Assembly: GCA_022843805.1 (NCBI GenBank)
Contig: JALHMY010000006.1
Span: forward strand, 62,001-126,000
Origin: Fuerstiella sp.
GTDB taxonomy: Bacteria > Planctomycetota > Planctomycetia > Planctomycetales > Planctomycetaceae
DNA: 64,000 nt
Direction of reading: 5' to 3'
Shown here: piece by piece, positions 1-64,000 of the stretch
How positions within the stretch are numbered: position 1 is the stretch's first letter
Layout: every line of letters begins with the position of its first letter
The notes under the pieces: generated by a model
Seen by the model: only the letters and a program-made list of their open reading frames with translations
Databases searched by the model: none
What the model was told of the DNA's origin: nothing
Position numbers and translations under genes: made by a program

Positions 1-2
1 AA

Positions 3-1181
3 CTTGCGAAACGTGTCAGTGCATGGTCCGTTTCTGTGCCGGATTTGCCGGATGTTATTCTGGCAATGCTGCGTCTTGCACCGCAGAATCGGGAGGCTGC
101 CCTGAAGTTACTTGCGGACCGGCCGGAGGAGTGGTGCAGGGCGATACGTCATGCCCTTGGAGCCCCGAATATCCCGGTTGGAGATACGGCAGCATTGTGG
201 GCAGCTGCTGCACGAGCGCGTGCACCGTGGCACAATGACCCGCACGTGAGTAGCAGGCATCCAGGGCTCGGCCCGGATGCTGCTGAAGCCGCAGATATCT
301 CAATTCAGATAAAAACTCGTAAATCCGGCCCATACACATTTTACAGCGCTGGATTTGCGGTTCAGCCGAGAGTACCGGACAACGTTGATCCGATGCTGGT
401 CACAGTTCTGATGTTTGCAAGCCAGTCGATCGGGAAGGAATATTCGTTCGAAATGGGTGGATTTGCCGGCCGCACAGACGGCGCGGTTCGCTGGTCGGCA
501 ACAATCTGGCCACTGGCTCGGGAATCCTGGTTTGCAGCGTGTGCTGGCGAGTGTCTTTCAAACATCGACTGGTCGGAAGCTCAGTGGCAGAATCGAACAA
601 TGCTGGAACCTTTGCTGGATTCCGGAACGCCGTTGCGAAAGGCAGGAGTCTTGTTACTGGCGGGAATGCTGGGGGCCAAAGAACCGGGCGAATCCGGACT
701 GGCCACCGACATCGCGATTCGAGCCATTGACGATGGACGTCTCGGCAGCGACAATCTTGGTGAGGCACTTTCGCTGCTTCTGACCTCCGGACTGATCAAG
801 CCGGGACGCTGGAAGAAAACACTGACGGAGGTTGCTGCTGCGTCACCGGTCCATTCCGCAATCATTCAGATTGCCCTTCAGCAGTGCTTTTCGGACCCTG
901 CGAAAGAGTTGCCAAAAGATTCAGCGAAGCTTCTCGAGCTTTTGTATGAGCTGAGTGTCGACGCTGGGATCCCTCTGACTTCGGAATCGTGCCGGACCTT
1001 TCTGGCATCAGGTACTGCATCTGGAAAGTCCGCCAAAATGGCGAAGAGTCTGCTCGACTTGAACGGGCACCCGGAAGGGCACGACAGACTCCGAAGCATT
1101 CGGGAAAAGGCAGTGGAACGTCGATTGGTTGCTGCCAGTCGGATGCGGCTGACTAACTTTTCAGGAAGCCGGCATGAATGA
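3..1181 (+). CDS. Unknown protein, 3' part of a gene that begins before the window
   Basis: The frame is open from the first bases of the window, with no in-frame stop before the GTG at base 36, so the gene probably starts upstream and only its C-terminal ~390 residues are seen. The visible protein is soluble-looking, rich in Ala and Leu, with no membrane segment. The second half (roughly residues 200-350) is predicted-helix-like, with repeated short leucine-rich stretches that could be helical repeats. I do not recognise a family with confidence. It ends 105 bases before the 3' end of a converging minus-strand gene. If the gene does start inside the window, GTG 36 is the first usable start. 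Confidence 0.75.
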   Translation, partial: LAKRVSAWSVSVPDLPDVILAMLRLAPQNREAALKLLADRPEEWCRAIRHALGAPNIPVGDTAALWAAAARARAPWHNDPHVSSRHPGLGPDAAEAADISIQIKTRKSGPYTFYSAGFAVQPRVPDNVDPMLVTVLMFASQSIGKEYSFEMGGFAGRTDGAVRWSATIWPLARESWFAACAGECLSNIDWSEAQWQNRTMLEPLLDSGTPLRKAGVLLLAGMLGAKEPGESGLATDIAIRAIDDGRLGSDNLGEALSLLLTSGLIKPGRWKKTLTEVAAASPVHSAIIQIALQQCFSDPAKELPKDSAKLLELLYELSVDAGIPLTSESCRTFLASGTASGKSAKMAKSLLDLNGHPEGHDRLRSIREKAVERRLVAASRMRLTNFSGSRHE

Positions 1182-1286
1182 TCTGCGCTGGAGGGAAATC
1201 AGGACTGCTAACGAATCACAATCTTCGCGATTCCGGTTACGTCTGTTCCAAAGGAATCCGGGTTCTGGTGTTACGATGATGAAAGT

Positions 1287-2336
1287 TTATGCCAGGGGCA
1301 GTTCCGTTTCAGCGCGGCAGATTCTGTCATGAAATTGACGGACCGTGTCGGCTTCCGGATGTATCTGAATGCCAGTACCGGCTGTTTTGATGAGCCGACA
1401 GGCGGCGAATTTATCGGCAGATTTCTCGTATTCCATAATCCACGCATCACGTTCCTGCAATCGCTCGGGTGACACTGGCCAGACTCCCGGGCGAGGTTTC
1501 ATGTGTCCCGAAATGCCGATTCGCCATGGCTTTGCCGTCAGGCGTGCTCGAAAGCAGTGCTGTTTCTCGCACATGATGGCATAGGTGCGATCAACTTTTA
1601 ACTGCCGAAAAGCCTCTGCGACTTCGTCTGAACGCGGATCGAATAGTCTGTGCAAAGCCATCACTCGAAACCCGTTAGACGTGCGGTAGATGCGAACGCA
1701 CCAGTCAGGGTGCGACCGAATAAAGGCGTCGATGTGTCGAATCGCAATTTCTTCGTGACTGCCACGCAGCCGTGCCAGCAATTTCCTGGCTGGGGGGGCG
1801 ATGAGTAGTGAGATGTACACGACAGCCACGACAAAGGTCAGCAGAGCGAAGAGAATGGAGCCCAATTTATCCAGTACCCAGAGGCTGGCTGCACCTGCGA
1901 TGATGACACCTGTCAAAACGTTTGTACAACCGAACTGATCCGAGTCCGGGAAATCGATATCCGCAAAGAAGACATTGGGAGTGTTCAGGCAGCGAGCGCC
2001 ATAAGAATTGCGAGTCACCACCGCATTTCCCGTTGTTTCAATGACTTGTTCTCGGATGGGAAGGTCATCCGATCCGTTGTAAGCGACTTTTAGTTCCCGC
2101 CGATTCAGTTTCTGACCGCTGGCGATTCGGTCGAATGCCTCCTTTGTACGAGCGGCCGCATGAGCATCAGCGTCGGACTGACTGATGTCAGACCATCCGA
2201 ATCTCCGGACCGTTAACTGTCGTCCATTGACTCGTTCCTGAATTCTCGATTCCGACCAGAATAAAGGCACGATCACTGCGGAGTTCCCTGACAGATGAAT
2301 TCTGAATGAGTTCCAGCCATTGGAAGAATCTATCAT
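1287..2336 (-). CDS. Uncharacterised membrane protein with a DxD motif
   Basis: A 349-residue protein with two hydrophobic stretches (about residues 145-185), so probably membrane-anchored with most of the chain soluble. Before the membrane part is FADIDF, a DxD motif; after it comes a conserved-looking block with YRTSNGFRVMALH and FRARLTAKPWRIG. I recall similar blocks in widespread uncharacterised bacterial proteins. The DxD, the later Ser/His region and the basic block loosely recall archaeo-eukaryotic primase folds, but that is inference. It starts 6 bases after the stop of the upstream minus-strand gene, so the two are almost certainly co-transcribed. ATG 2336 is the only sensible start. 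Function unknown. Confidence 0.8.
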   Translation of the reverse strand: MIDSSNGWNSFRIHLSGNSAVIVPLFWSESRIQERVNGRQLTVRRFGWSDISQSDADAHAAARTKEAFDRIASGQKLNRRELKVAYNGSDDLPIREQVIETTGNAVVTRNSYGARCLNTPNVFFADIDFPDSDQFGCTNVLTGVIIAGAASLWVLDKLGSILFALLTFVVAVVYISLLIAPPARKLLARLRGSHEEIAIRHIDAFIRSHPDWCVRIYRTSNGFRVMALHRLFDPRSDEVAEAFRQLKVDRTYAIMCEKQHCFRARLTAKPWRIGISGHMKPRPGVWPVSPERLQERDAWIMEYEKSADKFAACRLIKTAGTGIQIHPEADTVRQFHDRICRAETELPLA

Positions 2337-2342
2337 TCAAAA

Positions 2343-3650
2343 TCAGTCGCGAGAATCCTTCGGTTGCTCGACAACAATCAGAGGAACATTTACCGCTTCG
2401 GATTGATTGAATTGGCCCTTTAGAAGTGCCGAGATCCGTTCCTGCACAGCAGCTTCCGTGCGATCGTTTGCCAGTCGGACGACTGCTCCAAGGCTGGTTG
2501 CCTGGTCGAACTGACTGTCTGCAATGCCGAGACCGCTGAAGAACTGGCGAACCTGCTGAACCTGAGGATCCGAGGCAACTGCATCTTTCTGTTCCGGGGA
2601 CAGAGCAGTAGCAGAGGCTTCCGATGCAACTCGAAACATCGCCTGCCAGCGGTTTTCAGTCGTCCTGTGAAAGAGCACTCTCCATGTGCTGGCAAGTCCT
2701 GCTTCAGGCTGAATGGAGAATCCGGAGATCGAAACGGTTTTTACGTCTCGATCGGCCGCCGTTTTCTGCACGCTGGCAGGAAGTTCACTGATGTCCCTGT
2801 TGAATGAAGCTTTTGACCCCGTGGCAGAAGTTCCTCCGAATTCGGGACCGAGCAGCTCGGCCAGTTGAGACTGAGCCTGTTCCGCCAGCATTTGAGACAT
2901 GATCGCCTGCAGACTGGTGTTCTCGTCCTGCAGGACGAGTGTTGAACCGGTCGAAATGAATTCCGCAACTTTGGCTGTCCGAAAATCGATGGCTGTCTCG
3001 AACTGGTCCCATTGCTGAATTACCGGCGGACTAATGGAGGAGGGCATCGCCGTAACTCTCTTGTCCGGCGGAATTGCCTGCAGCTGCTGCAAAGCCTGCT
3101 GCCATGGAATCGTCTCCGGTTCCGGCAGTCTGTTAAGGAATGTTGGCAAGCCGAGTTGTTGGTTCCGTGGCGACTGGGGTTCGTATCGACGAATCATTTT
3201 GGGAGGCAGTTGCACCTGAACGAGTTCCGGCAAAGTAACCGGGTTTGCTGGTTCAAGGCTGAGATACTCCTTCATCAGTCCGATTCGCTGCAAATCTTTT
3301 TCCGGAGCCTGTTCCAGTTCTCGAATCTCGTTGCGGATCAATTCTGCAATCTGATCATTTTGAGACGCATTGCTGATAGCTTTGAGAGAGGGTTCTACCT
3401 GGTCGTGGAAAAATGGGGCCGCATTCTCGCGAATCCATTCTGTTCGGAACAGAAAAGTGTTCGTCTTATTGGGAACCGGAACTCCATACAGACGCGTTTG
3501 ATCTGTGAGAATTATGAGGCTGGCAACTCGATCTCGAAATGCCACGCGTTTTGGCTGTTGGCCGAGGGATTCTGATTGATGGAACGTCATCATCGGGACA
3601 TACAGGCTGAGGCCGATGCGGCAGAGCACGCTTGCATAAACTCTGAACAT
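2343..3650 (-). CDS. Unknown exported protein, probably periplasmic
   Basis: A 435-residue protein whose N-terminus has a short hydrophobic stretch (residues 4-20) that could be a signal peptide or anchor. The remainder is hydrophilic and Gln/Glu-rich, with helical segments (residues 95-125, 185-205 and 330-360) and no recognised catalytic motif. A GGAG sits 8 bases before ATG 3650, supporting that start. It is the first gene of a two-gene minus-strand unit with the DxD membrane protein (6-base gap). Function unknown; the pairing suggests a shared envelope role, which is inference only. Confidence 0.75.
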   Translation of the reverse strand: MFRVYASVLCRIGLSLYVPMMTFHQSESLGQQPKRVAFRDRVASLIILTDQTRLYGVPVPNKTNTFLFRTEWIRENAAPFFHDQVEPSLKAISNASQNDQIAELIRNEIRELEQAPEKDLQRIGLMKEYLSLEPANPVTLPELVQVQLPPKMIRRYEPQSPRNQQLGLPTFLNRLPEPETIPWQQALQQLQAIPPDKRVTAMPSSISPPVIQQWDQFETAIDFRTAKVAEFISTGSTLVLQDENTSLQAIMSQMLAEQAQSQLAELLGPEFGGTSATGSKASFNRDISELPASVQKTAADRDVKTVSISGFSIQPEAGLASTWRVLFHRTTENRWQAMFRVASEASATALSPEQKDAVASDPQVQQVRQFFSGLGIADSQFDQATSLGAVVRLANDRTEAAVQERISALLKGQFNQSEAVNVPLIVVEQPKDSRD

Positions 3651-4094
3651 GAGAGTTACTCCGGGAGAGTCTGGCCTTTGTCTGTAATCCGACAGCTGCA
3701 GACAGAGTGTGAATCTGTCGAGGGCTGGATCGTTATCCTATACTTCAACTTTTGATTTTGCCTGTGTGAAATTGTCCGACTGTTGCTGATGGTTGACAAT
3801 CTGCAACGTGCCGGTGTTCATTCCGCTTTACATGTGGTTGCGTGTGTAGTCTTAATTTGAATAAAAATTAAGAGCATTTTACAGGATTTCTCAGCGGCGC
3901 AGTTTTTGCGACCCACCAGTACGGGGGAGGCCGTTGCTGGTTGCGACGGCTGCCCCAACTTTATGCCGATGCCATGGCTGAAAGCTGGATTTTACATCAC
4001 TCGATTTTCACCATACTGATAACCGGACGTCAGCGTCCGACGACTGTTTTGGCACCGGCCGTTAATCCAGCACTGTTACTTTTGGGATAAGCCA
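3651..4094. other. Intergenic region between divergent genes
   Basis: These 444 bases separate a minus-strand gene starting at 3650 and a plus-strand gene starting at 4095, so they should contain both promoters. I see an AT-rich inverted repeat at 3850-3873 and a possible GC-rich hairpin near 3930-3950, but no convincing -35/-10 pair and no coding potential. Confidence 0.5.
3850..3873. repeat. AT-rich inverted repeat, possible operator
   Basis: TCTTAATTT (3850-3858) is followed by a 6-base loop and its exact complement AAATTAAGA (3865-3873). The perfect 9-bp arms lie in the middle of a divergent intergenic region. This could be an operator or a weak bidirectional terminator; no run of T follows, so an operator-like role is slightly favoured. 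Function inferred only. Confidence 0.35.
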
Positions 4095-4538
4095 ATGAAA
4101 TTCCAGGAACGGAATCATTCTGCCCCTCCTTCATGGCTGAGGTGGTTTGTCTCAGATGCCTCAAAAGGAATTCTGGACCAGGCATCGATTGCGCCTCTGG
4201 GGTGCCACTTTTACCATGACGCGAAGCTGAATACGTGGGAAATCTCGATCTTCGTATCGCGAACTGAAGTTGTGGGGGGGCCTGGGGACGGACGGATGAT
4301 TGGTTCCGGATTACTGGTTGATGTTGGTGCCGTGATTGCGGCATTCGATCAATTGCCATCATTGCACTGGCAATCGGAAGCCGTGTGCGATGATGACCAG
4401 CTGGGGAATCACATTTCTCTGGAAGGAATCGCTCGGGGCCATCAGGTCTGGCTGAGAATCCTTCATGAAGCTCCGGCGGAGTTTAGTCCTGGCCGGCTTT
4501 TGCACGCCTCACATGGATTTCTGGAAGATCTTTGGTAG
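4095..4538 (+). CDS. Small unknown protein
   Basis: A 147-residue soluble protein with no signal peptide, no membrane segment and no recognised motif. Aromatic residues are frequent, and the central Gly-rich loop (residues 60-70) is followed by a hydrophobic strand. It converges on mutM, with 71 bases between the two stops. ATG 4095 is used. The upstream sequence has only a poor ribosome-binding site, as for many genes here. A real gene is likely from its length and its position between divergent and convergent neighbours, but family and function are unknown. Confidence 0.6.
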   Translation: MKFQERNHSAPPSWLRWFVSDASKGILDQASIAPLGCHFYHDAKLNTWEISIFVSRTEVVGGPGDGRMIGSGLLVDVGAVIAAFDQLPSLHWQSEAVCDDDQLGNHISLEGIARGHQVWLRILHEAPAEFSPGRLLHASHGFLEDLW

Positions 4539-4609
4539 GCAGAAATGTCGCATGCCTGATTGTGGTTTATCCGACAGCCGTATGTCAGAGATCTGTGATC
4601 CGCATCATT

Positions 4610-5476
4610 TTATCGCTGACAGCGTGGGCAAAAAAATGTGGAGCGCTGAGCCTGCACAATGCGGAGAATTGCCGTACCGCATGACGGACAAGCTTCTGAT
4701 TCTCTCGCATAGACCTGATGGTGATTCTGATAGCCGCCATTTTGATTCAGTGCATTTCGCCACGTTCCGTCGCTCAGGGTTGATCCTTCGTATTTGATTG
4801 CTTCCGTGAGTATCGAGATCGTTGCATTGCAAATGGCCTTCACCTGCTTTAACCGCAGTGTTGAAGAGGGTTTACATGGATTTATTCCGGCAAGATGCAG
4901 AATTTCACTGGCATACAGATTTCCAATACCGGCGATGAGACTCTGATCGAGCAGAGCGACTTTAACAGGGCGATCGGTTTTACGCAGAGCCGACTGCCAG
5001 TCGTCTGCCGTCATTTTCAGGGCGTCGGGTCCCAGACGATCGGAAAGTCCCTTCAGCTCCTCGCTGGTGATTAGTCTGACGGTTCCCAGTCCGCGTCGAT
5101 CCCAGAATTCGAGACTTTCCGGAAGTCCTGCAGCGGGTTGAAGGTGCCAGCAGATACGACGGTGTTCCCTGGTGGGAGGATCCGAAATCAGCATCAGTCC
5201 GGTCATTCTGGGTTCGATAACGATATGGCGGCAGATCGGCACAGACGTCGGAAACGGTGGGCAATGGGTTGTCAGGTCAATCAGCACGCGTTTTGCGAGT
5301 CGGCGAACATCGAGAATCCAGCAATTTTCCGAGCAATCAGCGAATTCTTCGATGGGGGGCGAGATTTGAATGGGCTTTCGTTCGCACCGGCAGAATTCCA
5401 CACGCTCGATTTTTCGTCCGAGTACTCCTGACCGAATTCCTCTGACCATGGTTTCAACTTCAGGCAACTCTGGCAT
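4610..5476 (-). CDS. mutM: Formamidopyrimidine-DNA glycosylase (Fpg/MutM)
   Basis: Base-excision repair enzyme that removes oxidised purines such as 8-oxoguanine and nicks the DNA by beta/delta elimination. The N-terminus MPELPEVET gives the catalytic Pro and Glu once Met is removed. The helix-two-turn-helix region contains the typical GIGNLYASE. A C-terminal zinc finger has Cys at about 263, 266, 283 and 286 (CPSC...CPRC). At 288 residues it is the normal family length. It stands alone on the minus strand between a converging unknown gene and a diverging DUF1598-like gene. The family also includes Nei, but MPELPEVE and the zinc finger spacing favour MutM. Confidence 0.95.
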   Translation of the reverse strand: MPELPEVETMVRGIRSGVLGRKIERVEFCRCERKPIQISPPIEEFADCSENCWILDVRRLAKRVLIDLTTHCPPFPTSVPICRHIVIEPRMTGLMLISDPPTREHRRICWHLQPAAGLPESLEFWDRRGLGTVRLITSEELKGLSDRLGPDALKMTADDWQSALRKTDRPVKVALLDQSLIAGIGNLYASEILHLAGINPCKPSSTLRLKQVKAICNATISILTEAIKYEGSTLSDGTWRNALNQNGGYQNHHQVYARESEACPSCGTAILRIVQAQRSTFFCPRCQR

Positions 5477-5636
5477 CTTAGTTTCCCTACATTCGGTTCG
5501 ATCGGAATTCCGTGATCATTGGGGATAATGCGTGTGTCAGGGAATTCGCGGAATATTCTTGACGCTGCACGTCTGGGCGACGATGCTAGAGAACGGGGTA
5601 GTGTGCCGCAATCAGAATCATTGTGAGGTCATGCAG

Positions 5637-7367
5637 ATGCGTTCTCTTGTCATGGAAATCTGCCGCAGCCGTTTTCAGAATGTTGCCTGCTCAGTGAACT
5701 CTGGTTTGCTTTGGGCATGCAGCTTCGCCGTGCTGTCGGCGTCGCTGACCTGTTCGGCTGGCGAATCCGGCGTTCCGGGTGAAGGCGAAGCCGAAGGATA
5801 TGTCAGGGCCGTCCAGCTGAAAATGGAGGCTCGAGTTGCCGCAGAAAAGGGTGATTTTCTGAAGGCCGCTTCTCAGCTGCAGGCTGCTGCCCGAGTTTCG
5901 GGTGACCGGGTAACGGCTGACCGGGCCGGTCAGGCGCGAGCAGCACTGGAGGCTGGCGGTGGTAATATGTTTGCTGACTTCAGTCAGTTGATCACACTGA
6001 TTCAGGAGCAGACATCACCCCCCGCACAATGGTTCGATATCGATGGCGAAGGTGGTCGAATCACCCAGTTTACACAAGGTGTATTCGTCGGGGCACCTGC
6101 CATTCTGACATCGATTATGCTGGCAAATGATGATTCGCGGCTGCTTACAGCAGCTCAGCTGGCCCGGACCAGCAATCAGAATGACGATGTGCGTATCAGC
6201 TCCGATTTGCGACTGGTATCGCTCTCCCGTCTGGAAAACTTTGTTCAGCAGTCAATTGCTCAAAATAAACCATTATCCGACGACGTCAGATTTCTTGCCG
6301 GCCTGACGGAAGTCCGATTCCTGTTTCTTTTTCCTGAGACTGGCGATGTTGTCATCGGAGGTCCTGCCGGAGATTTCAGTGCAGGTTCGAATGGTCGGGC
6401 GATTGGAATTGACAGCAGTCGTCCTACTCTGCAGCTTGATGACCTTGTAACTCTTTCCAGAACGTTCTCATCCAGCGGTGCACGATTCTTCATGTGTTCA
6501 ATTGACCCGAAACAGGGTCAGGTAAAGGCACTCAACGACTATCTGGCTGCAAACAAATCCAAGCTCAGTGCGGCAACAGCAAAGCAGTGGACAGAATCTT
6601 TGCAGACGACGCTGGGAATGCAGAATGTGATCCTTGAAGGTCTGCCGACTGATTCCCGCGTTGCTCAGGTCATCGTGGAAGCCGACTACCGCATGAAAGA
6701 AATCGGCATTGGTCGGCGTGAAGGTGTCAGCGGAATGAAGAGCTACTTTGAGCTGCTCAGCCGTTCCGACAGGAAGGGCAGCGGGTCAATGGATGCGTTA
6801 CGCTGGTGGATGACCATTGGTTATGACGCCATTCGTGTTTCACCGGACCACGGAACGTATGAGCTGACAGGTCGCAGCATTCAGTGCCTGTCTGAAAACC
6901 AGCTTGTGAAAGCTGATGGCACTCGTGAAGCCACTGGCAAGGCCGACCGTGCCAACGCCGAGTTTGCCCGGCTGTTTACTGAACATCTGCCACAGCTGGC
7001 TGAGCAGGATGTTGTATTCGCGGATCTGCAGAACGTGTTTGACCTGGCTCTTGTATCTGCAATTATGAATACAAACGGACTGGCACAGTCGGTTGGATAC
7101 CGTCCGGATGCATTCGCTTCCGCTGGTGAATACAATACAGCGGCTGTCAGTGTTCCGACAGAACTTATGACCGCTGCAGAATGTCGGGTCTATCGTGGCG
7201 GTGATGTTGTGATTCAGGTCGCGGGGGGTATTCGGGGCGATCTCATGAGCATCGTTCGTGACCCAAAGAACTTTGTAGCGACTGAAGAGTTGGCTCAGGA
7301 CGCTGCAAAAGCTCACCCTGCAGGCCACGGAAGCAATCGCTGGTGGTGGGACGCCTCGGTGCGGTAG
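5637..7367 (+). CDS. Exported DUF1598-like protein of planctomycetes
   Basis: Large secreted protein of unknown function. The open frame begins at GTG 5532, but the start is more likely ATG 5637: a GAGG lies 8 bases upstream, and a signal-peptide-like segment (basic start, then LLWACSFAVLSASLTCSA) follows. The mature part begins with a helical region typical of a short repeat (residues ~40-100). Its second half carries ALRWW and GLPTDSRVAQV, which I associate with the planctomycete DUF1598 family. No enzyme motif is visible. The gene is followed at 7430 by a strong intrinsic terminator, so it is probably monocistronic. The family call is from memory and moderately secure. Confidence 0.75.
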   Translation: MRSLVMEICRSRFQNVACSVNSGLLWACSFAVLSASLTCSAGESGVPGEGEAEGYVRAVQLKMEARVAAEKGDFLKAASQLQAAARVSGDRVTADRAGQARAALEAGGGNMFADFSQLITLIQEQTSPPAQWFDIDGEGGRITQFTQGVFVGAPAILTSIMLANDDSRLLTAAQLARTSNQNDDVRISSDLRLVSLSRLENFVQQSIAQNKPLSDDVRFLAGLTEVRFLFLFPETGDVVIGGPAGDFSAGSNGRAIGIDSSRPTLQLDDLVTLSRTFSSSGARFFMCSIDPKQGQVKALNDYLAANKSKLSAATAKQWTESLQTTLGMQNVILEGLPTDSRVAQVIVEADYRMKEIGIGRREGVSGMKSYFELLSRSDRKGSGSMDALRWWMTIGYDAIRVSPDHGTYELTGRSIQCLSENQLVKADGTREATGKADRANAEFARLFTEHLPQLAEQDVVFADLQNVFDLALVSAIMNTNGLAQSVGYRPDAFASAGEYNTAAVSVPTELMTAAECRVYRGGDVVIQVAGGIRGDLMSIVRDPKNFVATEELAQDAAKAHPAGHGSNRWWWDASVR

Positions 7368-7429
7368 GATGGAGCCCGCCTTGCAATTTGCGGGTAAACC
7401 ACAGACCTGACTGAAAGACGATTCTTATC

Positions 7430-7467
7430 CCGTTCGGCGGCCACTGGCTGCCGAACGGTTTTTTTTT
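7430..7467 (+). terminator. Intrinsic terminator after the DUF1598-like gene
   Basis: Arms CCGTTCGGC (7430-7438) and GCCGAACGG (7450-7458) pair perfectly, with a further inner GCC/GGC pairing, followed by nine T residues (7459-7467). It lies 63 bases after the stop of the DUF1598-like gene. Confidence 0.9.
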
Positions 7468-7581
7468 GCGCTGAACGTCCCGTTCTCCGTCCAGGCTCCA
7501 TCACTTTTCCCGGAGGCGGCAGGCGTTATCATTAGGTTGAACGGCAGAATTTTCACTTGTTTGGATGAACGGAACTTCAGA

Positions 7582-8373
7582 ATGCCTCGGTTGAGTCAGG
7601 CGGATCTGGTCGAATTGAACCGCAACTTTGAGGAACGCACCCCGCAGGAACTGCTCTGCTGGGCGAAGGAGATCTTCGAAGATCGCGTTGCTGCGATGAC
7701 GTCAATGCAGGAGTCGGGCAACGCCATTTGTCACATGCTGTACGCTGTGCCAGTGCCGATGCCGGTGGTTTTTGTGGATACTGGTGTCCTGTTTCAGGAG
7801 ACCCTCGATACTCGGGATCGACTGGTTTCCAGCTATGGCCTGAATATTCAGACACTGTCGCCGCGCCTGACGATGGAAGAGCAGACGGAGAAATTTGGCG
7901 TGTTGTATCTGTCAGCCGAAGGGCAGAAACAGTGCTGCGAAATGCGCAAATCGGAGCCCCTGGATGCCGTTAAGGGGCGTTTTGATGCATTGATCGGGAG
8001 TCTGAGAAGGGCCGATGGAGGTCGACGCGGCGGATGTCCGATCCTTGCCATTGATACTCGGCTTAACTGTTTGCGAGTGAACCCACTGGTCAATTTCAGT
8101 GATGAACAACTGGATGAATACATCCGTCAGAACGACGTGATTCTGAATCCTCTGCACAAGCAGGGATATTCAACCATTGGCTGCAATCGTTGTACGACTC
8201 CAGTGCTTCCTGGTGAGCCCAAACGAGCGGGCCGCTGGCGACATCTCGGACCCTGGTCTGTCTATTGTGGGATTAATCCAACTGATCTGGATCCGGAACG
8301 TTCTCCGTCCGTGGATTTTCCGCAGGAGCTGATCGATCGGATTTTGGGTCGCGAGACGGATTTTATGATCTGA
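7582..8373 (+). CDS. cysH: Adenylyl-sulfate reductase of the CysH family
   Basis: Assimilatory reductase that turns adenylyl sulfate (or PAPS) into sulfite in cysteine synthesis. A Cys pair at about residues 118-119 (CCEMRK) and CNRC at about 201-204 match the CC...CxxC ligands of the [4Fe-4S] cluster found in APS-reducing members, so APS is the likely substrate. [11 protein letters not shown] matches the nucleotide-binding region. The catalytic C-terminal Cys is present, but the usual ECG(I/L)H reads YCGIN. The frame extends to TTG 7537; ATG 7582 is preferred because the family begins near there. No other sulfate-assimilation gene is adjacent. Confidence 0.9.
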
Positions 8374-8698
8374 TCCACATCGTCTTAAGTGTGTACGAAG
8401 TCTTCAGTGGTGTCCGACCAGTGGGAGTGACTCGTTTCATTTTTTCAACACTCATTGTTGTAAAAAGTCCACTGAAGATGCAGGAACTGCGGTGACTGTA
8501 AACATTGGACGAGTTTTCCTGGATTCAATGATTGCATGCTTGCAACGGGTTGTCCCTGGAGCACATGATCCTGACAGAGTCGGACGCGCGTTTTTGTCAT
8601 AAATTACGCAACTTCGCCACCTTCCTGACATTCTGTCACTATAGTCGTTTTCCTGTGGGTAATTTTCCCTGGGGGAATACGATTGGTTGTGTTTCACG
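8374..8698. other. Intergenic region before the polysaccharide locus
   Basis: These 325 bases lead into the long plus-strand polysaccharide region and probably hold its first promoter. The only structure I can support is a 10-bp inverted repeat, TCTTCAGTGG (8401-8410) and CCACTGAAGA (8469-8478), with 58 bases between the arms. No clear promoter boxes and no open frame with a family resemblance are seen. Confidence 0.45.
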
Positions 8699-10255
8699 AT
8701 GGCGCAGAATCTCTTTTCCTTTCTGACGGCATTTGTCAGCGCCCTGCTGGCCAGTGCGTTGATTGCTCCGCTGATTGGCGTGCTTGCACGACGCCTGGGG
8801 ATCGTGGATCGCCCGGATGGGCAAAGGAAGCTGCATTCGGACTCCGTTCCCCTGACGGGCGGTCCGACGATTCTGTTATCTTCGATTGCTGCAGTCTGTT
8901 TGACGGTATGGTGGTTTCCGGACGTACTGCAGGCTGCCCGGGGAGACTTCAGATTTCTCATCTTCCTGTTTGTAGCATCCGTGGTGATTGTTCTTGTCGG
9001 ATTATGTGACGACCGCTTTGGATTAAGAGGTCGGCAGAAGCTTCTGGGGCAGTTTGCGGCTGCCTGTGTGATGGTGCCTTCAGGCATTATGATTGAGCGG
9101 ATTCAGTTGTTTGGAATTCCGATTGAGTTTGGCGACTTGTCGGCGCTGGTAACTTTGTTCTGGATACTTGGAGCGGTGAATGCTCTGAATCTGATCGACG
9201 GGGTCGATGGATTGGCCAGTACGACCGGAATTGTTCTGAGTCTCTCGGTCGCGGCTGTCACGCTGGCCATGGGAGGTCGTACGGATGGGGTGGTCACGGC
9301 GCTGATTCTGGCTGGATCTCTTTCAGGTTTTTTGTTTTATAATTTTCCGCCTGCTCGAATGTTTCTCGGTGATTCAGGAAGCATGCTGATTGGGCTGGTG
9401 CTGGGCAGTATCGCTCTTAAATGCTCGCTGAAACAGTACACCGCAGCGGCTCTTGTCATGCCCACAGCGATCTGGGCAATTCCGATTTTTGACGTGGCGA
9501 TGGCGATAGTGCGTCGCAAGCTCACAGGGCGCAGCATCTACGCGACCGATCGAGCTCATCTGCATCATTGTCTGCTGCGGCAGGGGCATAGCGGAAAGAG
9601 TCTGCTTCTGATTGTTGGCACATTGTGTTCGATCACCGGCCTCGGCGCCTTTCTGAGTGTCATATTCAATAACGAGCTGCTGGCCGTCATGGGCGTTGCG
9701 ACTGCCATAGCACTGCTTGTGGTGACGCGGTCATTTGGGCATGCGGAATTGAAGCTGCTGACCAATCGGGTGCGGCGTTTTACTGGTTCAATGGTATTGC
9801 GGCCGGGCGGTGTTGAAGGCAGTCCTGTTCTGCACAACGAGCGAGTCCGGTTGCATGGCGACCATCAGTGGGAAGATCTCTGGGAAACTCTGACGCAGTT
9901 CGCCGATCGATTTGGAATGGATGGTGTGGAGCTGATGGTTCATGTTCCAAGTGTTGGTGAGGAGTATCATGCGGCGTGGCAGCGAAAATCTCACATTGAA
10001 CTCCATGAGGCATGGAGGTCGGAAATCCCATTGATTGTGGACGGTTTCCGCGTCGGCCAGATTAAAGTCGTGGGAGCAGTTGGTGAAGGTTCCATCTGTG
10101 AATGGATGGGCGATCTGATTGGTGGACTGCGGCCATTTGAATTACAGCTGATTGAGTTAATCAAGGAACTGCGGGAGAGAAAATCGCCACGTAAGGCGGC
10201 TGCAAGAGCGGAACCGGGTGTGTTTCAGGTGTCGCAGCAGACCGGAATATTGTAG
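8699..10255 (+). CDS. WecA/MraY-like polyprenyl-phosphate sugar-1-phosphate transferase
   Basis: Likely starts repeat-unit assembly by moving a sugar-1-phosphate (commonly N-acetylhexosamine-1-P) from a UDP-sugar to undecaprenyl phosphate at the inner membrane. About eleven hydrophobic segments fill residues 1-340. Family motifs are visible: CDDR (residues 103-106), NLIDGVDG (164-171), FLGDSGS (222-228) and HLHH (287-290). At 518 residues it is ~150 longer than WecA; the extra C-terminal part (from ~365) is soluble and unrecognised. ATG 8699 is preferred to TTG 8687 because the first membrane helix follows directly. It is the first gene of the locus; the ligase/polymerase follows after 67 bases. 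Confidence 0.85.
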   Translation: MAQNLFSFLTAFVSALLASALIAPLIGVLARRLGIVDRPDGQRKLHSDSVPLTGGPTILLSSIAAVCLTVWWFPDVLQAARGDFRFLIFLFVASVVIVLVGLCDDRFGLRGRQKLLGQFAAACVMVPSGIMIERIQLFGIPIEFGDLSALVTLFWILGAVNALNLIDGVDGLASTTGIVLSLSVAAVTLAMGGRTDGVVTALILAGSLSGFLFYNFPPARMFLGDSGSMLIGLVLGSIALKCSLKQYTAAALVMPTAIWAIPIFDVAMAIVRRKLTGRSIYATDRAHLHHCLLRQGHSGKSLLLIVGTLCSITGLGAFLSVIFNNELLAVMGVATAIALLVVTRSFGHAELKLLTNRVRRFTGSMVLRPGGVEGSPVLHNERVRLHGDHQWEDLWETLTQFADRFGMDGVELMVHVPSVGEEYHAAWQRKSHIELHEAWRSEIPLIVDGFRVGQIKVVGAVGEGSICEWMGDLIGGLRPFELQLIELIKELRERKSPRKAAARAEPGVFQVSQQTGIL

Positions 10256-10322
10256 CTCTGCCTGTCATCGACGGCGCGTGAGGATCCGTACCTGGTGGCG
10301 ACCTTTCTACTGGTGAGTTACA

Positions 10323-13034
10323 GTGCAGAGTTCAGAATCCAGCCATTCCGTTCGTTCATCGGGTGCGAGCCCGGCTGAACCACGATTCAATCCGGAATGG
10401 ACTGCCTGGCCGGGAATGCTGCTCGCGGTCAGCACAGTGTGCGCTGTTCCATGGTTTCTGGGAGGCGCAATTCCACTGGCGAGGCTTGTGTTGCAGGTGG
10501 GAGCGACGGCATCCGGAGCGGCCTGTATACCGTGGTTAATAACGGGACATGGCAAATCGTCAGGGATTCCGGTCTGTTCCATTTTTGCTCTGTTGTTTGC
10601 GGCACTGGGGCTGTCTCAGATGCTTCCCGTCTTTGCTCCGCCAGTTTCAGAGATGGACCATGCGGTTCGTGCAGATCTGCGTGCGACGGCGGATTTCGAT
10701 GCTCTGCCGGACTTGAAGACTGACGGAGAAGAATTCATCGGACATCTGCGAACCATTTCCCCCTCGGACACTCGAATGGCGGTTGCTCAGTGGCTGTCTC
10801 TTGCGATTCTTGGTTTGGTTGGCTACCAGACTTTGAATTCCCGCGTTCGTCTGCTGGCAGCATTGTCTCTGCTCGCTGGCAACGCCGTCATCATGACGAT
10901 TGTCGGACTGCTGCAATTGTTCGGTGATGGAAAGATGATGATCGGTTCACAGTGGATACTGTTCGACTCACGTGTGTTTGGCACATTCACGAATGCCAAC
11001 AACGCGGCTGGCTGGCTTTGCGTACATCTGGCAATTGTGGTTGCGGTGATGATTTTGATCTGGGGCAGAGCACCGGATTCAGGATACTCGCGCCCTTTTG
11101 AGCAGCCATCGTTAAAGGACGAGATCTGGTCTGCGGTTTCGTCGGTCCATTTTCGTCTTGCAAATTTGAATAACTGGCAGATCCTGAATATCGCAATGCT
11201 GCTGACGGTGCTTTGCGGGATTTTTGCCAGTCTGTCCCGGTCTGGCATGGTCGCCGTGTTTTTGGCAATAGTAGCAGCAGCCGTCAGTCGGCTGAAATGG
11301 AAGCAGGCGGTCGTGATGCTGGTTCCACTGCTGCTGATTATTGCGGCGATCGGGACTTTCCTCGCCATCCTGGAACTGGATACTCTGGTTGTTGGTGAAT
11401 TGCGAACACTGAAGGACCCAATCTCTCAGACGACCGGCCGACTACTGCACTGGTCGGACGTGCTGAAGTCCGCCGTTGATTTTCCCTTACTGGGATCCGG
11501 TATGAATGCATACCGATTCTCCACGCTGCCGTATGTAGCGCATTCCGGCGATCAATGGTATTACCACGCCGACAATCAATTTGTGGAAGTATTGGTGGAA
11601 AGCGGGCTGGCCGGACTTTGTTGTTTTGTGGTCATGGGCCTGGTGCTGCTGCTGACTGGCATTCGACTCAGCCAGGCCGTTTCACAAGTCAGAAGAAAGG
11701 ATCAGATACTGCTGCTGTCTCTGGGAGTGATGACGATCATGATCACTTCCACTCAGGCTGTCACTGGGTTCTTCGACTATGGCTGTGGCTTGCCGGCTGT
11801 GTCGTCGGTTGTCATGTTGATGAGCGGGGCAGCGTTTGCTCCGTTTGGCCCGAACTCCGGATATCTGGAAACGACGGGTCGCCGACTTCAGTTGAACTTT
11901 GTTGTTATTCCCTCCTCCCGGGCTACAGGTCCTGCTGTTGTTCTCGCAATGATCACTTCGGCCGGCATTTTCATTCCCGACCTTTGGGCAGCGCATGCCA
12001 TTCATGAACAGGCGGTGGCGGCCGATCGCCTTTTGAAGAAACCTGTTTCGAGAGAAGCGCTGGGGCGATTGCCGGAAATTCAAAGGCAGCTGCGAGAGGC
12101 AATGAAATCCCGACCGGATGATGTCAGCGGACTCCATATCCTGGCGCTTCTTCATGAGTCGCAATTTCGATTCGCTCTGATTCAGGATGTCTTAAAGGAC
12201 CAGGAATTGCCGGATGCGAGGTTCGCACAGGTCTGGGAGTCGATGTCTCCGCAGGGCCTGGCCGGGATGCTGATCAAAATGCGGGAGTCTCCGGAGACTG
12301 AGGAGTATGCACAGTTGAACGATGGCGTAAATCGATGCCTGTCTCTTCACCCATGGTCTGTGGTGATGAAGACGGCACTTTATCAGGTCCCATTGATTCC
12401 CGGGCTGCGAAGCCAGCTGTTGGCAGGGAAGCTTCTGCCGATCCCTGTGGAGCTGGACGAACAGCTGGTATGTGGTCTGATGTTCAGTGAGCCAGCCCAT
12501 GCCAGGCGTTTGTTTCAGGCAGGTTATTTTTGCCTGAAAACGGGTCGGCAGGAGGCCGCGGAAGAAGTATGGAATGCGTGCATTCAGGCATCCGACGAGT
12601 TTCGTGTTCCGATTCTGACCGAGGCGGCAAACCATTGGACGCCGACAGACACATTTCAGAAATTTGGCCCGGCCGACTATGTTGAGATTGTTCGATGTGC
12701 CGCCTTACTGAGCGATGGTCCGCTGCGACAGCTTTTGTGGTCAGAGGCGGATCGACAATGGGGGCTGATCGGCGGGAAGGCGACGTTAAAGCAGCAGTAT
12801 TGCCGGGCCATTCATCTGCAGCAGCTGCAGGGAAACGTCGCTGCCCTTGAATGGCTGGATCAGTGTTTGAACAATGCGCCTTCCGATCTTGAGATGGGAA
12901 TTCTGAACGCAACGCTACATGAGCAGCAGGGCAACAGGAATGAAGCGATTGGTCAGTGGTCGCGTATTCAGTATTTCCATCCTGAGCATGCTGCTGCTGC
13001 CCGGGAGATCAAACGGCTTGAAGGGAAGCGATAA
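10323..13034 (+). CDS. O-antigen ligase/polymerase family membrane protein with C-terminal TPR-like region
   Basis: Membrane glycosyltransferase of the WaaL/Wzy superfamily (Wzy_C), expected to ligate or polymerise lipid-linked glycan at the periplasmic face. There are about a dozen hydrophobic segments in residues 20-540. The conserved region has FGTFTNANNAAGWL and, in the large periplasmic loop, HADNQFVEVLVESGLAG. From about residue 560 to 903 the chain is soluble and helical, with TPR-like repeats (for example QAGYFCLKTGRQEAAEEVW), as in some bacterial ligase-TPR fusions. The start is GTG 10323; no better ATG exists. Ligase versus polymerase cannot be decided from sequence alone. Confidence 0.85.
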   Translation: MQSSESSHSVRSSGASPAEPRFNPEWTAWPGMLLAVSTVCAVPWFLGGAIPLARLVLQVGATASGAACIPWLITGHGKSSGIPVCSIFALLFAALGLSQMLPVFAPPVSEMDHAVRADLRATADFDALPDLKTDGEEFIGHLRTISPSDTRMAVAQWLSLAILGLVGYQTLNSRVRLLAALSLLAGNAVIMTIVGLLQLFGDGKMMIGSQWILFDSRVFGTFTNANNAAGWLCVHLAIVVAVMILIWGRAPDSGYSRPFEQPSLKDEIWSAVSSVHFRLANLNNWQILNIAMLLTVLCGIFASLSRSGMVAVFLAIVAAAVSRLKWKQAVVMLVPLLLIIAAIGTFLAILELDTLVVGELRTLKDPISQTTGRLLHWSDVLKSAVDFPLLGSGMNAYRFSTLPYVAHSGDQWYYHADNQFVEVLVESGLAGLCCFVVMGLVLLLTGIRLSQAVSQVRRKDQILLLSLGVMTIMITSTQAVTGFFDYGCGLPAVSSVVMLMSGAAFAPFGPNSGYLETTGRRLQLNFVVIPSSRATGPAVVLAMITSAGIFIPDLWAAHAIHEQAVAADRLLKKPVSREALGRLPEIQRQLREAMKSRPDDVSGLHILALLHESQFRFALIQDVLKDQELPDARFAQVWESMSPQGLAGMLIKMRESPETEEYAQLNDGVNRCLSLHPWSVVMKTALYQVPLIPGLRSQLLAGKLLPIPVELDEQLVCGLMFSEPAHARRLFQAGYFCLKTGRQEAAEEVWNACIQASDEFRVPILTEAANHWTPTDTFQKFGPADYVEIVRCAALLSDGPLRQLLWSEADRQWGLIGGKATLKQQYCRAIHLQQLQGNVAALEWLDQCLNNAPSDLEMGILNATLHEQQGNRNEAIGQWSRIQYFHPEHAAAAREIKRLEGKR

Positions 13035-13371
13035 TGAGTCCGGACAGAAAATGGAGTGAGTTTTGTTGTCAACAGGTCCATTTGTATGCCATTCGTCCTG
13101 AGTGTGGCGTAAAGGCCTCATTTTTGTTCAGCAGTGTTGCGATTTTTCAGCGTTGCTTTTTTTCATCATCTTCCCCTAATTAACACAGCTTTGACTGGCG
13201 GATCTCAATCTGTTTGACAATTGGTGATTTGTGCATGAGGGACTGGATAATCAGGTGATTTAGTCGCACAATGAATGATGCCTGCAGGAACGAGTCAGGT
13301 CCCTGAACAGGGAATAGGGATTTTTATCTGGAGGGGCAGAGTGCCTGCCCAAACAACGTCTGGGAGAGTCA
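13035..13371. other. Intergenic region before the tyrosine autokinase gene
   Basis: These 337 bases have no credible ORF. A TTGACA at 13214-13219 is present, but a GATAAT-like box appears only 26 bases later (13246), too far for a standard promoter. A small TCCCT/AGGGA hairpin occurs near 13300. A separate promoter for the kinase gene is plausible but not shown. Confidence 0.4.
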
Positions 13372-15753
13372 TTGGTGGCCATCACTCAGTTTGATCCGGT
13401 CAATGCGGCGTCTGCATCAGGAGATGATGGGGGCGAAGGTCTGGATTTCGTCGGCTTTCTCAGACGTCGAAAGTCGTTTATCTTCCTGCTGGCCTGCCTT
13501 GGCGTCGGTGCTGGTTATCTGCTTTTTCATCGGCAAAGCCCGTCATTCAGCTCTCAGGCCTGGGTTCAGGTGATACACCGCACCTCCGATCCGCGTTTGA
13601 AGACAATGCTGTCGGAAAAAGACCTGTCAGATGCTGACTACGTCATCAAAAGTCCAAAAGTTTTGAACGCAGCATTCATGAAACACGGTCTTAATGAGAA
13701 GACCGAAACGCTGCGGAATATGAAGCGAGCCAAAGAATCAGAGGATGAAAAAGAATCAGAGGATGAAGATGACGAGGCGTCCGAAGAGGCCATCAGCCTC
13801 ATGACGGAGATGATTACCACCAAGAATCTGTCTTCGGCGGTTGTGCAGATTACCTGTACGGGAAAGAACCCGGCAGATACGCAGCTGATTGCGAATGCCG
13901 TGGCGGAAGAGTATCTGGCATTGCAGAATGCGAACTATAAGGATGCGTCCGACGAACTGGAATCGCTTTTGAAACAGGCTCTTGATGATCTTCATACGGA
14001 CCTCAGTGCTGCAGAGAAAGAATATAGCGACTTCCGCAAAACATCGCCTCTGATGACGGATGGTGGCAATCCTCACCGGGTGCGTGAAGAAGCGATTCGT
14101 GGTCAATTGTCATCCATTGAACTTCAGCGAGCCCAGCTGAAATCAGAGCTGGATTCTCTGAGAGCCGCATTGGAGCGAGGGGGAAATCGCGAAGCGATTC
14201 TTTTGCTCGTGAATAAGCAGACGGTAAACACAGCTTCCGGTCAGGCTTCGTCCGAGGCCATCCAGTCCACAGTCTCCACAGCAAAAACGATGGCTGAAGC
14301 TCTGTTTCCACTGATGCTGAAGGAAGCCACACTCCGCACGAAGCTGGGTGAGGATCACCCTGAACTGCGAGCGATCCGGTTGCAGATCGACCTGACTCAG
14401 CAGCACCTGAAGGAACTTGCCGGGATTGATGCGTCGGTCAGGGAGGATCAGGCGGGGGAACCACTGCCGCCCGAGCCTGATTTTCTTCAGGTCTACCTGG
14501 CTTCGCTCGATCAGGAACTTCAAATCCTCGAAAAGCAGAAGTCTGATCTTGAAGAGATGGCGACCAAAGAAGAAACGGCAGCACGCAGTCTGATGCAGGA
14601 AGAAATCCTGGACCGTAACAAACAGAATGCGATTGGCCGCCTGTCAAATCTTTTTGATGGCATCACCCTGCAGATGAGAGAAATCGAACTGAATGCCGAC
14701 ATGGGTGGAGTGACTGCTCAGGTGCTGGCACCAGCCAGACATGGTGAACTGGTCTTTCCGATTCTGAGCCAGTTCCTTGGACTGGGAGCGTTTCTGGGCG
14801 GATTTGTTGGGCTGGTGATTGGCTACCTTGTTGAAGTTGCCGACCGCAGCTTCCGAAAGCCTGAAGATATTATTCGTGAGTTTGGTGTGCCGATTATTGG
14901 CCACATTCCATTCATGAACGATTCTCGCCTGAAGTCTGTGTCCAGCAATGTGACGATCGACCGCACGGCGGTATCCGTGCATCTTCCTCGGTCTCGTCCG
15001 GCGGAAGCGTATCGTTCAGTGCGTACTGCCATTAATTTCAGTCCTATTGGTGGCACGAACAAACTTGTGATGGTGACCAGTCCTGCAGCCGGGGACGGCA
15101 AGTCCACACTGGCGATCAACCTGGCTGTTTCCATGGCACAGTCTGGCAAGAGAACCCTGCTTGTTGAAAGCGACTTCCGTCGTCCGAAAGTTCACAAACT
15201 CACAGGTGTGCGGAACAAGACAGGTATTGTTGACGTGCTGAGGGGGATGGCCGAACTGACGGACGCGATTCAGTCGACTGAGGTTCCCGATTTCTTTGTA
15301 TTGCCCTGCGGGTCGAGGCCGAAGGATCCGTCTGAACTGCTGACACGTCGTGAATACGAACAGTTGCTGGCTGTTCTCAAGGAGAAATTCGATCTGGTGA
15401 TTATTGATACTCCGCCGGTCCTTGCGGTGACGGATCCCTGCAGTGTTGCCCCGAGAGTGGATGGAGTGATTGTCTGCATGCGTCTGAGTCGGCATACTCG
15501 CGAACTGGGCCGAAGGACTGTGGAGCAACTGCGAGACGTGGGAGCAAACATTGCCGGGATCGTGGTCAATGGAGTTGAGGAACGTGATTCGTACGGGTAT
15601 GGCACCTATCGCTACTCCGACTACCGCTATTACTACAAGAGCTACAACTATAAGAACGGATATTATGGAGATGAACGTTCGAAGGAAGATTACTTCAACG
15701 AAGAGGCTGGTACGGATCTGACTCTGACAGACACGCTGTTAAAGGAAAAGTGA
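13372..15753 (+). CDS. Wzc-type polysaccharide co-polymerase and tyrosine autokinase
   Basis: Controls chain length and export of polysaccharide. An N-terminal Wzz domain has membrane helices at about residues 34-52 and 465-485 flanking a large periplasmic coiled-coil region. The cytoplasmic BY-kinase domain carries Walker A (AGDGKST, ~570-576), Walker A' (LLVESDFRRP, ~596-605) and Walker B (LVIIDTPP, ~675-682). The C-terminus has a dense tyrosine cluster (~742-770), the usual autophosphorylation site. At residues ~121-132 an acidic KESEDE motif is exactly duplicated. Start TTG 13372 or GTG 13375, with GGGAG just upstream. No partner Wza outer-membrane protein is encoded in the window. Confidence 0.93.
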   Translation: MVAITQFDPVNAASASGDDGGEGLDFVGFLRRRKSFIFLLACLGVGAGYLLFHRQSPSFSSQAWVQVIHRTSDPRLKTMLSEKDLSDADYVIKSPKVLNAAFMKHGLNEKTETLRNMKRAKESEDEKESEDEDDEASEEAISLMTEMITTKNLSSAVVQITCTGKNPADTQLIANAVAEEYLALQNANYKDASDELESLLKQALDDLHTDLSAAEKEYSDFRKTSPLMTDGGNPHRVREEAIRGQLSSIELQRAQLKSELDSLRAALERGGNREAILLLVNKQTVNTASGQASSEAIQSTVSTAKTMAEALFPLMLKEATLRTKLGEDHPELRAIRLQIDLTQQHLKELAGIDASVREDQAGEPLPPEPDFLQVYLASLDQELQILEKQKSDLEEMATKEETAARSLMQEEILDRNKQNAIGRLSNLFDGITLQMREIELNADMGGVTAQVLAPARHGELVFPILSQFLGLGAFLGGFVGLVIGYLVEVADRSFRKPEDIIREFGVPIIGHIPFMNDSRLKSVSSNVTIDRTAVSVHLPRSRPAEAYRSVRTAINFSPIGGTNKLVMVTSPAAGDGKSTLAINLAVSMAQSGKRTLLVESDFRRPKVHKLTGVRNKTGIVDVLRGMAELTDAIQSTEVPDFFVLPCGSRPKDPSELLTRREYEQLLAVLKEKFDLVIIDTPPVLAVTDPCSVAPRVDGVIVCMRLSRHTRELGRRTVEQLRDVGANIAGIVVNGVEERDSYGYGTYRYSDYRYYYKSYNYKNGYYGDERSKEDYFNEEAGTDLTLTDTLLKEK
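13732..13767 (+). repeat. 18-bp perfect tandem duplication inside the autokinase gene
   Basis: AAAGAATCAGAGGATGAA occurs at 13732-13749 and again immediately at 13750-13767, in frame, giving KESEDE twice in the periplasmic domain of the Wzc-like protein. Exact identity of the copies suggests a recent slippage event. Confidence 0.9.
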
Positions 15754-15815
15754 GTGGGTCATTTCTGTTAACCGCTTCTCCTGTTGACGTTTGATTTACT
15801 GAAGCTGAACAGAGC

Positions 15816-15847
15816 AAAACCCGGCATTCTGCAATGCCGGGTTTTTT
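15816..15847 (+). terminator. Intrinsic terminator after the autokinase gene
   Basis: Perfect 10-bp arms (ACCCGGCATT, 15819-15828, and AATGCCGGGT, 15833-15842) with a 4-base loop, preceded by AAAA and followed by six T residues. It lies 66 bases after the kinase stop and only ~30-50 bases before the next gene's start, so it should separate the first three locus genes from the rest unless it is read through or antiterminated. Confidence 0.88.
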
Positions 15848-15896
15848 CATGTGAACGTCTGATGCCCGGGATCTGGTGTGCCGGCGTTTTTTTGGG

Positions 15897-17132
15897 ATGG
15901 GCCATTCTGCCGTGAAACCTCGCCCTCGCATACTGTTTCTTAACCGGTCCTACTGGCCGGATTCAGAAGCAACTGGTCAGCTACTGACAGCACTTTGTGA
16001 AGGGCTCGCGGACGATTTCGAGGTTCACGTACTGGCTGGGCAGCCGAACGCTGTTGCTGAGTCCAACTGGAAGGACACGGTTCTGCGAAATGGCGTTACG
16101 ATTCATCGGGCGGCTCATACCACGTTTTCCAAACGATATATGGCATTGAAGGCGATCAACTTTGTTTCGTTTGTGATGGCTGCAGATCATTCGATACGGC
16201 GTATCCCGCGGCCCGATGTTGTTGTGTTTGAAACCGACCCGTTCCTGTTGCCTTATGTTGCGCGCCGACTCGGGAATACAACGGCCTGTAAAACAATCGG
16301 TTACCTCCAGGATATTTATCCGGATGTCGCCGTTGCACTCGGAAAGATCAGGAACTCGTGGGCCATTCAGGGATTGCGATCGTCGCTGTTCAGTATCTAT
16401 CAGAAATGCAGTCGGATGGTTGTGCTCAGTCGCGACATGCAGCAACTGCTCATTGACAGCGGTGTGGCGGCGGACTGCGTACAGGTGATCCCCAACTGGG
16501 CTGATACTCAGCTCATTCAACCCGTGGAGGGTAACAATCTGTTTCTTGAGCGCCATCAGCTGCACAACAGGTTTGTCGTCATGTATTCGGGCAATATGGG
16601 GCTGACGCAGCGACTGGAAGACTTTGTGGAAGCCGCCGCGCTGTTGCAGGATGATGATCAGATTCAGTTCGTTTTTGTTGGACAGGGGGCGACCAGGCCA
16701 GATCTGGAAATGCTCGTCCGATCCCGGCAGCTGACAAATGTGATGTTTCTCGACTATCAGCCGCTGACAGAACTCTCTCACAGTCTGAGCGCCGCGGATT
16801 TGCATCTCGTGCCATTGAACAAGGCACTCGCCCAGTGTCTGATGCCCAGTAAGTTATACGGGATTCTGGCAGCCGGTCGTCCTTATCTGACGAACGCTCC
16901 GGCCGGGACGGAGCTTCACGAACTTACCGTGCAGAATCAGGTTGGACTGGTGGTCTCTGCCGGGTCCCCTGCTGCAATCGCAGATTCGGTCCGAGGCGCC
17001 AGAGCGAACATTAAGGAATTAAGAAAGATGGGAGTCAACGGCCGTCGGCTGGCCGAGTCCAGGTATTCTCAGGCATCTGCGATCACGGCATTCAGGGAAA
17101 TGCTTCAGGACGTGCTGTCGAACGGCAAATGA
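15897..17132 (+). CDS. Glycosyltransferase family 4, WbuB-like
   Basis: Retaining GT-B glycosyltransferase acting on the cytoplasmic side of the membrane during repeat-unit assembly. The N-terminal half opens with ILFLNRSYWPDSEATGQL, typical of WbuB-type enzymes. The C-terminal half has the nucleotide-sugar region (VMYSGNMGLTQRLED, about residue 230) and DLHLVPLNKALAQCLMPSKLYGILAAGRP with the conserved Pro-Ser-Lys. Start ATG 15897 is preferred; GTG 15876 is the alternative, and neither has a strong ribosome-binding site. It follows a strong terminator, so a promoter between 15847 and 15897 or read-through is needed. Sugar specificity unknown. Confidence 0.88.
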   Translation: MGHSAVKPRPRILFLNRSYWPDSEATGQLLTALCEGLADDFEVHVLAGQPNAVAESNWKDTVLRNGVTIHRAAHTTFSKRYMALKAINFVSFVMAADHSIRRIPRPDVVVFETDPFLLPYVARRLGNTTACKTIGYLQDIYPDVAVALGKIRNSWAIQGLRSSLFSIYQKCSRMVVLSRDMQQLLIDSGVAADCVQVIPNWADTQLIQPVEGNNLFLERHQLHNRFVVMYSGNMGLTQRLEDFVEAAALLQDDDQIQFVFVGQGATRPDLEMLVRSRQLTNVMFLDYQPLTELSHSLSAADLHLVPLNKALAQCLMPSKLYGILAAGRPYLTNAPAGTELHELTVQNQVGLVVSAGSPAAIADSVRGARANIKELRKMGVNGRRLAESRYSQASAITAFREMLQDVLSNGK

Positions 17133-17234
17133 GAATGGAGTTGATACTCCGGCGTGGCTCCGTTGCGCGGCCCTTCAAATATTGCTATCGTATTGATTCA
17201 CCGGACCGTTGTTCGAATTCTTCTGGCTTTGCTT

Positions 17235-18185
17235 ATGAATCCTGACTCTTCAATATTTGTCGCTGGCCACCGTGGAATGGTGGGATCCGCTGTGGTTCGA
17301 CTGCTGCGGAGCCGGGGATACGAACGGCTTGTGGTGGCCGATCGATCTCAGCTGGATCTGACATGTCAGAATTCGGCGGACCAGTTCTTTGCGAGACATC
17401 GTCCGGATGTGGTCGTTTTCGCAGCTGCCAAAGTTGGAGGAATTCATGCCAACAATACCTATCCTGCTGATTTCATCTATCAGAACCTGATGATGGCAGC
17501 CAACTCAGTCCATGCGGCTTATAAGGCTCAAACGAAGAGATTTCTTTTTCTGGGAAGCACCTGCATTTATCCTCGCCTTGCACCTCAGCCGATTCGGGAG
17601 ACGGCCCTTCTGACTTCAGAACTGGAGCCGACAAACGAGGCGTATGCACTGGCCAAGATTGCGGGGCTGAAGTTATGTCAGTTCTACCGTCGACAGTATG
17701 GTGTCCTCTTTCATTCTGCCATGCCAACGAATCTGTATGGCCCGGGAGACAACTATCATCCGGAGAACAGCCACGTGCTTCCGGCACTGATTCGGCGTTT
17801 CCATGAAGCCAGAGAAAATGGCCTGCCCAGTGTTCGTATCTGGGGTACAGGAACGCCTCTTCGGGAATTTCTGCATGTGGATGATCTGGCAGGCGGCATC
17901 CTGCATCTGCTAAAGACGGAAGATCCTCCTGATCTGGTCAATATTGGAAGCGGGCAGGAGGTCAGTATTCTGGAACTGGCAGGACTTGTCAGCAGGGTTG
18001 TAGGCTACGAAGGCACCATTGAAACTGATCCTTCGAAACCGGATGGCACACCGAGGAAACTTTCCGATATTGGGCTGATTCGATCGCTGGGATGGTCGCC
18101 GCAGATTTCGCTGGCGGATGGACTCAGATCGGCATACGCCGAATTTCTGAAGGAAGTGCAGCATCAAACTCTGCGTGCGGTGTAG
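17235..18185 (+). CDS. fcl: GDP-L-fucose synthase
   Basis: Converts GDP-4-keto-6-deoxy-D-mannose to GDP-L-fucose by epimerisation and NADPH reduction. The Rossmann motif GHRGMVGSA starts near residue 10, and [12 protein letters not shown] and [10 protein letters not shown] are typical of Fcl. Catalytic Tyr and Lys are in [10 protein letters not shown], and [11 protein letters not shown] follows. At 316 residues from ATG 17235 the length is normal; the frame runs back to 17154, but the extra 27 residues have no counterpart in the family. It sits 67 bases before gmd, so the pair gives a complete GDP-mannose to GDP-fucose route, and a GT11 fucosyltransferase lies further down the locus. Confidence 0.94.
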
Positions 18186-18252
18186 AACTCTGCGTGCAGT
18201 GTCGTATCGTGTCTGATGCCGTTGTGGAACGATTACAGAGGGTTATTGAAGA

Positions 18253-19266
18253 ATGTCAAAACGCGCGTTCATTACAGGGATTACCGGTCAGGATGGTTCA
18301 TACCTTGCGGAACTGCTGCTGGAGAAGGGATATGAAGTACATGGCCTCGTGAGACGCGCCAGCACCTTTACAACCGGTCGTATCAATCATCTGTACCGCG
18401 ATCCTCACAGTGCCGGGACTCGCCTGTTTTTGCATTATGGTGATCTGACCGATGGGCAGAGCCTCACAAATCTCATTCTGGACCTTGAACCGGATGAAAT
18501 TTATAACCTGGGTGCTCAAAGCCATGTTCGAGTTTCATTTGATCAGCCGGTCTATACGTTTCATGCCACTGGGGGCGGGGCATTGAATGTACTTGAGGCG
18601 GCTCGCCAGCTGAATAAACGGCGTACAACAAAAGTCTATCAGGCGTCATCCAGCGAAATGTACGGGGACGTGATTGAAACACCGCAGACAGAGAAAACTC
18701 CTTTTCGCCCTCAGAGTCCCTATGCCTGTGCAAAGGTGTTCGCATTTCATCAGACAGTGAATTATCGCGAATCATATGATTTGTTTGCTGTCAACGGGAT
18801 TCTGTTTAACCATGAAAGTCCGCGCCGGGGAGAGACTTTTGTCACTCGAAAAATTACCCGTGGTGCGACTCGCATTAAACTGGGATTGCAGGACAAATTG
18901 TATATGGGGAATATGGAGGCGAAACGGGACTGGGGATACGCAAAAGACTATGTCGATGCGATGTGGAGAATGCTTCAGCATCATGAGCCGGATGATTTCG
19001 TGATCGCCACCGGAGAAACTCACACGGTACAGAGCTTTTTGGATATGGTGTTCAGGCAGCTGGAGCTGGATCCGGCAGAACATGTCGCGATCGACAAGCG
19101 ATACTTTCGTCCGGCTGAGGTAAATTTACTGCTTGGCGATGCAGGCAAAGCCAGAGATCTTCTGGGGTGGGTACCGTCAACATCACTGACGGAACTGGCT
19201 CGGCTGATGGTAGATCATGACCTTGAACTGGCTCAACAGGAAGCGGTTGTCGCTGGCAATCGTTGA
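18253..19266 (+). CDS. gmd: GDP-mannose 4,6-dehydratase
   Basis: Makes GDP-4-keto-6-deoxy-D-mannose from GDP-mannose. N-terminal [15 protein letters not shown] is the family NADP-binding motif. The active site ASSSEMYG provides Ser/Glu, and SPYACAK provides the Tyr/Lys pair. [15 protein letters not shown] and [10 protein letters not shown] are strongly conserved Gmd blocks. 337 residues, normal length. It lies between fcl and a second Gmd-like gene, whose longest frame overlaps its end, though the likely start of that gene is ~95 bases downstream. Confidence 0.95.
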
Positions 19267-19361
19267 TTCGGACGAGAGTACACAGGACGCAAGCAGACAA
19301 CGACACGGCCCGGATCGTCCGTGAAATTCGCAACGGGCTTTTCCTGGAAATGGAGTATTCC

Positions 19362-20348
19362 ATGGTTTCTCCCGTCGCAATCATTACCGGTATCACCGGA
19401 CAGGACGGATCCTATCTGACTGAACTGCTGCTCTCGAAAGGCTACGAAGTTCATGGGATTGTTCGTCGCAGCAGTACGCTGGAACGGTCTCGGCTGAAAA
19501 GTTTGTATCTTGATCCTTCGATCTACGATCACCGCCTGTTTTTGCATTATGCGGATCTGTCGGATACCACCACGATTCGGCGTATCGTGCATCGGGTTCA
19601 GCCGACCGAGTTTTATCATCTTGCGGGGCAGTCGCATGTGGGACTGAGTTTTGAGATTCCTGAGAGCACATGTGAGCTGACAGCTCTTGGAACGTTGCGC
19701 ATTCTGGAAATTCTGAGAGATCAGCCGAATCCTCCGAGATTTCTTTACCCGAGCAGTCGCGAGATTTTTGGTACGCCAGCCGTTCTTCCTCAGGACGAGA
19801 ACACGCCTGTGAATCCAAATTCGCCTTACGGCTGTGCCAAGGCGTTTGCGACGCAGATGACAAGAATCTACCGCGAGGCCCATGGTCTCTTTTTTTGTAA
19901 CGCGATTTGTTACAACCACGAAAGTCCTCGCCGTGGAGAGAACTTCGTGACGCGTAAAGTGTCGCTGGCTGCAGCAAGGATTAGCCTGGGCCAGATGAAG
20001 TCCGTAAAGCTTGGGGATCTGGGTGCTTCTCGTGACTGGGGGTACGCAGGAGATTTTGTGATGGGTATGTGGCAAATGTTGCAGCATGAGCGCGCGGACG
20101 ATTATGTGCTGGCAACGGGAGAGGCTCATACGATCGGCGAACTGCTTGAGATTGCATTTGCCCGGGTGGGGCTTCGCTGGCAGGAGCATGTCATCATTGA
20201 CGATCGTTTTAAGCGACCATCCGATGCGTGTATGTTACTTGGGAATGCCGGGAAAGCTCGAACAAATCTGGGCTGGAGAACAAGCCTGACGTTTGAGCAG
20301 CTGGTGGTCCTGATGGTCGACTCTGACCTTGCGGCTTGTCGGCAGTAG
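19362..20348 (+). CDS. Second GDP-mannose 4,6-dehydratase-like enzyme
   Basis: A paralogue of the preceding gmd. It shares [30 protein letters not shown] and RDWGYAGDFVMG. The active-site strand reads PSSREIFG rather than ASSSEMYG, so the residue between the catalytic Ser and Glu is Arg; the Tyr/Lys pair is intact (SPYGCAK). It is therefore probably active as a GDP-sugar 4,6-dehydratase or close variant, perhaps with a different substrate or product partner. Start ATG 19362 has GGAG six bases upstream; ATG 19350 in the same frame is the alternative. The closest context is fcl-gmd, so involvement in GDP-deoxyhexose supply is inferred. Confidence 0.85.
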   Translation: MVSPVAIITGITGQDGSYLTELLLSKGYEVHGIVRRSSTLERSRLKSLYLDPSIYDHRLFLHYADLSDTTTIRRIVHRVQPTEFYHLAGQSHVGLSFEIPESTCELTALGTLRILEILRDQPNPPRFLYPSSREIFGTPAVLPQDENTPVNPNSPYGCAKAFATQMTRIYREAHGLFFCNAICYNHESPRRGENFVTRKVSLAAARISLGQMKSVKLGDLGASRDWGYAGDFVMGMWQMLQHERADDYVLATGEAHTIGELLEIAFARVGLRWQEHVIIDDRFKRPSDACMLLGNAGKARTNLGWRTSLTFEQLVVLMVDSDLAACRQ

Positions 20349-20769
20349 TGAGTTGTGGGTATCTGTGCACTCAGTTGATAGAATCGATTGTATCGGTTGA
20401 TGAAAATTTTAAACGCGGCGGTGGATTTTTCAGACAAAGATTTTCCTGGGCGTCAATTTGTCTGTACCCCAATGTTGCAACTACTGCAGACGAAAAACCC
20501 GGGCTGTGACGATTAAGTTTCTGTTGATCGTTCACAGGCATCTTTGCTTTTGCCATCGCTATCGCTTAATGTTGCGCGGCTGAACGTGGGAAGTCCGAAC
20601 TAACGGTCTTCGGGATGTCACCCGCGGGAACGGAGTTCGCGATGGTGGTTCCGATTATAGCGAACGTCCGGATATTGAGCGTGAAGCAGAGGCATTTCAT
20701 GGTGTGGGCTGGACCGGTGGCTCCGACTGCGCGTTCGGAGAAATCCCTGGTGATGCGGGTTCGGAACCA
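20349..20769. other. Intergenic region before the ABC exporter genes
   Basis: These 421 bases contain no ORF I can support; the plus frame from 20704 is the upstream extension of the ABC ATPase frame. A short inverted repeat GTTCGC (20635-20640)/GCGAAC (20660-20665) is visible. A promoter for the exporter genes is likely here because of the length, but none is identified. Confidence 0.4.
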
Positions 20770-22065
20770 ATGTTAAGTCCAATAATCTCCGTCGAGAATC
20801 TGTCAAAGCGATACCTGCTGGGGCATAAGACGGAATCGAGAGAACGCTATACCGCGCTGCGCGACGTTGTTGTTCGCCGGACGAAATCCCTGATTCGTCT
20901 GGCGGCCGACACGGTTCGCGGGCAGCAGGTGCTGTTTGGTGATGAAGTAGAGGAGTTCTGGGCGCTCCGGGATGTTTCATTCGAAGTGCAGAGCGGGGAG
21001 GTTGTTGGCGTAATTGGGCGAAACGGTGCCGGGAAGAGTACGCTGCTGAAGGTTCTGAGCCGAATTACGGATCCGACGGAAGGGAGAATCACACTTCGCG
21101 GACGCATCGCCAGTTTGCTGGAAGTGGGGACTGGGTTTCACCCTGAGCTGACGGGGAGGGAGAACATTTTCCTGAACGGTGCGATTCTGGGAATGACTCG
21201 TCAGGAGATCCGCCAGAAATTTGATGAGATTGTTGCCTTTGCTGAGGTGGAAAAGTTTCTCGATACGCCAGTGAAACGCTACAGCAGTGGCATGTACGTG
21301 CGGCTTGCGTTCGCAGTGGCCGCCCACCTCGAGCCTGAGATTCTTGTTGTGGATGAGGTTCTGGCGGTTGGCGATGCGGAATTTCAGAAGAAGTGCCTTG
21401 GAAAGATGCAGGAGGTTTCGCGAGGGGGCAGGACTGTTCTGTTTGTGAGTCATCAGATGGCTGCAGTTCAGGCGCTGTGTGACAGGGGGATTTTTCTTTC
21501 AGGCGGTCGGATTGTTAAGCAGGGTTTGGTTGGCGAGGTGATTCGGCATTATCTGTCGGAAAGTGATCAGCGGTCACAATTGTGCCTTGTTGATCGGCAT
21601 GATCGTCAGGGCAGTGGCGTCCTCCGGTTTACCGATGTGTCGTTTTACAATGAGGCGAAGGAGAATGTTGGCAGTCTGACCAGTGGTGCGGCTGCGAGTA
21701 TAGAGTTTCGCATCAGTAATTCGAGTGGGAAAACCGTTCGAAATGTTCGCGTTTGCCTCGCGGTTGATACCGTATTCGGGCAGCGACTGATGGTATTCTC
21801 AACTCATTTGGCAGACCAGGACTTTGCTGAATTGCCTGCCGGCGCATTTCGTATCACGCTTGATATTGAATGTCTGGCGCTTATACCAGGGCGTTATAGC
21901 TTTAATCTCTACTCCACTGTGAATAACGATGTGGCTGATTGGATTCGGAATGCCGGATATATCGACGTTGAAGGCGGCAACTATTACGGAAATGGTCAGT
22001 TGCCCACCCAGGACCAGGGTTGCGTTATGATGCGTCATGAGTTCAAATTGAGGCAAGGTGATTAG
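20770..22065 (+). CDS. Polysaccharide ABC exporter, ATP-binding protein (Wzt-like), copy 1
   Basis: Energises export of lipid-linked polysaccharide with an ABC-2 permease. Walker A is GRNGAGKST, the signature region is KRYSSGMYVRLAFAVAAHLEP, Walker B ends ILVVDEVLAVGD, and the switch His is in VSHQM. The linker EEFWALRDVSFEV and GRENIFLNGAILGM are typical of the O-antigen/teichoic acid subfamily. Residues ~275-432 form a beta-rich C-terminal domain like the Wzt carbohydrate-binding domain. Start ATG 20770 matches the family start. The matching permease is at 23155; a broken FkbM gene lies between them. Confidence 0.93.
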   Translation: MLSPIISVENLSKRYLLGHKTESRERYTALRDVVVRRTKSLIRLAADTVRGQQVLFGDEVEEFWALRDVSFEVQSGEVVGVIGRNGAGKSTLLKVLSRITDPTEGRITLRGRIASLLEVGTGFHPELTGRENIFLNGAILGMTRQEIRQKFDEIVAFAEVEKFLDTPVKRYSSGMYVRLAFAVAAHLEPEILVVDEVLAVGDAEFQKKCLGKMQEVSRGGRTVLFVSHQMAAVQALCDRGIFLSGGRIVKQGLVGEVIRHYLSESDQRSQLCLVDRHDRQGSGVLRFTDVSFYNEAKENVGSLTSGAAASIEFRISNSSGKTVRNVRVCLAVDTVFGQRLMVFSTHLADQDFAELPAGAFRITLDIECLALIPGRYSFNLYSTVNNDVADWIRNAGYIDVEGGNYYGNGQLPTQDQGCVMMRHEFKLRQGD

Positions 22066-22394
22066 TTTTTCTTCTTAGTTAGTTGAGTTGACGAAAGAAG
22101 TGGTAATTCCGCGGCGCATTGGGTCAGTGATTCGTGGGGCAGTTCGTCGCATGGCCGCTTTACCCTTGCGTCTTGCTGGCTCATGGCTTCGTGCCGAAGT
22201 GCTGCAGGAACTTTCACAGAAGACGCTTTCGGTCTGTTCTGTTGGGCGTGGCGCCATCACATTTTATGCGCCTAAACCTCTGGCTTCAGGACCGTGCGGC
22301 TTCGCTCTTTACAAAAGAGCCGGAAATGATTCGCTGGTTTGACTCCGTTGGGAAAGATGCCGTTTTATGGGGTATTGGTGCAAATGTTGGCTTA

Positions 22395-22568
22395 GAACCC
22401 CTAACAAAACCTGCGTGAGCCGCAACCACAGACGTCCCGGAGGGTTGTGTCGAGAGCGGTCGATCTGCGGCGTCATCACTCCTCGACGACATTTGTCGCC
22501 TCGTCGCTCTTCCTTGCAGCTCAACCACTCTCGACACAACGCGGCCACGGAGGTTTTGTTAGGGGTTC
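22395..22568. mobile_element. MITE-like element, 174 bp, inserted in the FkbM gene
   Basis: Terminal inverted repeats: AGAACCCCTAACAAAACCT (22394-22412) is exactly complementary to 22551-22569, and pairing continues imperfectly inward (CGTGAGCCGC against CGTGGCCGC). TTA flanks both ends (22392-22394 and 22569-22571). A second, internal inverted repeat pairs GTTGTGTCGAGAGCGG (22444-22459) with 22525-22540, one mismatch. No transposase frame fits inside, so it is non-autonomous. The three-base TTA duplication is supported because removing the element restores the FkbM reading frame. TNA-type targets are known for some IS5-group elements; any link to that group is inference. Confidence 0.85.
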
Positions 22569-22742
22569 TTATTCAGTCTCTACTCGGTCGTGTAGAATAA
22601 CTGTCGAGTCCTCGCGTTTGAGCCCCCTGCCGCGAACGTCCATGTATTGTGCAGAAATATCCAGCTCAATAGTCTTAGTGATCGGGTGACTGCCTATTGT
22701 CTTGCGATGTCAGTAGCCACTGAGAGAGGACATCTGAATCTG

Positions 22743-22781
22743 GGTTCGGCGGACATAGGTTCGGCGGACATAGGTTCGGCG
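22743..22781 (+). repeat. 15-bp tandem repeat in the FkbM pseudogene
   Basis: GGTTCGGCGGACATA is present twice in full (22743-22757, 22758-22772) and then as a 9-base partial copy. It is in frame and gives a repeated Ser-Ala-Asp-Ile-Gly, where related proteins are expected to have only one such segment. It fits decay by slippage after loss of selection. Confidence 0.8.
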
Positions 22782-23154
22782 ATGAGCCAGTTTGAGCGAG
22801 GCAGAGAAGCCTCTCGATACTGGAATGGGACTCAGTTTCTCATTCAGGGAATGGTGGGAATGACGATTGATGAATTCATCGCGCGGTTTAATCCACCATT
22901 TCCCACGCATATCAAGATGGATGTTGACGGACTTGAAGCTGCGATTTTGAATGGCGCATTGGGGACACTTGCGGATGGCCGTTTGAGAGCGGTCATGATC
23001 GAGTTGAGTGTTACTGACCTGGTTGAGAAAACAGTATCCGTTAAACTGTTGAATAGTTTTGGGTTTCGGTTGTCAGGTACGGGTGAGTGGCAGGGCACTA
23101 AATAACAGAGTGCCGCCAATCATCTGTTTGAACGCAGCTGACGCAGTGGAGATC

Positions 23155-23991
23155 ATGGCAGGTATGTCCGAATACGAACTGATACTGGCAGCCGGGCGCA
23201 CTGAGAAGAACTACTGGAGAGATCTCTGGAGGTACCGTGAGCTTTTTCAGGTACTGGCCTGGCGTGATATTTCAGTAAGATATAAGCAGACGGTGATCGG
23301 GGCTGCCTGGGCTCTGATTCGTCCTTTTCTTACAATGCTGGTATTTACCGTCATTTTCGGCAAGGTTGCAAAACTGCCCAGTGACGGGAACACTCCGTAC
23401 GCCTTGCTCGTACTTGCCGGTATGCTTCCCTGGCAGTTCTTTTCCACTGCGTTATCCGACGCATCCAACAGCCTGGTGGCAAATTCGAATCTGATCAGTA
23501 AAGTCTATTTCCCCAGACTAATTGTGCCCATTGCAACCGTAGTTGTCGCGTTTGTGGACTTTGTGATCAGCTTTGTTATCCTGCTGGGATTAATGGTCTG
23601 GTACAGGTTTGTTCCTGACTGGCATATCTTGTTCCTGCCGCTTTTTGTTGGTCTCGCATTTCTTTCGAGCGTAGGGCCTGGGCTGTGGATAACCACACTC
23701 AACGTCAGGTATCGCGACTTTCGGTACATCATCCCGTTCATCGTACAGTTTGGGTTGTACGTTTCTCCGGTGGGATTCAGTTCGCAGATGATTCCCGACA
23801 AGTATCGGCTGCTCTATGGGCTCAATCCCATGGTTGGAGTGATCGATGGATTTCGATGGTGTATTCTGAGGGGTGAAAGCCCGCTGCATCCCGGCAGTTT
23901 TATTGCGAGTGTCGTAGTAACAGCTGCTTTTCTCTGGCTCGGAATACACCAGTTTCGAAAAATGGAAAAGTCCTTCGCCGATCTCTTGTAG
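23155..23991 (+). CDS. Polysaccharide ABC exporter, permease (Wzm-like)
   Basis: Membrane half of the ABC-2 exporter that moves lipid-linked glycan across the inner membrane. The cytosolic N-terminus carries YRELFQVLAWRDISVRYKQT and then IGAAWALIRP, typical of the family, followed by six hydrophobic segments across ~278 residues. The loop NVRYRDFRYIIPF and the segment QFGLYVSPVGF are also conserved. Start ATG 23155 is preferred; ATG 23164 is possible, and the frame continues upstream to 23059 into the FkbM remnant. It is the only permease for the two Wzt-like ATPases at 20770 and 24105. Confidence 0.92.
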   Translation: MAGMSEYELILAAGRTEKNYWRDLWRYRELFQVLAWRDISVRYKQTVIGAAWALIRPFLTMLVFTVIFGKVAKLPSDGNTPYALLVLAGMLPWQFFSTALSDASNSLVANSNLISKVYFPRLIVPIATVVVAFVDFVISFVILLGLMVWYRFVPDWHILFLPLFVGLAFLSSVGPGLWITTLNVRYRDFRYIIPFIVQFGLYVSPVGFSSQMIPDKYRLLYGLNPMVGVIDGFRWCILRGESPLHPGSFIASVVVTAAFLWLGIHQFRKMEKSFADLL

Positions 23992-24104
23992 ATGAGTGTG
24001 ATGAGCTTATTGCTGATCGGATTCAGCACCGCATCGCAGCTGATTTGATGTTTAGCCCGTTGATTTGCTGCATCTTCAATCGGCAGGAATTCCTTTAGGA
24101 CCAG

Positions 24105-25415
24105 ATGGTTCCGGAGCTGATGACGCGATCCCCTGTGATTTCGATAGAGAACGTTGGCAAGCGTTATCTGGTGGGGCATAAAACCGGTTCTGTTCGACGC
24201 TACACGGCGCTTCGCGATACAATCGCATTAAAAGCGCGACAGCTGCTTAGAAACTCCGTTGACATTCTGAGTGGGCGTGCGCTTCAGTCAGGTGATCAGG
24301 TGGAGGAATTCTGGGCTCTTCGTGATGTATCGTTCACCGTGAATGAAGGTGAAGTTGTCGGGATCATCGGTCGAAATGGAGCAGGCAAGAGTACACTTCT
24401 GAAGATCCTGAGTCGGATTACGGAGCCTACATGTGGTCAGGTGTATCTGCGTGGGCGAATTGCCAGTCTTCTGGAGGTTGGTACCGGATTTCATCCTGAA
24501 CTGACCGGGCGCGAAAACATTTTTCTGAACGGCGCGATTCTCGGCATGAAACGCGTTGAGATTCGTCAGCGATTTGATGAAATCGTTGAGTTTGCGGGAG
24601 TCGAGAAATTCCTTGATACGCCAGTTAAGCGTTATTCGTCCGGAATGTATGTGCGTCTGGCGTTTTCCGTGGCAGCTCATTTGCAGTCAGAGATACTGAT
24701 TGTGGATGAAGTACTGGCGGTAGGTGACTTTCAGTTTCAGGAGAAATGTCTGGGGGCAATGAAGGGAGTCGCTCAAAGCGGTCGAACGGTTCTGTTTGTC
24801 AGCCATAACATGAATGCCGTTTCACAGTTGTGCACTCGCTGTGAAGTCCTTTCGGAAGGTCGAGTGGAGTACAGCGGTGATCCGGGCTCTGCCATTGCCC
24901 GATTTCTTAATTCGCGCAGTACGAATTCTTTAATCCAGATCAGTGAGAAGCAAAACGAGAACGCGAAGGAGAGGTTTTTGATCAGGGAACTGGAATTGCT
25001 TGATGGCGACAATGTGCCAGCGAGCACTTTCATAATGGGGCAGCCTCTGAAAGCCCGAATTAGAATCCAGTGTCTGAAGTGGACAGCCAGAACGGAAGTC
25101 GGAGTCAAAGTGTCAAGCTTCACGGGAGTTTCGCTTCACTATCTGGCCTCCAGCTGGGAAGGGATGTCGTTTGATCTTGAGCCGGGTGAGCATGTCTTCG
25201 AAGTAACGATGCCCAGAGTGTGTCTGTTTCCCGGAAAGTATGAAATCGGTGTTTGGGTGGGGATTTCCGGGCAGACTTCGGATGCAAAGGCTATGGAGCT
25301 GACTCGCATTAACGTCCTGCTTGGAAACATCACAGGATTCCCGACTGCGATTGATCAGTATGCCACAAGCGGTTGCGAAGTATACATGCCGAGCATCTGG
25401 AAACGAGTGCATTGA
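24105..25415 (+). CDS. Polysaccharide ABC exporter, ATP-binding protein (Wzt-like), copy 2
   Basis: A close paralogue of the ATPase at 20770: Walker A GRNGAGKST, GRENIFLNGAILGM, KRYSSGMYVRLAFSVAAHL, Walker B ending LIVDEVLAVGD, and a VSHNM switch His. The nucleotide-binding domains are nearly alike, whereas the C-terminal domain (residues ~285-436) differs clearly from copy 1. Since this domain in Wzt proteins reads the glycan's terminal modification, the two ATPases may serve two glycans or two caps. It lies 113 bases after the permease and overlaps the next start by one base. Start ATG 24105 (ATG 24120 possible). Confidence 0.92.
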   Translation: MVPELMTRSPVISIENVGKRYLVGHKTGSVRRYTALRDTIALKARQLLRNSVDILSGRALQSGDQVEEFWALRDVSFTVNEGEVVGIIGRNGAGKSTLLKILSRITEPTCGQVYLRGRIASLLEVGTGFHPELTGRENIFLNGAILGMKRVEIRQRFDEIVEFAGVEKFLDTPVKRYSSGMYVRLAFSVAAHLQSEILIVDEVLAVGDFQFQEKCLGAMKGVAQSGRTVLFVSHNMNAVSQLCTRCEVLSEGRVEYSGDPGSAIARFLNSRSTNSLIQISEKQNENAKERFLIRELELLDGDNVPASTFIMGQPLKARIRIQCLKWTARTEVGVKVSSFTGVSLHYLASSWEGMSFDLEPGEHVFEVTMPRVCLFPGKYEIGVWVGISGQTSDAKAMELTRINVLLGNITGFPTAIDQYATSGCEVYMPSIWKRVH

Positions 25416-26794
25416 TGCAGTGCGGACCTCCTCAGATTCTGCAGGTCGTGGAAGACGATCTGTGTATTGCCTGCGGGGCCTGTATTCCTGCGTGTCCGGC
25501 GAAGGTCGTGCTTCCCGTATACAATCTGATGCGAGGTGCGTATGAGGTGGAGATTCGTGACGGAGGCCCGTGTCTGACCTGTGAGGACAAGCCGTGTGAT
25601 GCGGTCTGTCCAGGAATTCACACAGATTTTCCGAAACTGCTGCGACTGAACGATCGTATTCCTCCTGATCAGTCGAGCGATGTTTCCCGGTTTGGGCCCG
25701 TTCGAAGTGTGTATTTGGGTTATGCGCCAGATCACCGTGATAACGGTATATCGAGCTCTGGGGGCATTGTTCGCCGGCTGATTGAATCGGCTTTAGAACA
25801 GGGCATTCCGGTCATTTGCCTCACAAAGGGTGAATTCCGATATGAACCAGCAGTGCTGAACAGTCCGACTGACCTGGGCAGAGTAACCGGTTCGATTTAC
25901 CACGGAGTCGGTTTTTTTGAAGCGATCGAACTGATTCGTTCGCTGGATCGTCCCTGCTATCTGGTTTCAACTCCCTGTCAGCTGGCTGGAATTCTGAAGT
26001 ATGCAGACATCTGCGAACCGGGCATTGCTGGAAAAATCGCATTACGCATTGGTCTGATCTGTGGATGGATGTATTCAGATCATGCGTTAAAGGCGTTTTT
26101 ATCATTTAAGGGAGTTCCGGAACCTGTGCTGGACGCCCAGTATCGTGGCGAGGACAAGGTTGGGCGACTGAAAATCACAACCAAAAACCATCGGATCAAC
26201 TCTGACCGCAGGAAATTCCCCGACACTTCCGCAGCCCTCGATTACGGTTCGTCATTTTCTTCGGCGGCGAATCGACTTCGGTGCCGACTTTGTCAGGATC
26301 ACCTGAACGTTCTTTGTGATATTGCGGTTGGAGATGCGTGGCTGAAACGAAAGAGTCAGGACAAGCTGAGTATTATTGTGGCCCGCACAGAAGCTGGTGA
26401 TCAGATACTGAAGACTCTGCAGCAGGAAGGCAGCATGATCCTCGAGCAGAGTTCTGAAGCGGACATACTGGAAAGCCAGTCAGAAGATCTGGTACATGGA
26501 ATTACCGCAGGAAAGCTGGCAGCGTTACAGCGTCCGCGCGGAACGCTGATTCCACGGTTCCAATACGGAACGAAAGACAGGAACGAGGAGATTTTCCCAA
26601 CAGCAGCGGAAAGCCGCGAACTTAACAGGGAGATGTGGCTGCGTAGTCTGTTGCGATCCGGGAAATACCGTCGCTTTCGCCTGCTGTATCTGTGGCACCG
26701 ACTGGATCGATATCATCCGTGGCTTGCTAAGGCTTTAAGAAGCCCGCGAAAGTTCATGTCCATCGTCTCAGGACGGCTAAGGATTGACAGGTAA
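25415..26794 (+). CDS. F420-hydrogenase/dehydrogenase beta-subunit-like iron-sulfur flavoprotein
   Basis: Redox protein of the FrhB/FdhB family. The N-terminal ferredoxin part has two [4Fe-4S] motifs, CIACGACIPACP and CLTCEDKPCDAVCP. The central and C-terminal parts resemble the FrhB domains (for example YLVSTPCQLAGI and further Cys in RCRLCQDHL). Starts at ATG 25415, overlapping the preceding stop as TGATG; the upstream extension to 25373 lies inside the previous gene. It is followed after 3 bases by a pyruvyl transferase, a pairing seen in many polysaccharide loci. Bacterial members need not use F420. The exact reaction is unknown; a role in modifying a sugar or its acyl group is inferred. 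Confidence 0.85.
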   Translation: MQCGPPQILQVVEDDLCIACGACIPACPAKVVLPVYNLMRGAYEVEIRDGGPCLTCEDKPCDAVCPGIHTDFPKLLRLNDRIPPDQSSDVSRFGPVRSVYLGYAPDHRDNGISSSGGIVRRLIESALEQGIPVICLTKGEFRYEPAVLNSPTDLGRVTGSIYHGVGFFEAIELIRSLDRPCYLVSTPCQLAGILKYADICEPGIAGKIALRIGLICGWMYSDHALKAFLSFKGVPEPVLDAQYRGEDKVGRLKITTKNHRINSDRRKFPDTSAALDYGSSFSSAANRLRCRLCQDHLNVLCDIAVGDAWLKRKSQDKLSIIVARTEAGDQILKTLQQEGSMILEQSSEADILESQSEDLVHGITAGKLAALQRPRGTLIPRFQYGTKDRNEEIFPTAAESRELNREMWLRSLLRSGKYRRFRLLYLWHRLDRYHPWLAKALRSPRKFMSIVSGRLRIDR

Positions 26795-26797
26795 AGA

Positions 26798-28051
26798 ATG
26801 CGGATTTTTGTTACAGGTCTCTGTCTGCAGGGCAACAAAGGTGGTCCAGCGCTGGCGTTGTCAATGATTCGGGCAATTCGCAAATACAGTGAAAACGCTG
26901 AATTCGTCTTTGCTGTACCGCCGGCACCGGAATATTACTTCGAACAGCTTTGGGCAAAGAAGTACGGCCTGACGGTTGTTGAAGACTGCTGGGATGGGGA
27001 CCTTGGTTCGCTTAACCCTTACAGGCTTCTCAGGGAGGGGCTTGCCGGATTCCGACGTCGATTTCGCCGTTTGTGGGCATTTTATTCCACGATGAGAGCC
27101 TGTGACCTGGTGCTGGACATGACCGCGATCAGTTATGTGGGTCCTCCCGAGGGTTCCGAAGGCCATGTGATGGGGACTCGCCACAGATATTTTCGTTCAG
27201 CCAGCCTTGTTAAGCGGACTTTTCGGGCATGGACACAGAGTTACGGGCCATTCTCTACTGAACGAATAAGGCGTGCGGCACGGAGGGATCTGTCGTCACT
27301 TCCGATTGTCTATTGTCGTGGTGAAGAAACGCGACGGCAGGTACAGTCTCTGCTCCCTGGCAAAGAGTGCCGGGTCTTTCCTGACATGGCTGTTATTCTG
27401 GAATTCGATCGGGAGCTTGGACGGCGTTTGATGGTCAGGTACTTCGGGGAGATGCCTCAGAGGCCAGTTGTCACTCTTTCACCCAGTGCAGTCGTGTATG
27501 CGAAATGTGGAACTGCAGCTGATGGCACAAATTTCCATGTTTCCTGCTGTGCACAGATTGCAGATCAACTCGTGGAACGCGGCTTTGCCGTGCTGATTGT
27601 TCCTCATACATATCGACCAGCGCAGCATGTGCCGGAACTCTGCGATTTTGCTGTGGGGCTACGAGTGCTTGCGTCAGTGAAGCGAGCAGAATGGGTACGA
27701 ATTGTGCCGGAAGATCTGTCTCCAGCGGAGTTGAAGTCGGTCATTTCCGGAGCGTACATACATATCGGCGCCCGATACCATAGTGTGGTGGCTGCGTTGT
27801 CCAGTGGAATACCTGCAATTTCACTTTCCTGGCATTTTAAATATGGCGACATCATGGCGATGTATGGACTGGAAGGGTGTGTCATTGATGCAGAGAAGCG
27901 TGAGGCAGCGAATTCCGTTCTCGCTGTCTTTGATCAACTTTCGGAAATGCGGGACTCTGTTGTTTCACGTCTGAAGGAATGTCAGCCTCCTCTTGAAGCG
28001 GCTGTTTATGAAAATGGGCGGAGTCTCATGGATGGAGTGGTTGTGAAGTGA
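26798..28051 (+). CDS. Polysaccharide pyruvyl transferase family protein
   Basis: Expected to add a ketal pyruvate from phosphoenolpyruvate to a sugar of the exported glycan, giving it negative charge. The N-terminus has FVTGLCLQGNKGGPALALSM, the usual Gly-rich loop. The C-terminal GARYHSVVAALSSGIPAISLSW is the hallmark of the family, with the conserved Arg/His. 417 residues, normal length, soluble. Tightly coupled to the FrhB-like gene (3-base gap). ATG 26798 is the only reasonable start. Confidence 0.9.
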   Translation: MRIFVTGLCLQGNKGGPALALSMIRAIRKYSENAEFVFAVPPAPEYYFEQLWAKKYGLTVVEDCWDGDLGSLNPYRLLREGLAGFRRRFRRLWAFYSTMRACDLVLDMTAISYVGPPEGSEGHVMGTRHRYFRSASLVKRTFRAWTQSYGPFSTERIRRAARRDLSSLPIVYCRGEETRRQVQSLLPGKECRVFPDMAVILEFDRELGRRLMVRYFGEMPQRPVVTLSPSAVVYAKCGTAADGTNFHVSCCAQIADQLVERGFAVLIVPHTYRPAQHVPELCDFAVGLRVLASVKRAEWVRIVPEDLSPAELKSVISGAYIHIGARYHSVVAALSSGIPAISLSWHFKYGDIMAMYGLEGCVIDAEKREAANSVLAVFDQLSEMRDSVVSRLKECQPPLEAAVYENGRSLMDGVVVK

Positions 28052-28091
28052 GGCGGTGTAATTCACGTCTGAGGAAAGTGTGTGCAGCCAG

Positions 28092-29144
28092 ATGGGGAAA
28101 TCAGAGAACAGCGTCGTGGGTGTGAATACTTTCGGACAGCGATCGTGTCGCGTTTGCGGCTCTTCCGGCGTCAGGTCCCCTGGGACAGTTGAGTACTTCG
28201 AGGGATTTCGCTCTGAGGTATTTGAATGTCAGGAATGTTATTCATTCATGACGACTCATGATTCGTCCGTGCATGAATTATTTCACCAGTCCGGTGCCAT
28301 TTCCTACTATTTCCAGTACAGGCAGCTTGCAGAGAAAACGAAGGATCTCTTCGACAGGAAGCAGACGAATTTGCTGAGAGATTATCTGACGAGTTATTCG
28401 TCAAAGTATCGATTTGCGATTGAGGAGGCTGAAAAACTTCCTTCAGATGCCAGAATACTGGAAGTCGGTTGTTCAAGAGGTTACCTGACGTCCTGGTTTA
28501 TTTCTTCGGGTCGGCAAATTTTGGGTATGGATGTCTCTCGAGAGGCGATCGACAGTGCATCGGCCGCATTCGGTCGTCATTTTGTGCTTGCAGATTCACC
28601 CGAAATTGCGGGCAACGGGCCGTATGATCTGATCTTTCATGTGGGAATGATCGGATGTGTACCTGATCCAGTCGGACTGACGAAGGATCTTCTGAACCTG
28701 CTTAAACCAGGCGGGCGGCTCATTTTCAATGCTCCCAATCGACAAAGCTGCTATCTGAAGGGACAGCTTTGGACAGATTCCGCGCCGCCGCCTGATCTGG
28801 TAACACTGTTTACCCCCGGGATATGGAAAAGACTCTTTGCCAGTGAGGCGGATGTGCGTGAAACGGTGGAGAACTGCCCTCCGGAGCAGTCATTGCGAAT
28901 CCTGCTGCGCCGGTTGTTTGGCTTGAGGTGGAAGCCACCGGAACCCAATAGAATTTCCGTGGCCGCAACTGAACCCCGGAGTCATGGTCAGCAATGGAGT
29001 CGACACTGGCTGCGTTTTGAAGGATTGGTTGTCAGGTGTGCTCGGGTGACAGGGCTGATCCGGCTTACAAAGTGTCAGCCGTACGAGTTTGGTTTGTTTG
29101 TTGATCTTCAGAAGAAGAGCCGTGCCGATGTCGTCACTGGTTAA
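28092..29144 (+). CDS. SAM-dependent methyltransferase with N-terminal zinc ribbon
   Basis: Class I methyltransferase. An N-terminal Cys set (CRVCG ... CQECY, residues ~12-50) looks like a zinc ribbon. The SAM-binding motif I is ILEVGCSRGYL (~residue 120), followed by LGMDVS (motif II) and a post-motif LLKPGGRLIFNAPN. Likely methylates a sugar or a glycan terminus. Start ATG 28092 is preferred over GTG 28080 in the same frame. Its 3' end overlaps the aminotransferase start by 17 bases, so the two are translationally linked. Substrate unknown. Confidence 0.82.
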   Translation: MGKSENSVVGVNTFGQRSCRVCGSSGVRSPGTVEYFEGFRSEVFECQECYSFMTTHDSSVHELFHQSGAISYYFQYRQLAEKTKDLFDRKQTNLLRDYLTSYSSKYRFAIEEAEKLPSDARILEVGCSRGYLTSWFISSGRQILGMDVSREAIDSASAAFGRHFVLADSPEIAGNGPYDLIFHVGMIGCVPDPVGLTKDLLNLLKPGGRLIFNAPNRQSCYLKGQLWTDSAPPPDLVTLFTPGIWKRLFASEADVRETVENCPPEQSLRILLRRLFGLRWKPPEPNRISVAATEPRSHGQQWSRHWLRFEGLVVRCARVTGLIRLTKCQPYEFGLFVDLQKKSRADVVTG

Positions 29145-30456
29145 GAGGATTGTGAGAGGTGTGGCACAGCAGACGCTGGGTCGGCTGCCGCAGTCGTCTT
29201 CTCGCCTGATGGGCCGACTGGCATTACATGGTGGTCAGCCGGTACGGGACATCCGGCTTCGTCCGTATGCAAGCAGCAGACAGGGGGCGCTGCAATCATG
29301 GTGGCTGCATGTGGCACCGCAATTCAGAAAATTATTCTGTTCCGGGCAGGAAGGAATTCCGCAGCGGCTCGCGGCCGAATTTGCCAGTCAGTGGGCAGCG
29401 TATTGTGGTGCGAGGTACGGATTGATGCTTCCCCACGGGACGGATGCTCTTCGATTTGCTCTGGCCGCTGCATGTGACCATGACGGACTGGAGTATGGCG
29501 GTGAGGTGATTGTTCCAAATTTCTCATTCATCGCCAGTGCAAACATGGCACTCGATCGCAGATTCGGAATAGCACTTGTTGATGTTGAGCCTGACACATT
29601 GTTGCTTGATCCGGAGAAGGTTGAAGCGGCAATCGTACCCGGGAAGACTGTGGCTGTTGCTGCTGTTCATCTTTTTGGGCAGCCCTGCAACATGACATCG
29701 CTGATGCGAATTGCAGAGAAGTACAGTCTCAAAGTGATTGAGGATGCTGCGCAGGCTCATGGAGCCGAATGGCAGGGTAAACGGGCTGGTTCGCTGTCGC
29801 ATGCTGCCGGATTCAGCTTTCAGTCTCATAAGACGCTGAATTGTGGTGAGGGAGGTGCATTCACGACCGATGACGAAAGCATCTTTGAAAGAGTGTATGC
29901 CATGCACAATGTCGGCCGGGCCAGACACGGGGCCGGACGATGGGAGCATCTTTCACTGGGATGGAACTGTCGCCCGACAGAATATCAGGCAGTGCTGCTG
30001 CTGCATCGGCTTAAGCTGTTTGATAAGCAACATGCGGTTCGAGAGAGAAACTTTAAGTGTCTTTATGAGTTGCTGGGAAAAGATGGCTGTCTTGTACCAC
30101 TCGCTGTTCGACCTGAAGTGACGCGGCATGGCATGTATATGTTTGCCATGAAATATCGTTCAGAATTTTGCGGCGGGCTGAGCATTGACGAGTTTCTCAA
30201 AGCCGTTCAGGCAGAAGGAATTCCGATTCACCGGGCGTTTGCCTGTACGATTTCAGATCAGCCCGCAATGAAGCAACTGCGCGATAAACGCCCGGAGTTC
30301 ATACGGGTCGAAATGACGCCCGTGGCAGAAAAGGCGGCTGGTGAAACCGTTTACATTGAGCACGAGTTCTTTCTGGGGGCAGAGTCTGAAATGAAGGACG
30401 TAGTGGCGGCTGTCAGAAAAGTGGAATCGTACTTTCAGGGCAGAAGCACCAGATGA
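29128..30456 (+). CDS. DegT/DnrJ/EryC1/StrS-family PLP aminotransferase
   Basis: Sugar aminotransferase family that moves an amino group to a keto sugar using PLP. The catalytic Lys is in SFQSHKTLNCGEGGAFTTDD, and the PLP-site region VIEDAAQAHGA (Asp and Gln/His) is clear. The N-terminus carries LHGGQPVRD, a feature of the AHBA-synthase/StrS-like branch. The frame extends back to 29089, but ATG 29128 is the likely start, overlapping the methyltransferase gene by 17 bases. It overlaps the next oxidoreductase by ATGA, so these two probably work in sequence: oxidise a hydroxyl, then transaminate. Confidence 0.88.
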   Translation: MSSLVKRIVRGVAQQTLGRLPQSSSRLMGRLALHGGQPVRDIRLRPYASSRQGALQSWWLHVAPQFRKLFCSGQEGIPQRLAAEFASQWAAYCGARYGLMLPHGTDALRFALAAACDHDGLEYGGEVIVPNFSFIASANMALDRRFGIALVDVEPDTLLLDPEKVEAAIVPGKTVAVAAVHLFGQPCNMTSLMRIAEKYSLKVIEDAAQAHGAEWQGKRAGSLSHAAGFSFQSHKTLNCGEGGAFTTDDESIFERVYAMHNVGRARHGAGRWEHLSLGWNCRPTEYQAVLLLHRLKLFDKQHAVRERNFKCLYELLGKDGCLVPLAVRPEVTRHGMYMFAMKYRSEFCGGLSIDEFLKAVQAEGIPIHRAFACTISDQPAMKQLRDKRPEFIRVEMTPVAEKAAGETVYIEHEFFLGAESEMKDVVAAVRKVESYFQGRSTR

Positions 30457-31622
30457 AGTTCGCCATCATTGGAACAGGGTATGTTGCCGATTTGTATGCC
30501 GCCACACTTGCCAGTCATCCGGAACTTGAACTGATTGGCGCCTACGACCGGGTAGCCGCAACACTGCAGGGATTCGTTCGTCGATTTGGCGTTCATGCCT
30601 ATGCGAATCTGCACGAATTGCTGAGTGACGGCAGGGTTGAGCTGATCCTGAATCTGACAAACCCGAGAAGTCATTTCGAGGTGACTAAAGCATGTCTTGA
30701 GGCAGGCCGGCACGTGTACTCGGAAAAGCCGCTGGCGATGAACCGTGAAGAAGCGGAAGCACTGGCAGCACTGGCGGCACAGAAGGGGCTCAGGCTGTCG
30801 TCGGCACCCTGCAGTGTTCTCAGCGATACGGCACAGTTGTTGTGGAAAGCGGTCCGGGAAGGCATGATTGGCCAGGTTCGCCTTGTTTATGCCAGTTTTG
30901 AAGACGGAATGATTGCTCCAAATCAGGCTCCATGGACCTGGAAGAACAGTTATGGGATTCCATGGCCGGCGAAGGATGAGTTTGAAGTTGGCTGCACTTA
31001 CGAACATGCTGGCTACGTTCTGACCTGGCTGGCGGCAATGTTCGGCCCGGCTCGTCGTGTGACGTCGTTTGCTTCGTGTCAGATTCCTGACAAGGGAATT
31101 GACGTAGACAGGATGGCCCCTGACTTTACGGTGGGCTGCATTGAATATGATCGGGGAATCGTTGCGCGTGTTACCTGCGGGCTTGTGGCTCCTCGTGACA
31201 AGTCCGTGACTGTGATTGGAGATCGGGGTATATTGCTGGTCCCGGATATCAGGAATGACCGCGGCCCTGTGTTTTGCAGAATCTATGATCAACCCACTCT
31301 GATGGGACGAGTATTTGCGAGACTGCCAGCGGTGCGCAGGTTCATTGAATCCTGTGTGCCGGTCGCTGCAGATCATATACTGGGTTTTCGAAAGATCCGG
31401 TCAGGAAATACAAGTCCTAAGAAGCTGGTGAGTTCAGGAAATCGAGTGGATTTCCTGCGAGGGCCTGCTCAGATGGCGAAAGCCATTGCTGAAGGAACAT
31501 GTCCCGTGCTGTCTGCGGAGCTGGGAATTCATATTGTCGAACTTGTTGAATCGCTTCAATATCCCGGTGAATCGTGTGGAGTCCGATTGCTGAAGTCCTC
31601 GTTTGCTCCGCCTGAACCATGA
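30453..31622 (+). CDS. Gfo/Idh/MocA-family sugar oxidoreductase
   Basis: NAD(P)-dependent sugar dehydrogenase. The Rossmann motif IIGTGYVADLY is at the N-terminus, and EKPLAMN (~residue 91) is the hallmark motif with the catalytic-site Lys. 389 residues, normal length. Overlaps the preceding aminotransferase and the following glycosyltransferase by 4 bases each (ATGA), so all three are translationally coupled. In amino-sugar pathways such as WlbA/WlbE, this family supplies the keto sugar to a DegT aminotransferase; the same logic is inferred here. Confidence 0.88.
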   Translation: MKFAIIGTGYVADLYAATLASHPELELIGAYDRVAATLQGFVRRFGVHAYANLHELLSDGRVELILNLTNPRSHFEVTKACLEAGRHVYSEKPLAMNREEAEALAALAAQKGLRLSSAPCSVLSDTAQLLWKAVREGMIGQVRLVYASFEDGMIAPNQAPWTWKNSYGIPWPAKDEFEVGCTYEHAGYVLTWLAAMFGPARRVTSFASCQIPDKGIDVDRMAPDFTVGCIEYDRGIVARVTCGLVAPRDKSVTVIGDRGILLVPDIRNDRGPVFCRIYDQPTLMGRVFARLPAVRRFIESCVPVAADHILGFRKIRSGNTSPKKLVSSGNRVDFLRGPAQMAKAIAEGTCPVLSAELGIHIVELVESLQYPGESCGVRLLKSSFAPPEP

Positions 31623-32641
31623 AAGCGTCAATACTGATCCCCTGTTACAACGCTGAGAAATTCATCGCTCAGGCGATTCAGTCTGCGCTTGATCAGACGT
31701 GGGGCGATAAGGAAGTGATTGTCGTTGATGATGGTTCCACGGATGGGAGCCTTGACGTGATTCGCACGTTCGATGGTCGAATTCGCTGGGAGACTGGTCC
31801 CAACCGGGGTGGGAATGCTGCGCGGAACCGGCTTCTTTCACTGGCAACCGGTGAGTGGCTGCAGTATCTGGATGCCGATGACTATTTGCTGCCATCAAAA
31901 ATTGAGGATCAGATTCGATTTCTTTCCGGCAGCCAATCGGCAGACGTCGTTCTCAGTACGACACTGTTTGAGCTCTGGCAGGATCCGAATCGGCCGGAAC
32001 CCCTGCGTGAGTATTCCATTGACGGCGGCGAGGATCCATGGGTCCTCCTGCTGAACTGGAGTCTTCCGCAGACGGGAGGTCCGTTATGGAGACGGGAATC
32101 TGTCATTGCGGCGGGGGGCTGGGATGAAAAGATGCCCTGCTGCCAGGAACATTCTCTGTATTTTCGACTGCTCAGCCACAATTCGAAGTTTGTTTACTAT
32201 GGCCACTCGGGCGCTGTTTACCGATACTGGTCAACCGGCACCGTGTCGCGATCCAATCCGGATAAACTGAACGAGACGCGACTTGGTTTGCTGGCGGAAA
32301 TCGAGGCGTTTCTTCTGAAGACCGGGCAAATGACTCCTCAGAGGCTGCACGCCCTGAATGCCACCCGGCTTCTGATTTGTCGTCACTGGAGCTCCGTGAA
32401 CCAGGAGAAATCGCGGCAAATCATGCGAACAATCCTTGCCAGTTCACCGAAGTTTGTCCCGAACGCCGGATTTCTGTATCGTGCGTTGCACCGGCTGCTC
32501 GGGATGCAGTTGGCGGAAGCGATTCGCGATGTGGGCTGTCGTGTGCGAAGTTCAGTGAATCGCCGGAAAAAATCGTTGCCAGTCCTGTTAGCGGCAGGGG
32601 GCCTGTCCATGCTTTTGGAAGCAGGAAGAGAATTCGCGTGA
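31619..32641 (+). CDS. Glycosyltransferase family 2
   Basis: Inverting GT-A glycosyltransferase. The start [17 protein letters not shown] and [12 protein letters not shown] give the nucleotide-binding strand, and LDADD (~residue 83) is the metal-binding DxD. The C-terminal ~100 residues are helical and basic, with no clear membrane helix, so it is probably peripheral. Overlaps both neighbours by 4 bases. Donor and acceptor unknown. Confidence 0.9.
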
Positions 32642-33405
32642 AGGTTGTGATTCTGGCAGGTGGACTTGGAACTCGGATCAGTGAAGAGTCTCATCTCAGA
32701 CCCAAGCCAATGATAGAAATTGGCGGTAAACCCATTCTGTGGCACATCATGAAAATGTACTCCAGTTATGGGATCAATGAATTTGTTATTTGCCTTGGGT
32801 ACAAGGGCTATGTGATCAAGGAATATTTTGCCAACTATTTTCTGCATACCTCGGACGTGACTTTTAATATGGTCCAAAACGAGATGCAGGTTCATCATCG
32901 CACTGCGGAACCGTGGACAGTGACGCTGATCGACACTGGTGAGTCCACAATGACAGGCGGTCGTCTCAAGCGGGTAAAGTCATTCGTTGGCGAACAGACA
33001 TTCTGCCTGACCTATGGTGACGGAGTCTCGGATGTTCGAATCGATAAGCTTCTTGAGCACCATCGCGCTCAGAATCGCACGGCAACGGTAACCGCCATTC
33101 AGCCGCCGGGCAGATATGGTGCGCTGAATCTGAATCAGTCGGATGTCACCAGCTTTCAGGAGAAACCTGCTGGTGATGGTGCCTGGATCAATGGCGGATT
33201 CTTCGTGCTGGAGCCTGCTGTATTCAACTATATCGCGGACGACCAGACCAGCTTTGAGCGAGAACCATTGCAGGATCTGGTGCGTGATGGAGGGCTGACG
33301 GCTTATCAGCATTATGGTTTCTGGCAGGCCATGGATACTCTGCGGGATAAAAATCAGCTTGAGGATCTCTGGAAGTCTGGTTCAGCGCCATGGAAGACCT
33401 GGTAG
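32638..33405 (+). CDS. rfbF: Glucose-1-phosphate cytidylyltransferase
   Basis: Makes CDP-glucose from glucose-1-phosphate and CTP, the entry to CDP-deoxysugars. The N-terminus [20 protein letters not shown] is the RfbF pyrophosphorylase signature, followed by [18 protein letters not shown]. 255 residues, the family length, from GTG 32638. The long frame back to 32377 lies inside the preceding glycosyltransferase gene and is not real. The start overlaps the previous stop (GTGA). CDP-glucose 4,6-dehydratase follows 48 bases later, confirming the pathway. Confidence 0.95.
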
Positions 33406-33453
33406 TGATTAGTGATTCAGGCGGCGTTGATTCGTTTCCCTTGTGTTGTATGA

Positions 33454-34536
33454 ATGACTGTTGTGTTCGAAAACATCTATCACCATCGCAAAGTGCTGAT
33501 CACCGGCCACACGGGTTTTAAGGGAAGCTGGCTGGCTCTCTGGCTGAAATCTCTGTCTGCAGACGTTTCCGGACTGAGTCTTGATCCGTCAACGGACCCG
33601 AGTCACTGGAATATGCTGAAGCTGGAGATCAATGATCACCGATGCGATGTGCGGGATGCGATCACTGTTCAGAACGTGGTCTCTGCGTGTCAGCCGGAGA
33701 TTGTCTTTCACCTGGCTGCTCAGCCGCTTGTGCGGCGTTCCTACCGTGATCCGCTGGAAACCTGGACGACCAATGTCAGCGGAACGGCAAACGTGATGGA
33801 GGCTTGCCGACAGATTTCGTCCGTTCAGGCGATTGTTGTCGTTACAACGGACAAGTGTTATCAGAATCGTGAACAGCTTTGGGGCTACCGTGAGAATGAT
33901 GCGCTTGGCGGACATGACCCCTACAGCGCCTCTAAGGCCGCCGCTGAACTCGTGGTGGCAAGTTATCGTGAATCGTACTTTTCAAAACCGGGGACTCCAC
34001 TGGTGGCATCGGCACGTGCCGGCAATGTCATTGGTGGAGGGGACTGGTCTGAGGATCGGCTGATTCCGGATGCCGTGCGGGCTGTGACCGCCAGCCGTTC
34101 TCTGGAAATTCGTTCGCCTGGGGCGACTCGTCCATGGCAGCATGTTCTGGAATCGCTGTCTGGCTACCTGCTTCTTGGAAAACAGCTCCTTCAGAAACAG
34201 CAGGGTTTTGCGGATGCATGGAATTTTGGTCCGAGTGCTGACGGCAATCGAACAGTGGCGTCTGTCCTTGAGATGATGCAGGTTCACTGGCCCGAACTGA
34301 CCTGGCATCACACGGGAACTCCGCAGCCGCATGAGACAACTCTTCTTCAGCTGGACAGCACAAAAGCTCACCGATTGCTGGACTGGAAGCCTGTCTGGTC
34401 AATTGATGAGGGAATTGCGAAAACAGCCGAATGGTATCGTCAATATCATCGGTGTCGGGAGATCCTTTCTCCTGTTCAGCTCGGGCAATTCATTGATGCG
34501 GCAAAGCTGCATGGGCGACGATGGGCATTGAACTGA
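33454..34536 (+). CDS. rfbG: CDP-glucose 4,6-dehydratase
   Basis: Turns CDP-D-glucose into CDP-4-keto-6-deoxy-D-glucose. The N-terminus VLITGHTGFKGSWLALWL is diagnostic for RfbG, with the NAD-binding GxxGxxG. VVVTTDKCYQNRE carries the Thr-Asp-Lys active-site motif, and DPYSASKAAAEL the Tyr/Lys pair. 360 residues, normal length. It follows rfbF and precedes an epimerase and a C-methyltransferase, so its product is likely modified into a branched deoxyhexose. Confidence 0.95.
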   Translation: MTVVFENIYHHRKVLITGHTGFKGSWLALWLKSLSADVSGLSLDPSTDPSHWNMLKLEINDHRCDVRDAITVQNVVSACQPEIVFHLAAQPLVRRSYRDPLETWTTNVSGTANVMEACRQISSVQAIVVVTTDKCYQNREQLWGYRENDALGGHDPYSASKAAAELVVASYRESYFSKPGTPLVASARAGNVIGGGDWSEDRLIPDAVRAVTASRSLEIRSPGATRPWQHVLESLSGYLLLGKQLLQKQQGFADAWNFGPSADGNRTVASVLEMMQVHWPELTWHHTGTPQPHETTLLQLDSTKAHRLLDWKPVWSIDEGIAKTAEWYRQYHRCREILSPVQLGQFIDAAKLHGRRWALN

Positions 34537-34614
34537 CAGCTCTCAAAACTGAAGTCTGAGAACTGACGGTCGAGGTTACTGCCGGGAATCCGGAAGGAGA
34601 AGGGGATCTTTTGC

Positions 34615-35175
34615 TTGATCATTCACAATACTTCGATTGACGGTGTCCGAGTGGTCGACACATCGCCTGTCGGCGACCATCGCGGATCGTTCGCAAGATG
34701 TTTCTGTCAGGCGGAGCTCGCTTCGGTTCTGGATGGTCGTTCGATTGTGCAGATCAATTTGTCCAGGACAGCTCGTGTCGGAACGATCCGCGGCCTGCAT
34801 TTTCAGCATCCTCCTCATGCTGAAATGAAGCTCATTCGCTGTCTAAGGGGCCGGGTTCTGGATGTTGCGGTTGACCTGAGAGCCGGATCTGACAGTTTTC
34901 TGCAGTGGCATGCTGAAGAGTTATCTGCGGAGAATCTGAAAATGATCGTGATCCCGGAGGGCTTTGCCCATGGTTTTCAGGTGCTCGAGCCCGATTCTGA
35001 ATTGCTTTATCTTCACACGGCGATGTATTACAAATCGGCGGAGGGTGCAGTTCGGTACGATGAGCCTCAGCTTGGAATTTCATGGCCTTTCGCTGTGACT
35101 GAAATTTCTGAGCGGGATGCAGGTCATGCCTATTTGCCGGCCGGTTTTTCCGGACTGAGCCTCAGCGAGCATTGA
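34615..35175 (+). CDS. RmlC-like NDP-4-keto-6-deoxyhexose epimerase
   Basis: Cupin-fold epimerase of the dTDP-4-dehydrorhamnose 3,5-epimerase family. The conserved TIRGLHFQ supplies the catalytic His region, VLDVAVDLR the central strand, and IPEGFAHGFQVL plus YYKSAEGAVRYDEP the Asp/Tyr region. 186 residues, normal length. The start is TTG 34615, since no ATG lies near. Coming after rfbG, it most likely epimerises the CDP-4-keto-6-deoxy sugar at C3, C5 or both, rather than acting on a dTDP sugar. Its end overlaps the longest frame of the next gene. Confidence 0.88.
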   Translation: MIIHNTSIDGVRVVDTSPVGDHRGSFARCFCQAELASVLDGRSIVQINLSRTARVGTIRGLHFQHPPHAEMKLIRCLRGRVLDVAVDLRAGSDSFLQWHAEELSAENLKMIVIPEGFAHGFQVLEPDSELLYLHTAMYYKSAEGAVRYDEPQLGISWPFAVTEISERDAGHAYLPAGFSGLSLSEH

Positions 35176-35264
35176 GTAACGATCAAGCATTGAGTCATGG
35201 TCGGCTCAATGGAACGCCCGCCGTTATCGACGGGTTCGGAAATATCTGCAGGAGATTCGTTTCG

Positions 35265-36494
35265 GTGAAGTGCCGACATTGCCATACCCCGCTGAATCAT
35301 GTGTTTGTCGATCTGGGTTCGGCACCACCTTCCAATGCCTATCTGACCCCGGAACAACTCAAACAGCCGGAGAAATGGTACCCCCTGCGCGTTCTGGTTT
35401 GTGACCAGTGCTGGCTGGTACAGACAGAGGACTTTGCTCAGGCGGACGAGCTTTTTGACGCGGAGTATGCGTACTTCAGCAGCTTCTCAAACAGCTGGCT
35501 GGCACATGCACAGCGTTATGTTGAAGATATGGTGGTCAGGTTTGCGCTTACAGAACGCAGTCATGTGGCAGAGATAGCGGCCAATGACGGATACCTGTTG
35601 CAGTACGTTAAAGCAAAGGGAATTCCCTGCACGGGCGTGGAACCAACAGCCAGCACGGCCACGGCAGCCCGAGAGCGTGGTATTCACATCATTGAGGACT
35701 TCTTTGGAGTCCGTCTGGCCGAACAAATGGTTCAGAACGGTCAGCAGGCTGATCTGACCGCTGCAAATAATGTGCTGGCGCATGTTCCGGATATCAACGA
35801 TTTTGTTGCTGGTTTTTCACGTTTGCTGAAGCCCTCCGGTGTGGCTACGTTTGAGTTTCCACACTTGATGCAGCTGGTCGGGCAGAATCAGTTTGACACG
35901 ATTTATCATGAGCACTTCTCTTATCTTTCTCTGACATCAGTAGCGACCATCTTTGAGGCGAACGGTTTGTCCGTCTTCGATGTTGAGCAGTTGCCAACGC
36001 ATGGCGGAAGCCTGCGTGTTTACGCTCAGCGAGGCGACTCGGGGCGGCATGCCGTTTCGGACCGGGTGACGAGCATTCTGAAGCTGGAAGAATCGGCCGG
36101 AATGAAAACTCGGGAGTACTATCAGGGATTCCAGGCCAGAGCGGAGAAGGTTAAGGACGACTTTCTCAGATACCTGCTGAATGCTCGATTTGAAGGTCGT
36201 CGGGTGGCCGCGTATGGCGCTGCTGCCAAGGGTAATACCCTGCTGAATTTTGCCGGTATTCGACCGGATTTGATTGAATTTGTCGTGGATCGCAATCCGG
36301 CAAAGCAGGGGAAATTTCTGCCGGGTAGTCGGATTCCGATTGTCAGCGAAGAGCGACTGAAAACGGAACGGCCGGAAGATATCGTGATTCTGCCCTGGAA
36401 TCTTACGGATGAAGTCATCCGGCAACTGGACTATGCGAGACATTGGAATGTTCGTTTTATAACGGCGGTCCCATCGCTGGCAGTCAGATCGTGA
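35265..36494 (+). CDS. NDP-deoxysugar C-methyltransferase (TylC3-like)
   Basis: SAM-dependent methyltransferase that puts a methyl branch on a keto-deoxysugar carbon. The N-terminal zinc-binding domain has CRHC...CDQC, with FVDLGSAPPSNAYL, typical of sugar C-methyltransferases. The SAM motif follows as VAEIAANDGYLLQYV, and the C-terminal domain has VAAYGAAAKGNTLLNF. Start GTG 35265 is chosen: AGGAG lies 10 bases upstream and the zinc-binding Cys follows at once. TTG 35172 would overlap the epimerase stop and remains possible. It is the key sign of a branched sugar in this cluster. Confidence 0.88.
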   Translation: MKCRHCHTPLNHVFVDLGSAPPSNAYLTPEQLKQPEKWYPLRVLVCDQCWLVQTEDFAQADELFDAEYAYFSSFSNSWLAHAQRYVEDMVVRFALTERSHVAEIAANDGYLLQYVKAKGIPCTGVEPTASTATAARERGIHIIEDFFGVRLAEQMVQNGQQADLTAANNVLAHVPDINDFVAGFSRLLKPSGVATFEFPHLMQLVGQNQFDTIYHEHFSYLSLTSVATIFEANGLSVFDVEQLPTHGGSLRVYAQRGDSGRHAVSDRVTSILKLEESAGMKTREYYQGFQARAEKVKDDFLRYLLNARFEGRRVAAYGAAAKGNTLLNFAGIRPDLIEFVVDRNPAKQGKFLPGSRIPIVSEERLKTERPEDIVILPWNLTDEVIRQLDYARHWNVRFITAVPSLAVRS

Positions 36495-36610
36495 CTGTGC
36501 TTCAGTGTCGTCCTGCGACAATACTGATCTCCGCCCTGTCCTGAGAGGGCTGAGTTCCAGGGTCAGCCAATCCGATTACCATCTTCCACCGCAACTAAGT
36601 TCCACATTTC

Positions 36611-37459
36611 ATGCGAATCGCCATTACAGGAGCTACCGGGTTCATTGGACAGCATCTGGTTCCGTGCCTTTTGGGCAGAGGGCATGAGGTCCTGGCGATT
36701 GCACGTGACGAGAAAAAGAGTGCCCGGTTCGACTGGTTTCAAAATGTGGACTTTCTGAGCTGTGACGTTCACTCCTGCAGCGCGGAAATGGTGGGCAGGA
36801 TTGCCAGTTGCGACTCTGTCATTCATCTTGCGTGGCCAAATCTGCCGAATTATGGCGAGTTGTTTCACATTGAACAGAATTATCCGGCATCGTACTGGTT
36901 TCTAAAATCTCTGGTGGAAGCCGGAGCAAAGCACTTGCTGGTGACTGGTACCTGCTTTGAATATGGAATGCAGAATGGATGTCTTTCTGAGGAGGTACCG
37001 GCGGTGCCGGGCAATTCGTATGGAGTTGCCAAGGATTTTCTGAGAAGATCACTGGAAACTCTGTTAACAAAGTTCGACTTTCGACTGCAGTGGGCTCGCC
37101 TCTTCTACATGTATGGTCCTGGTCAAAACCCCAAAAGTCTGCTGGCTCAGCTGGATTCGGCGATTGCGCGGGGCGAGTCAGTATTCAATATGTCGGGTGG
37201 AGAACAGCTGCGTGATTTCCTGCATGTCAGTGAGGTGGCGAAGAGCCTCGCGCTGATGACGGAGAATTCGCAACATACCGGGATTTACAACGTTTGCAGT
37301 GGAATCCCGATTTCTGTTCGCCGGCTTGTTGAGTTGCGAGTACAGGAACAAAACGCCTCGATCAGTCTGAACCTTGGCCATTACCCCTATTCCCCTCACG
37401 AACCGCTGGCCTTCTGGGGCAACAATGCACGGCTTCGTGGTTTGGAGCATGAACAATGA
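36611..37459 (+). CDS. NAD-dependent epimerase/dehydratase-like sugar reductase
   Basis: Short-chain-dehydrogenase-fold enzyme of the extended NDP-sugar family. GATGFIGQHLVP gives the Rossmann GxxGxxG. GTCFEYGMQNG and NSYGVAKDFL give the Ser/Thr and the Tyr/Lys pair. 282 residues, shorter than full 4,6-dehydratases, as for RfbJ-like terminal reductases. Its position after the C-methyltransferase suggests it reduces the 4-keto group of the CDP-sugar to finish the pathway. ATGA overlap with the next gene. Specific product unknown. Confidence 0.85.
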   Translation: MRIAITGATGFIGQHLVPCLLGRGHEVLAIARDEKKSARFDWFQNVDFLSCDVHSCSAEMVGRIASCDSVIHLAWPNLPNYGELFHIEQNYPASYWFLKSLVEAGAKHLLVTGTCFEYGMQNGCLSEEVPAVPGNSYGVAKDFLRRSLETLLTKFDFRLQWARLFYMYGPGQNPKSLLAQLDSAIARGESVFNMSGGEQLRDFLHVSEVAKSLALMTENSQHTGIYNVCSGIPISVRRLVELRVQEQNASISLNLGHYPYSPHEPLAFWGNNARLRGLEHEQ

Positions 37460-38205
37460 GCAGTGATCCTAATCAGGTATTTCAGCAGGAGACGCAGGAT
37501 CGGATTGCGTCATATGCCGGCTCCCAGCTGGAAGTGGTGGCGAATGAGTTTCTCAGGGAGAGTACTCAGCCGAAGTACTCGTACAATTTCACCTGGATGG
37601 GACGTCCCATTATTCAGTATCCTCAGGATATCGTGGCGATGCAGGAGCTGATCTGGCGCATTCAGCCCGAACTGATTATTGAGACCGGGATTGCACATGG
37701 CGGTTCTCTGATTTTTTCGGCATCAATGCTGGAACTCAACGCTGCCTGCGGCGGGCCGAAGGATGCGGAAGTCCTCGGACTGGATATTGACATTCGGCAG
37801 CACAATCGAATGGCGATCGAGAAGCATCCCATGTTCCGGCGGATCAGTATGATTCAGGGCTCGAGTATAGCGCCGGAGATTGTGAACCAGGTTCGTCGGC
37901 GGGCCGAAGGAAAGCGAAGTGTGCTGGTGTGCCTTGACAGCAATCACACGCATGAGCATGTGCTGGCGGAACTGGAAGCCTATGCACCCCTTGTAACTCC
38001 GGGAAGTTATTGCGTGGTTTTTGACACAGTGATCGAAGGTCTTCCGGCTGATATGTACCCTGACCGACCCTGGGGACCGGGAAACAATCCAAAGTCGGCA
38101 CTCCGGGAATACCTGAAGTCTCATCCCGAGTTCGAAGTGGACCATTCGATAGATAACAAGCTCCTGATTTCAGTTGCCAACGGCGGGTATCTGAGACGCA
38201 TTTAA
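37456..38205 (+). CDS. CmcI-like protein (cephalosporin hydroxylase/rhamnosyl O-methyltransferase family)
   Basis: SAM-dependent enzyme of the CmcI family, whose sugar-locus members are thought to act as O-methyltransferases. Visible marks are the Trp-rich substrate entry (YNFTWMGRPI), ETGIAHGGSLIF as SAM-binding motif I, VLGLDIDIR, and CLDSNHTHEHV with the conserved Asp/His set that holds Mg in the family. 249 residues, normal. Start overlaps the reductase stop by 4 bases. Together with the C-methyltransferase it suggests a sugar with both C- and O-methyl groups; that is inference. Confidence 0.88.
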   Translation: MSSDPNQVFQQETQDRIASYAGSQLEVVANEFLRESTQPKYSYNFTWMGRPIIQYPQDIVAMQELIWRIQPELIIETGIAHGGSLIFSASMLELNAACGGPKDAEVLGLDIDIRQHNRMAIEKHPMFRRISMIQGSSIAPEIVNQVRRRAEGKRSVLVCLDSNHTHEHVLAELEAYAPLVTPGSYCVVFDTVIEGLPADMYPDRPWGPGNNPKSALREYLKSHPEFEVDHSIDNKLLISVANGGYLRRI

Positions 38206-38250
38206 GAGTGATCAGAGGCCGGGCGACTTTCTGAGGACAGCGAGATTTTC

Positions 38251-39480
38251 ATGCCGCGATTTAGTGTGGTGGTGCCGACGCGTAACCGCTGCCGGACGCT
38301 GCCGTTTACTCTGCAGACAGTTCTTCATCAGGACTTTGATGATTTTGAACTGATTGTTTGTGATAACTGCAGTGGCGACGACACAGGATCTGTAGTCAGC
38401 GGATTGCGGGATTCTCGGTTGAAGTATGTAAGATCGGATATTCCACTGGCGATGTCCGATAACTGGGAGAAGGCTGTCGAGCAGGCCAGTGGCGAGTTTC
38501 TGATCGTGATCGGAGACGACGACGGTCTGATGCCGTCTGCGCTCACAAACATTGATGCGATACTCCGTTCTTCAGGAATGAATGCACTGCACTGGCAGCG
38601 AGTGAACTATAACTGGCCGGACTTTCCAATTCCTGAACTCATCAATCAGCTGGTGATTCCTCTGGATTCGCCCAATCAGATTGTTGATGGGAGGAAGCAG
38701 CTTCAGCGGGTGGGGAGGGTACCGGGTGCTTATGTCGGTTTGCCCATGCTTTACAATTCGGCAATTAGTCGGCAGCTCACAGAAGAAATGAAGCGGCGCT
38801 CCGGCAGGGTCTTTAAAGCTTCTTCACCGGACGTTTACTCGGGAATGTCGCTGGCATGGCTTGCTGGCAGGTACGCATCGTCCGGGCAGCCGTTCAGTAT
38901 CAACGGTGGTTCCGGGACGAGCAATGGTGTGGGAACCACCATGCTGAATAATACTTCGGGGACAGCTCAGGAGTTTCGTGCACTGACTCAAAAAGCGGCC
39001 ATGCCTATTCGCGCCGATGTTCCGGATGTGCCAACATTGCCTTCGGCAGTAGCCGATTCCTATTTCCGGGCAAAGCAGGAATACTTTCAGCACGAAGCTC
39101 GTCTTGCCGTGGATCGGCGACGCCTGGCCCAGGACTGTTTGAAGTCGCTGCGAGATCAGCAGCCTGAACAGTTTCGTCAGTCGGTGAAGGCGATCAGGGA
39201 ATCACTCGCCGATGTCCCGAATGTGCAGCGATGGTTTGACCGTCGTTATTGGAATCAGGTTGACAAACTCCGGTCTGCGACATCCGACTGGTCGTGGCAA
39301 AAAGGCTTTCGGTATGGTGCCCTGCATCTGGATGCTGCGGATTTCGGCATTACTGATGTCTTTGCCGCGGCGCAGTATTGCGGTAAGTTCTTTCCGGAGA
39401 TGGCACCGCAGTTTCAGGTTCATTCTGTTCCATATTCGTTAAGGATACGGAAGGCAGTGCGTTCCCTGATGGGCGGCTGA
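38251..39480 (+). CDS. Glycosyltransferase family 2
   Basis: Inverting GT-A enzyme. VVPTRNRCRTLPFTLQTVL starts the fold, DFELIVCDNCSGDDTG follows, and VIGDDDG (~residue 90) is the metal-binding acidic motif. 409 residues; the C-terminal ~150 residues are helical and not recognised. It lies 45 bases after the CmcI-like gene and could transfer the branched deoxysugar made by the genes just upstream, on position alone. Confidence 0.85.
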   Translation: MPRFSVVVPTRNRCRTLPFTLQTVLHQDFDDFELIVCDNCSGDDTGSVVSGLRDSRLKYVRSDIPLAMSDNWEKAVEQASGEFLIVIGDDDGLMPSALTNIDAILRSSGMNALHWQRVNYNWPDFPIPELINQLVIPLDSPNQIVDGRKQLQRVGRVPGAYVGLPMLYNSAISRQLTEEMKRRSGRVFKASSPDVYSGMSLAWLAGRYASSGQPFSINGGSGTSNGVGTTMLNNTSGTAQEFRALTQKAAMPIRADVPDVPTLPSAVADSYFRAKQEYFQHEARLAVDRRRLAQDCLKSLRDQQPEQFRQSVKAIRESLADVPNVQRWFDRRYWNQVDKLRSATSDWSWQKGFRYGALHLDAADFGITDVFAAAQYCGKFFPEMAPQFQVHSVPYSLRIRKAVRSLMGG

Positions 39481-39552
39481 TGCTGTAAGCGCCGATTCAT
39501 GTTGTTGGCGCATTTCCTGTGTCTGCAGGCGATGTAAAAGCAGGAGTGATTG

Positions 39553-40464
39553 TTGATTATTGTTCAGCTTCTGGGAGGACTGGGGAACCAGCTTTTCCAG
39601 TATTGTCTTGGGCGGCGCCTTGCTGCGGAATATCAGGTGCCGCTGGCTCTTGATGTTTTTCTGCTGGAAGACAGAACGAAAGGCAGGCACGCCGTGGACC
39701 GCCGATTCAGTCTGGACGTATTCGCAGCCGACTTTCGGTTTGCGACGATCAGTGACTGTCTTCGATACAGTGCATGGGGAATGCCTCGACCGCTGCGATA
39801 TCTGTCCCGCACTCTCCGAATCAGTCGTGAAAGCCGACAGACTGTAGAGCGACGATTCGGGTATGATGCAAATGTAATGTCGTGTGGACCGGACGCCTAT
39901 CTTTCCGGCCTCTGGCAGGCTGTGCAGTATTTTAAGCCGATTGAAGAACAGCTGAGGAAGGATCTGGCGTTCCGCCTGCCTCTGGCAGATCGATCAGCCG
40001 GGCTGGCATCTCAGCTGAGTCGGCCCGATTCGGTATGCCTGCACGTGCGTCGAACTGACTACGTGACAGCCGCCTCATCGAATAGTCCCCTGGGTTTTAT
40101 CGGCCTGGAATACTATCGCAATGCCTGCGACGAGGTGCTGGCGAGTCAGCCTGATGCAAAGTTCTTCGTGTTTTCTGATGATCTGGAGTGGTGTCACCAG
40201 ACACTAAATTTCCTGCCGAATGCTCAGTTTGTTGGCCAGGAGCATGCAGGGTATAAGGACTCAGGACACCTGCATCTCATGTCCCTGTGTCGAACATTCG
40301 TGATTCCCAACAGCACGTTTTCCTGGTGGGCCGCGTGGCTGGGGACGTATGCAGGGAAAGTCGTGTACCTGCCGGATCGATGGTTTCGCGATCCGTCACT
40401 GGATGCTTCCGGCCTGTATCCTGCCGGATGGATTTCCGTTTCCTCCGGTCAGTTGCCCGCCTGA
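39553..40464 (+). CDS. Alpha-1,2-fucosyltransferase-like enzyme (GT11)
   Basis: Transfers fucose from GDP-L-fucose. The N-terminal GGLGNQLFQY, the donor-binding HVRRTDY, and PNSTFSWWAAWLG are the three GT11 motifs. ~303 residues, normal length. TTG 39553 has AGGAG six bases upstream and is preferred to TTG 39550. This enzyme gives a use for the GDP-fucose made by fcl and gmd at 17-19 kb and is good evidence for fucose in the glycan. Linkage (1,2) is assumed from the family. Confidence 0.93.
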   Translation: MIIVQLLGGLGNQLFQYCLGRRLAAEYQVPLALDVFLLEDRTKGRHAVDRRFSLDVFAADFRFATISDCLRYSAWGMPRPLRYLSRTLRISRESRQTVERRFGYDANVMSCGPDAYLSGLWQAVQYFKPIEEQLRKDLAFRLPLADRSAGLASQLSRPDSVCLHVRRTDYVTAASSNSPLGFIGLEYYRNACDEVLASQPDAKFFVFSDDLEWCHQTLNFLPNAQFVGQEHAGYKDSGHLHLMSLCRTFVIPNSTFSWWAAWLGTYAGKVVYLPDRWFRDPSLDASGLYPAGWISVSSGQLPA

Positions 40465-40488
40465 AATTGCTGCCTGAGAATTGAATCG

Positions 40489-41421
40489 GTGAACAACATT
40501 CTGTTTTCAGTCGTTATACCAACATTCAATCGGGAGTCGCTGATACGACAGACATTGGAGTCGGTTGCCGGACAGCTCGGTCAGGGATTTGAAGTCATTG
40601 TCGTGGATGACGGGTCATCAGACGGCACTTGTCAGATCGTTGAGGAATTCCGATCTGTTCGGTTGATTCGTCAGCAGAACGCCGGGCCTGGGGCTGCTCG
40701 CAATCGAGGCGTCCGTGAGGCGACAGGAACCTACATTGCATTTCTGGACAGTGATGACCTGTGGTTTCCGTGGACTCTTGAGATTCTGAAGCAAGTCGTC
40801 ACAACAGCAAACGAGCCCGCTTTTGTGGCAGGATGCCCATCAGTATTCTGTTCAGAGCAGGAGTTAACAAACGTCCGCGAACATCCGCTGCAGTTTGAAC
40901 AGTTTGAAGACTATCTGCAGTCCGGAAACGAGTGGCGCTGGTTTGGTGTAAGTTCGTTCCTGATACGCAGGGACGTATTTCTCCGATCAGGCGGTTTTCG
41001 TGAAGGACTGGTCAACGGCGAGGATGCTGAACTGGCCCTTCGGCTGGGATGTGAACAGGGTTTCGTTCAGATTCAGTCGCCCCCCACTTTCGGATATCGA
41101 AGTCACAGTGGAAATGTGACGGCTAATTTCTCAAGGACAATGGAGGCCGCCCTGCATCTTGTTCAGCAGGAAAAGAGCCAGAGGTTTCCTGGTGGCACGC
41201 AGCGCGCTTCGGACAGACATCGGATCATTTCCCGGCATGTGCGGCCCGTCAGCCTTCAGTGTTTGTCTGAGGGGCTTTTTGCCGAGGCTTGGAGTTTTTA
41301 CCGTCAGATGTTCTGGTGGAATTTGCGGCTCTGTAAAGCAAAGTATCTGCTGGGCTTTCCTGTGGCAGTGTTATGGAAATCGATGTTTTCCGGGCCGACA
41401 GATCATGATAAATCTGTGTGA
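40489..41421 (+). CDS. Glycosyltransferase family 2
   Basis: GT-A inverting enzyme. [31 protein letters not shown] and FLDSDDLW (~residue 85) give the nucleotide and metal sites. SSFLIRRDVFLRSGGF and NGEDAELALRLG form the acceptor region with the catalytic-base acid. 310 residues from GTG 40489. Its 3' end overlaps the acyltransferase start by 17 bases, linking their translation. Confidence 0.9.
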   Translation: MNNILFSVVIPTFNRESLIRQTLESVAGQLGQGFEVIVVDDGSSDGTCQIVEEFRSVRLIRQQNAGPGAARNRGVREATGTYIAFLDSDDLWFPWTLEILKQVVTTANEPAFVAGCPSVFCSEQELTNVREHPLQFEQFEDYLQSGNEWRWFGVSSFLIRRDVFLRSGGFREGLVNGEDAELALRLGCEQGFVQIQSPPTFGYRSHSGNVTANFSRTMEAALHLVQQEKSQRFPGGTQRASDRHRIISRHVRPVSLQCLSEGLFAEAWSFYRQMFWWNLRLCKAKYLLGFPVAVLWKSMFSGPTDHDKSV

Positions 41422-41998
41422 AGCCATGATCCGAATCTGTGGAGGCGTTGCATCGCGGTTTCGCAATCTGAAATTTCGGTTTCTGGGGGTTCGTATATCC
41501 GGCTACTGCTGGCTGCGATGCGTCGAGATCTCGGGAAACAGGTCACAGATTGTGCTCAATGGGCCGTGTTCACTGGATCGCGGAGTTACTCTTCTGGTTT
41601 CAGGAGTATCAGGAGCAGAGCCGAAACTGGTGATCGGGAAGGGCGTCTACATTAATCGGGGCTCGATGCTGGATGCACATGAGAGTATTGTGGTGGACGC
41701 GGGGGCGATGATAGGGCCTAACTGTTATATTACAGATGCTGATCACGGGATGCGGCCGGGAATTCCTTTAAGTCAGCAGGCGATGACATCTGCTCCGGTG
41801 CGAATTGGGCGCGATGCCTGGCTCGGGGCAGGGGTGATTGTGACCAGAGGAGTCGTTATTGGCGACGGCGCTGTGATCGGCGCGGGGAGTGTTGTGACGA
41901 GAGATATACCGGAGAATGCAGTTGCGGTCGGTGTACCTGCACGAGTGATCCGTTATCGTCAGCCGGATGAGTCAGATTCTGCGGTGGTCAGTCAATGA
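41405..41998 (+). CDS. Left-handed beta-helix acyltransferase (hexapeptide repeats)
   Basis: Likely acetyl- or acyl-transferase acting on a sugar or glycan. Hexapeptide repeats are clear from about residue 75: GKGVYINRGSMLDAH, GPNCYITDADHGMR (with the catalytic-type His) and the coil GRDAWLGAGVIVTRGVVIGDGAVIGAGSVVT, ending with VGVPARVIR, typical of the maltose/galactoside O-acetyltransferase group. The frame extends back to 41159 inside the glycosyltransferase gene; ATG 41405 gives ~197 residues and the right start. Overlaps the next gene by 4 bases. Confidence 0.88.
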   Translation: MINLCEAMIRICGGVASRFRNLKFRFLGVRISGYCWLRCVEISGNRSQIVLNGPCSLDRGVTLLVSGVSGAEPKLVIGKGVYINRGSMLDAHESIVVDAGAMIGPNCYITDADHGMRPGIPLSQQAMTSAPVRIGRDAWLGAGVIVTRGVVIGDGAVIGAGSVVTRDIPENAVAVGVPARVIRYRQPDESDSAVVSQ

Positions 41999-42909
41999 AG
42001 GTGTGCATTGGAATTACGACATACAACCGGGCCGCCATTTTGCGGACGGCAATTCAGTCGGCGATCAGCCAGGACTATGACAATAAGGAAATTGTTGTTG
42101 TTGACGATGCGTCAACAGATGAAACTCCCGAACTGCAGGCAGAGTTTCCTGATGTTCGATGGATTCGGTCTGAAAAGTCCATTGGATATCGGGCGGCTCG
42201 CAATCTGATGATGTCTGAAACGGACGCGGATTTGTTTTGCAGTCTGGATGATGATTCGTGGTTTACGCAGCCGGATGGTCTGCGGCAGGGAGTGCAGCTG
42301 TTCGCATCCCGAGCGGATTTGGGTGGGCTGGGATTCGAGATTCTGGATCAGGGGCACCCCACAGGCAGTGCAGAGTTGCGGACGGTTCCATCGAACATGT
42401 TTATCGGTTGCGGGCATCTGGTGAGACTGTCGGCGGCGCGTGAAGTTGGCCTGTATCACGACCTGCCGGGTGAGTATGGTGGTGAAGAAAAAGATCTTTG
42501 TCTGAGGCTGCTGGATGCCGGATATGACGTTGTTCGGTTAAGTGGCGTTCATATCTGGCATGACAAGACCTTTCTGACTCGCGATGTTGCCCGACAGCAT
42601 TTTTCCGGCGTGCGCAATGACCTGTGGCTTACGTTTAGTCGGGCTCCTGCCACGATGCTGACATGGCTGCTGCCTGGAAAGATGATCAGTAATCTTCGGT
42701 TCGCCCTGCTTTTTGGACTGAAGGATTCGGCGCGATTGTCCGAATTCGATCGACGTATTCGCGCCGACAACGGGCGATTTGTCTTTGTGAAACCGTCACT
42801 TCGTGCGATCTGTTCGTTTACCCGGCTGGCACTGAGCAGGTTCTCGGAGCGGCAGCCGGTTCGAGGCGAAACATTCCGTGATTATCTGCGACGAGGTCGT
42901 AGTCTTTAA
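41995..42909 (+). CDS. Glycosyltransferase family 2
   Basis: GT-A enzyme with CIGITTYNRAAILRTAIQSA, IVVVDDASTDET and CSLDDDSWF (~residue 84) as metal site. GGEEKDLCLRLLDAGYDV is the usual acceptor-side acidic motif, followed by HIWHDKTF. 304 residues. Starts by ATGA overlap with the acyltransferase and ends with a one-base overlap on the next start. Specificity unknown. Confidence 0.9.
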   Translation: MKVCIGITTYNRAAILRTAIQSAISQDYDNKEIVVVDDASTDETPELQAEFPDVRWIRSEKSIGYRAARNLMMSETDADLFCSLDDDSWFTQPDGLRQGVQLFASRADLGGLGFEILDQGHPTGSAELRTVPSNMFIGCGHLVRLSAAREVGLYHDLPGEYGGEEKDLCLRLLDAGYDVVRLSGVHIWHDKTFLTRDVARQHFSGVRNDLWLTFSRAPATMLTWLLPGKMISNLRFALLFGLKDSARLSEFDRRIRADNGRFVFVKPSLRAICSFTRLALSRFSERQPVRGETFRDYLRRGRSL

Positions 42910-44159
42910 TGCACTGGATTACATGTCAGCTGGGTGCTCGCGAACACTATTCGATACCTCGCGCACTGTATGCTTCAAACCGGCTTGCCGGCATGTTTAC
43001 GGATGCATGGGTTCGGCCTGAGAATATACTGGGAATTCTGAGACACAGGGTGCGGGATCGCTTTCATCCCGACCTGATTAAGGCATCTGTTGGCTCTGCA
43101 AATCTGAATCTAATGTGTTTCGAGGCAGTCAGCCGGACTTTGCGGAGAAGTGGCTGGGATGCAATAATCAGACGTAATGAGTGGTTTCAGAGACAGGCTG
43201 TTCGGTGGCTGGAACGATTTCTGAGAGTTCACAGAAATCATCAGGCAGCTGAGCCTCCTGTGTTGTTTGCATATAGTTACGCGGCGAGGGATCTCTTTGT
43301 GTGGGCTCGTGCCCGAGGGTGGAGAACAGTTCTTGGACAGATCGATCCCGGGCCGGAGGAGGAACGGCTGATGGTTTCACTGCACCATCAGTTTGGATCT
43401 GCTGTTCCGGCATGGAATTCTGCGCCGGAGTCGTACTGGACAGCCTGGCGTGAGGAATGCAGCCTCGCCGATTCCATCATCGTGAATTCGGAGTGGTCAC
43501 GCGAACTCCTGGTGAAGACGGGCATTTCTGAAGCAAAGATTGCACAGGTTTCACTCGCTTATACACCCTCGCAGCAGGCACTGCAGTTTTGCCGCAGAAT
43601 CCCTCAGACTTTCACAGCCGATCGTCCTCTGCGGGTACTGTTTCTGGGGCAGGTAACACCACGCAAAGGAGTGGTGGAATTGCTGGAAGCTGCCAGGCAG
43701 CTTGTCAGTGAACCTGTGGAGTTTTTGATTGTTGGACCGGTGTTGTTTGATATCGCGACGGAGCTAAAGAGTCTGCCGAACGTAAAGTTGATCGGGTCAG
43801 TGCCCCGCAGCCAGGTGGATTTGTGGTATCAAAAGGCTGATATTTTTATTTTCCCGACACACTCCGACGGTTTTGGGCTGACGCAACTGGAGGCGCAGGG
43901 GTGGAAGCTGCCGATCGTTGCGTCGCGTCACTGCGGAGCGGTGGTGAAGGATGGTGTCAGCGGTCTGCTGTTGAAGGAAGTCTCGGCAACTGAAATTACC
44001 AGTGCAATGACTCGGCTGTGTGCGGAGTCGGGGCTGGCTGCTTCACTTTCCGCCGGACAGAGTACAATACCTGGGCGGCCGTTATCAGAACTCGCCGAAC
44101 AGCTGGCAGTGGTAGAGCGTCGACTGCAGGCAGGCAGTGGACAGAATGGAGTGAAATGA
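42909..44159 (+). CDS. Glycosyltransferase family 4 (GT-B)
   Basis: GT-B enzyme. The C-terminal half has RVLFLGQVTPRKGVVELLEAA (donor site start, ~residue 235), KLIGSVPRSQVDLWYQKADIFIFPTHSDGFGLTQLEAQ with the conserved Glu-x7-Glu-type motif, then VASRHCGA. The N-terminal half is less conserved, as usual. 416 residues; ATG 42909 overlaps the previous stop by one base, and its end overlaps the membrane protein start by ATGA. Confidence 0.88.
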   Translation: MHWITCQLGAREHYSIPRALYASNRLAGMFTDAWVRPENILGILRHRVRDRFHPDLIKASVGSANLNLMCFEAVSRTLRRSGWDAIIRRNEWFQRQAVRWLERFLRVHRNHQAAEPPVLFAYSYAARDLFVWARARGWRTVLGQIDPGPEEERLMVSLHHQFGSAVPAWNSAPESYWTAWREECSLADSIIVNSEWSRELLVKTGISEAKIAQVSLAYTPSQQALQFCRRIPQTFTADRPLRVLFLGQVTPRKGVVELLEAARQLVSEPVEFLIVGPVLFDIATELKSLPNVKLIGSVPRSQVDLWYQKADIFIFPTHSDGFGLTQLEAQGWKLPIVASRHCGAVVKDGVSGLLLKEVSATEITSAMTRLCAESGLAASLSAGQSTIPGRPLSELAEQLAVVERRLQAGSGQNGVK

Positions 44160-45622
44160 ACAGACCTATGTTATCTCCTCCGCCGGCGCCGGTGGGGTTT
44201 ACTCCGGTACGACGGAACGCTCAGTTTGATGGCTGGCGGCGACAGCAATACTGTCTGACGGGAATTGTCAGTGTATTGCTGATGACTGTATTGGCGATTA
44301 TGAGCGTGCCCGCAAATCCGGAACCTGCCGGGGCGATGCGTCTGTCTGGCGTATTCATGACTTTCGGTCTGCTGGCGGCCCCCGTTATTTCCATGCTTAA
44401 TGATCGCCGCAATGTGTTGCGAGCTGAGAATGTTGCTGCCTCTGCACTTGCATACTGGGTGATGCTGGACCTGATTCAGGGGGCTTATCCGCTTGAGAAT
44501 ATTGATAAGGGAACCGCTCAGCTGGCGATTTTATGTGTTGGCGTGTTTGTGTCAGCGCTGTGGCTCGGCTGTCTCCCATCGCCGGTCTCACCCCCAAAGT
44601 CACTCCTGCGAATTGCTGCCGTCAACGTACCGGCCCCTGTGATATTCTTTGTTATCTTAATCTTCTTTACGCTATGCATGCTGAACTTCGCAATCCCCTG
44701 CAATTTTGATCCGGTTTTGATGGTGAACGCCCTGAATCGGGCCAGATTTGATGTTCCGTGGGCGGCAACTCATGAAGGTGGATGGGCCTCATTTCTGCAC
44801 CATCTGGTATATTTCGGATACCTGCTGCCCGCGCTAACGGTTGTGCTTTGGAATCGCCGCGAACGACTGACACCCGAAGTTCTGATCTCCGCCGTATGCT
44901 CAATAGTTACACTGATGTTCGTTGGGCATGGCGGAGGCCGTCGAATCATTGGCGTGATGATCCTTTCGGCCATTGCAACATGGCTGCTGTCGCGAAAGAA
45001 GATTGCAGCGCGTCACCTTGTGATGACCGGCATCATGATGTTTTCTCTGTTGTTGTTCATGCAGTTTATGCTCTTTATTCGCAGCGAAGGGTTTCAGAAG
45101 GACGGTTTCAAGGCACTGTTACAGGCACGAGACTCCATAATGGGCGAAACCCGTGGCGCATATGATCACCTGCATGTGGATGATAATTTCTTTCGGCTGT
45201 GTCAGCTGATCGACTTTATTCCGCGGCGACATCCTTACGTTTATTACGAGTACATCTACTGGGTGGCTGTGCGACCGATTCCGCGGGTTGTCTGGGAGGG
45301 CAAGCCGCTCAATGGCGGCTTCGATCTTGCAGAAGAGACGAATTCACAGGCGAGCCTTTCGTCATCGATTGTGGGCGAGCTCTATCTGTCGTGGGGGATT
45401 GGGGCTGTTTTCTTCGGTGGGCTGATTTACGGCCGCCTTGCGACTCTGCCAACTGCGTTTCTTAAAACCGGGCGGCTCACCATGGGCCCATTAATTTACG
45501 GCTATTTGACCATGATTCTGCTGGTTGGCAGCAGGTCGATGATTGAGGTTGTTCTGTTTAGTTACTCAATTCTTGCCGTCATGCTGTTTTCTCCGCTTTT
45601 CAAACGACGCAAAGCTCGCTGA
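44156..45622 (+). CDS. Multi-spanning membrane protein, probable polysaccharide polymerase (Wzy-like)
   Basis: About ten to eleven hydrophobic segments spread over 488 residues, with a larger loop (~residues 330-400) containing RGAYDHLHVDDNFFRL and RPIPRVVWEGKPLNGG. This arrangement, and the place between glycosyltransferases, suggest an oligosaccharide repeat-unit polymerase. Wzy proteins are too diverse for a firm call by eye. The frame runs back to 44018 inside the previous gene; ATG 44156 with ATGA overlap is the start. Alternative: a membrane acyltransferase or ligase. Confidence 0.7.
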   Translation: MNRPMLSPPPAPVGFTPVRRNAQFDGWRRQQYCLTGIVSVLLMTVLAIMSVPANPEPAGAMRLSGVFMTFGLLAAPVISMLNDRRNVLRAENVAASALAYWVMLDLIQGAYPLENIDKGTAQLAILCVGVFVSALWLGCLPSPVSPPKSLLRIAAVNVPAPVIFFVILIFFTLCMLNFAIPCNFDPVLMVNALNRARFDVPWAATHEGGWASFLHHLVYFGYLLPALTVVLWNRRERLTPEVLISAVCSIVTLMFVGHGGGRRIIGVMILSAIATWLLSRKKIAARHLVMTGIMMFSLLLFMQFMLFIRSEGFQKDGFKALLQARDSIMGETRGAYDHLHVDDNFFRLCQLIDFIPRRHPYVYYEYIYWVAVRPIPRVVWEGKPLNGGFDLAEETNSQASLSSSIVGELYLSWGIGAVFFGGLIYGRLATLPTAFLKTGRLTMGPLIYGYLTMILLVGSRSMIEVVLFSYSILAVMLFSPLFKRRKAR

Positions 45623-45692
45623 TTGCGTCTCGAATCCGGCTGGAATTTACCGACGGAAGTTTTGTCTGGTCCTGACTGGTACTGCAGATTCC

Positions 45693-46748
45693 ATGGGTCA
45701 GAGGTTTGTATTTCTTTACAGTGAGCTGGCTGGATATGTTCTGGCATCGCTGCAGGCTCTTGCCAGTGAATTCGGCGCAGAGATTGATGTTGTTCACTGG
45801 CCCGTCAATCCGGAAGCACCTTTTGAGCTGCCTGCGAATTCCAACCTGCGACTGACGGACCGGAGTACCCTGGACCAGGAAGGTCTTAACCGGCTTCTGG
45901 ATCAGGCGTCTCCGAATGCGATCATCGTAAGCGGCTGGATGGACCGTGGATATGTGCGTGCTGTTCGACGGTGGCGGAATCGCATACCCGTCATCGTGGG
46001 AATGGACAATCACTGGACTGGCAGTCCGCGACAGCGTTTGGCCAGCTGGTTAAGCAGATTTCTGATACGCCGATCGTTTAACAGGATCTGGATTCCCGGA
46101 ACGCCGCAGCGTGAGTATGCTCGCCGTCTTGGGTTCTCAGACTCCGAAACACTGACGGGCTGGTATTGTGCCGACGTTGAGCCATTCATGCGGATCGGTC
46201 GTTCAGCAGAATTCAGTTCGCCAAAACTTCTGTATGTCGGTCGCTATGTTCCTCAGAAGGGAGTTCGTCAGCTCTGGACTGCTTTCGGCAGATTTCGGAA
46301 GGATTTCCCGCAATGGGAACTGCATTGCATTGGAACGGGAAGTGAATGGGATAGCCGACCGGAGCTGGAGGGTGTCTTTCATCATGGTTTTCAGCAACCA
46401 CAGCAATTGCCGCGATTTATTGCACAGTCAACTGCGTTTATCATGCCAAGCCTCTGGGAGCCATGGGGAGTTGTTCTGCAGGAAATGGCGGCTGCCGGAC
46501 TCCCGGTGCTGGTCAGCGACGCAGTCGGATCAGCGACTCAGTTTCTGAAAGATGGCTGCAATGGTTTTTCGTTTCGTTCGGGAGATGAAGATTCGCTTGA
46601 GCATGCGATGCGGCGGATGGCGGCACTCTCCAGTGATCAGATTCTTGAAATGGGACAGGCGTCGGCCAGAATTGCATTAACGCTGACGCCCTCGATTCGA
46701 TCGCAACAGTTATTGGCGTTTCTTGATTCGGCCAAAATCGCGAAGTGA
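45693..46748 (+). CDS. Glycosyltransferase family 4 (GT-B)
   Basis: GT-B enzyme of ~351 residues. The donor half begins KLLYVGRYVPQKGVRQLW; then FIMPSLWEPWGVVLQEMAAAGLPVLVSDAVGSA gives the conserved Glu and Gly-rich acceptor of the nucleotide sugar. The N-terminal half has FVFLYSELAGYVLASLQAL. The frame starts at 45543 inside the previous gene; ATG 45693 is the family-like start. Specificity unknown. Confidence 0.88.
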   Translation: MGQRFVFLYSELAGYVLASLQALASEFGAEIDVVHWPVNPEAPFELPANSNLRLTDRSTLDQEGLNRLLDQASPNAIIVSGWMDRGYVRAVRRWRNRIPVIVGMDNHWTGSPRQRLASWLSRFLIRRSFNRIWIPGTPQREYARRLGFSDSETLTGWYCADVEPFMRIGRSAEFSSPKLLYVGRYVPQKGVRQLWTAFGRFRKDFPQWELHCIGTGSEWDSRPELEGVFHHGFQQPQQLPRFIAQSTAFIMPSLWEPWGVVLQEMAAAGLPVLVSDAVGSATQFLKDGCNGFSFRSGDEDSLEHAMRRMAALSSDQILEMGQASARIALTLTPSIRSQQLLAFLDSAKIAK

Positions 46749-46823
46749 TTCAAATGTCGCGGCCGGGATCAGCGTGTCGGGTTTTCGAAACGGAACTTTT
46801 TCACTTTTCAGGCTGCCTGCTGA

Positions 46824-48599
46824 ATGTGCGGTATAGGAGGATATTTTGGTGGAACGCATACTCCACAGCAGTTAGAGGAGTTGCAGCAGAGTCTGAAGCA
46901 TCGTGGGCCAGACGGAAACGGGCTCTGGAGGGATCCCCAGGGCTATGCTGGACTAGTGCATGCCAGACTGGCAATTCTTGGCCTCGGGCCGACGGGTGCT
47001 CAGCCAATGTCGACGGAGGATGGCCGATTTCATCTGGTCTTTAATGGCGAAATTTATAACCATCGTGAACTGCGTGAGCAGCTGATGCGACAGGGGTATC
47101 GGTTCAGCGGACGATCCGATACTGAGGTATTGCTGGCGTTACTTGCTGACAGGGGGATTAGTGCTGTTTCGTGTCTCGCAGGTATGTTTGCCTTTGCGTT
47201 GTATGACTCGGTCGAGCAGACTGGTTATCTGGCCCGGGATGCTTTTGGCATTAAGCCGCTCTATTACGCGGCCGACGATAACGGACTGGTTTTTGCTTCG
47301 GAGCTGAGACCGCTGTGCAGGGTACTCAGGGTTCCTCGCAGGCTAAATCCTGGAGCCGTGCGAAACTATCTGTTATGGGGAAGTGTCCCTGAGCCTGAGA
47401 CCCTTGTGTCCGGAGTTTTAAGCCTGCCAGCCGGCGCAATTCTTAAATGGAAACCGTCGGAGGTTTGCGTCGAACGATGGTTTGAACTGTCTGCCGAGAC
47501 GAAAGAATTTAGTGGAGATCCCGTTTCGTTTACACGAGAATGTCTGACGGAAAGTGTCACGCGACACCTGGAGAGCGACGTCCCGGCAGGCTTGTTTCTG
47601 AGTGGCGGCATTGATTCAACGGCTGTTCTGGCGCTGACGCGAAAAGTGATGGGTGATGATGCAGCGATTGCCACCTTCTCGATAGGTTTTGATGAAGAGG
47701 AATTTGATGAGTCGACTCTCGCCGCTCGAACAGCCGCTCATTTTGGAACCGATCATCACTGCTGGAAGATGACGCCTGAGGATGGTGCTGAGGAGATCGA
47801 AGGGTATCTCGCCGCGATGGACCAGCCGACGATTGACGGATTCAATACCTGGTGTGTCTCTGGCATGGCGAGACGCGCGGGTATCAAGGTTGTGCTGTCT
47901 GGTCTCGGAGGTGATGAAGTTTTTGGGGGTTATGGTTCCTTTAGCCGTTTGCCCAGACTTCGCGCCATTCATCGGGGGCTGCACTGGCTGGGAAGAATTT
48001 GCGGTCATCTGCCCGAGTCTCTGTCTCAGGGTTCACGATGGGCCAGGTTCAGCTCTTATTTGAGTCGGCAGGATACCTGGAAGTCGGCCTATCATGTGCA
48101 GCGAGGGATATTTACGGAGCGAGAAGCCGATCTGCTGACTCATACGGTCTGTGGTCGATCGCCTGATCCTGTCCAATGGGACGATCCTGTTCCACTGCCG
48201 AATGATGCTCGGGATATTGTCAGCCTGCTGGAACTGTCCCTCTACATGCGCAATCAGTTGCTGCGAGACAGCGATGTTTTCAGTATGGCCCATGGACTGG
48301 AGCTGCGAGTTCCATTTGTGGATGCGCGTTTAATTCGAAGTTTATGGACGTTGCCTGCCCATATCAGAATGCGTGGACAAAAGGGATTGCTTGTCGATGC
48401 GGTGTCGGAAATTCCGGACTGGGTCAGCAAACAGCCCAAAAAGGGATTTCGTTTTCCTTTTCAGCAATGGCTGGAAGGGAACTTTCGGGAAGTGCTGCAG
48501 GAAGCCAGTCAGATTTCACCCGTCAGACTGTCAGCGTGGTACCGGAAATGGGCGGTTGCTGCCTTACTGCATTCGATACGCTCTCTAAAACTTTCCTGA
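46824..48599 (+). CDS. asnB: Asparagine synthase-like glutamine amidotransferase
   Basis: AsnB-family enzyme. The N-terminal Ntn glutaminase domain starts MCGIGGYFGG, with Cys2 as nucleophile after Met removal. The C-terminal ATP-pyrophosphatase domain has LFLSGGIDSTA (~residue 262). 591 residues, normal. In polysaccharide and exosortase loci such enzymes are thought to amidate sugar acids or proteins rather than make free asparagine. Lies 75 bases after one glycosyltransferase and 16 before another, inside the long operon. True substrate unknown. Confidence 0.92.
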   Translation: MCGIGGYFGGTHTPQQLEELQQSLKHRGPDGNGLWRDPQGYAGLVHARLAILGLGPTGAQPMSTEDGRFHLVFNGEIYNHRELREQLMRQGYRFSGRSDTEVLLALLADRGISAVSCLAGMFAFALYDSVEQTGYLARDAFGIKPLYYAADDNGLVFASELRPLCRVLRVPRRLNPGAVRNYLLWGSVPEPETLVSGVLSLPAGAILKWKPSEVCVERWFELSAETKEFSGDPVSFTRECLTESVTRHLESDVPAGLFLSGGIDSTAVLALTRKVMGDDAAIATFSIGFDEEEFDESTLAARTAAHFGTDHHCWKMTPEDGAEEIEGYLAAMDQPTIDGFNTWCVSGMARRAGIKVVLSGLGGDEVFGGYGSFSRLPRLRAIHRGLHWLGRICGHLPESLSQGSRWARFSSYLSRQDTWKSAYHVQRGIFTEREADLLTHTVCGRSPDPVQWDDPVPLPNDARDIVSLLELSLYMRNQLLRDSDVFSMAHGLELRVPFVDARLIRSLWTLPAHIRMRGQKGLLVDAVSEIPDWVSKQPKKGFRFPFQQWLEGNFREVLQEASQISPVRLSAWYRKWAVAALLHSIRSLKLS

Positions 48600-48615
48600 C
48601 GAAGGTTTGAGTTAG

Positions 48616-49758
48616 ATGTCTCAGGGAAGAACAACAGCCGTTCACATCGTTGCCAGTCTCGGTGAGAACGCCGGGGGGCCGTCGCGAACGGTGCCAGGTT
48701 TATGCAGGGCTCTTGCAAATTCTGCCGAAGTGGTGCCCCGAATTATTACTGGAAGCAATCCTGCGTTCGGCGAGAATGTGATAGTTGCCGGAGTTCATCA
48801 GGATACGCTGGATGCCGGGGCCGGAGTGAATCAATTCTTCGAGGCCATCAGTCGCTGCCAGGCTGATGCGCCATGGCTGATTCATGATCACGGACAGTGG
48901 CTGGCTGCTAACCGGGCGTCGGCAAAGGCGGCCCGGCATTTTCATGTGCCGCGAATCGTCACGCCCCGCGGGATGCTCAGTCCATGGGCGATGCGATATA
49001 AACGCTGGAAGAAAATGCTCGCGTGGTACGCATATGCACGCCGTGATGTTCATTCGGCCGATGTCCTGCATGCCACGAGCCAGCTCGAAGCCCAGGAGCT
49101 CAGAACGCTGGGGCTGTCGCAGCCGATTGCCATAGTTCCCAATGGTGTCGATGATATTGACCTGTCGCTGCCTCTGGAGCTGCCACCCGGGATCCCTGAC
49201 CGCAGGCTTGTTGTTTTTATGTCCCGCATCCATCCCAAGAAGGGAGTTCCGGAACTGATCCGTGTCTGGAATCGAATGAAATTGCCGGACTGGGCTCTCG
49301 TCCTGGCTGGTCCCGACGAGACAGGGATGCTGCCTTCATTGTTACGCTCTTCGTCCGAAAACATTTTTTATACCGGATCGCTGGCCGGAAATCGGAAAAA
49401 TTCCCTGCTGCGGCAGGCATCGCTTTTTGTTTTGCCGAGTTACAGCGAGAATTTCGGAGTTGTTGTGGCTGAGGCATTGATGGCGGAAACACCGGTGATC
49501 ACAACGAATGCGACGCCGTGGCAGATTCTAAACTCGGAAGGAGCTGGCTGGTGCGGAGATGTTGGCGAGCACGCACTTGAACGAATGCTCACGGAAGCCG
49601 TATCGCTCTCACCAAAGTCTTTGCAGGACATGGGGCAGCGAGGACGCTTGTTTGTGCGAGAGAAATACTCCTGGGAGTCGATTGGTGTGGACATGGCTCG
49701 TGTTTATCGATGGATGTTTCGCATGGAACCGAAGCCTGATTGCATTATGGAACGGTAG
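48616..49758 (+). CDS. Glycosyltransferase family 4 (GT-B)
   Basis: GT-B enzyme of 380 residues. The N-terminal half has GGPSRTVPGLCRAL, the Gly-rich loop. The C-terminal half has FMSRIHPKKGVPELI, YTGSLAGNRKNSLLRQASLFVLPSYSENFGVVVAEAL (conserved Glu motif) and TNATPW. ATG 48616 is well placed 16 bases after asnB. Specificity unknown. Confidence 0.9.
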   Translation: MSQGRTTAVHIVASLGENAGGPSRTVPGLCRALANSAEVVPRIITGSNPAFGENVIVAGVHQDTLDAGAGVNQFFEAISRCQADAPWLIHDHGQWLAANRASAKAARHFHVPRIVTPRGMLSPWAMRYKRWKKMLAWYAYARRDVHSADVLHATSQLEAQELRTLGLSQPIAIVPNGVDDIDLSLPLELPPGIPDRRLVVFMSRIHPKKGVPELIRVWNRMKLPDWALVLAGPDETGMLPSLLRSSSENIFYTGSLAGNRKNSLLRQASLFVLPSYSENFGVVVAEALMAETPVITTNATPWQILNSEGAGWCGDVGEHALERMLTEAVSLSPKSLQDMGQRGRLFVREKYSWESIGVDMARVYRWMFRMEPKPDCIMER

Positions 49759-49856
49759 TTCGCTGGCGACAGAACTGCCGACACAGACCCCGATGCAGAA
49801 AGTCGTGCCTGGTTCTCGGATGACGGACGAAAAGCCCGTAAGTTCGCGAAGCTTTG

Positions 49857-50444
49857 ATGGTTAGACTCGGAGTCGTACGCCCAATGTCGCTCAATATTCA
49901 GCAAAACCGGGATCAGACAAAGTATCCGACAAAAATTCAGTTACTCAGGGTGCTCTGGGCTGTCGTAAGGCCACTTTTCAGATGGAGTCCCCGGCCCTGT
50001 TTTGGATGGCGAGCATTCCTGCTGAGGATTTTTGGTGCAAAAATTGGCAGGTCGGTACACATTTACAACTCTGTGCAGGTTCAGTTTCCATGGAATCTGC
50101 AGATCGACGATTTTGCGGCAGTAGGCGAGCGGGCCATTCTGTACAACCTGGGACAGCTGAGAATTGGCCATAGTGCAACAATTTCTCAGGGCAGTCATTT
50201 GTGCGGCGGTAGTCACGACTATACATCGCCCGACATGATACTTCTCTGCGAGCCTATCACGATTGAAGCCAGTGCCTGGGTTTGTGCTGACGCGTTCATT
50301 GGGCCAGGAGTTACCGTTGGTGAAGGCGCCGTTGTTGGAGCCCGGGCAGCGGTTTTCAGGAACGTGCCGGAGTGGACGATTGTTGGAGGGAATCCGGCGA
50401 AAGAGATTGGCAAAAGAACTGTGGCTCAGCATCAGTCACAATAA
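49857..50444 (+). CDS. WcaF-like colanic-acid-type acetyltransferase
   Basis: Hexapeptide acyltransferase. The N-terminal helical part has VLWAVVRPLFRWSPRPCFGWRAFLLRIFGAKIG, the usual start of WcaF-like proteins. The beta-helix follows, with GERAILYNLGQLRIGHSATISQGSHLCGGSHDY (catalytic His) and GPGVTVGEGAVVGARAAVFRNVPEWTIVGGNPAKEI. 195 residues from ATG 49857; ATG 49884 is an alternative. Expected to O-acetylate the glycan. Precedes a WaaE-like glycosyltransferase. Confidence 0.9.
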   Translation: MVRLGVVRPMSLNIQQNRDQTKYPTKIQLLRVLWAVVRPLFRWSPRPCFGWRAFLLRIFGAKIGRSVHIYNSVQVQFPWNLQIDDFAAVGERAILYNLGQLRIGHSATISQGSHLCGGSHDYTSPDMILLCEPITIEASAWVCADAFIGPGVTVGEGAVVGARAAVFRNVPEWTIVGGNPAKEIGKRTVAQHQSQ

Positions 50445-50460
50445 ACAGTGAATAGTTTCT

Positions 50461-51303
50461 ATGCGTGTACTCCCGATTTGCGTTTGTATACCGGTACTCA
50501 ATGAAGAACGAAACCTGCCTGAATGTCTGGCATCGCTGGGTCAGGCCTTCAGCGAAGTCGTGGTCGTGGACTCCGGCAGTAAAGATCAGACTTGCTTCAT
50601 TGCAAAGGAGGCGGGAGCAAGAGTAATTCAGTTTCAATGGGATGGCCACTTTCCAAAGAAACGGAACTGGGCACTTCAAAATGGTGATTTTCAGTCCCCA
50701 TGGGTCCTGTTTCTGGATGCGGATGAGCGGCTGACCAGCGAGTTCATTGAAGAGTTGCAGAAGACGATTCCCGGGACAAAACACTCTGGATTCTGGCTGT
50801 CTTATCGCAACTGGTTTATGGGGCGGCCGTTAAAGCATGGCGACATCATGCGAAAGCTTGCATTGTTTCGCATTGATGCCGGAAGGTATGAACAGTTTCC
50901 GGAGAGCTGGTGGAGTCATCTGGACATGGAGGTTCACGAACATCCGGTATTGGATGGAACGACCGGAGCAATACATGCGGCTCTCGAACACCATGACTAT
51001 CGGGGCCTGCATCAATATATTGCGCGGCATAACGAGTACTCCACCTGGGAAGCCAATCGATATCAGTGGCTGCGCCAGTCGGGTGCTGAGGCATGGAAAG
51101 CGCTGAATTCACGGCAAAGGTTTAAGTATCGCTATTTGGAAAGCTGGTGGCTTTCATGGTTTTATTTTGCCGTGGCGTACATCGGGAAACGCGGTTTTCT
51201 GGATGGCCGGGCAGGGTGGCACTTTACCTGTATGAAAAAGCGGTATCTTCAGGATATCCGTCTGAAGATCTCGGAACGGAAGGCCGCAGGGGGCTCTGGC
51301 TGA
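50461..51303 (+). CDS. Glycosyltransferase family 2, WaaE/KdtX-like
   Basis: GT-A enzyme of 280 residues. CIPVLNEERNLPECLASL, EVVVVDSGSKDQT and VLFLDADERL (~residue 84) match the WaaE/KdtX subgroup, as do KRNWAL and the later FLDGRAGWHF. Near the C-terminus WWLSWFYFAVAYI is a hydrophobic segment for membrane association. Last glycosyltransferase gene of the long run; a 262-base gap follows before the PEP-CTERM gene. Confidence 0.9.
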   Translation: MRVLPICVCIPVLNEERNLPECLASLGQAFSEVVVVDSGSKDQTCFIAKEAGARVIQFQWDGHFPKKRNWALQNGDFQSPWVLFLDADERLTSEFIEELQKTIPGTKHSGFWLSYRNWFMGRPLKHGDIMRKLALFRIDAGRYEQFPESWWSHLDMEVHEHPVLDGTTGAIHAALEHHDYRGLHQYIARHNEYSTWEANRYQWLRQSGAEAWKALNSRQRFKYRYLESWWLSWFYFAVAYIGKRGFLDGRAGWHFTCMKKRYLQDIRLKISERKAAGGSG

Positions 51304-51427
51304 CTGTGAGCTCCTCTGAACGCCTTCCCGACAGAAGGAAAATTTGCTGTGGATTTGGCCAAAAGTATCGCGAAAACAGCCCAATCTGCGGAAATTCCGC
51401 CGTCGAGGCTTTTGGTATCTCTGGTAA

Positions 51428-51442
51428 TTTAGGGAAATATTG
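51428..51442 (+). promoter_or_regulatory. 15-base motif upstream of the PEP-CTERM gene (shared with the exosortase gene)
   Basis: TTTAGGGAAATATTG, 138 bases before the preferred PEP-CTERM start. The same motif with one change occurs 142 bases before the exosortase start (52441-52455). I saw no other copy upstream of a gene in the window. A regulator or sigma-factor site is the simplest reading, but no -10 spacing is shared. Confidence 0.5.
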
Positions 51443-51565
51443 TCGAACTTGAGGATGGGTATTTGACACCACCTGGGCGTTCACTCTGTAATGTAGGTGC
51501 ACAGATTCTCATGAGTCTGTGTGGTTTGCAAACCTGATTGATCAATAGAATGAGGGAGAATGCGT

Positions 51566-52252
51566 ATGAGAACTTTGACAGGGTGTCTGGCCCTGGCTGC
51601 CGTGGTGATGTGCACGTCAGCCGTTCAGGCAGAATTGCTGATCGACAACTTTTCGAATTCGGCCGTCACGGATACCCTGATCGGGTCCGGTACGGGAACT
51701 TTGGTGAATCTGGACGACGATGTTGCCGGTACTCGCCGGTTCTCACTGCAGTCCGGATTCCTCAACGCGACACATGGGGGCGGTGGAATCAATGTCGCCT
51801 CAACGACAGGTTCTCAGTTCCGGCTAACCTATAACTTCACAACCCCTGTGGATTTGAAGTCACCGATTGGACGCGACAATGCTGGCAATCCACTGCGATT
51901 GAACCTGTTTGGCGCATTGACCGGGGGAACACTGGATCTGCTTGTCAAATACTCGAATGACGGAGGAGCGACATTCAAGCAGTTTGCCGCGGTCAGCCTT
52001 GCGGCAGCCGGTATTCAGTCCTTCAACAGTCTGATTCCAGACCTCGGGACGATTGCTGCGAATGTTAATCGAATTGAGATGGACTTCCGGGTGACTTCAC
52101 AGACTGGAGCCAATCCGGTTGTATTCAGTCAGTCAGGTGCTACGGTCACGGCGGTTCCGGAACCTGCATCACTTGCACTTCTGGGTTTGACTGCCATTGG
52201 CGGCATTTTTGCGATTCGTCGCCGCAATCCGCTGACAGTTGTTGAAAACTGA
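51566..52252 (+). CDS. PEP-CTERM sorting-domain protein
   Basis: Secreted protein with a signal peptide (LTGCLALAAVVMCTSAVQA) and a C-terminal PEP-CTERM tail: VPEPASLALLGLTAIGG, a hydrophobic helix, then RRR. This tail is processed or anchored by an exosortase, and one is encoded next to it. The ~170-residue middle is beta-rich, with Asn, Thr and Gly, no enzyme motif. Start ATG 51566 has GGGAG ~7 bases upstream; ATG 51560 is possible. A strong terminator follows, so it is a separate transcript with its own promoter, probably highly expressed. Exact role unknown; surface or matrix protein is inferred. Confidence 0.92.
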   Translation: MRTLTGCLALAAVVMCTSAVQAELLIDNFSNSAVTDTLIGSGTGTLVNLDDDVAGTRRFSLQSGFLNATHGGGGINVASTTGSQFRLTYNFTTPVDLKSPIGRDNAGNPLRLNLFGALTGGTLDLLVKYSNDGGATFKQFAAVSLAAAGIQSFNSLIPDLGTIAANVNRIEMDFRVTSQTGANPVVFSQSGATVTAVPEPASLALLGLTAIGGIFAIRRRNPLTVVEN

Positions 52253-52320
52253 TTTGAAAAGACAGTTCTGTGGACTTTGACGTTCGTTAAAGCCCGCAGA
52301 ATATGCATTTATACAACTGA

Positions 52321-52354
52321 ACCGTATCCGGCAGACTGTCGGGTACGGTTTTTT
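52321..52354 (+). terminator. Intrinsic terminator after the PEP-CTERM gene
   Basis: Arms ACCGTATCCG (52321-52330) and CGGGTACGGT (52340-52349) pair over 10 bp with one T-G wobble, followed by a run of T (to 52354). 69 bases after the PEP-CTERM stop. Confidence 0.88.
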
Positions 52355-52440
52355 GTTTTCATCGCATTGATTGGGCATTGTTTCCTTTTTGCGTCCTGGT
52401 GAAAAAATTGAAACGCCCTGTTGCAGCGTCAGGCGAAATC

Positions 52441-52455
52441 TTTAGGGAAACATTG
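52441..52455 (+). promoter_or_regulatory. 15-base motif upstream of the exosortase gene (shared with the PEP-CTERM gene)
   Basis: TTTAGGGAAACATTG, differing at one base from the copy at 51428, and at nearly the same distance from the start codon (142 against 138 bases). Function inferred. Confidence 0.5.
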
Positions 52456-52582
52456 CAAGCACGACGTTCGGTCGTCATTCTTGAGTGGTTGGATAGAGAT
52501 CATTGCTGAGAAGCAGAAGTCAGCTGAACACGCGTGTTGAAGTTCGAATCGAAGTTTCGTGGATTTCGCTCTGGTTTGGTAA

Positions 52583-54244
52583 ATGACTATGAAGGCTCGT
52601 TCAGGAGTAGCCGGGCAAACTCAGCGATCGTGGCTGATCGGAGTTTTGATCATGGCGCTGCTTCATTCCCGATTTCTGTGGGAATGGGGTTCGTGGATGT
52701 GGCAGCGGGACCACTATCAGTTTTATCCGCTTATTGTGCTGGGTTTCGTCGGTCTGATCTGGCAGCGAATGCCGGAGGTGCGGTGGCCTGCGAGTCCGTT
52801 ATTTTCAGTACGGGTCGCCATTTATCTTTTTGCTTCTGCCAGTCTGTTCTTTGTGGCGGCATGGCTTAGAAATGGTCACTGGCTGGGGCTGATCGCTTTC
52901 CTGGCATCGCTGTGGACGTCCGTCTGGTTTTTTGGAGGGAAGTCGGCGGCCGACCAGTTCAGAGGGCCCATGCTGTTTCTCATACTGCTGGTGCCACTGC
53001 CAGTCGAACTGGATACGAGGTGCATCATCGAGCTTCAGAAAGTGGCCACGTGGCTGGCGAGTGGAGTGCTGGACCTGAGATCGGTGCGTCACACCGTATC
53101 CGGTGTTGCGATCAGAACTTCTGAGAAGACTTTTATGGTCGAGGAGGCCTGCAGCGGCATTCATTCGCTGTTTTCTGCGTTATCGGCCATGATGTTCCTC
53201 GGTATCTTCTGTCGCTATAACGCCATTCGGCTGTTACTGACGGCCGTGCAGACGATCTTTTGGGTTCTGGTGGCGAATGTCTTTCGCGTTTTCCTGATTG
53301 TGTATGCGGACGCTCGATGGAACATCCCTCTTGACGCTGGATGGCGACATGATGCTCTGGGATTCCTGACCTATGCGATCGTACTGATTTTTGCCCTGAG
53401 TACGGATCAGCTTCAGAGATTTCTGTTTCCCTTCACAAAGGGGGCGATGGTGGAGGTACAGGAAGATTTCATCAAACGCATTGTACAGCCGTGGAACAGG
53501 TTCATTGCTCGCACTTTTGATGACCGAAGGCTGAGTGGGCGCAGAGCGGTGACTGCGATGGTGGTGACTGTGCTGCTGACATATCTGCCAGTTGGAGGAC
53601 TTGTCGCGGCCCAGCATTTCATGGCCAGTCGGGAGTCGGTTGGTGAGGTTCCCGCGAGCGCTGGCGCTATGCCTGAGATGTCGGAGAACCGATTGCCAGC
53701 CGCTGTGGAAGGATGGTCGCGCGGGGCGTTTGAAAGTATCAACAGGGAAGCCGGTGATATTCTTGGAATGAGTTCATCAGTGTGGCAATATTCCGGGTAT
53801 GGGATGAATCCGGTTGTATCAGCTGACGGCTACTATTCGGAATGGCACGATCTTGCGTATTGTTATACGGCAATCGGATGGGAGTTGCAGGACGCGGTGA
53901 ACGGAAAAGTCATGGTTGGTGAACTTGAAATTCCCCACACTCGACTGCGCCTCTATAAAAATTCAGGAGAATCTGCTGTTGTTTACTTCTCCTGTTTTGA
54001 TTCGCGAAAATTGCCCGTGACTCCGCCGGAGGCGTCTCGCAGTTTTATGCGGATGCTGAAAGATCGTCTGGTATCCGGCGGATTAAGTACGGCAGCAAAG
54101 TCGGATTTTGATCCTCCGGTGTTTCAAATTCAGCTATTGTGCGAGTCACGGGGCGAACTGCTGCCTCACGAACTGAATTCTCTCGAAACTCTGTTTTATA
54201 CAGCTCGGTCCCGCGTTCTGAATGAGGATGATGCAGGTCTATAA
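52583..54244 (+). CDS. Exosortase (planctomycete XrtU-like) with C-terminal EpsI-like domain
   Basis: Membrane cysteine protease/transpeptidase that acts on PEP-CTERM proteins at the cell envelope. There are about eight hydrophobic segments in the first ~290 residues. The catalytic residues are visible: Cys in VEEACSGIHSL, Arg in ANVFRVFL, and His in WRHDALGFL. After a ninth hydrophobic segment (~residues 320-340) comes a periplasmic EpsI/DUF3485-like domain of ~200 residues. 553 residues, like planctomycete XrtU proteins. ATG 52583 (or ATG 52589). The TPR gene starts at the base after its stop, so they are one unit. Confidence 0.92.
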   Translation: MTMKARSGVAGQTQRSWLIGVLIMALLHSRFLWEWGSWMWQRDHYQFYPLIVLGFVGLIWQRMPEVRWPASPLFSVRVAIYLFASASLFFVAAWLRNGHWLGLIAFLASLWTSVWFFGGKSAADQFRGPMLFLILLVPLPVELDTRCIIELQKVATWLASGVLDLRSVRHTVSGVAIRTSEKTFMVEEACSGIHSLFSALSAMMFLGIFCRYNAIRLLLTAVQTIFWVLVANVFRVFLIVYADARWNIPLDAGWRHDALGFLTYAIVLIFALSTDQLQRFLFPFTKGAMVEVQEDFIKRIVQPWNRFIARTFDDRRLSGRRAVTAMVVTVLLTYLPVGGLVAAQHFMASRESVGEVPASAGAMPEMSENRLPAAVEGWSRGAFESINREAGDILGMSSSVWQYSGYGMNPVVSADGYYSEWHDLAYCYTAIGWELQDAVNGKVMVGELEIPHTRLRLYKNSGESAVVYFSCFDSRKLPVTPPEASRSFMRMLKDRLVSGGLSTAAKSDFDPPVFQIQLLCESRGELLPHELNSLETLFYTARSRVLNEDDAGL

Positions 54245-55876
54245 ATGCTGGACAACATGAGATCGTACTGGCGGCGAACAATACGCCGAATGAAATCGGC
54301 AGATTTCTTTTCTGGCGGGTGGTGGCGCAATTCTGTTCCGGCCTGGCTCAGGCCAGGATTCTACTGGACGCTGATCACGTTTCCTTTTCGTCTGTTCATG
54401 GCGGCATGGAGCGAGCGACGGCTGACGAACCTGCTTTGGAGTCTGCCGGCGGTTCTGGCCATCATTGTTGTGGCCCTCGCATTTCATCGATTGCGTTTGC
54501 AGGCCCGGTCAATATCGCATATCTACTGGCAGGATGCGAAAGTTGCCATGAAGGCAAAGGACTTTACGCGAGCCGAAATGCTGCTGGACAGAGTACTGTT
54601 CGAAAATGGCGCTTACATGAATGAAGCGAAGCATGACCTGTTCCAGGTGCTGTCTGAATCTGGCAGGAAGGACCAGGCTCAGTTGCTGGTCAAGTCATTG
54701 GCGCCCGATGATTCGACCGGAACGCCGGAGCTGCATCAGCAGATGGCAATCCTGCTCGCCGAAACGGCTTCAACGAAGAGTTCCGCCAAAGAACTGAGCG
54801 TGCTTCATCATCATCTGAAGTCTGCAGGAGAGAAAGCATCTGCTCAGCTGGATCTTGCATGGGGACGATACTACATCGCTGTCAGGGATCTTCCGTCCGC
54901 TCGAAAGTATCTCGAATCCGCAGCTGCAGAATTCCCTCAGCTCTGGAGTGCGGTTGGTGATATCAGTCTTCGGCTTGGCGATATGCAGGGGGCTGCAGCA
55001 GGCTTTGATCAGGCACATCAGCATCTCGCGCAGCAGCTTAAAGAATCCGGCCCGGATGCCAGAGATGTGCGAAAAGATTTTGTGGGCATATTGATGGCGC
55101 AAAGTCGAATCGTTGAAAAGCGTGAAACAGCCGTCAGTCTCATGGAAGAGGCAAGTACGGTGCTGACTGAAGGAATCAAATCAGACCCGGACGGCGAATG
55201 GAATAAATCTCTGGCACTGGTTTATGTCAGTTTTCACGAGCTTCTGGCAGCGGAAGGAGGTCATGAGATCAGCGAACTTCTGGCTCCACTTTCAAAGGCT
55301 TTGGAACAGGATCCCAATTGTGGTGCTGCTCTGAGCCTCCTGATGAAATACTCGGATGCAGATCTTAAAGGTGGGGGCAGTGTGCGTACGCTGCTTGCAA
55401 AAGTTGTGGCCGAAGGACGCGAGTCCGCACTGGCTCACCTGGCACTGGGAAACGTTTATGCTCGGGAGAATGACATTGAGAACGCCATTTTTCATTTTGA
55501 ACGAGCCATCTCAATTAACCCAAAGCTCGCCGATGTCATGAACAACCTTGCCTGGTCACTCGCTCATGAGTCCGGAAAACCCAACCTTGAACGCGCTTTG
55601 GGTCTGATTAACTCGGCTTTGGAAGAACGTCCCAACGATGCCAGTTTCCTTGATACTCGAGGCACCATTCTTATGAAAATGGGGCGGCATCGCGAAGCTC
55701 TTGACGACCTGGAAAAATCCATTACGGGGGTTCGCGATCCGGCTCCCGTCCACAATAAACTGGCTGCCATTTATCAGCAGCTGGGTAAAATGGACATGGC
55801 CAATCAGCACCGTGTCGTTGAACAGGAGATTCTTGAGAAGCGTCGCGGACAAAAAGTGACCGCCGATCAAAAGTGA
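54245..55876 (+). CDS. TPR-repeat membrane protein, exosortase-linked
   Basis: A 543-residue protein with two hydrophobic stretches near the N-terminus (~residues 38-55 and 66-84), then helical TPRs. Clear repeats include AKVAMKAKDFTRAEMLLDRV (~100) and, near the end, ALAHLALGNVYARENDIENAIFHFERA and KMGRHREALDDLEKS. Probably exposes the TPR part to the periplasm or cytoplasm as a docking platform. It begins immediately after the exosortase stop, implying a joint role in protein sorting or glycan assembly; similar TPR genes are common beside exosortases. Exact function unknown. Confidence 0.88.
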   Translation: MLDNMRSYWRRTIRRMKSADFFSGGWWRNSVPAWLRPGFYWTLITFPFRLFMAAWSERRLTNLLWSLPAVLAIIVVALAFHRLRLQARSISHIYWQDAKVAMKAKDFTRAEMLLDRVLFENGAYMNEAKHDLFQVLSESGRKDQAQLLVKSLAPDDSTGTPELHQQMAILLAETASTKSSAKELSVLHHHLKSAGEKASAQLDLAWGRYYIAVRDLPSARKYLESAAAEFPQLWSAVGDISLRLGDMQGAAAGFDQAHQHLAQQLKESGPDARDVRKDFVGILMAQSRIVEKRETAVSLMEEASTVLTEGIKSDPDGEWNKSLALVYVSFHELLAAEGGHEISELLAPLSKALEQDPNCGAALSLLMKYSDADLKGGGSVRTLLAKVVAEGRESALAHLALGNVYARENDIENAIFHFERAISINPKLADVMNNLAWSLAHESGKPNLERALGLINSALEERPNDASFLDTRGTILMKMGRHREALDDLEKSITGVRDPAPVHNKLAAIYQQLGKMDMANQHRVVEQEILEKRRGQKVTADQK

Positions 55877-56190
55877 TCGGCAGTTGCTTCGGTCTTGTCC
55901 CGGAAGGCCGATTCTGACAATGCCGGAGGTGATCGTGTTGTGAGGCGGTTTGCAAGTCGCCCCCTTGATTTTCCTCAGTTCTCCTCCTCCACGGAGGTAT
56001 CACTAATTACTCACGAAAAGGGTTCGTCTGTATACATCTACTGGGTGCACACCCGCTGGCACAGAGATTCTTCCAAAATTAGGACAAGTCTTATTGGAGG
56101 TAGTTCGAAAATCCTTCGGTTGCTCGCGATGGTTTCGAGTCGGAGTTTCTTAAGGATGAGTAACTTCACTGGCAGCGTGCCAGTCGCACC
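55877..56190. other. Intergenic region before the PilZ-like gene
   Basis: These 314 bases show no supported ORF. A small hairpin ACTGGC/GCCAGT lies just upstream of the following start (around 56168-56185) and could affect translation of the PilZ-like gene. Otherwise nothing recognised. Confidence 0.4.
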
Positions 56191-56913
56191 ATGACAGAAT
56201 CCCTGGAGATAACGATGCCGCAGTCGACTCGCTTTTACGGTATTCACCGACTAATTTCGGAAGAGCGAATTTCGATGCCGGGAGTTTCATCGGAGACCAT
56301 GGTTCCGGTGTACGTGGAACGTGGCCGAGTTCGCACGCAGGTGAATGTGCTTGAAGCTGCCGGGTTCGATTTGCGAGTTCTGTCAACGGTTAAAATTCCG
56401 GCAGGAAGCGAGGTTCGTGTCATTACAGAATCTGGGTTTCCCGCTTCCGAGTCCACATTCCCGGGAGTTGTTCACAACTCCAGATCGGGAACGCTTCGCA
56501 CCGAATGTGGAATTGTGCTGAGTCGGCGAGTACCACCGGAACTTGAATTGATGTGCAACGCCGGACTTCGCATCAATCTGCGATTTCAATGCTGTGTCAG
56601 TGGCGAGGTTCAGTGGGGAAACTCTGAGGCTCGCACTCGTGCAACCGTGCTGAACTATTCTCGTCATGGAGTCTGTTTGCGGTCTGATACCGTCGCAATC
56701 CCGGGAGAACCGTTTCGATTTTTCTGGGATCACCAGTCAGTGCGATATAGCCGATTGGCTGGCGGCAGCCAGTGTGTCCTGGGCACCGTTCGATGGGCTA
56801 CGGGCGAAGAAGGCCTGAGTCTCGCAGGATGTGAATTAACGCGTTCTCTGGGATATGTTATGTCTGGCATCGATGACAGACTGCTGCAGGAGATTCAAAA
56901 GGGCCAGCGATGA
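56191..56913 (+). CDS. PilZ-domain-like protein, possible cyclic-di-GMP effector
   Basis: A soluble 240-residue protein that seems to have two related beta-rich halves. The second (residues ~130-215) has RFQCCVSGEVQWG, then NYSRHGVCLRS, resembling the PilZ D/NxSxxG motif, and FFW. The first half has FDLRVLSTVKIPAGSEV and GVVHNSRSG, a degenerate version. If PilZ, it may sense c-di-GMP and control the neighbouring polysaccharide or exosortase genes. The canonical RxxxR motif is not clear, so binding is uncertain. Stands between the exosortase unit and the RND genes. Confidence 0.6.
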   Translation: MTESLEITMPQSTRFYGIHRLISEERISMPGVSSETMVPVYVERGRVRTQVNVLEAAGFDLRVLSTVKIPAGSEVRVITESGFPASESTFPGVVHNSRSGTLRTECGIVLSRRVPPELELMCNAGLRINLRFQCCVSGEVQWGNSEARTRATVLNYSRHGVCLRSDTVAIPGEPFRFFWDHQSVRYSRLAGGSQCVLGTVRWATGEEGLSLAGCELTRSLGYVMSGIDDRLLQEIQKGQR

Positions 56914-57037
56914 TGGCGGCTCGGTCCGGGGAATTGTGTGACACCGTGCCGGTTTTGGAGACGCGGTTGACAATACTGTTCAGGGATCATTCTAATGGGA
57001 GGATTAGAATTGTTGCCTGTGGACAGGATTGAAGAAA

Positions 57038-58513
57038 ATGTCCGATCATTTGTCGATGCGGCCTCCCCGACGTGTGTGTTTGTCTGCGCGCCTGCAGATT
57101 GCCCTGGTTGCTTTGAATCGCTGGTATGCTGTCGGGCTGCTGTTGTGCCTGCCGGCCTGTAGCAGGGTTGGCGAAGAATCGGCAGCGGAGGTGGTTGCAG
57201 AACTGCCCGTCATTGACGCTTCGCTGTTGACCGTTGAGATGCAATCCTGGCCGAAAACGGTCCGCAGCCATGGAAGTCTCGTGGCAGATGAAGCTGCCGT
57301 GGTTGGCAGCCGTCTCGAGGGCCGGGTTGAAGACGTCTATGTGGACCTGGGAGACACCGTCAAAGCGGGCGCCCCGCTTGTCACGCTCAGTCAGGCACAA
57401 TTCACCCTGAAAGTGGCTCAGGCAGAGGCTCAGTTGCTGCAGACCCGTTCCGCGGTGGGTCTGAACGATGGCGAGCCGGTATCACAGCTGAACCCGGAGA
57501 ACTCACCACCGGTGCTCGAACAAAAAGCTCTCTGGAATGAAGCGAGGGCGAATGTCGAGCGTGCCATGCAGCTGCGTGATCGAAATTCCATCACCGTTGC
57601 TGACTTTGAACAGGTCGCTGCGACTGCAGCCGTGACTGAGGCGCGATATAAGTCGGCGTTAAACAGCGTTCGTGAAAAAATTGCGTTGATTGGAGTGCGG
57701 GAAGCGGAATTGTCTCTGGCGCGGGAAGAGTTGAATGACACGGTGATAAGAGTACCGTTTGACGGTTTAATTCAGCAAAAACAGGTTTCAGCGGGCACAT
57801 ATGTCCGGATCGGGGATTCGATAGCGACCGTTGTTCGTACCGATGTGCTCCGTTTTCGCGGAACAATTCCTGAACGTCATGCTTTGTCGCTGACAAAAGG
57901 TCAGTCTGTTGAACTGCAGATCGAGTCTGTTCCGGCGCCGGTCAGTGTCAGGGTGACTCGAATCAGTCCGGCACTTGACCTTTTGAGTCGGTCGCTGCTG
58001 TTTGAGGCTGTCGTGGAAAATAGTGATGGCGGCCTTCGCAGCGGCTTATTTGCAGAAGCAACTGTCGTGATCGATTCGCAGTCGCAGGCAATTGTTATTC
58101 CGCAGTCGGCTCTGAGTGAGTTTGCGGGGGCCGAGAAAGTCTGGAAGGTCGTGGACGGAAAGTGCCGGGAGCAGGCGGTTCTGGCGGGAGAACGGCGCGG
58201 GCAGCTGGTCGAGATTCTGGAAGGATTAGAGTCCGGAGATGTAGTTTTGCAGGATGCGGCTTTGGGTAAACCGGCATTGATTCGGATGCCTGTAAAGCTG
58301 GATGAGACTCTGGAGTCATCCCGACTTTCAAACCGGAGCACAGATAAATCGTCTGATCCGGGCGGCTTACCGTCTGCCATCAGTTCGATCACTGAGCCGC
58401 CTGAGCCGACGGAAGACGAGAAGCCGACGGCAAACGGCGTGAAATCAGCGGCTGTACAATCGGGGGCAAAGGAGAGCGGTTCTGAGGCCGCGTCGAGCGA
58501 AAACTCGGAATAA
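57038..58513 (+). CDS. RND efflux periplasmic adaptor (membrane fusion protein), lipoprotein
   Basis: Links an inner-membrane RND pump to an outer-membrane channel. A lipoprotein signal ends LLLCLPACSR, with lipobox Cys at about residue 40. Then come lipoyl (SHGSLVADEAAVVGSRLEGRVEDVYVDLGDTVKAG), a helical hairpin (residues ~130-235), beta-barrel and membrane-proximal domains (VIRVPFDGLIQQKQVSAGTYVRIGD). The C-terminal ~70 residues are low-complexity, Glu/Ser/Pro-rich. Start ATG 57038; TTG 57029 is possible. The RND permease gene follows after 48 bases. Substrate unknown. Confidence 0.92.
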   Translation: MSDHLSMRPPRRVCLSARLQIALVALNRWYAVGLLLCLPACSRVGEESAAEVVAELPVIDASLLTVEMQSWPKTVRSHGSLVADEAAVVGSRLEGRVEDVYVDLGDTVKAGAPLVTLSQAQFTLKVAQAEAQLLQTRSAVGLNDGEPVSQLNPENSPPVLEQKALWNEARANVERAMQLRDRNSITVADFEQVAATAAVTEARYKSALNSVREKIALIGVREAELSLAREELNDTVIRVPFDGLIQQKQVSAGTYVRIGDSIATVVRTDVLRFRGTIPERHALSLTKGQSVELQIESVPAPVSVRVTRISPALDLLSRSLLFEAVVENSDGGLRSGLFAEATVVIDSQSQAIVIPQSALSEFAGAEKVWKVVDGKCREQAVLAGERRGQLVEILEGLESGDVVLQDAALGKPALIRMPVKLDETLESSRLSNRSTDKSSDPGGLPSAISSITEPPEPTEDEKPTANGVKSAAVQSGAKESGSEAASSENSE

Positions 58514-58561
58514 CCGATTTGAAGTGGGCCGACTGTAAAAGGTTTAGCTGGAGAATTCGCT

Positions 58562-61500
58562 GTGTCGTGGCTGGCAGAAATTTGTGTAAAGCGGCCTGTC
58601 TTTGCTCTGATGTTAATTCTGGCTTTGATTGTTGGGGGAGTAACCGCATTTCCTCAGCTGGGAGTCGATCGTTTTCCCAATATGGATCTTCCGACGATCT
58701 TTGTCCGCACGAATTATCCGGGAGCAGCCTCCGAAGAAGTTGAATCAGAAGTCAGCTCAGTCATTGAAGATGCAGTCGCGACCGTCGCCGGAATTGAGGA
58801 ACTGCGTTCTATTTCACGCGATGGTCGATCCTTTGTGCTGGTAACGTTTAGTCTGGACCGGAATGTTGATGCGGCTACTCAGGATGTCCGCGATGCAGTA
58901 TCCGGCGTGATGAATCGATTGCCGCCCGACATTGACCCGCCTGTTGTTCAGAAGCAGGATCTGGATTCATCTCCCGTCATGACACTCGCCGTGTCCGGGC
59001 CGCGTACAGCGCGTGAGTTATTTGTACTGGCAGATAACTACGTCAAGAATGTGATCGAGTCATCAAAAGGTGTTGGCGAAGTTCGAATTGCCGGGGCAGC
59101 CGACCGGGCAGTTAAGATTGAGATTGATGCCCGAAGACTTGCCGCTCACCGTCTTTCCATCCTGGAGGTTCGGGAAGCAATTGTACGTCAGAATACGGAG
59201 GTACCCGGCGGCCGAATTGATGAGGGGCGACGTGAAAGGGCGCTCCGCACGATGGGCCGTGTTTCTCATTCGCGTTTGTTTCCGGATCTTGTGGTTTCCA
59301 CGGTCAATGGCTCTCCGGTACGGCTGAGTGATCTCGGTCAGGTCCATGATTCAACCAAGGATGTTCGCACAATGGCAAGGCTGAATGGACAGCCGGCGGT
59401 TGTGCTTCAGGTGCAGCGTCAGTCGGGTGAAAATACAGTGGCCGTAATTGACAGCGTAAAAAAGATGCTGCCACGCTGTCAGGATTTACTGCCGGATGAT
59501 GTAAAGGTTGAGGTGATCCAGGACCAGTCACGTTATATCGTCGCTGCTTTGCACGAGATTGAACAGCATTTAATTTCGGGCAGTATTCTGGCGTGTATTA
59601 CCGTGCTTTTGTTTATGAGATCGTGGCGATCGACCGTCATCGCGTCGGTGGCAATTCCCGCTTCGATTATCGCCACTTTCGCGTTCATGAAGTGGTTCGA
59701 CTTCACGCTCAATAACGTGACGATGCTGGCACTCGTGCTGATGGTGGGTGTTGTTATTGACGACGCAATTGTGGTACTTGAAAACGTATTCCTGTGCATT
59801 GAAGAACGCGGGATGGACCCGATGACGGCTGCCGTTGAAGGGACCAGAGAAATCGGACTGGCGGTACTGGCAACCACTCTTTCGCTGGTCATTGTGTTTC
59901 TGCCCGTTTCATTTTTGTCCAGCGTCACCGGGCGCATGCTGTTTCAGTTTGGCGTGACGGCGACTGTTGCCATTATGGTTTCCATGCTGGTTAGTTTTTC
60001 GCTGACACCGATGATGTGCAGCAGAATGCTGAAGTCCGTGTCGTCAGTGTCAGGGGCCGGCCAGCCCGCATCCCGCCGCGGAATCTACTATCTCATCGAG
60101 GTCTCTTATCTGTGGATGCTGGCGCGAGCCATGCGGTTTCGCTGGCTGGTTTTGCTGGTATCGGTGGGAGTTATGGCCTCGAATATTCCTCTCTATTCAC
60201 TCGTCAGGCAGGACTACATTCCGCTGAATGTTGATGAATCGGAATTCGAAGTTCGGGTCGAAGCGAAACAGGGAGCCAGTCTGAGTTCGATGCGGGATGC
60301 TGTCGAACTGATTGAGGCGGAAGTTCGTCAGATTGATGGCATTCAGACCATGCTGACTTCGCTTGGAAGTCAGGGATTTGGGGAAGTCAATCGTGCGGAT
60401 ATGTTTATTCGACTGACCGACACAACTCAGAGAACATTTTCGCTGGGACGCTGGTTTGAGGGATTGCTGCAGGGCGACATGAAGGCTGCGTTCAAAGGTA
60501 ATTTTACGCAGCGCGACAAGATGGCAGAGGTACGAACGCGACTGAATTCCATTCCCGATATTCGTGTTTCAGTGAGGAATCTGACTTCACTGCGGCAGGG
60601 TGCTCCGGTAGATATTGACTTCTCCATCACCGGTCCGGAAATAGGTCGCCTGCTGGCTTTCAGTGATGAACTGACTGCCAGAGCAAAACAGATTCCCGGA
60701 ATCGTGGACGTAGCCTCAACTCTGCAGATTGATAGCCCGGAGCTGCTTGCCAGAATTGACCGTGAGCGTGCGGCCGCTCTGGGTGTGGATGTCCGGGAGA
60801 TTGCCGATACGCTTCGAATTGCAGTGGGCGGTGACGATCGAGTGTCACGATATCGGGATCGAACAATCGATGACGCATACGATGTGGAGCTTCGACTTGT
60901 CGGCATCGATCGTGGTGATATCGAATCGATTTCCCAGCTGTATGTGCGAGCAAACCCCGACCCGGGCGTGATTTCTCCGCTGGCAATGATTGCAGTACGT
61001 GAACTGGGGACCGTACCGACACACCTCGATAACCTTGTATCCTTCGAGCATCATCAGGCGGCGTCGCGGATTGACAGACTGAATCGACAGCGAATGGTTG
61101 CCGTCAGGGCGAACGTAGACGGCGAGTATGCCCTGGGTGATCGTATTGAAGCGATGCGGGCCGCTGCGAAGGAAATTGGTATACCTGCCGGATTCAGTAC
61201 TCAGGTTCTGGGTGGTGGCCGCGAGCTTGAACGAACGCTGGCAGATTTTGGCTGGACAATGGCGCTGTCGTTTATCTTCATGTATATCGTGCTTGCCGCT
61301 CAGTACGAACACCTCGTTCATCCATTCGTAATTCTGTTATCCCTTCCTCTTGCCGTTCCGTTTGGGCTGCTCAGTTTGTACTGGGGCGGAGAGTCACTCA
61401 ATCTTTACTCGGCGATGGGAATTCTGGTGTTGTTTGGAGTTGTGAAGAAGGCGGCAATTCTGCAGATCGATCATACCAATGCACTGCGTGAAAAGGGGAT

Positions 61501-61765
61501 GGAGCGTACGCAGGCAATTATGCAGGCGAACCGGGACCGACTGCGGCCCATTCTGATGACGACCGTTTCCTTTGTCGCCGGTTTGCTGCCACTTCTGATT
61601 GCGACCGGACCGGGAGCAGAGGAACGTCGATCCATTGCTGTACTGGCGGTGGGTGGGCAGACGTTTTCGCTGCTGCTTACTCTGCTGGCCGTGCCCGTGC
61701 TGTATTCGTTCTTCGACGACCTTGGCAATCTAATGAAAAAGTTTTTGCTTCGAAAAGGTGTTTAG
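58562..61765 (+). CDS. RND efflux permease (AcrB/MdtC family)
   Basis: Proton-driven inner-membrane exporter, 1067 residues, family length. Membrane helix 1 begins CVKRPVFALMLILALIVGG. Helix 4 has GVVIDDAIVVLENV, with the Asp-Asp proton relay, and the helix-10 Lys is in FGVVKKAAILQID. The porter domains and 12 hydrophobic segments are in the right order. Start GTG 58562 has GGAGA ~8 bases upstream. The stop codon TAG overlaps the left edge of a repeat element (61765-61817), so the original C-terminus may have been different. Confidence 0.95.
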   Translation: MSWLAEICVKRPVFALMLILALIVGGVTAFPQLGVDRFPNMDLPTIFVRTNYPGAASEEVESEVSSVIEDAVATVAGIEELRSISRDGRSFVLVTFSLDRNVDAATQDVRDAVSGVMNRLPPDIDPPVVQKQDLDSSPVMTLAVSGPRTARELFVLADNYVKNVIESSKGVGEVRIAGAADRAVKIEIDARRLAAHRLSILEVREAIVRQNTEVPGGRIDEGRRERALRTMGRVSHSRLFPDLVVSTVNGSPVRLSDLGQVHDSTKDVRTMARLNGQPAVVLQVQRQSGENTVAVIDSVKKMLPRCQDLLPDDVKVEVIQDQSRYIVAALHEIEQHLISGSILACITVLLFMRSWRSTVIASVAIPASIIATFAFMKWFDFTLNNVTMLALVLMVGVVIDDAIVVLENVFLCIEERGMDPMTAAVEGTREIGLAVLATTLSLVIVFLPVSFLSSVTGRMLFQFGVTATVAIMVSMLVSFSLTPMMCSRMLKSVSSVSGAGQPASRRGIYYLIEVSYLWMLARAMRFRWLVLLVSVGVMASNIPLYSLVRQDYIPLNVDESEFEVRVEAKQGASLSSMRDAVELIEAEVRQIDGIQTMLTSLGSQGFGEVNRADMFIRLTDTTQRTFSLGRWFEGLLQGDMKAAFKGNFTQRDKMAEVRTRLNSIPDIRVSVRNLTSLRQGAPVDIDFSITGPEIGRLLAFSDELTARAKQIPGIVDVASTLQIDSPELLARIDRERAAALGVDVREIADTLRIAVGGDDRVSRYRDRTIDDAYDVELRLVGIDRGDIESISQLYVRANPDPGVISPLAMIAVRELGTVPTHLDNLVSFEHHQAASRIDRLNRQRMVAVRANVDGEYALGDRIEAMRAAAKEIGIPAGFSTQVLGGGRELERTLADFGWTMALSFIFMYIVLAAQYEHLVHPFVILLSLPLAVPFGLLSLYWGGESLNLYSAMGILVLFGVVKKAAILQIDHTNALREKGMERTQAIMQANRDRLRPILMTTVSFVAGLLPLLIATGPGAEERRSIAVLAVGGQTFSLLLTLLAVPVLYSFFDDLGNLMKKFLLRKGV

Positions 61766-61817
61766 AACCCCTGGCAAAACCGGCATGAGCCACGACGCCG
61801 GAGGCTTTTCGTGGTTC
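61765..61817. repeat. Short relative of the MITE-like element, at the RND gene end
   Basis: GAACCCCTGGCAAAACCGGC at the left matches the left end of the 22395 element (GAACCCCTAACAAAACCTGC), with TGAGCC following in both. The right end GGTTC complements the left GAACC, and TTA flanks both sides (61762-61764, 61818-61820), as at the FkbM insertion. An inner CCGGC/GCCGG can form a hairpin. At 53 bp it is a shortened or minimal form of the element. Confidence 0.7.
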
Positions 61818-61868
61818 TTAACCGCCTGCTGAAGCGTATTGGTCTTCTGAATCGTACTGACCTTCAGA

Positions 61869-62429
61869 TCAGTCCAGCAGATCGATATCTGCTTCGTCGA
61901 CGAGGACCGATGCTCCCTGCTGCATGAAGTTCACAATGACTGTCAGGCGGTGCTGGTTATCAACCTTACTAATCGTGCCCTTCATGCCGGTCATCGCACC
62001 TGTGCGGATCATGGCGGGCCGACCAATCAGCGGTTTCGGCTCTGGTCGCACGTCGTTACCCTCATGGGTCATCAGGTAAATACGGCGCAGGTCGCTTTGC
62101 AGCTCCTCCGGCGATTTGACGTCGAGACATCGGGAAATACAGCCTGTGCTCACCGCCTCATATCGATCGACATTTGTACCGCACACAAAAACGTAGCCCG
62201 TAAACAGCGGCTGATAGCTGGTTCGAATCCGCCCGGCGGGCGAGCGTTTTCGATGAGGGGCCAGTGGGCAGTAATGGGCGATTTCCTTGCGTCGTAACTG
62301 TCTGACGAGCTCCTTTTCCTGACGGGCCAGGGTATACATGGCGTACCACGACTGATCGACCGTCAGGTGGAAGCTTTCGTCCAGCAGATTTTGAGGATAC
62401 AGCTCAGGTTCTTTTGCCAGAATTGGCAT
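61869..62429 (-). CDS. NusG/RfaH-like transcription elongation factor
   Basis: Specialised NusG paralogue, likely an antiterminator for long polysaccharide operons. The N-terminal NGN domain is visible in WYAMYTLARQEKELVRQL and YQPLFTGYVFV. The C-terminal KOW-like part has GRPAMIRTGAMTGMKGTISKVDN. 186 residues, as for RfaH/UpxY-type proteins. A GAGGAG 9 bases before ATG 62429 supports the start. It lies just beyond the polysaccharide locus on the opposite strand, divergent from the RmlD-like gene. Target operon inferred from position. Confidence 0.85.
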   Translation of the reverse strand: MPILAKEPELYPQNLLDESFHLTVDQSWYAMYTLARQEKELVRQLRRKEIAHYCPLAPHRKRSPAGRIRTSYQPLFTGYVFVCGTNVDRYEAVSTGCISRCLDVKSPEELQSDLRRIYLMTHEGNDVRPEPKPLIGRPAMIRTGAMTGMKGTISKVDNQHRLTVIVNFMQQGASVLVDEADIDLLD

Positions 62430-62734
62430 GGTGGCGACTCCTCTTCACGCTTTAAATCGCTGACTTTCCAGAATCGCGGCAGGCGACATCTCAGGTGTGC
62501 GTCTGTCGGCCTAAATCGACAAGCTGATTTCCATGACTTGATTCTACCGGGGTGATTCCAGCAGTTAAATCATATAACCCGCCTGCTCATTGCACTCTCC
62601 GGAGAATTTTCCGATAAGCACGGTGTTGCCGCCATTGCCACTGGAAACTGACAGGCGATACTGTGTATGGACCGCTGGTCGTCTGGGAAGGCTGAATTTT
62701 GTTCCTGTAGTGAAATTGAGTGAAAGTCGCGAGA
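62430..62734. other. Divergent intergenic region
   Basis: These 305 bases separate the NusG-like gene (minus) from the RmlD-like gene (plus) and must carry both promoters. I see only a short palindrome CTCCGGAG and no clear boxes or ORFs. Confidence 0.4.
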
Positions 62735-63601
62735 ATGATCGTTCTGCTGGGTGGGAATGGCTTTGTTGGCAGTGCAATCCACCGCTGTTTACAGCGGCAG
62801 GGAATTCCCGTGGACGTTATTTCCCGCAGCCAGCTGGATTATTCCCGAGTTGAATCTCTGACCGGGTATCTGAAGGAGCGGCGTCCGGAGTTTTTAATCA
62901 ATGCGGCTGGTTATACCGGACGGCCGAACGTAGATGCCTGTGAGCTTCATAAGACCGAATGCCTGCACGGAAACGCAGTGTTGCCGGGCGTTGTCCGCCA
63001 GGCCTGTGAAGAGGCGAAGATTCCCTGGGGCCACATCTCATCGGGATGTATCTACACGGGAGTTCGGTCGGATGGTGCCGGATTTACTGAAGAGGACAAA
63101 CCCAACTTCTCGTTTCGTCAAAACAACTGCAGTTTTTACTCGGGGTGTAAGGCACTTGGAGAAGAGGTTCTTCAGGGTGCGTCGCAGTGTTTCATCTGGC
63201 GACTTCGGATTCCGTTCAACAACGAGGATTCTGCCCGAAACTACATCAGCAAAATGATGCGGTACGAATGTCTCCTGAATGCCACCAACAGTCTGTCAGA
63301 ACTGGATGAATTCTCCGCCGCATGTGTGTCGTGCTGGACACAGCGCGTCCCGTTCGGAATCTACAATCTGACGAATCCTGGAAGTGTGAACACGCAGCAG
63401 GTTGTCGAGTTGATTCGAAAACACGGTCTCAGCGATCGGACTTTCAGGTTCTTTGACTCAGAAGATCAGTTCATGCGAACGGCCGCCATCGCACCCCGGT
63501 CCAACTGCGTTCTTGACAGCCGCAAAGCCATTTCAGCCGGCATCAGTATGCGGCCGGTTGAAGAAGCTCTTGAGCAGGCGATGAAGAACTGGAAGAAATA
63601 A
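62735..63601 (+). CDS. RmlD-like NAD(P)-dependent sugar reductase/epimerase
   Basis: SDR-fold enzyme. VLLGGNGFVGSAIH starts the Rossmann fold. INAAGYTGRPNVDACELHK resembles the RmlD family pattern (AA.T.VD.AE). ISSGCIYTG provides the Ser/Thr. The Tyr of the usual YxxxK is in FYSGCKALGEEV (Tyr-Ser-Gly-Cys-Lys). 288 residues from ATG 62735; GTG 62720 is an alternative. Its location near the polysaccharide genes suggests nucleotide-sugar synthesis, but it is divergent from NusG and not part of the large operon. Specific substrate unknown. Confidence 0.82.
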   Translation: MIVLLGGNGFVGSAIHRCLQRQGIPVDVISRSQLDYSRVESLTGYLKERRPEFLINAAGYTGRPNVDACELHKTECLHGNAVLPGVVRQACEEAKIPWGHISSGCIYTGVRSDGAGFTEEDKPNFSFRQNNCSFYSGCKALGEEVLQGASQCFIWRLRIPFNNEDSARNYISKMMRYECLLNATNSLSELDEFSAACVSCWTQRVPFGIYNLTNPGSVNTQQVVELIRKHGLSDRTFRFFDSEDQFMRTAAIAPRSNCVLDSRKAISAGISMRPVEEALEQAMKNWKK

Positions 63602-63667
63602 AAATCAAACATCTCTGCATCGACCGGAATACGATCTTCCGGAGCTTACCGACTACGCATCGAGCGT

Positions 63668-64000
63668 TCAGGCACGACGGCGGCGAGATGCTCGATAACC
63701 GTATTCAACGGCGAACCAGTCTGCAAAGCGTTCCCGTTCACGGAAGTTTGTATTTCGATCATCATTGATATGGCCGATTTCGTGGATCAGGACATTATTC
63801 AGGTAGAAATCACGAATGGTCCTTTCCGTCCAGATGAGTCTCCACAGGGGGCCATCCTGTACCCAGCGACCTCCAAACATTTCTGTTTCAATTCGCTGAG
63901 CAGGTCGAGGGGCACGGACGTAAAGTTCTTCCAGAGACTCTTCAATGGGATACAGATAGACGGATGATCCCCACTGAAGCCCATAACATGGGAACAGCTG
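63668..64000 (-). CDS. HExxH zinc-metalloprotease-like protein, 3' part (5' end beyond window)
   Basis: The minus frame is open from the window edge to the stop at 63668, giving ~110 C-terminal residues, so the gene starts beyond 64000; ATG 63880 is only an internal Met. LIHEIGHIND is a zincin HExxH motif, and a downstream Glu in FRERERFADWFAVEYG fits the third zinc ligand or the conserved FAD..A element seen after HExxH in domain families. Convergent with the RmlD-like gene. Substrate and membrane anchor cannot be judged from this fragment. Confidence 0.7.
   Translation of the reverse strand, partial: QLFPCYGLQWGSSVYLYPIEESLEELYVRAPRPAQRIETEMFGGRWVQDGPLWRLIWTERTIRDFYLNNVLIHEIGHINDDRNTNFRERERFADWFAVEYGYRASRRRRA

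Follow-up and report, generated by a model that had tools for sequence, protein, structure and literature searches.

A 174-bp segment with no gene of its own interrupts a methyltransferase gene in a 64,000-nucleotide stretch of DNA from Fuerstiella sp. (the window), which raises the question of what the segment is and what brought it there. The initial annotation proposed a mobile element, a candidate for a new MITE family, and its mobile nature is borne out by a repeat family in the same genome, by the ends of the segment and by its TTA flanks. Judged from sequence comparisons, the most probable explanation (probability of about 0.9) is a gene-less MITE family moved in trans by an IS5-type transposase, from an IS lineage like that found in G055, a genome belonging to the same taxonomic family.

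The element copy occupies positions 22395–22568 of the window (minus strand, with the family orientation taken as in copy L003). TTA is read on both sides, at 22392–22394 and 22569–22571. The terminal inverted repeat GAACCCCTAACAAAACC lies at 22395–22411 on the plus strand, and its counterpart at 22552–22568 on the minus strand. Both the terminal and the inner inverted repeats are present as claimed, and are slightly longer when mismatches are allowed: the terminal arms span 24 nucleotides (22394–22417 and 22546–22569, 96% complementary), and the inner arms 25 nucleotides (22444–22468 and 22516–22540, 88%). The inner repeat forms hairpin 1 of the family unit (22444–22540). Nowhere else in the window is there a perfect inverted repeat of 17 or more bases within 400 bp, and the same criterion found none in 20 first-order Markov sequences of window length. 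The single-strand DNA fold of the copy has a z-score of −9.4. No ORF of at least 20 amino acids lies wholly within the element, in agreement with the initial annotation, and five ORFs of 77–94 amino acids cross its edges.

The interrupted gene is an FkbM-family methyltransferase pseudogene at 22134–23105 on the plus strand, the start being provisional. When the flanks are joined and a single TTA is retained, one frame results, which reads ...GANVGLFSLYSVV... and continues through the downstream part to the end of the gene. The downstream part matches FkbM (PF05050, TIGR01444), and the upstream piece of 87 codons has no Pfam match by itself. Removal of the element had been expected to restore the FkbM sequence exactly; the frame is restored, but the gene is not intact, since an in-frame TAG remains at 22593–22595. 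Therefore, FkbM has a second lesion, and the element is not its sole defect. The gene also contains a 15-bp direct repeat, GGTTCGGCGGACATA, present twice and followed by a partial third copy (22743–22781).

The window's own genome (G000, a 9.2-Mb draft in 172 contigs) contains abundant further copies of the terminal repeat. The 17-bp end has 53 matches with at most two mismatches, compared to two for a reversed-pattern control. Five complete copies are 256 bp long, each 98–100% identical to the reference copy, and shorter complete forms with good ends measure 151 and 52 bp. With 256 bp as the family unit, the window copy is an internally deleted derivative, lacking unit positions 146–227 (82 bp) with the break at a shared GCG. 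Aligned with one complete 256-bp copy, it differs by this single 82-bp gap between short GCG repeats and by two substitutions. The length of 174 bp is as first described, but its being a multiple of three is incidental, because 174 is 256 minus 82 and not the family unit. A second, decayed copy of 53 bp lies in the same window at 61765–61817 on the plus strand, between TTA at 61762–61764 and at 61818–61820, and 33 bp of it align at 85%. The family is short and non-coding, with perfect or near-perfect inverted ends, dispersed copies and a flanking duplication, which are the features of a MITE.

Flanks could be read for 69 complete copies, and by script count the 3-bp flanks are identical in 34, of which 33 are TTA or TAA; two more (L030 and L245), with identical TWA by eye, would bring the count to 36 of 69. 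A pyrimidine precedes the flank in all 34 copies with identical flanks and a purine follows it in 26, and the insertion sites fit YTWAR. Unlike flanks are TAA before and TTA after the element in eight copies and the reverse in one, and other copies look mutated. These TAA/TTA combinations are not expected of a plain 3-bp duplication, and the duplication is not universal. In a rough test on 35 complete copies, 22 have no 110-residue ORF across the joined site; the window copy, although borne by a gene, is among them. No empty allele of the same site was seen in three genomes of the same genus (12 of 15 sites, three compared in detail). Other repeats lie near some sites in G000. The left flank of L018 and the right flank of L019 have in common another palindromic repeat, GTCGCCTTTTGCTCCGCAAAAGG-like, and the right flank of L026 contains a 26–38-bp palindromic repeat, GCGAGTCTCGGAGAGACTCGCC, which also occurs at 15 places in the same-genus genome G001.

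An IS with the same ends was sought, and an intact 901-bp IS5 element was found by translated search as a single copy in G055 (contig C76; L123, 753–1653). Its ends, GAACGCCTAACAAAACC and GAACGCCTAACAAAACT, are identical to the element ends at 16 and 15 of 17 bases, and its flanks, CTAA and TAAG, represent a TAA duplication. The IS contains one intact 268-residue ORF with PF13340 and PF01609, and its product matches NF033580 (IS5 family transposase) with 237.7 bits against a cut-off of 110. The unit, in contrast, is not autonomous, and outside the ends its interior does not resemble the IS (the best-matching stretch, of about 35 bp, has an E of 0.007). Elsewhere in G055, pairs of similar ends lie 97–98 bp apart (L112, L132).

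IS copies with such ends are also present on plasmids. A plasmid search with the end variant of a Chelatococcus metagenome-assembled genome (MAG) returned 36 records, with an IS5 transposase gene under the match in 7 of the 20 listed, and a second plasmid search gave a similar result. Copies from Azospirillum (ISAzba7), Methylorubrum (ISMch2), Microvirga, Deinococcus and Roseomonas are 845–861 bp long, have ends like GAGCGCCTAACAAAACC and are flanked by duplications of TAA or TTA, and the alphaproteobacterial and Deinococcus IS5 copies match 14–15 of 17 bases at the ends compared. Seven of nine IS copies with such ends (L123, L385–L392) have an identical TWA duplication; the Pandoraea copy (L390) has unlike flanks, TTA and TAA, and the second end of the Massilia copy (L392) was not found. 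The IS5 elements ISAzba7 and ISMch2 resemble the family in their ends, GAG(C/T)GC(C/G)TAACA(A/G)AAC, and in TWA duplication at YTWAR, but they are autonomous elements of 852 and 861 bp from alphaproteobacterial plasmids that encode a transposase and have an unrelated interior. The G055 element and these ends and targets support the earlier guess, made from the three-base duplication, of an IS5-group transposase. With numerous further copies and an IS of like ends, neither of the outcomes that would have refuted the initial proposal applies. Homologues of the G055 transposase with about 62% identity are annotated as IS402 family on Burkholderia plasmids, and other ends occur despite a like score in a B. 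vietnamiensis IS (GAGACGGTTTCA) and a Cupriavidus IS (AAAGCCCTAACAAAATG). Because of these copies with other ends, the element can be tied by its end sequence to the ISAzba7/ISMch2 type, and to no IS5 subgroup such as IS427 or IS1031.

No matching transposase was found in the 172-contig draft G000. The informative profile is PF13340, since the G055 transposase scores below the PF13586 cut-off; PF13340 has no hit in G000, in the Chelatococcus MAG or in G045, which belongs to another genus and has a finished genome of 8.92 Mb. These three genomes and G002 also lack PF13586, and PF13359 is below cut-off in all six genomes searched. Element ends bound none of the nine PF01609 loci of G000 and none of 21 of the 65 matches in G045, where one locus (L278) merely adjoins an element. 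The nine G000 loci have no similarity to pieces of the ISAzba7 protein. Among the matches listed, no end pair at IS length encloses a transposase in G000 or G045, and a 659-bp span in G000 (C1:55580–56238) has no ORF over 127 amino acids. Two other IS5 elements were rejected as helpers: that of G008 (C371) has the inverted pair TAGGGCGTGTGGACATTC, which does not match the element, and that of Massilia putida (L290), which lies beside an end motif, has different, TTA-flanked ends of its own. No TNA-flanked inverted ends were detected by an automated search of 15 transposase loci; this search needed eight exact end bases and missed at least L290, so it carries low weight. As no such transposase was found in G000, the helper was lost from the window's genome, is foreign or was missed, which limits the claim of current mobility and not that of the kind of element. 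MITEs often outlive their helper.

Based on these comparisons, a mechanism of movement can be proposed. The transposase would recognise the 17-bp end GA(A/G)C(C/G)CCTAACAAAACC, mobilise the element and integrate it at YTWAR with a 3-bp TWA duplication. An IS lineage of the G055 type is the probable source of the transposase, and the helper may later have been lost from the window's genome or may act from elsewhere. The window copy presumably lost hairpin 2 by slippage at the GCG repeat.

Matches to the family at E ≤ 0.001 were found in 7 of 119 genomes searched, G000 included, two of which are marginal (G055 and G115). In G045, 18 of the 23 complete copies among the matches listed are exactly 256 bp long, two are 255 bp (L233, L245), and the rest measure 220, 168 and 52 bp. 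Scanning GTDB contigs with an 18-base end yielded 93 stretches, most of them by far in planctomycete records; 80 of the stretches were analysed (L216–L228, 13 stretches, were left out). The paired ends in the 80 stretches enclose lengths of 256 bp (14 copies), 137 bp (six), 48 bp (five), 120 bp (four), 162 bp (three, all Chelatococcus), 49 bp (two) and six single lengths. The six 137-bp copies have one common junction, in which one base varies, and the four 120-bp copies have another; the copies of each form are at different sites. The deletion forms themselves appear to be mobile, and the ends with part of the interior therefore suffice for movement. The distribution is narrow, since a 20-base end pattern with at most one mismatch occurs in 4 genomes of a sample of 392 from the phylum. 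A G001 copy matches that of G000 with 98% identity, lies at an unrelated site and is one-ended at 184 bp, whereas non-repeat flanks of other G000 sites match G001 at 72–90%. This difference hints at horizontal or very recent movement. Two copies carry additional DNA. The copy at L205 (SYLK01000152.1, 4748–5125) contains an insert that is itself bounded by inverted repeats (GGACCGGCCAAAAAAT...) and may be another MITE nested within the first, and a 282-bp copy at L171 (CAMAVB010000198.1, 1712–1993) has an extra segment within hairpin 1, with two more single ends nearby, at 3380 and 3436. End matches in phages are at chance level. The CCCC-type end has no exact match in viral contigs, and one viral contig carries an IS5 bearing a GAGCGCC end. 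At both Streptomyces plasmid matches, the sequence read contained no obvious element.

Palindromes bounded by the end motif of the family, for the most part between TWA triplets, also occur in the Chelatococcus MAG (162 bp, strongly folding), in an Anaerolineales MAG (79–102 bp) and in Massilia litorea (101 bp). Their interiors and lengths differ from those of the planctomycete unit, and nothing beyond the ends speaks for a common descent. These palindromes look like separate MITEs of the same IS lineage.

In ten G000 copies, each 40 bp or longer with an identity of 95% or higher, one end is exact and follows a TWA triplet, and the inner break varies from copy to copy (C5:161789, C6:58382, C18, C25, C29, C48, C50:51475, C78, C80 and C118). 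Copies on C36, C39, C114 and C139 stop at contig edges and were left out of this count. A 22-bp stub of the element lies at C4:128105. G045 has one plain one-ended case (L237); another copy, L249, is broken by another IS, and L383 is an end stub beside that IS. The flanks of one-ended copies have diverged too far in genomes of the same genus to distinguish a one-ended insertion from a subsequent deletion. The plain explanation for these copies is that unstable palindromes were later deleted in part. Truncated copies, including end-truncated ones, are also described for the QMITE2 element of Coxiella (PMC10969869).

The 256-bp unit is predicted to fold end to end as single-strand DNA into a cloverleaf (z = −12), with an outer stem (unit positions 1–29/227–256), hairpin 1 (30–124), a mini-hairpin (125–133) and hairpin 2 (134–226). 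The alignment of 35 copies from six genome records contains no gap, in part by selection, as they were chosen as 256-bp copies. In the 34 distinct rows, 93.3% of the cells are paired, against 89.6% after shuffling (0 of 500 shuffles). Double changes occur at 21 pairs against 10.3, and in 114 cells against 42.4 (0 of 500 for both). Counts of this kind are inflated by relatedness of the copies, and the fold model came from one of the aligned sequences. The paired changes could also have arisen by template switching between the arms. The mismatches are skewed in opposite directions, with 128 G-T against 27 A-C cells in hairpin 1 and 6 against 72 in hairpin 2, as if the hairpins had opposite polarity. 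The local score of hairpin 1 aligned to inverted hairpin 2 is 37 in one G045 copy (shuffle maximum 26) and 18 in one G000 copy (shuffle maximum 25). Since the similarity beats the shuffles in the G045 copy and not in that of G000, the origin of the two hairpins as an inverted dimer is a suggestion from sequence similarity. We speculate that the unit may be a structured transposon and not an idle IS remnant, with a cloverleaf under selection across genera whose two long hairpins are perhaps related arms in inverted orientation, its folded strand acting in transposition or host interaction, and its one-ended copies being products of an abortive one-ended reaction; this elaboration is tentative and rather unlikely.

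The fold could also have a function of its own, as a regulatory RNA, a terminator or single-strand DNA handled by a recombinase, with inverted ends that serve mainly to fold. The gapless alignment and the excess of paired cells and double changes would agree with this, as would several G045 copies that abut 3′ ends of genes. In six G045 copies the 3′ end of the right-hand ORF is no more than 14 bases from the element, a position that the TWA target would allow. However, many sites also hold forms without hairpin 2 and 48-bp copies made of the outer stem only, and the wobble pairs favour opposite strands in the two hairpins, which leaves no clear single working strand. Around the window copy (22200–22800), no Rfam family was detected at the gathering score and no promoter-like site was found, with one terminator-like site against 0.4 expected. 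A functional fold would also leave the target duplications and the matching IS ends unexplained, and we consider it improbable.

Movement by another transposase of the host, for example that of a 2052-bp IS of G045, is less probable still. Two G045 copies of this IS lie at element-end sequence, L382 against a mini-element and L383 against the end stub, but the IS was inserted into the element's end and does not share it; the IS itself ends in CCCAACTTCCCC, and a comparison of ten copies showed mostly YTAR-like flanks. The end boxes of integron attC sites are RYYYAAC/GTTRRRY, and some relatives of the element read GCCTAAC...GTTAGGC, as a recombination site might. The usual end, CCCTAAC or CCCTGAC, nevertheless breaks the box, which is lacking at most ends read, and four more bases are paired outside it. 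The copies have TWA duplications and IS5 elements own such ends, and an attC-like site in place of a transposon has almost no probability. Transposition by an IS5-type transposase remains the preferred reading.

Among known elements, Tourist MITEs of the PIF/Harbinger group, which are eukaryotic, have a 3-bp TTA/TAA duplication and IS5-related transposases, and their likeness to the planctomycete family is by description alone. Chunjie and QMITE elements, also compared by description, are likewise multi-copy with a wide size range, but they have other hosts, and the direct repeats of QMITE2 are 7–9 bp (PMC10969869). REP palindromes are reported in Planctomycetes, with no IS5-type MITE there in the part of the account available (PMC3733652). 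Searches of the literature, covering few subscription papers, for the end motif in both orientations, Fuerstiella repeats, planctomycete MITEs and ISMch2 found no description of the family, and those on IS5-linked MITEs and IS402 led to papers on MITEs and IS in general. The candidate put forward by the initial annotation is thus confirmed as a multi-copy family and, as judged from the literature, is probably a new family within a kind already known, the IS5-type MITEs, for which a helper lineage is probable. It is unusual mainly for the exact 256-base folded architecture kept across several planctomycete genomes. Its interest rests on this architecture and on the one-ended copies, not on the insertion itself.

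The findings connect a MITE family with an IS5 lineage that matches it in ends, target and duplication, in a little-studied phylum. The occurrence of the same ends on unrelated palindromes in Alphaproteobacteria, Betaproteobacteria and Chloroflexota indicates that a single lineage of transposases may serve numerous independent mini-elements. With its exact 256-bp architecture and its one-ended copies, the family offers a way to test whether the interior of a MITE matters for its movement.
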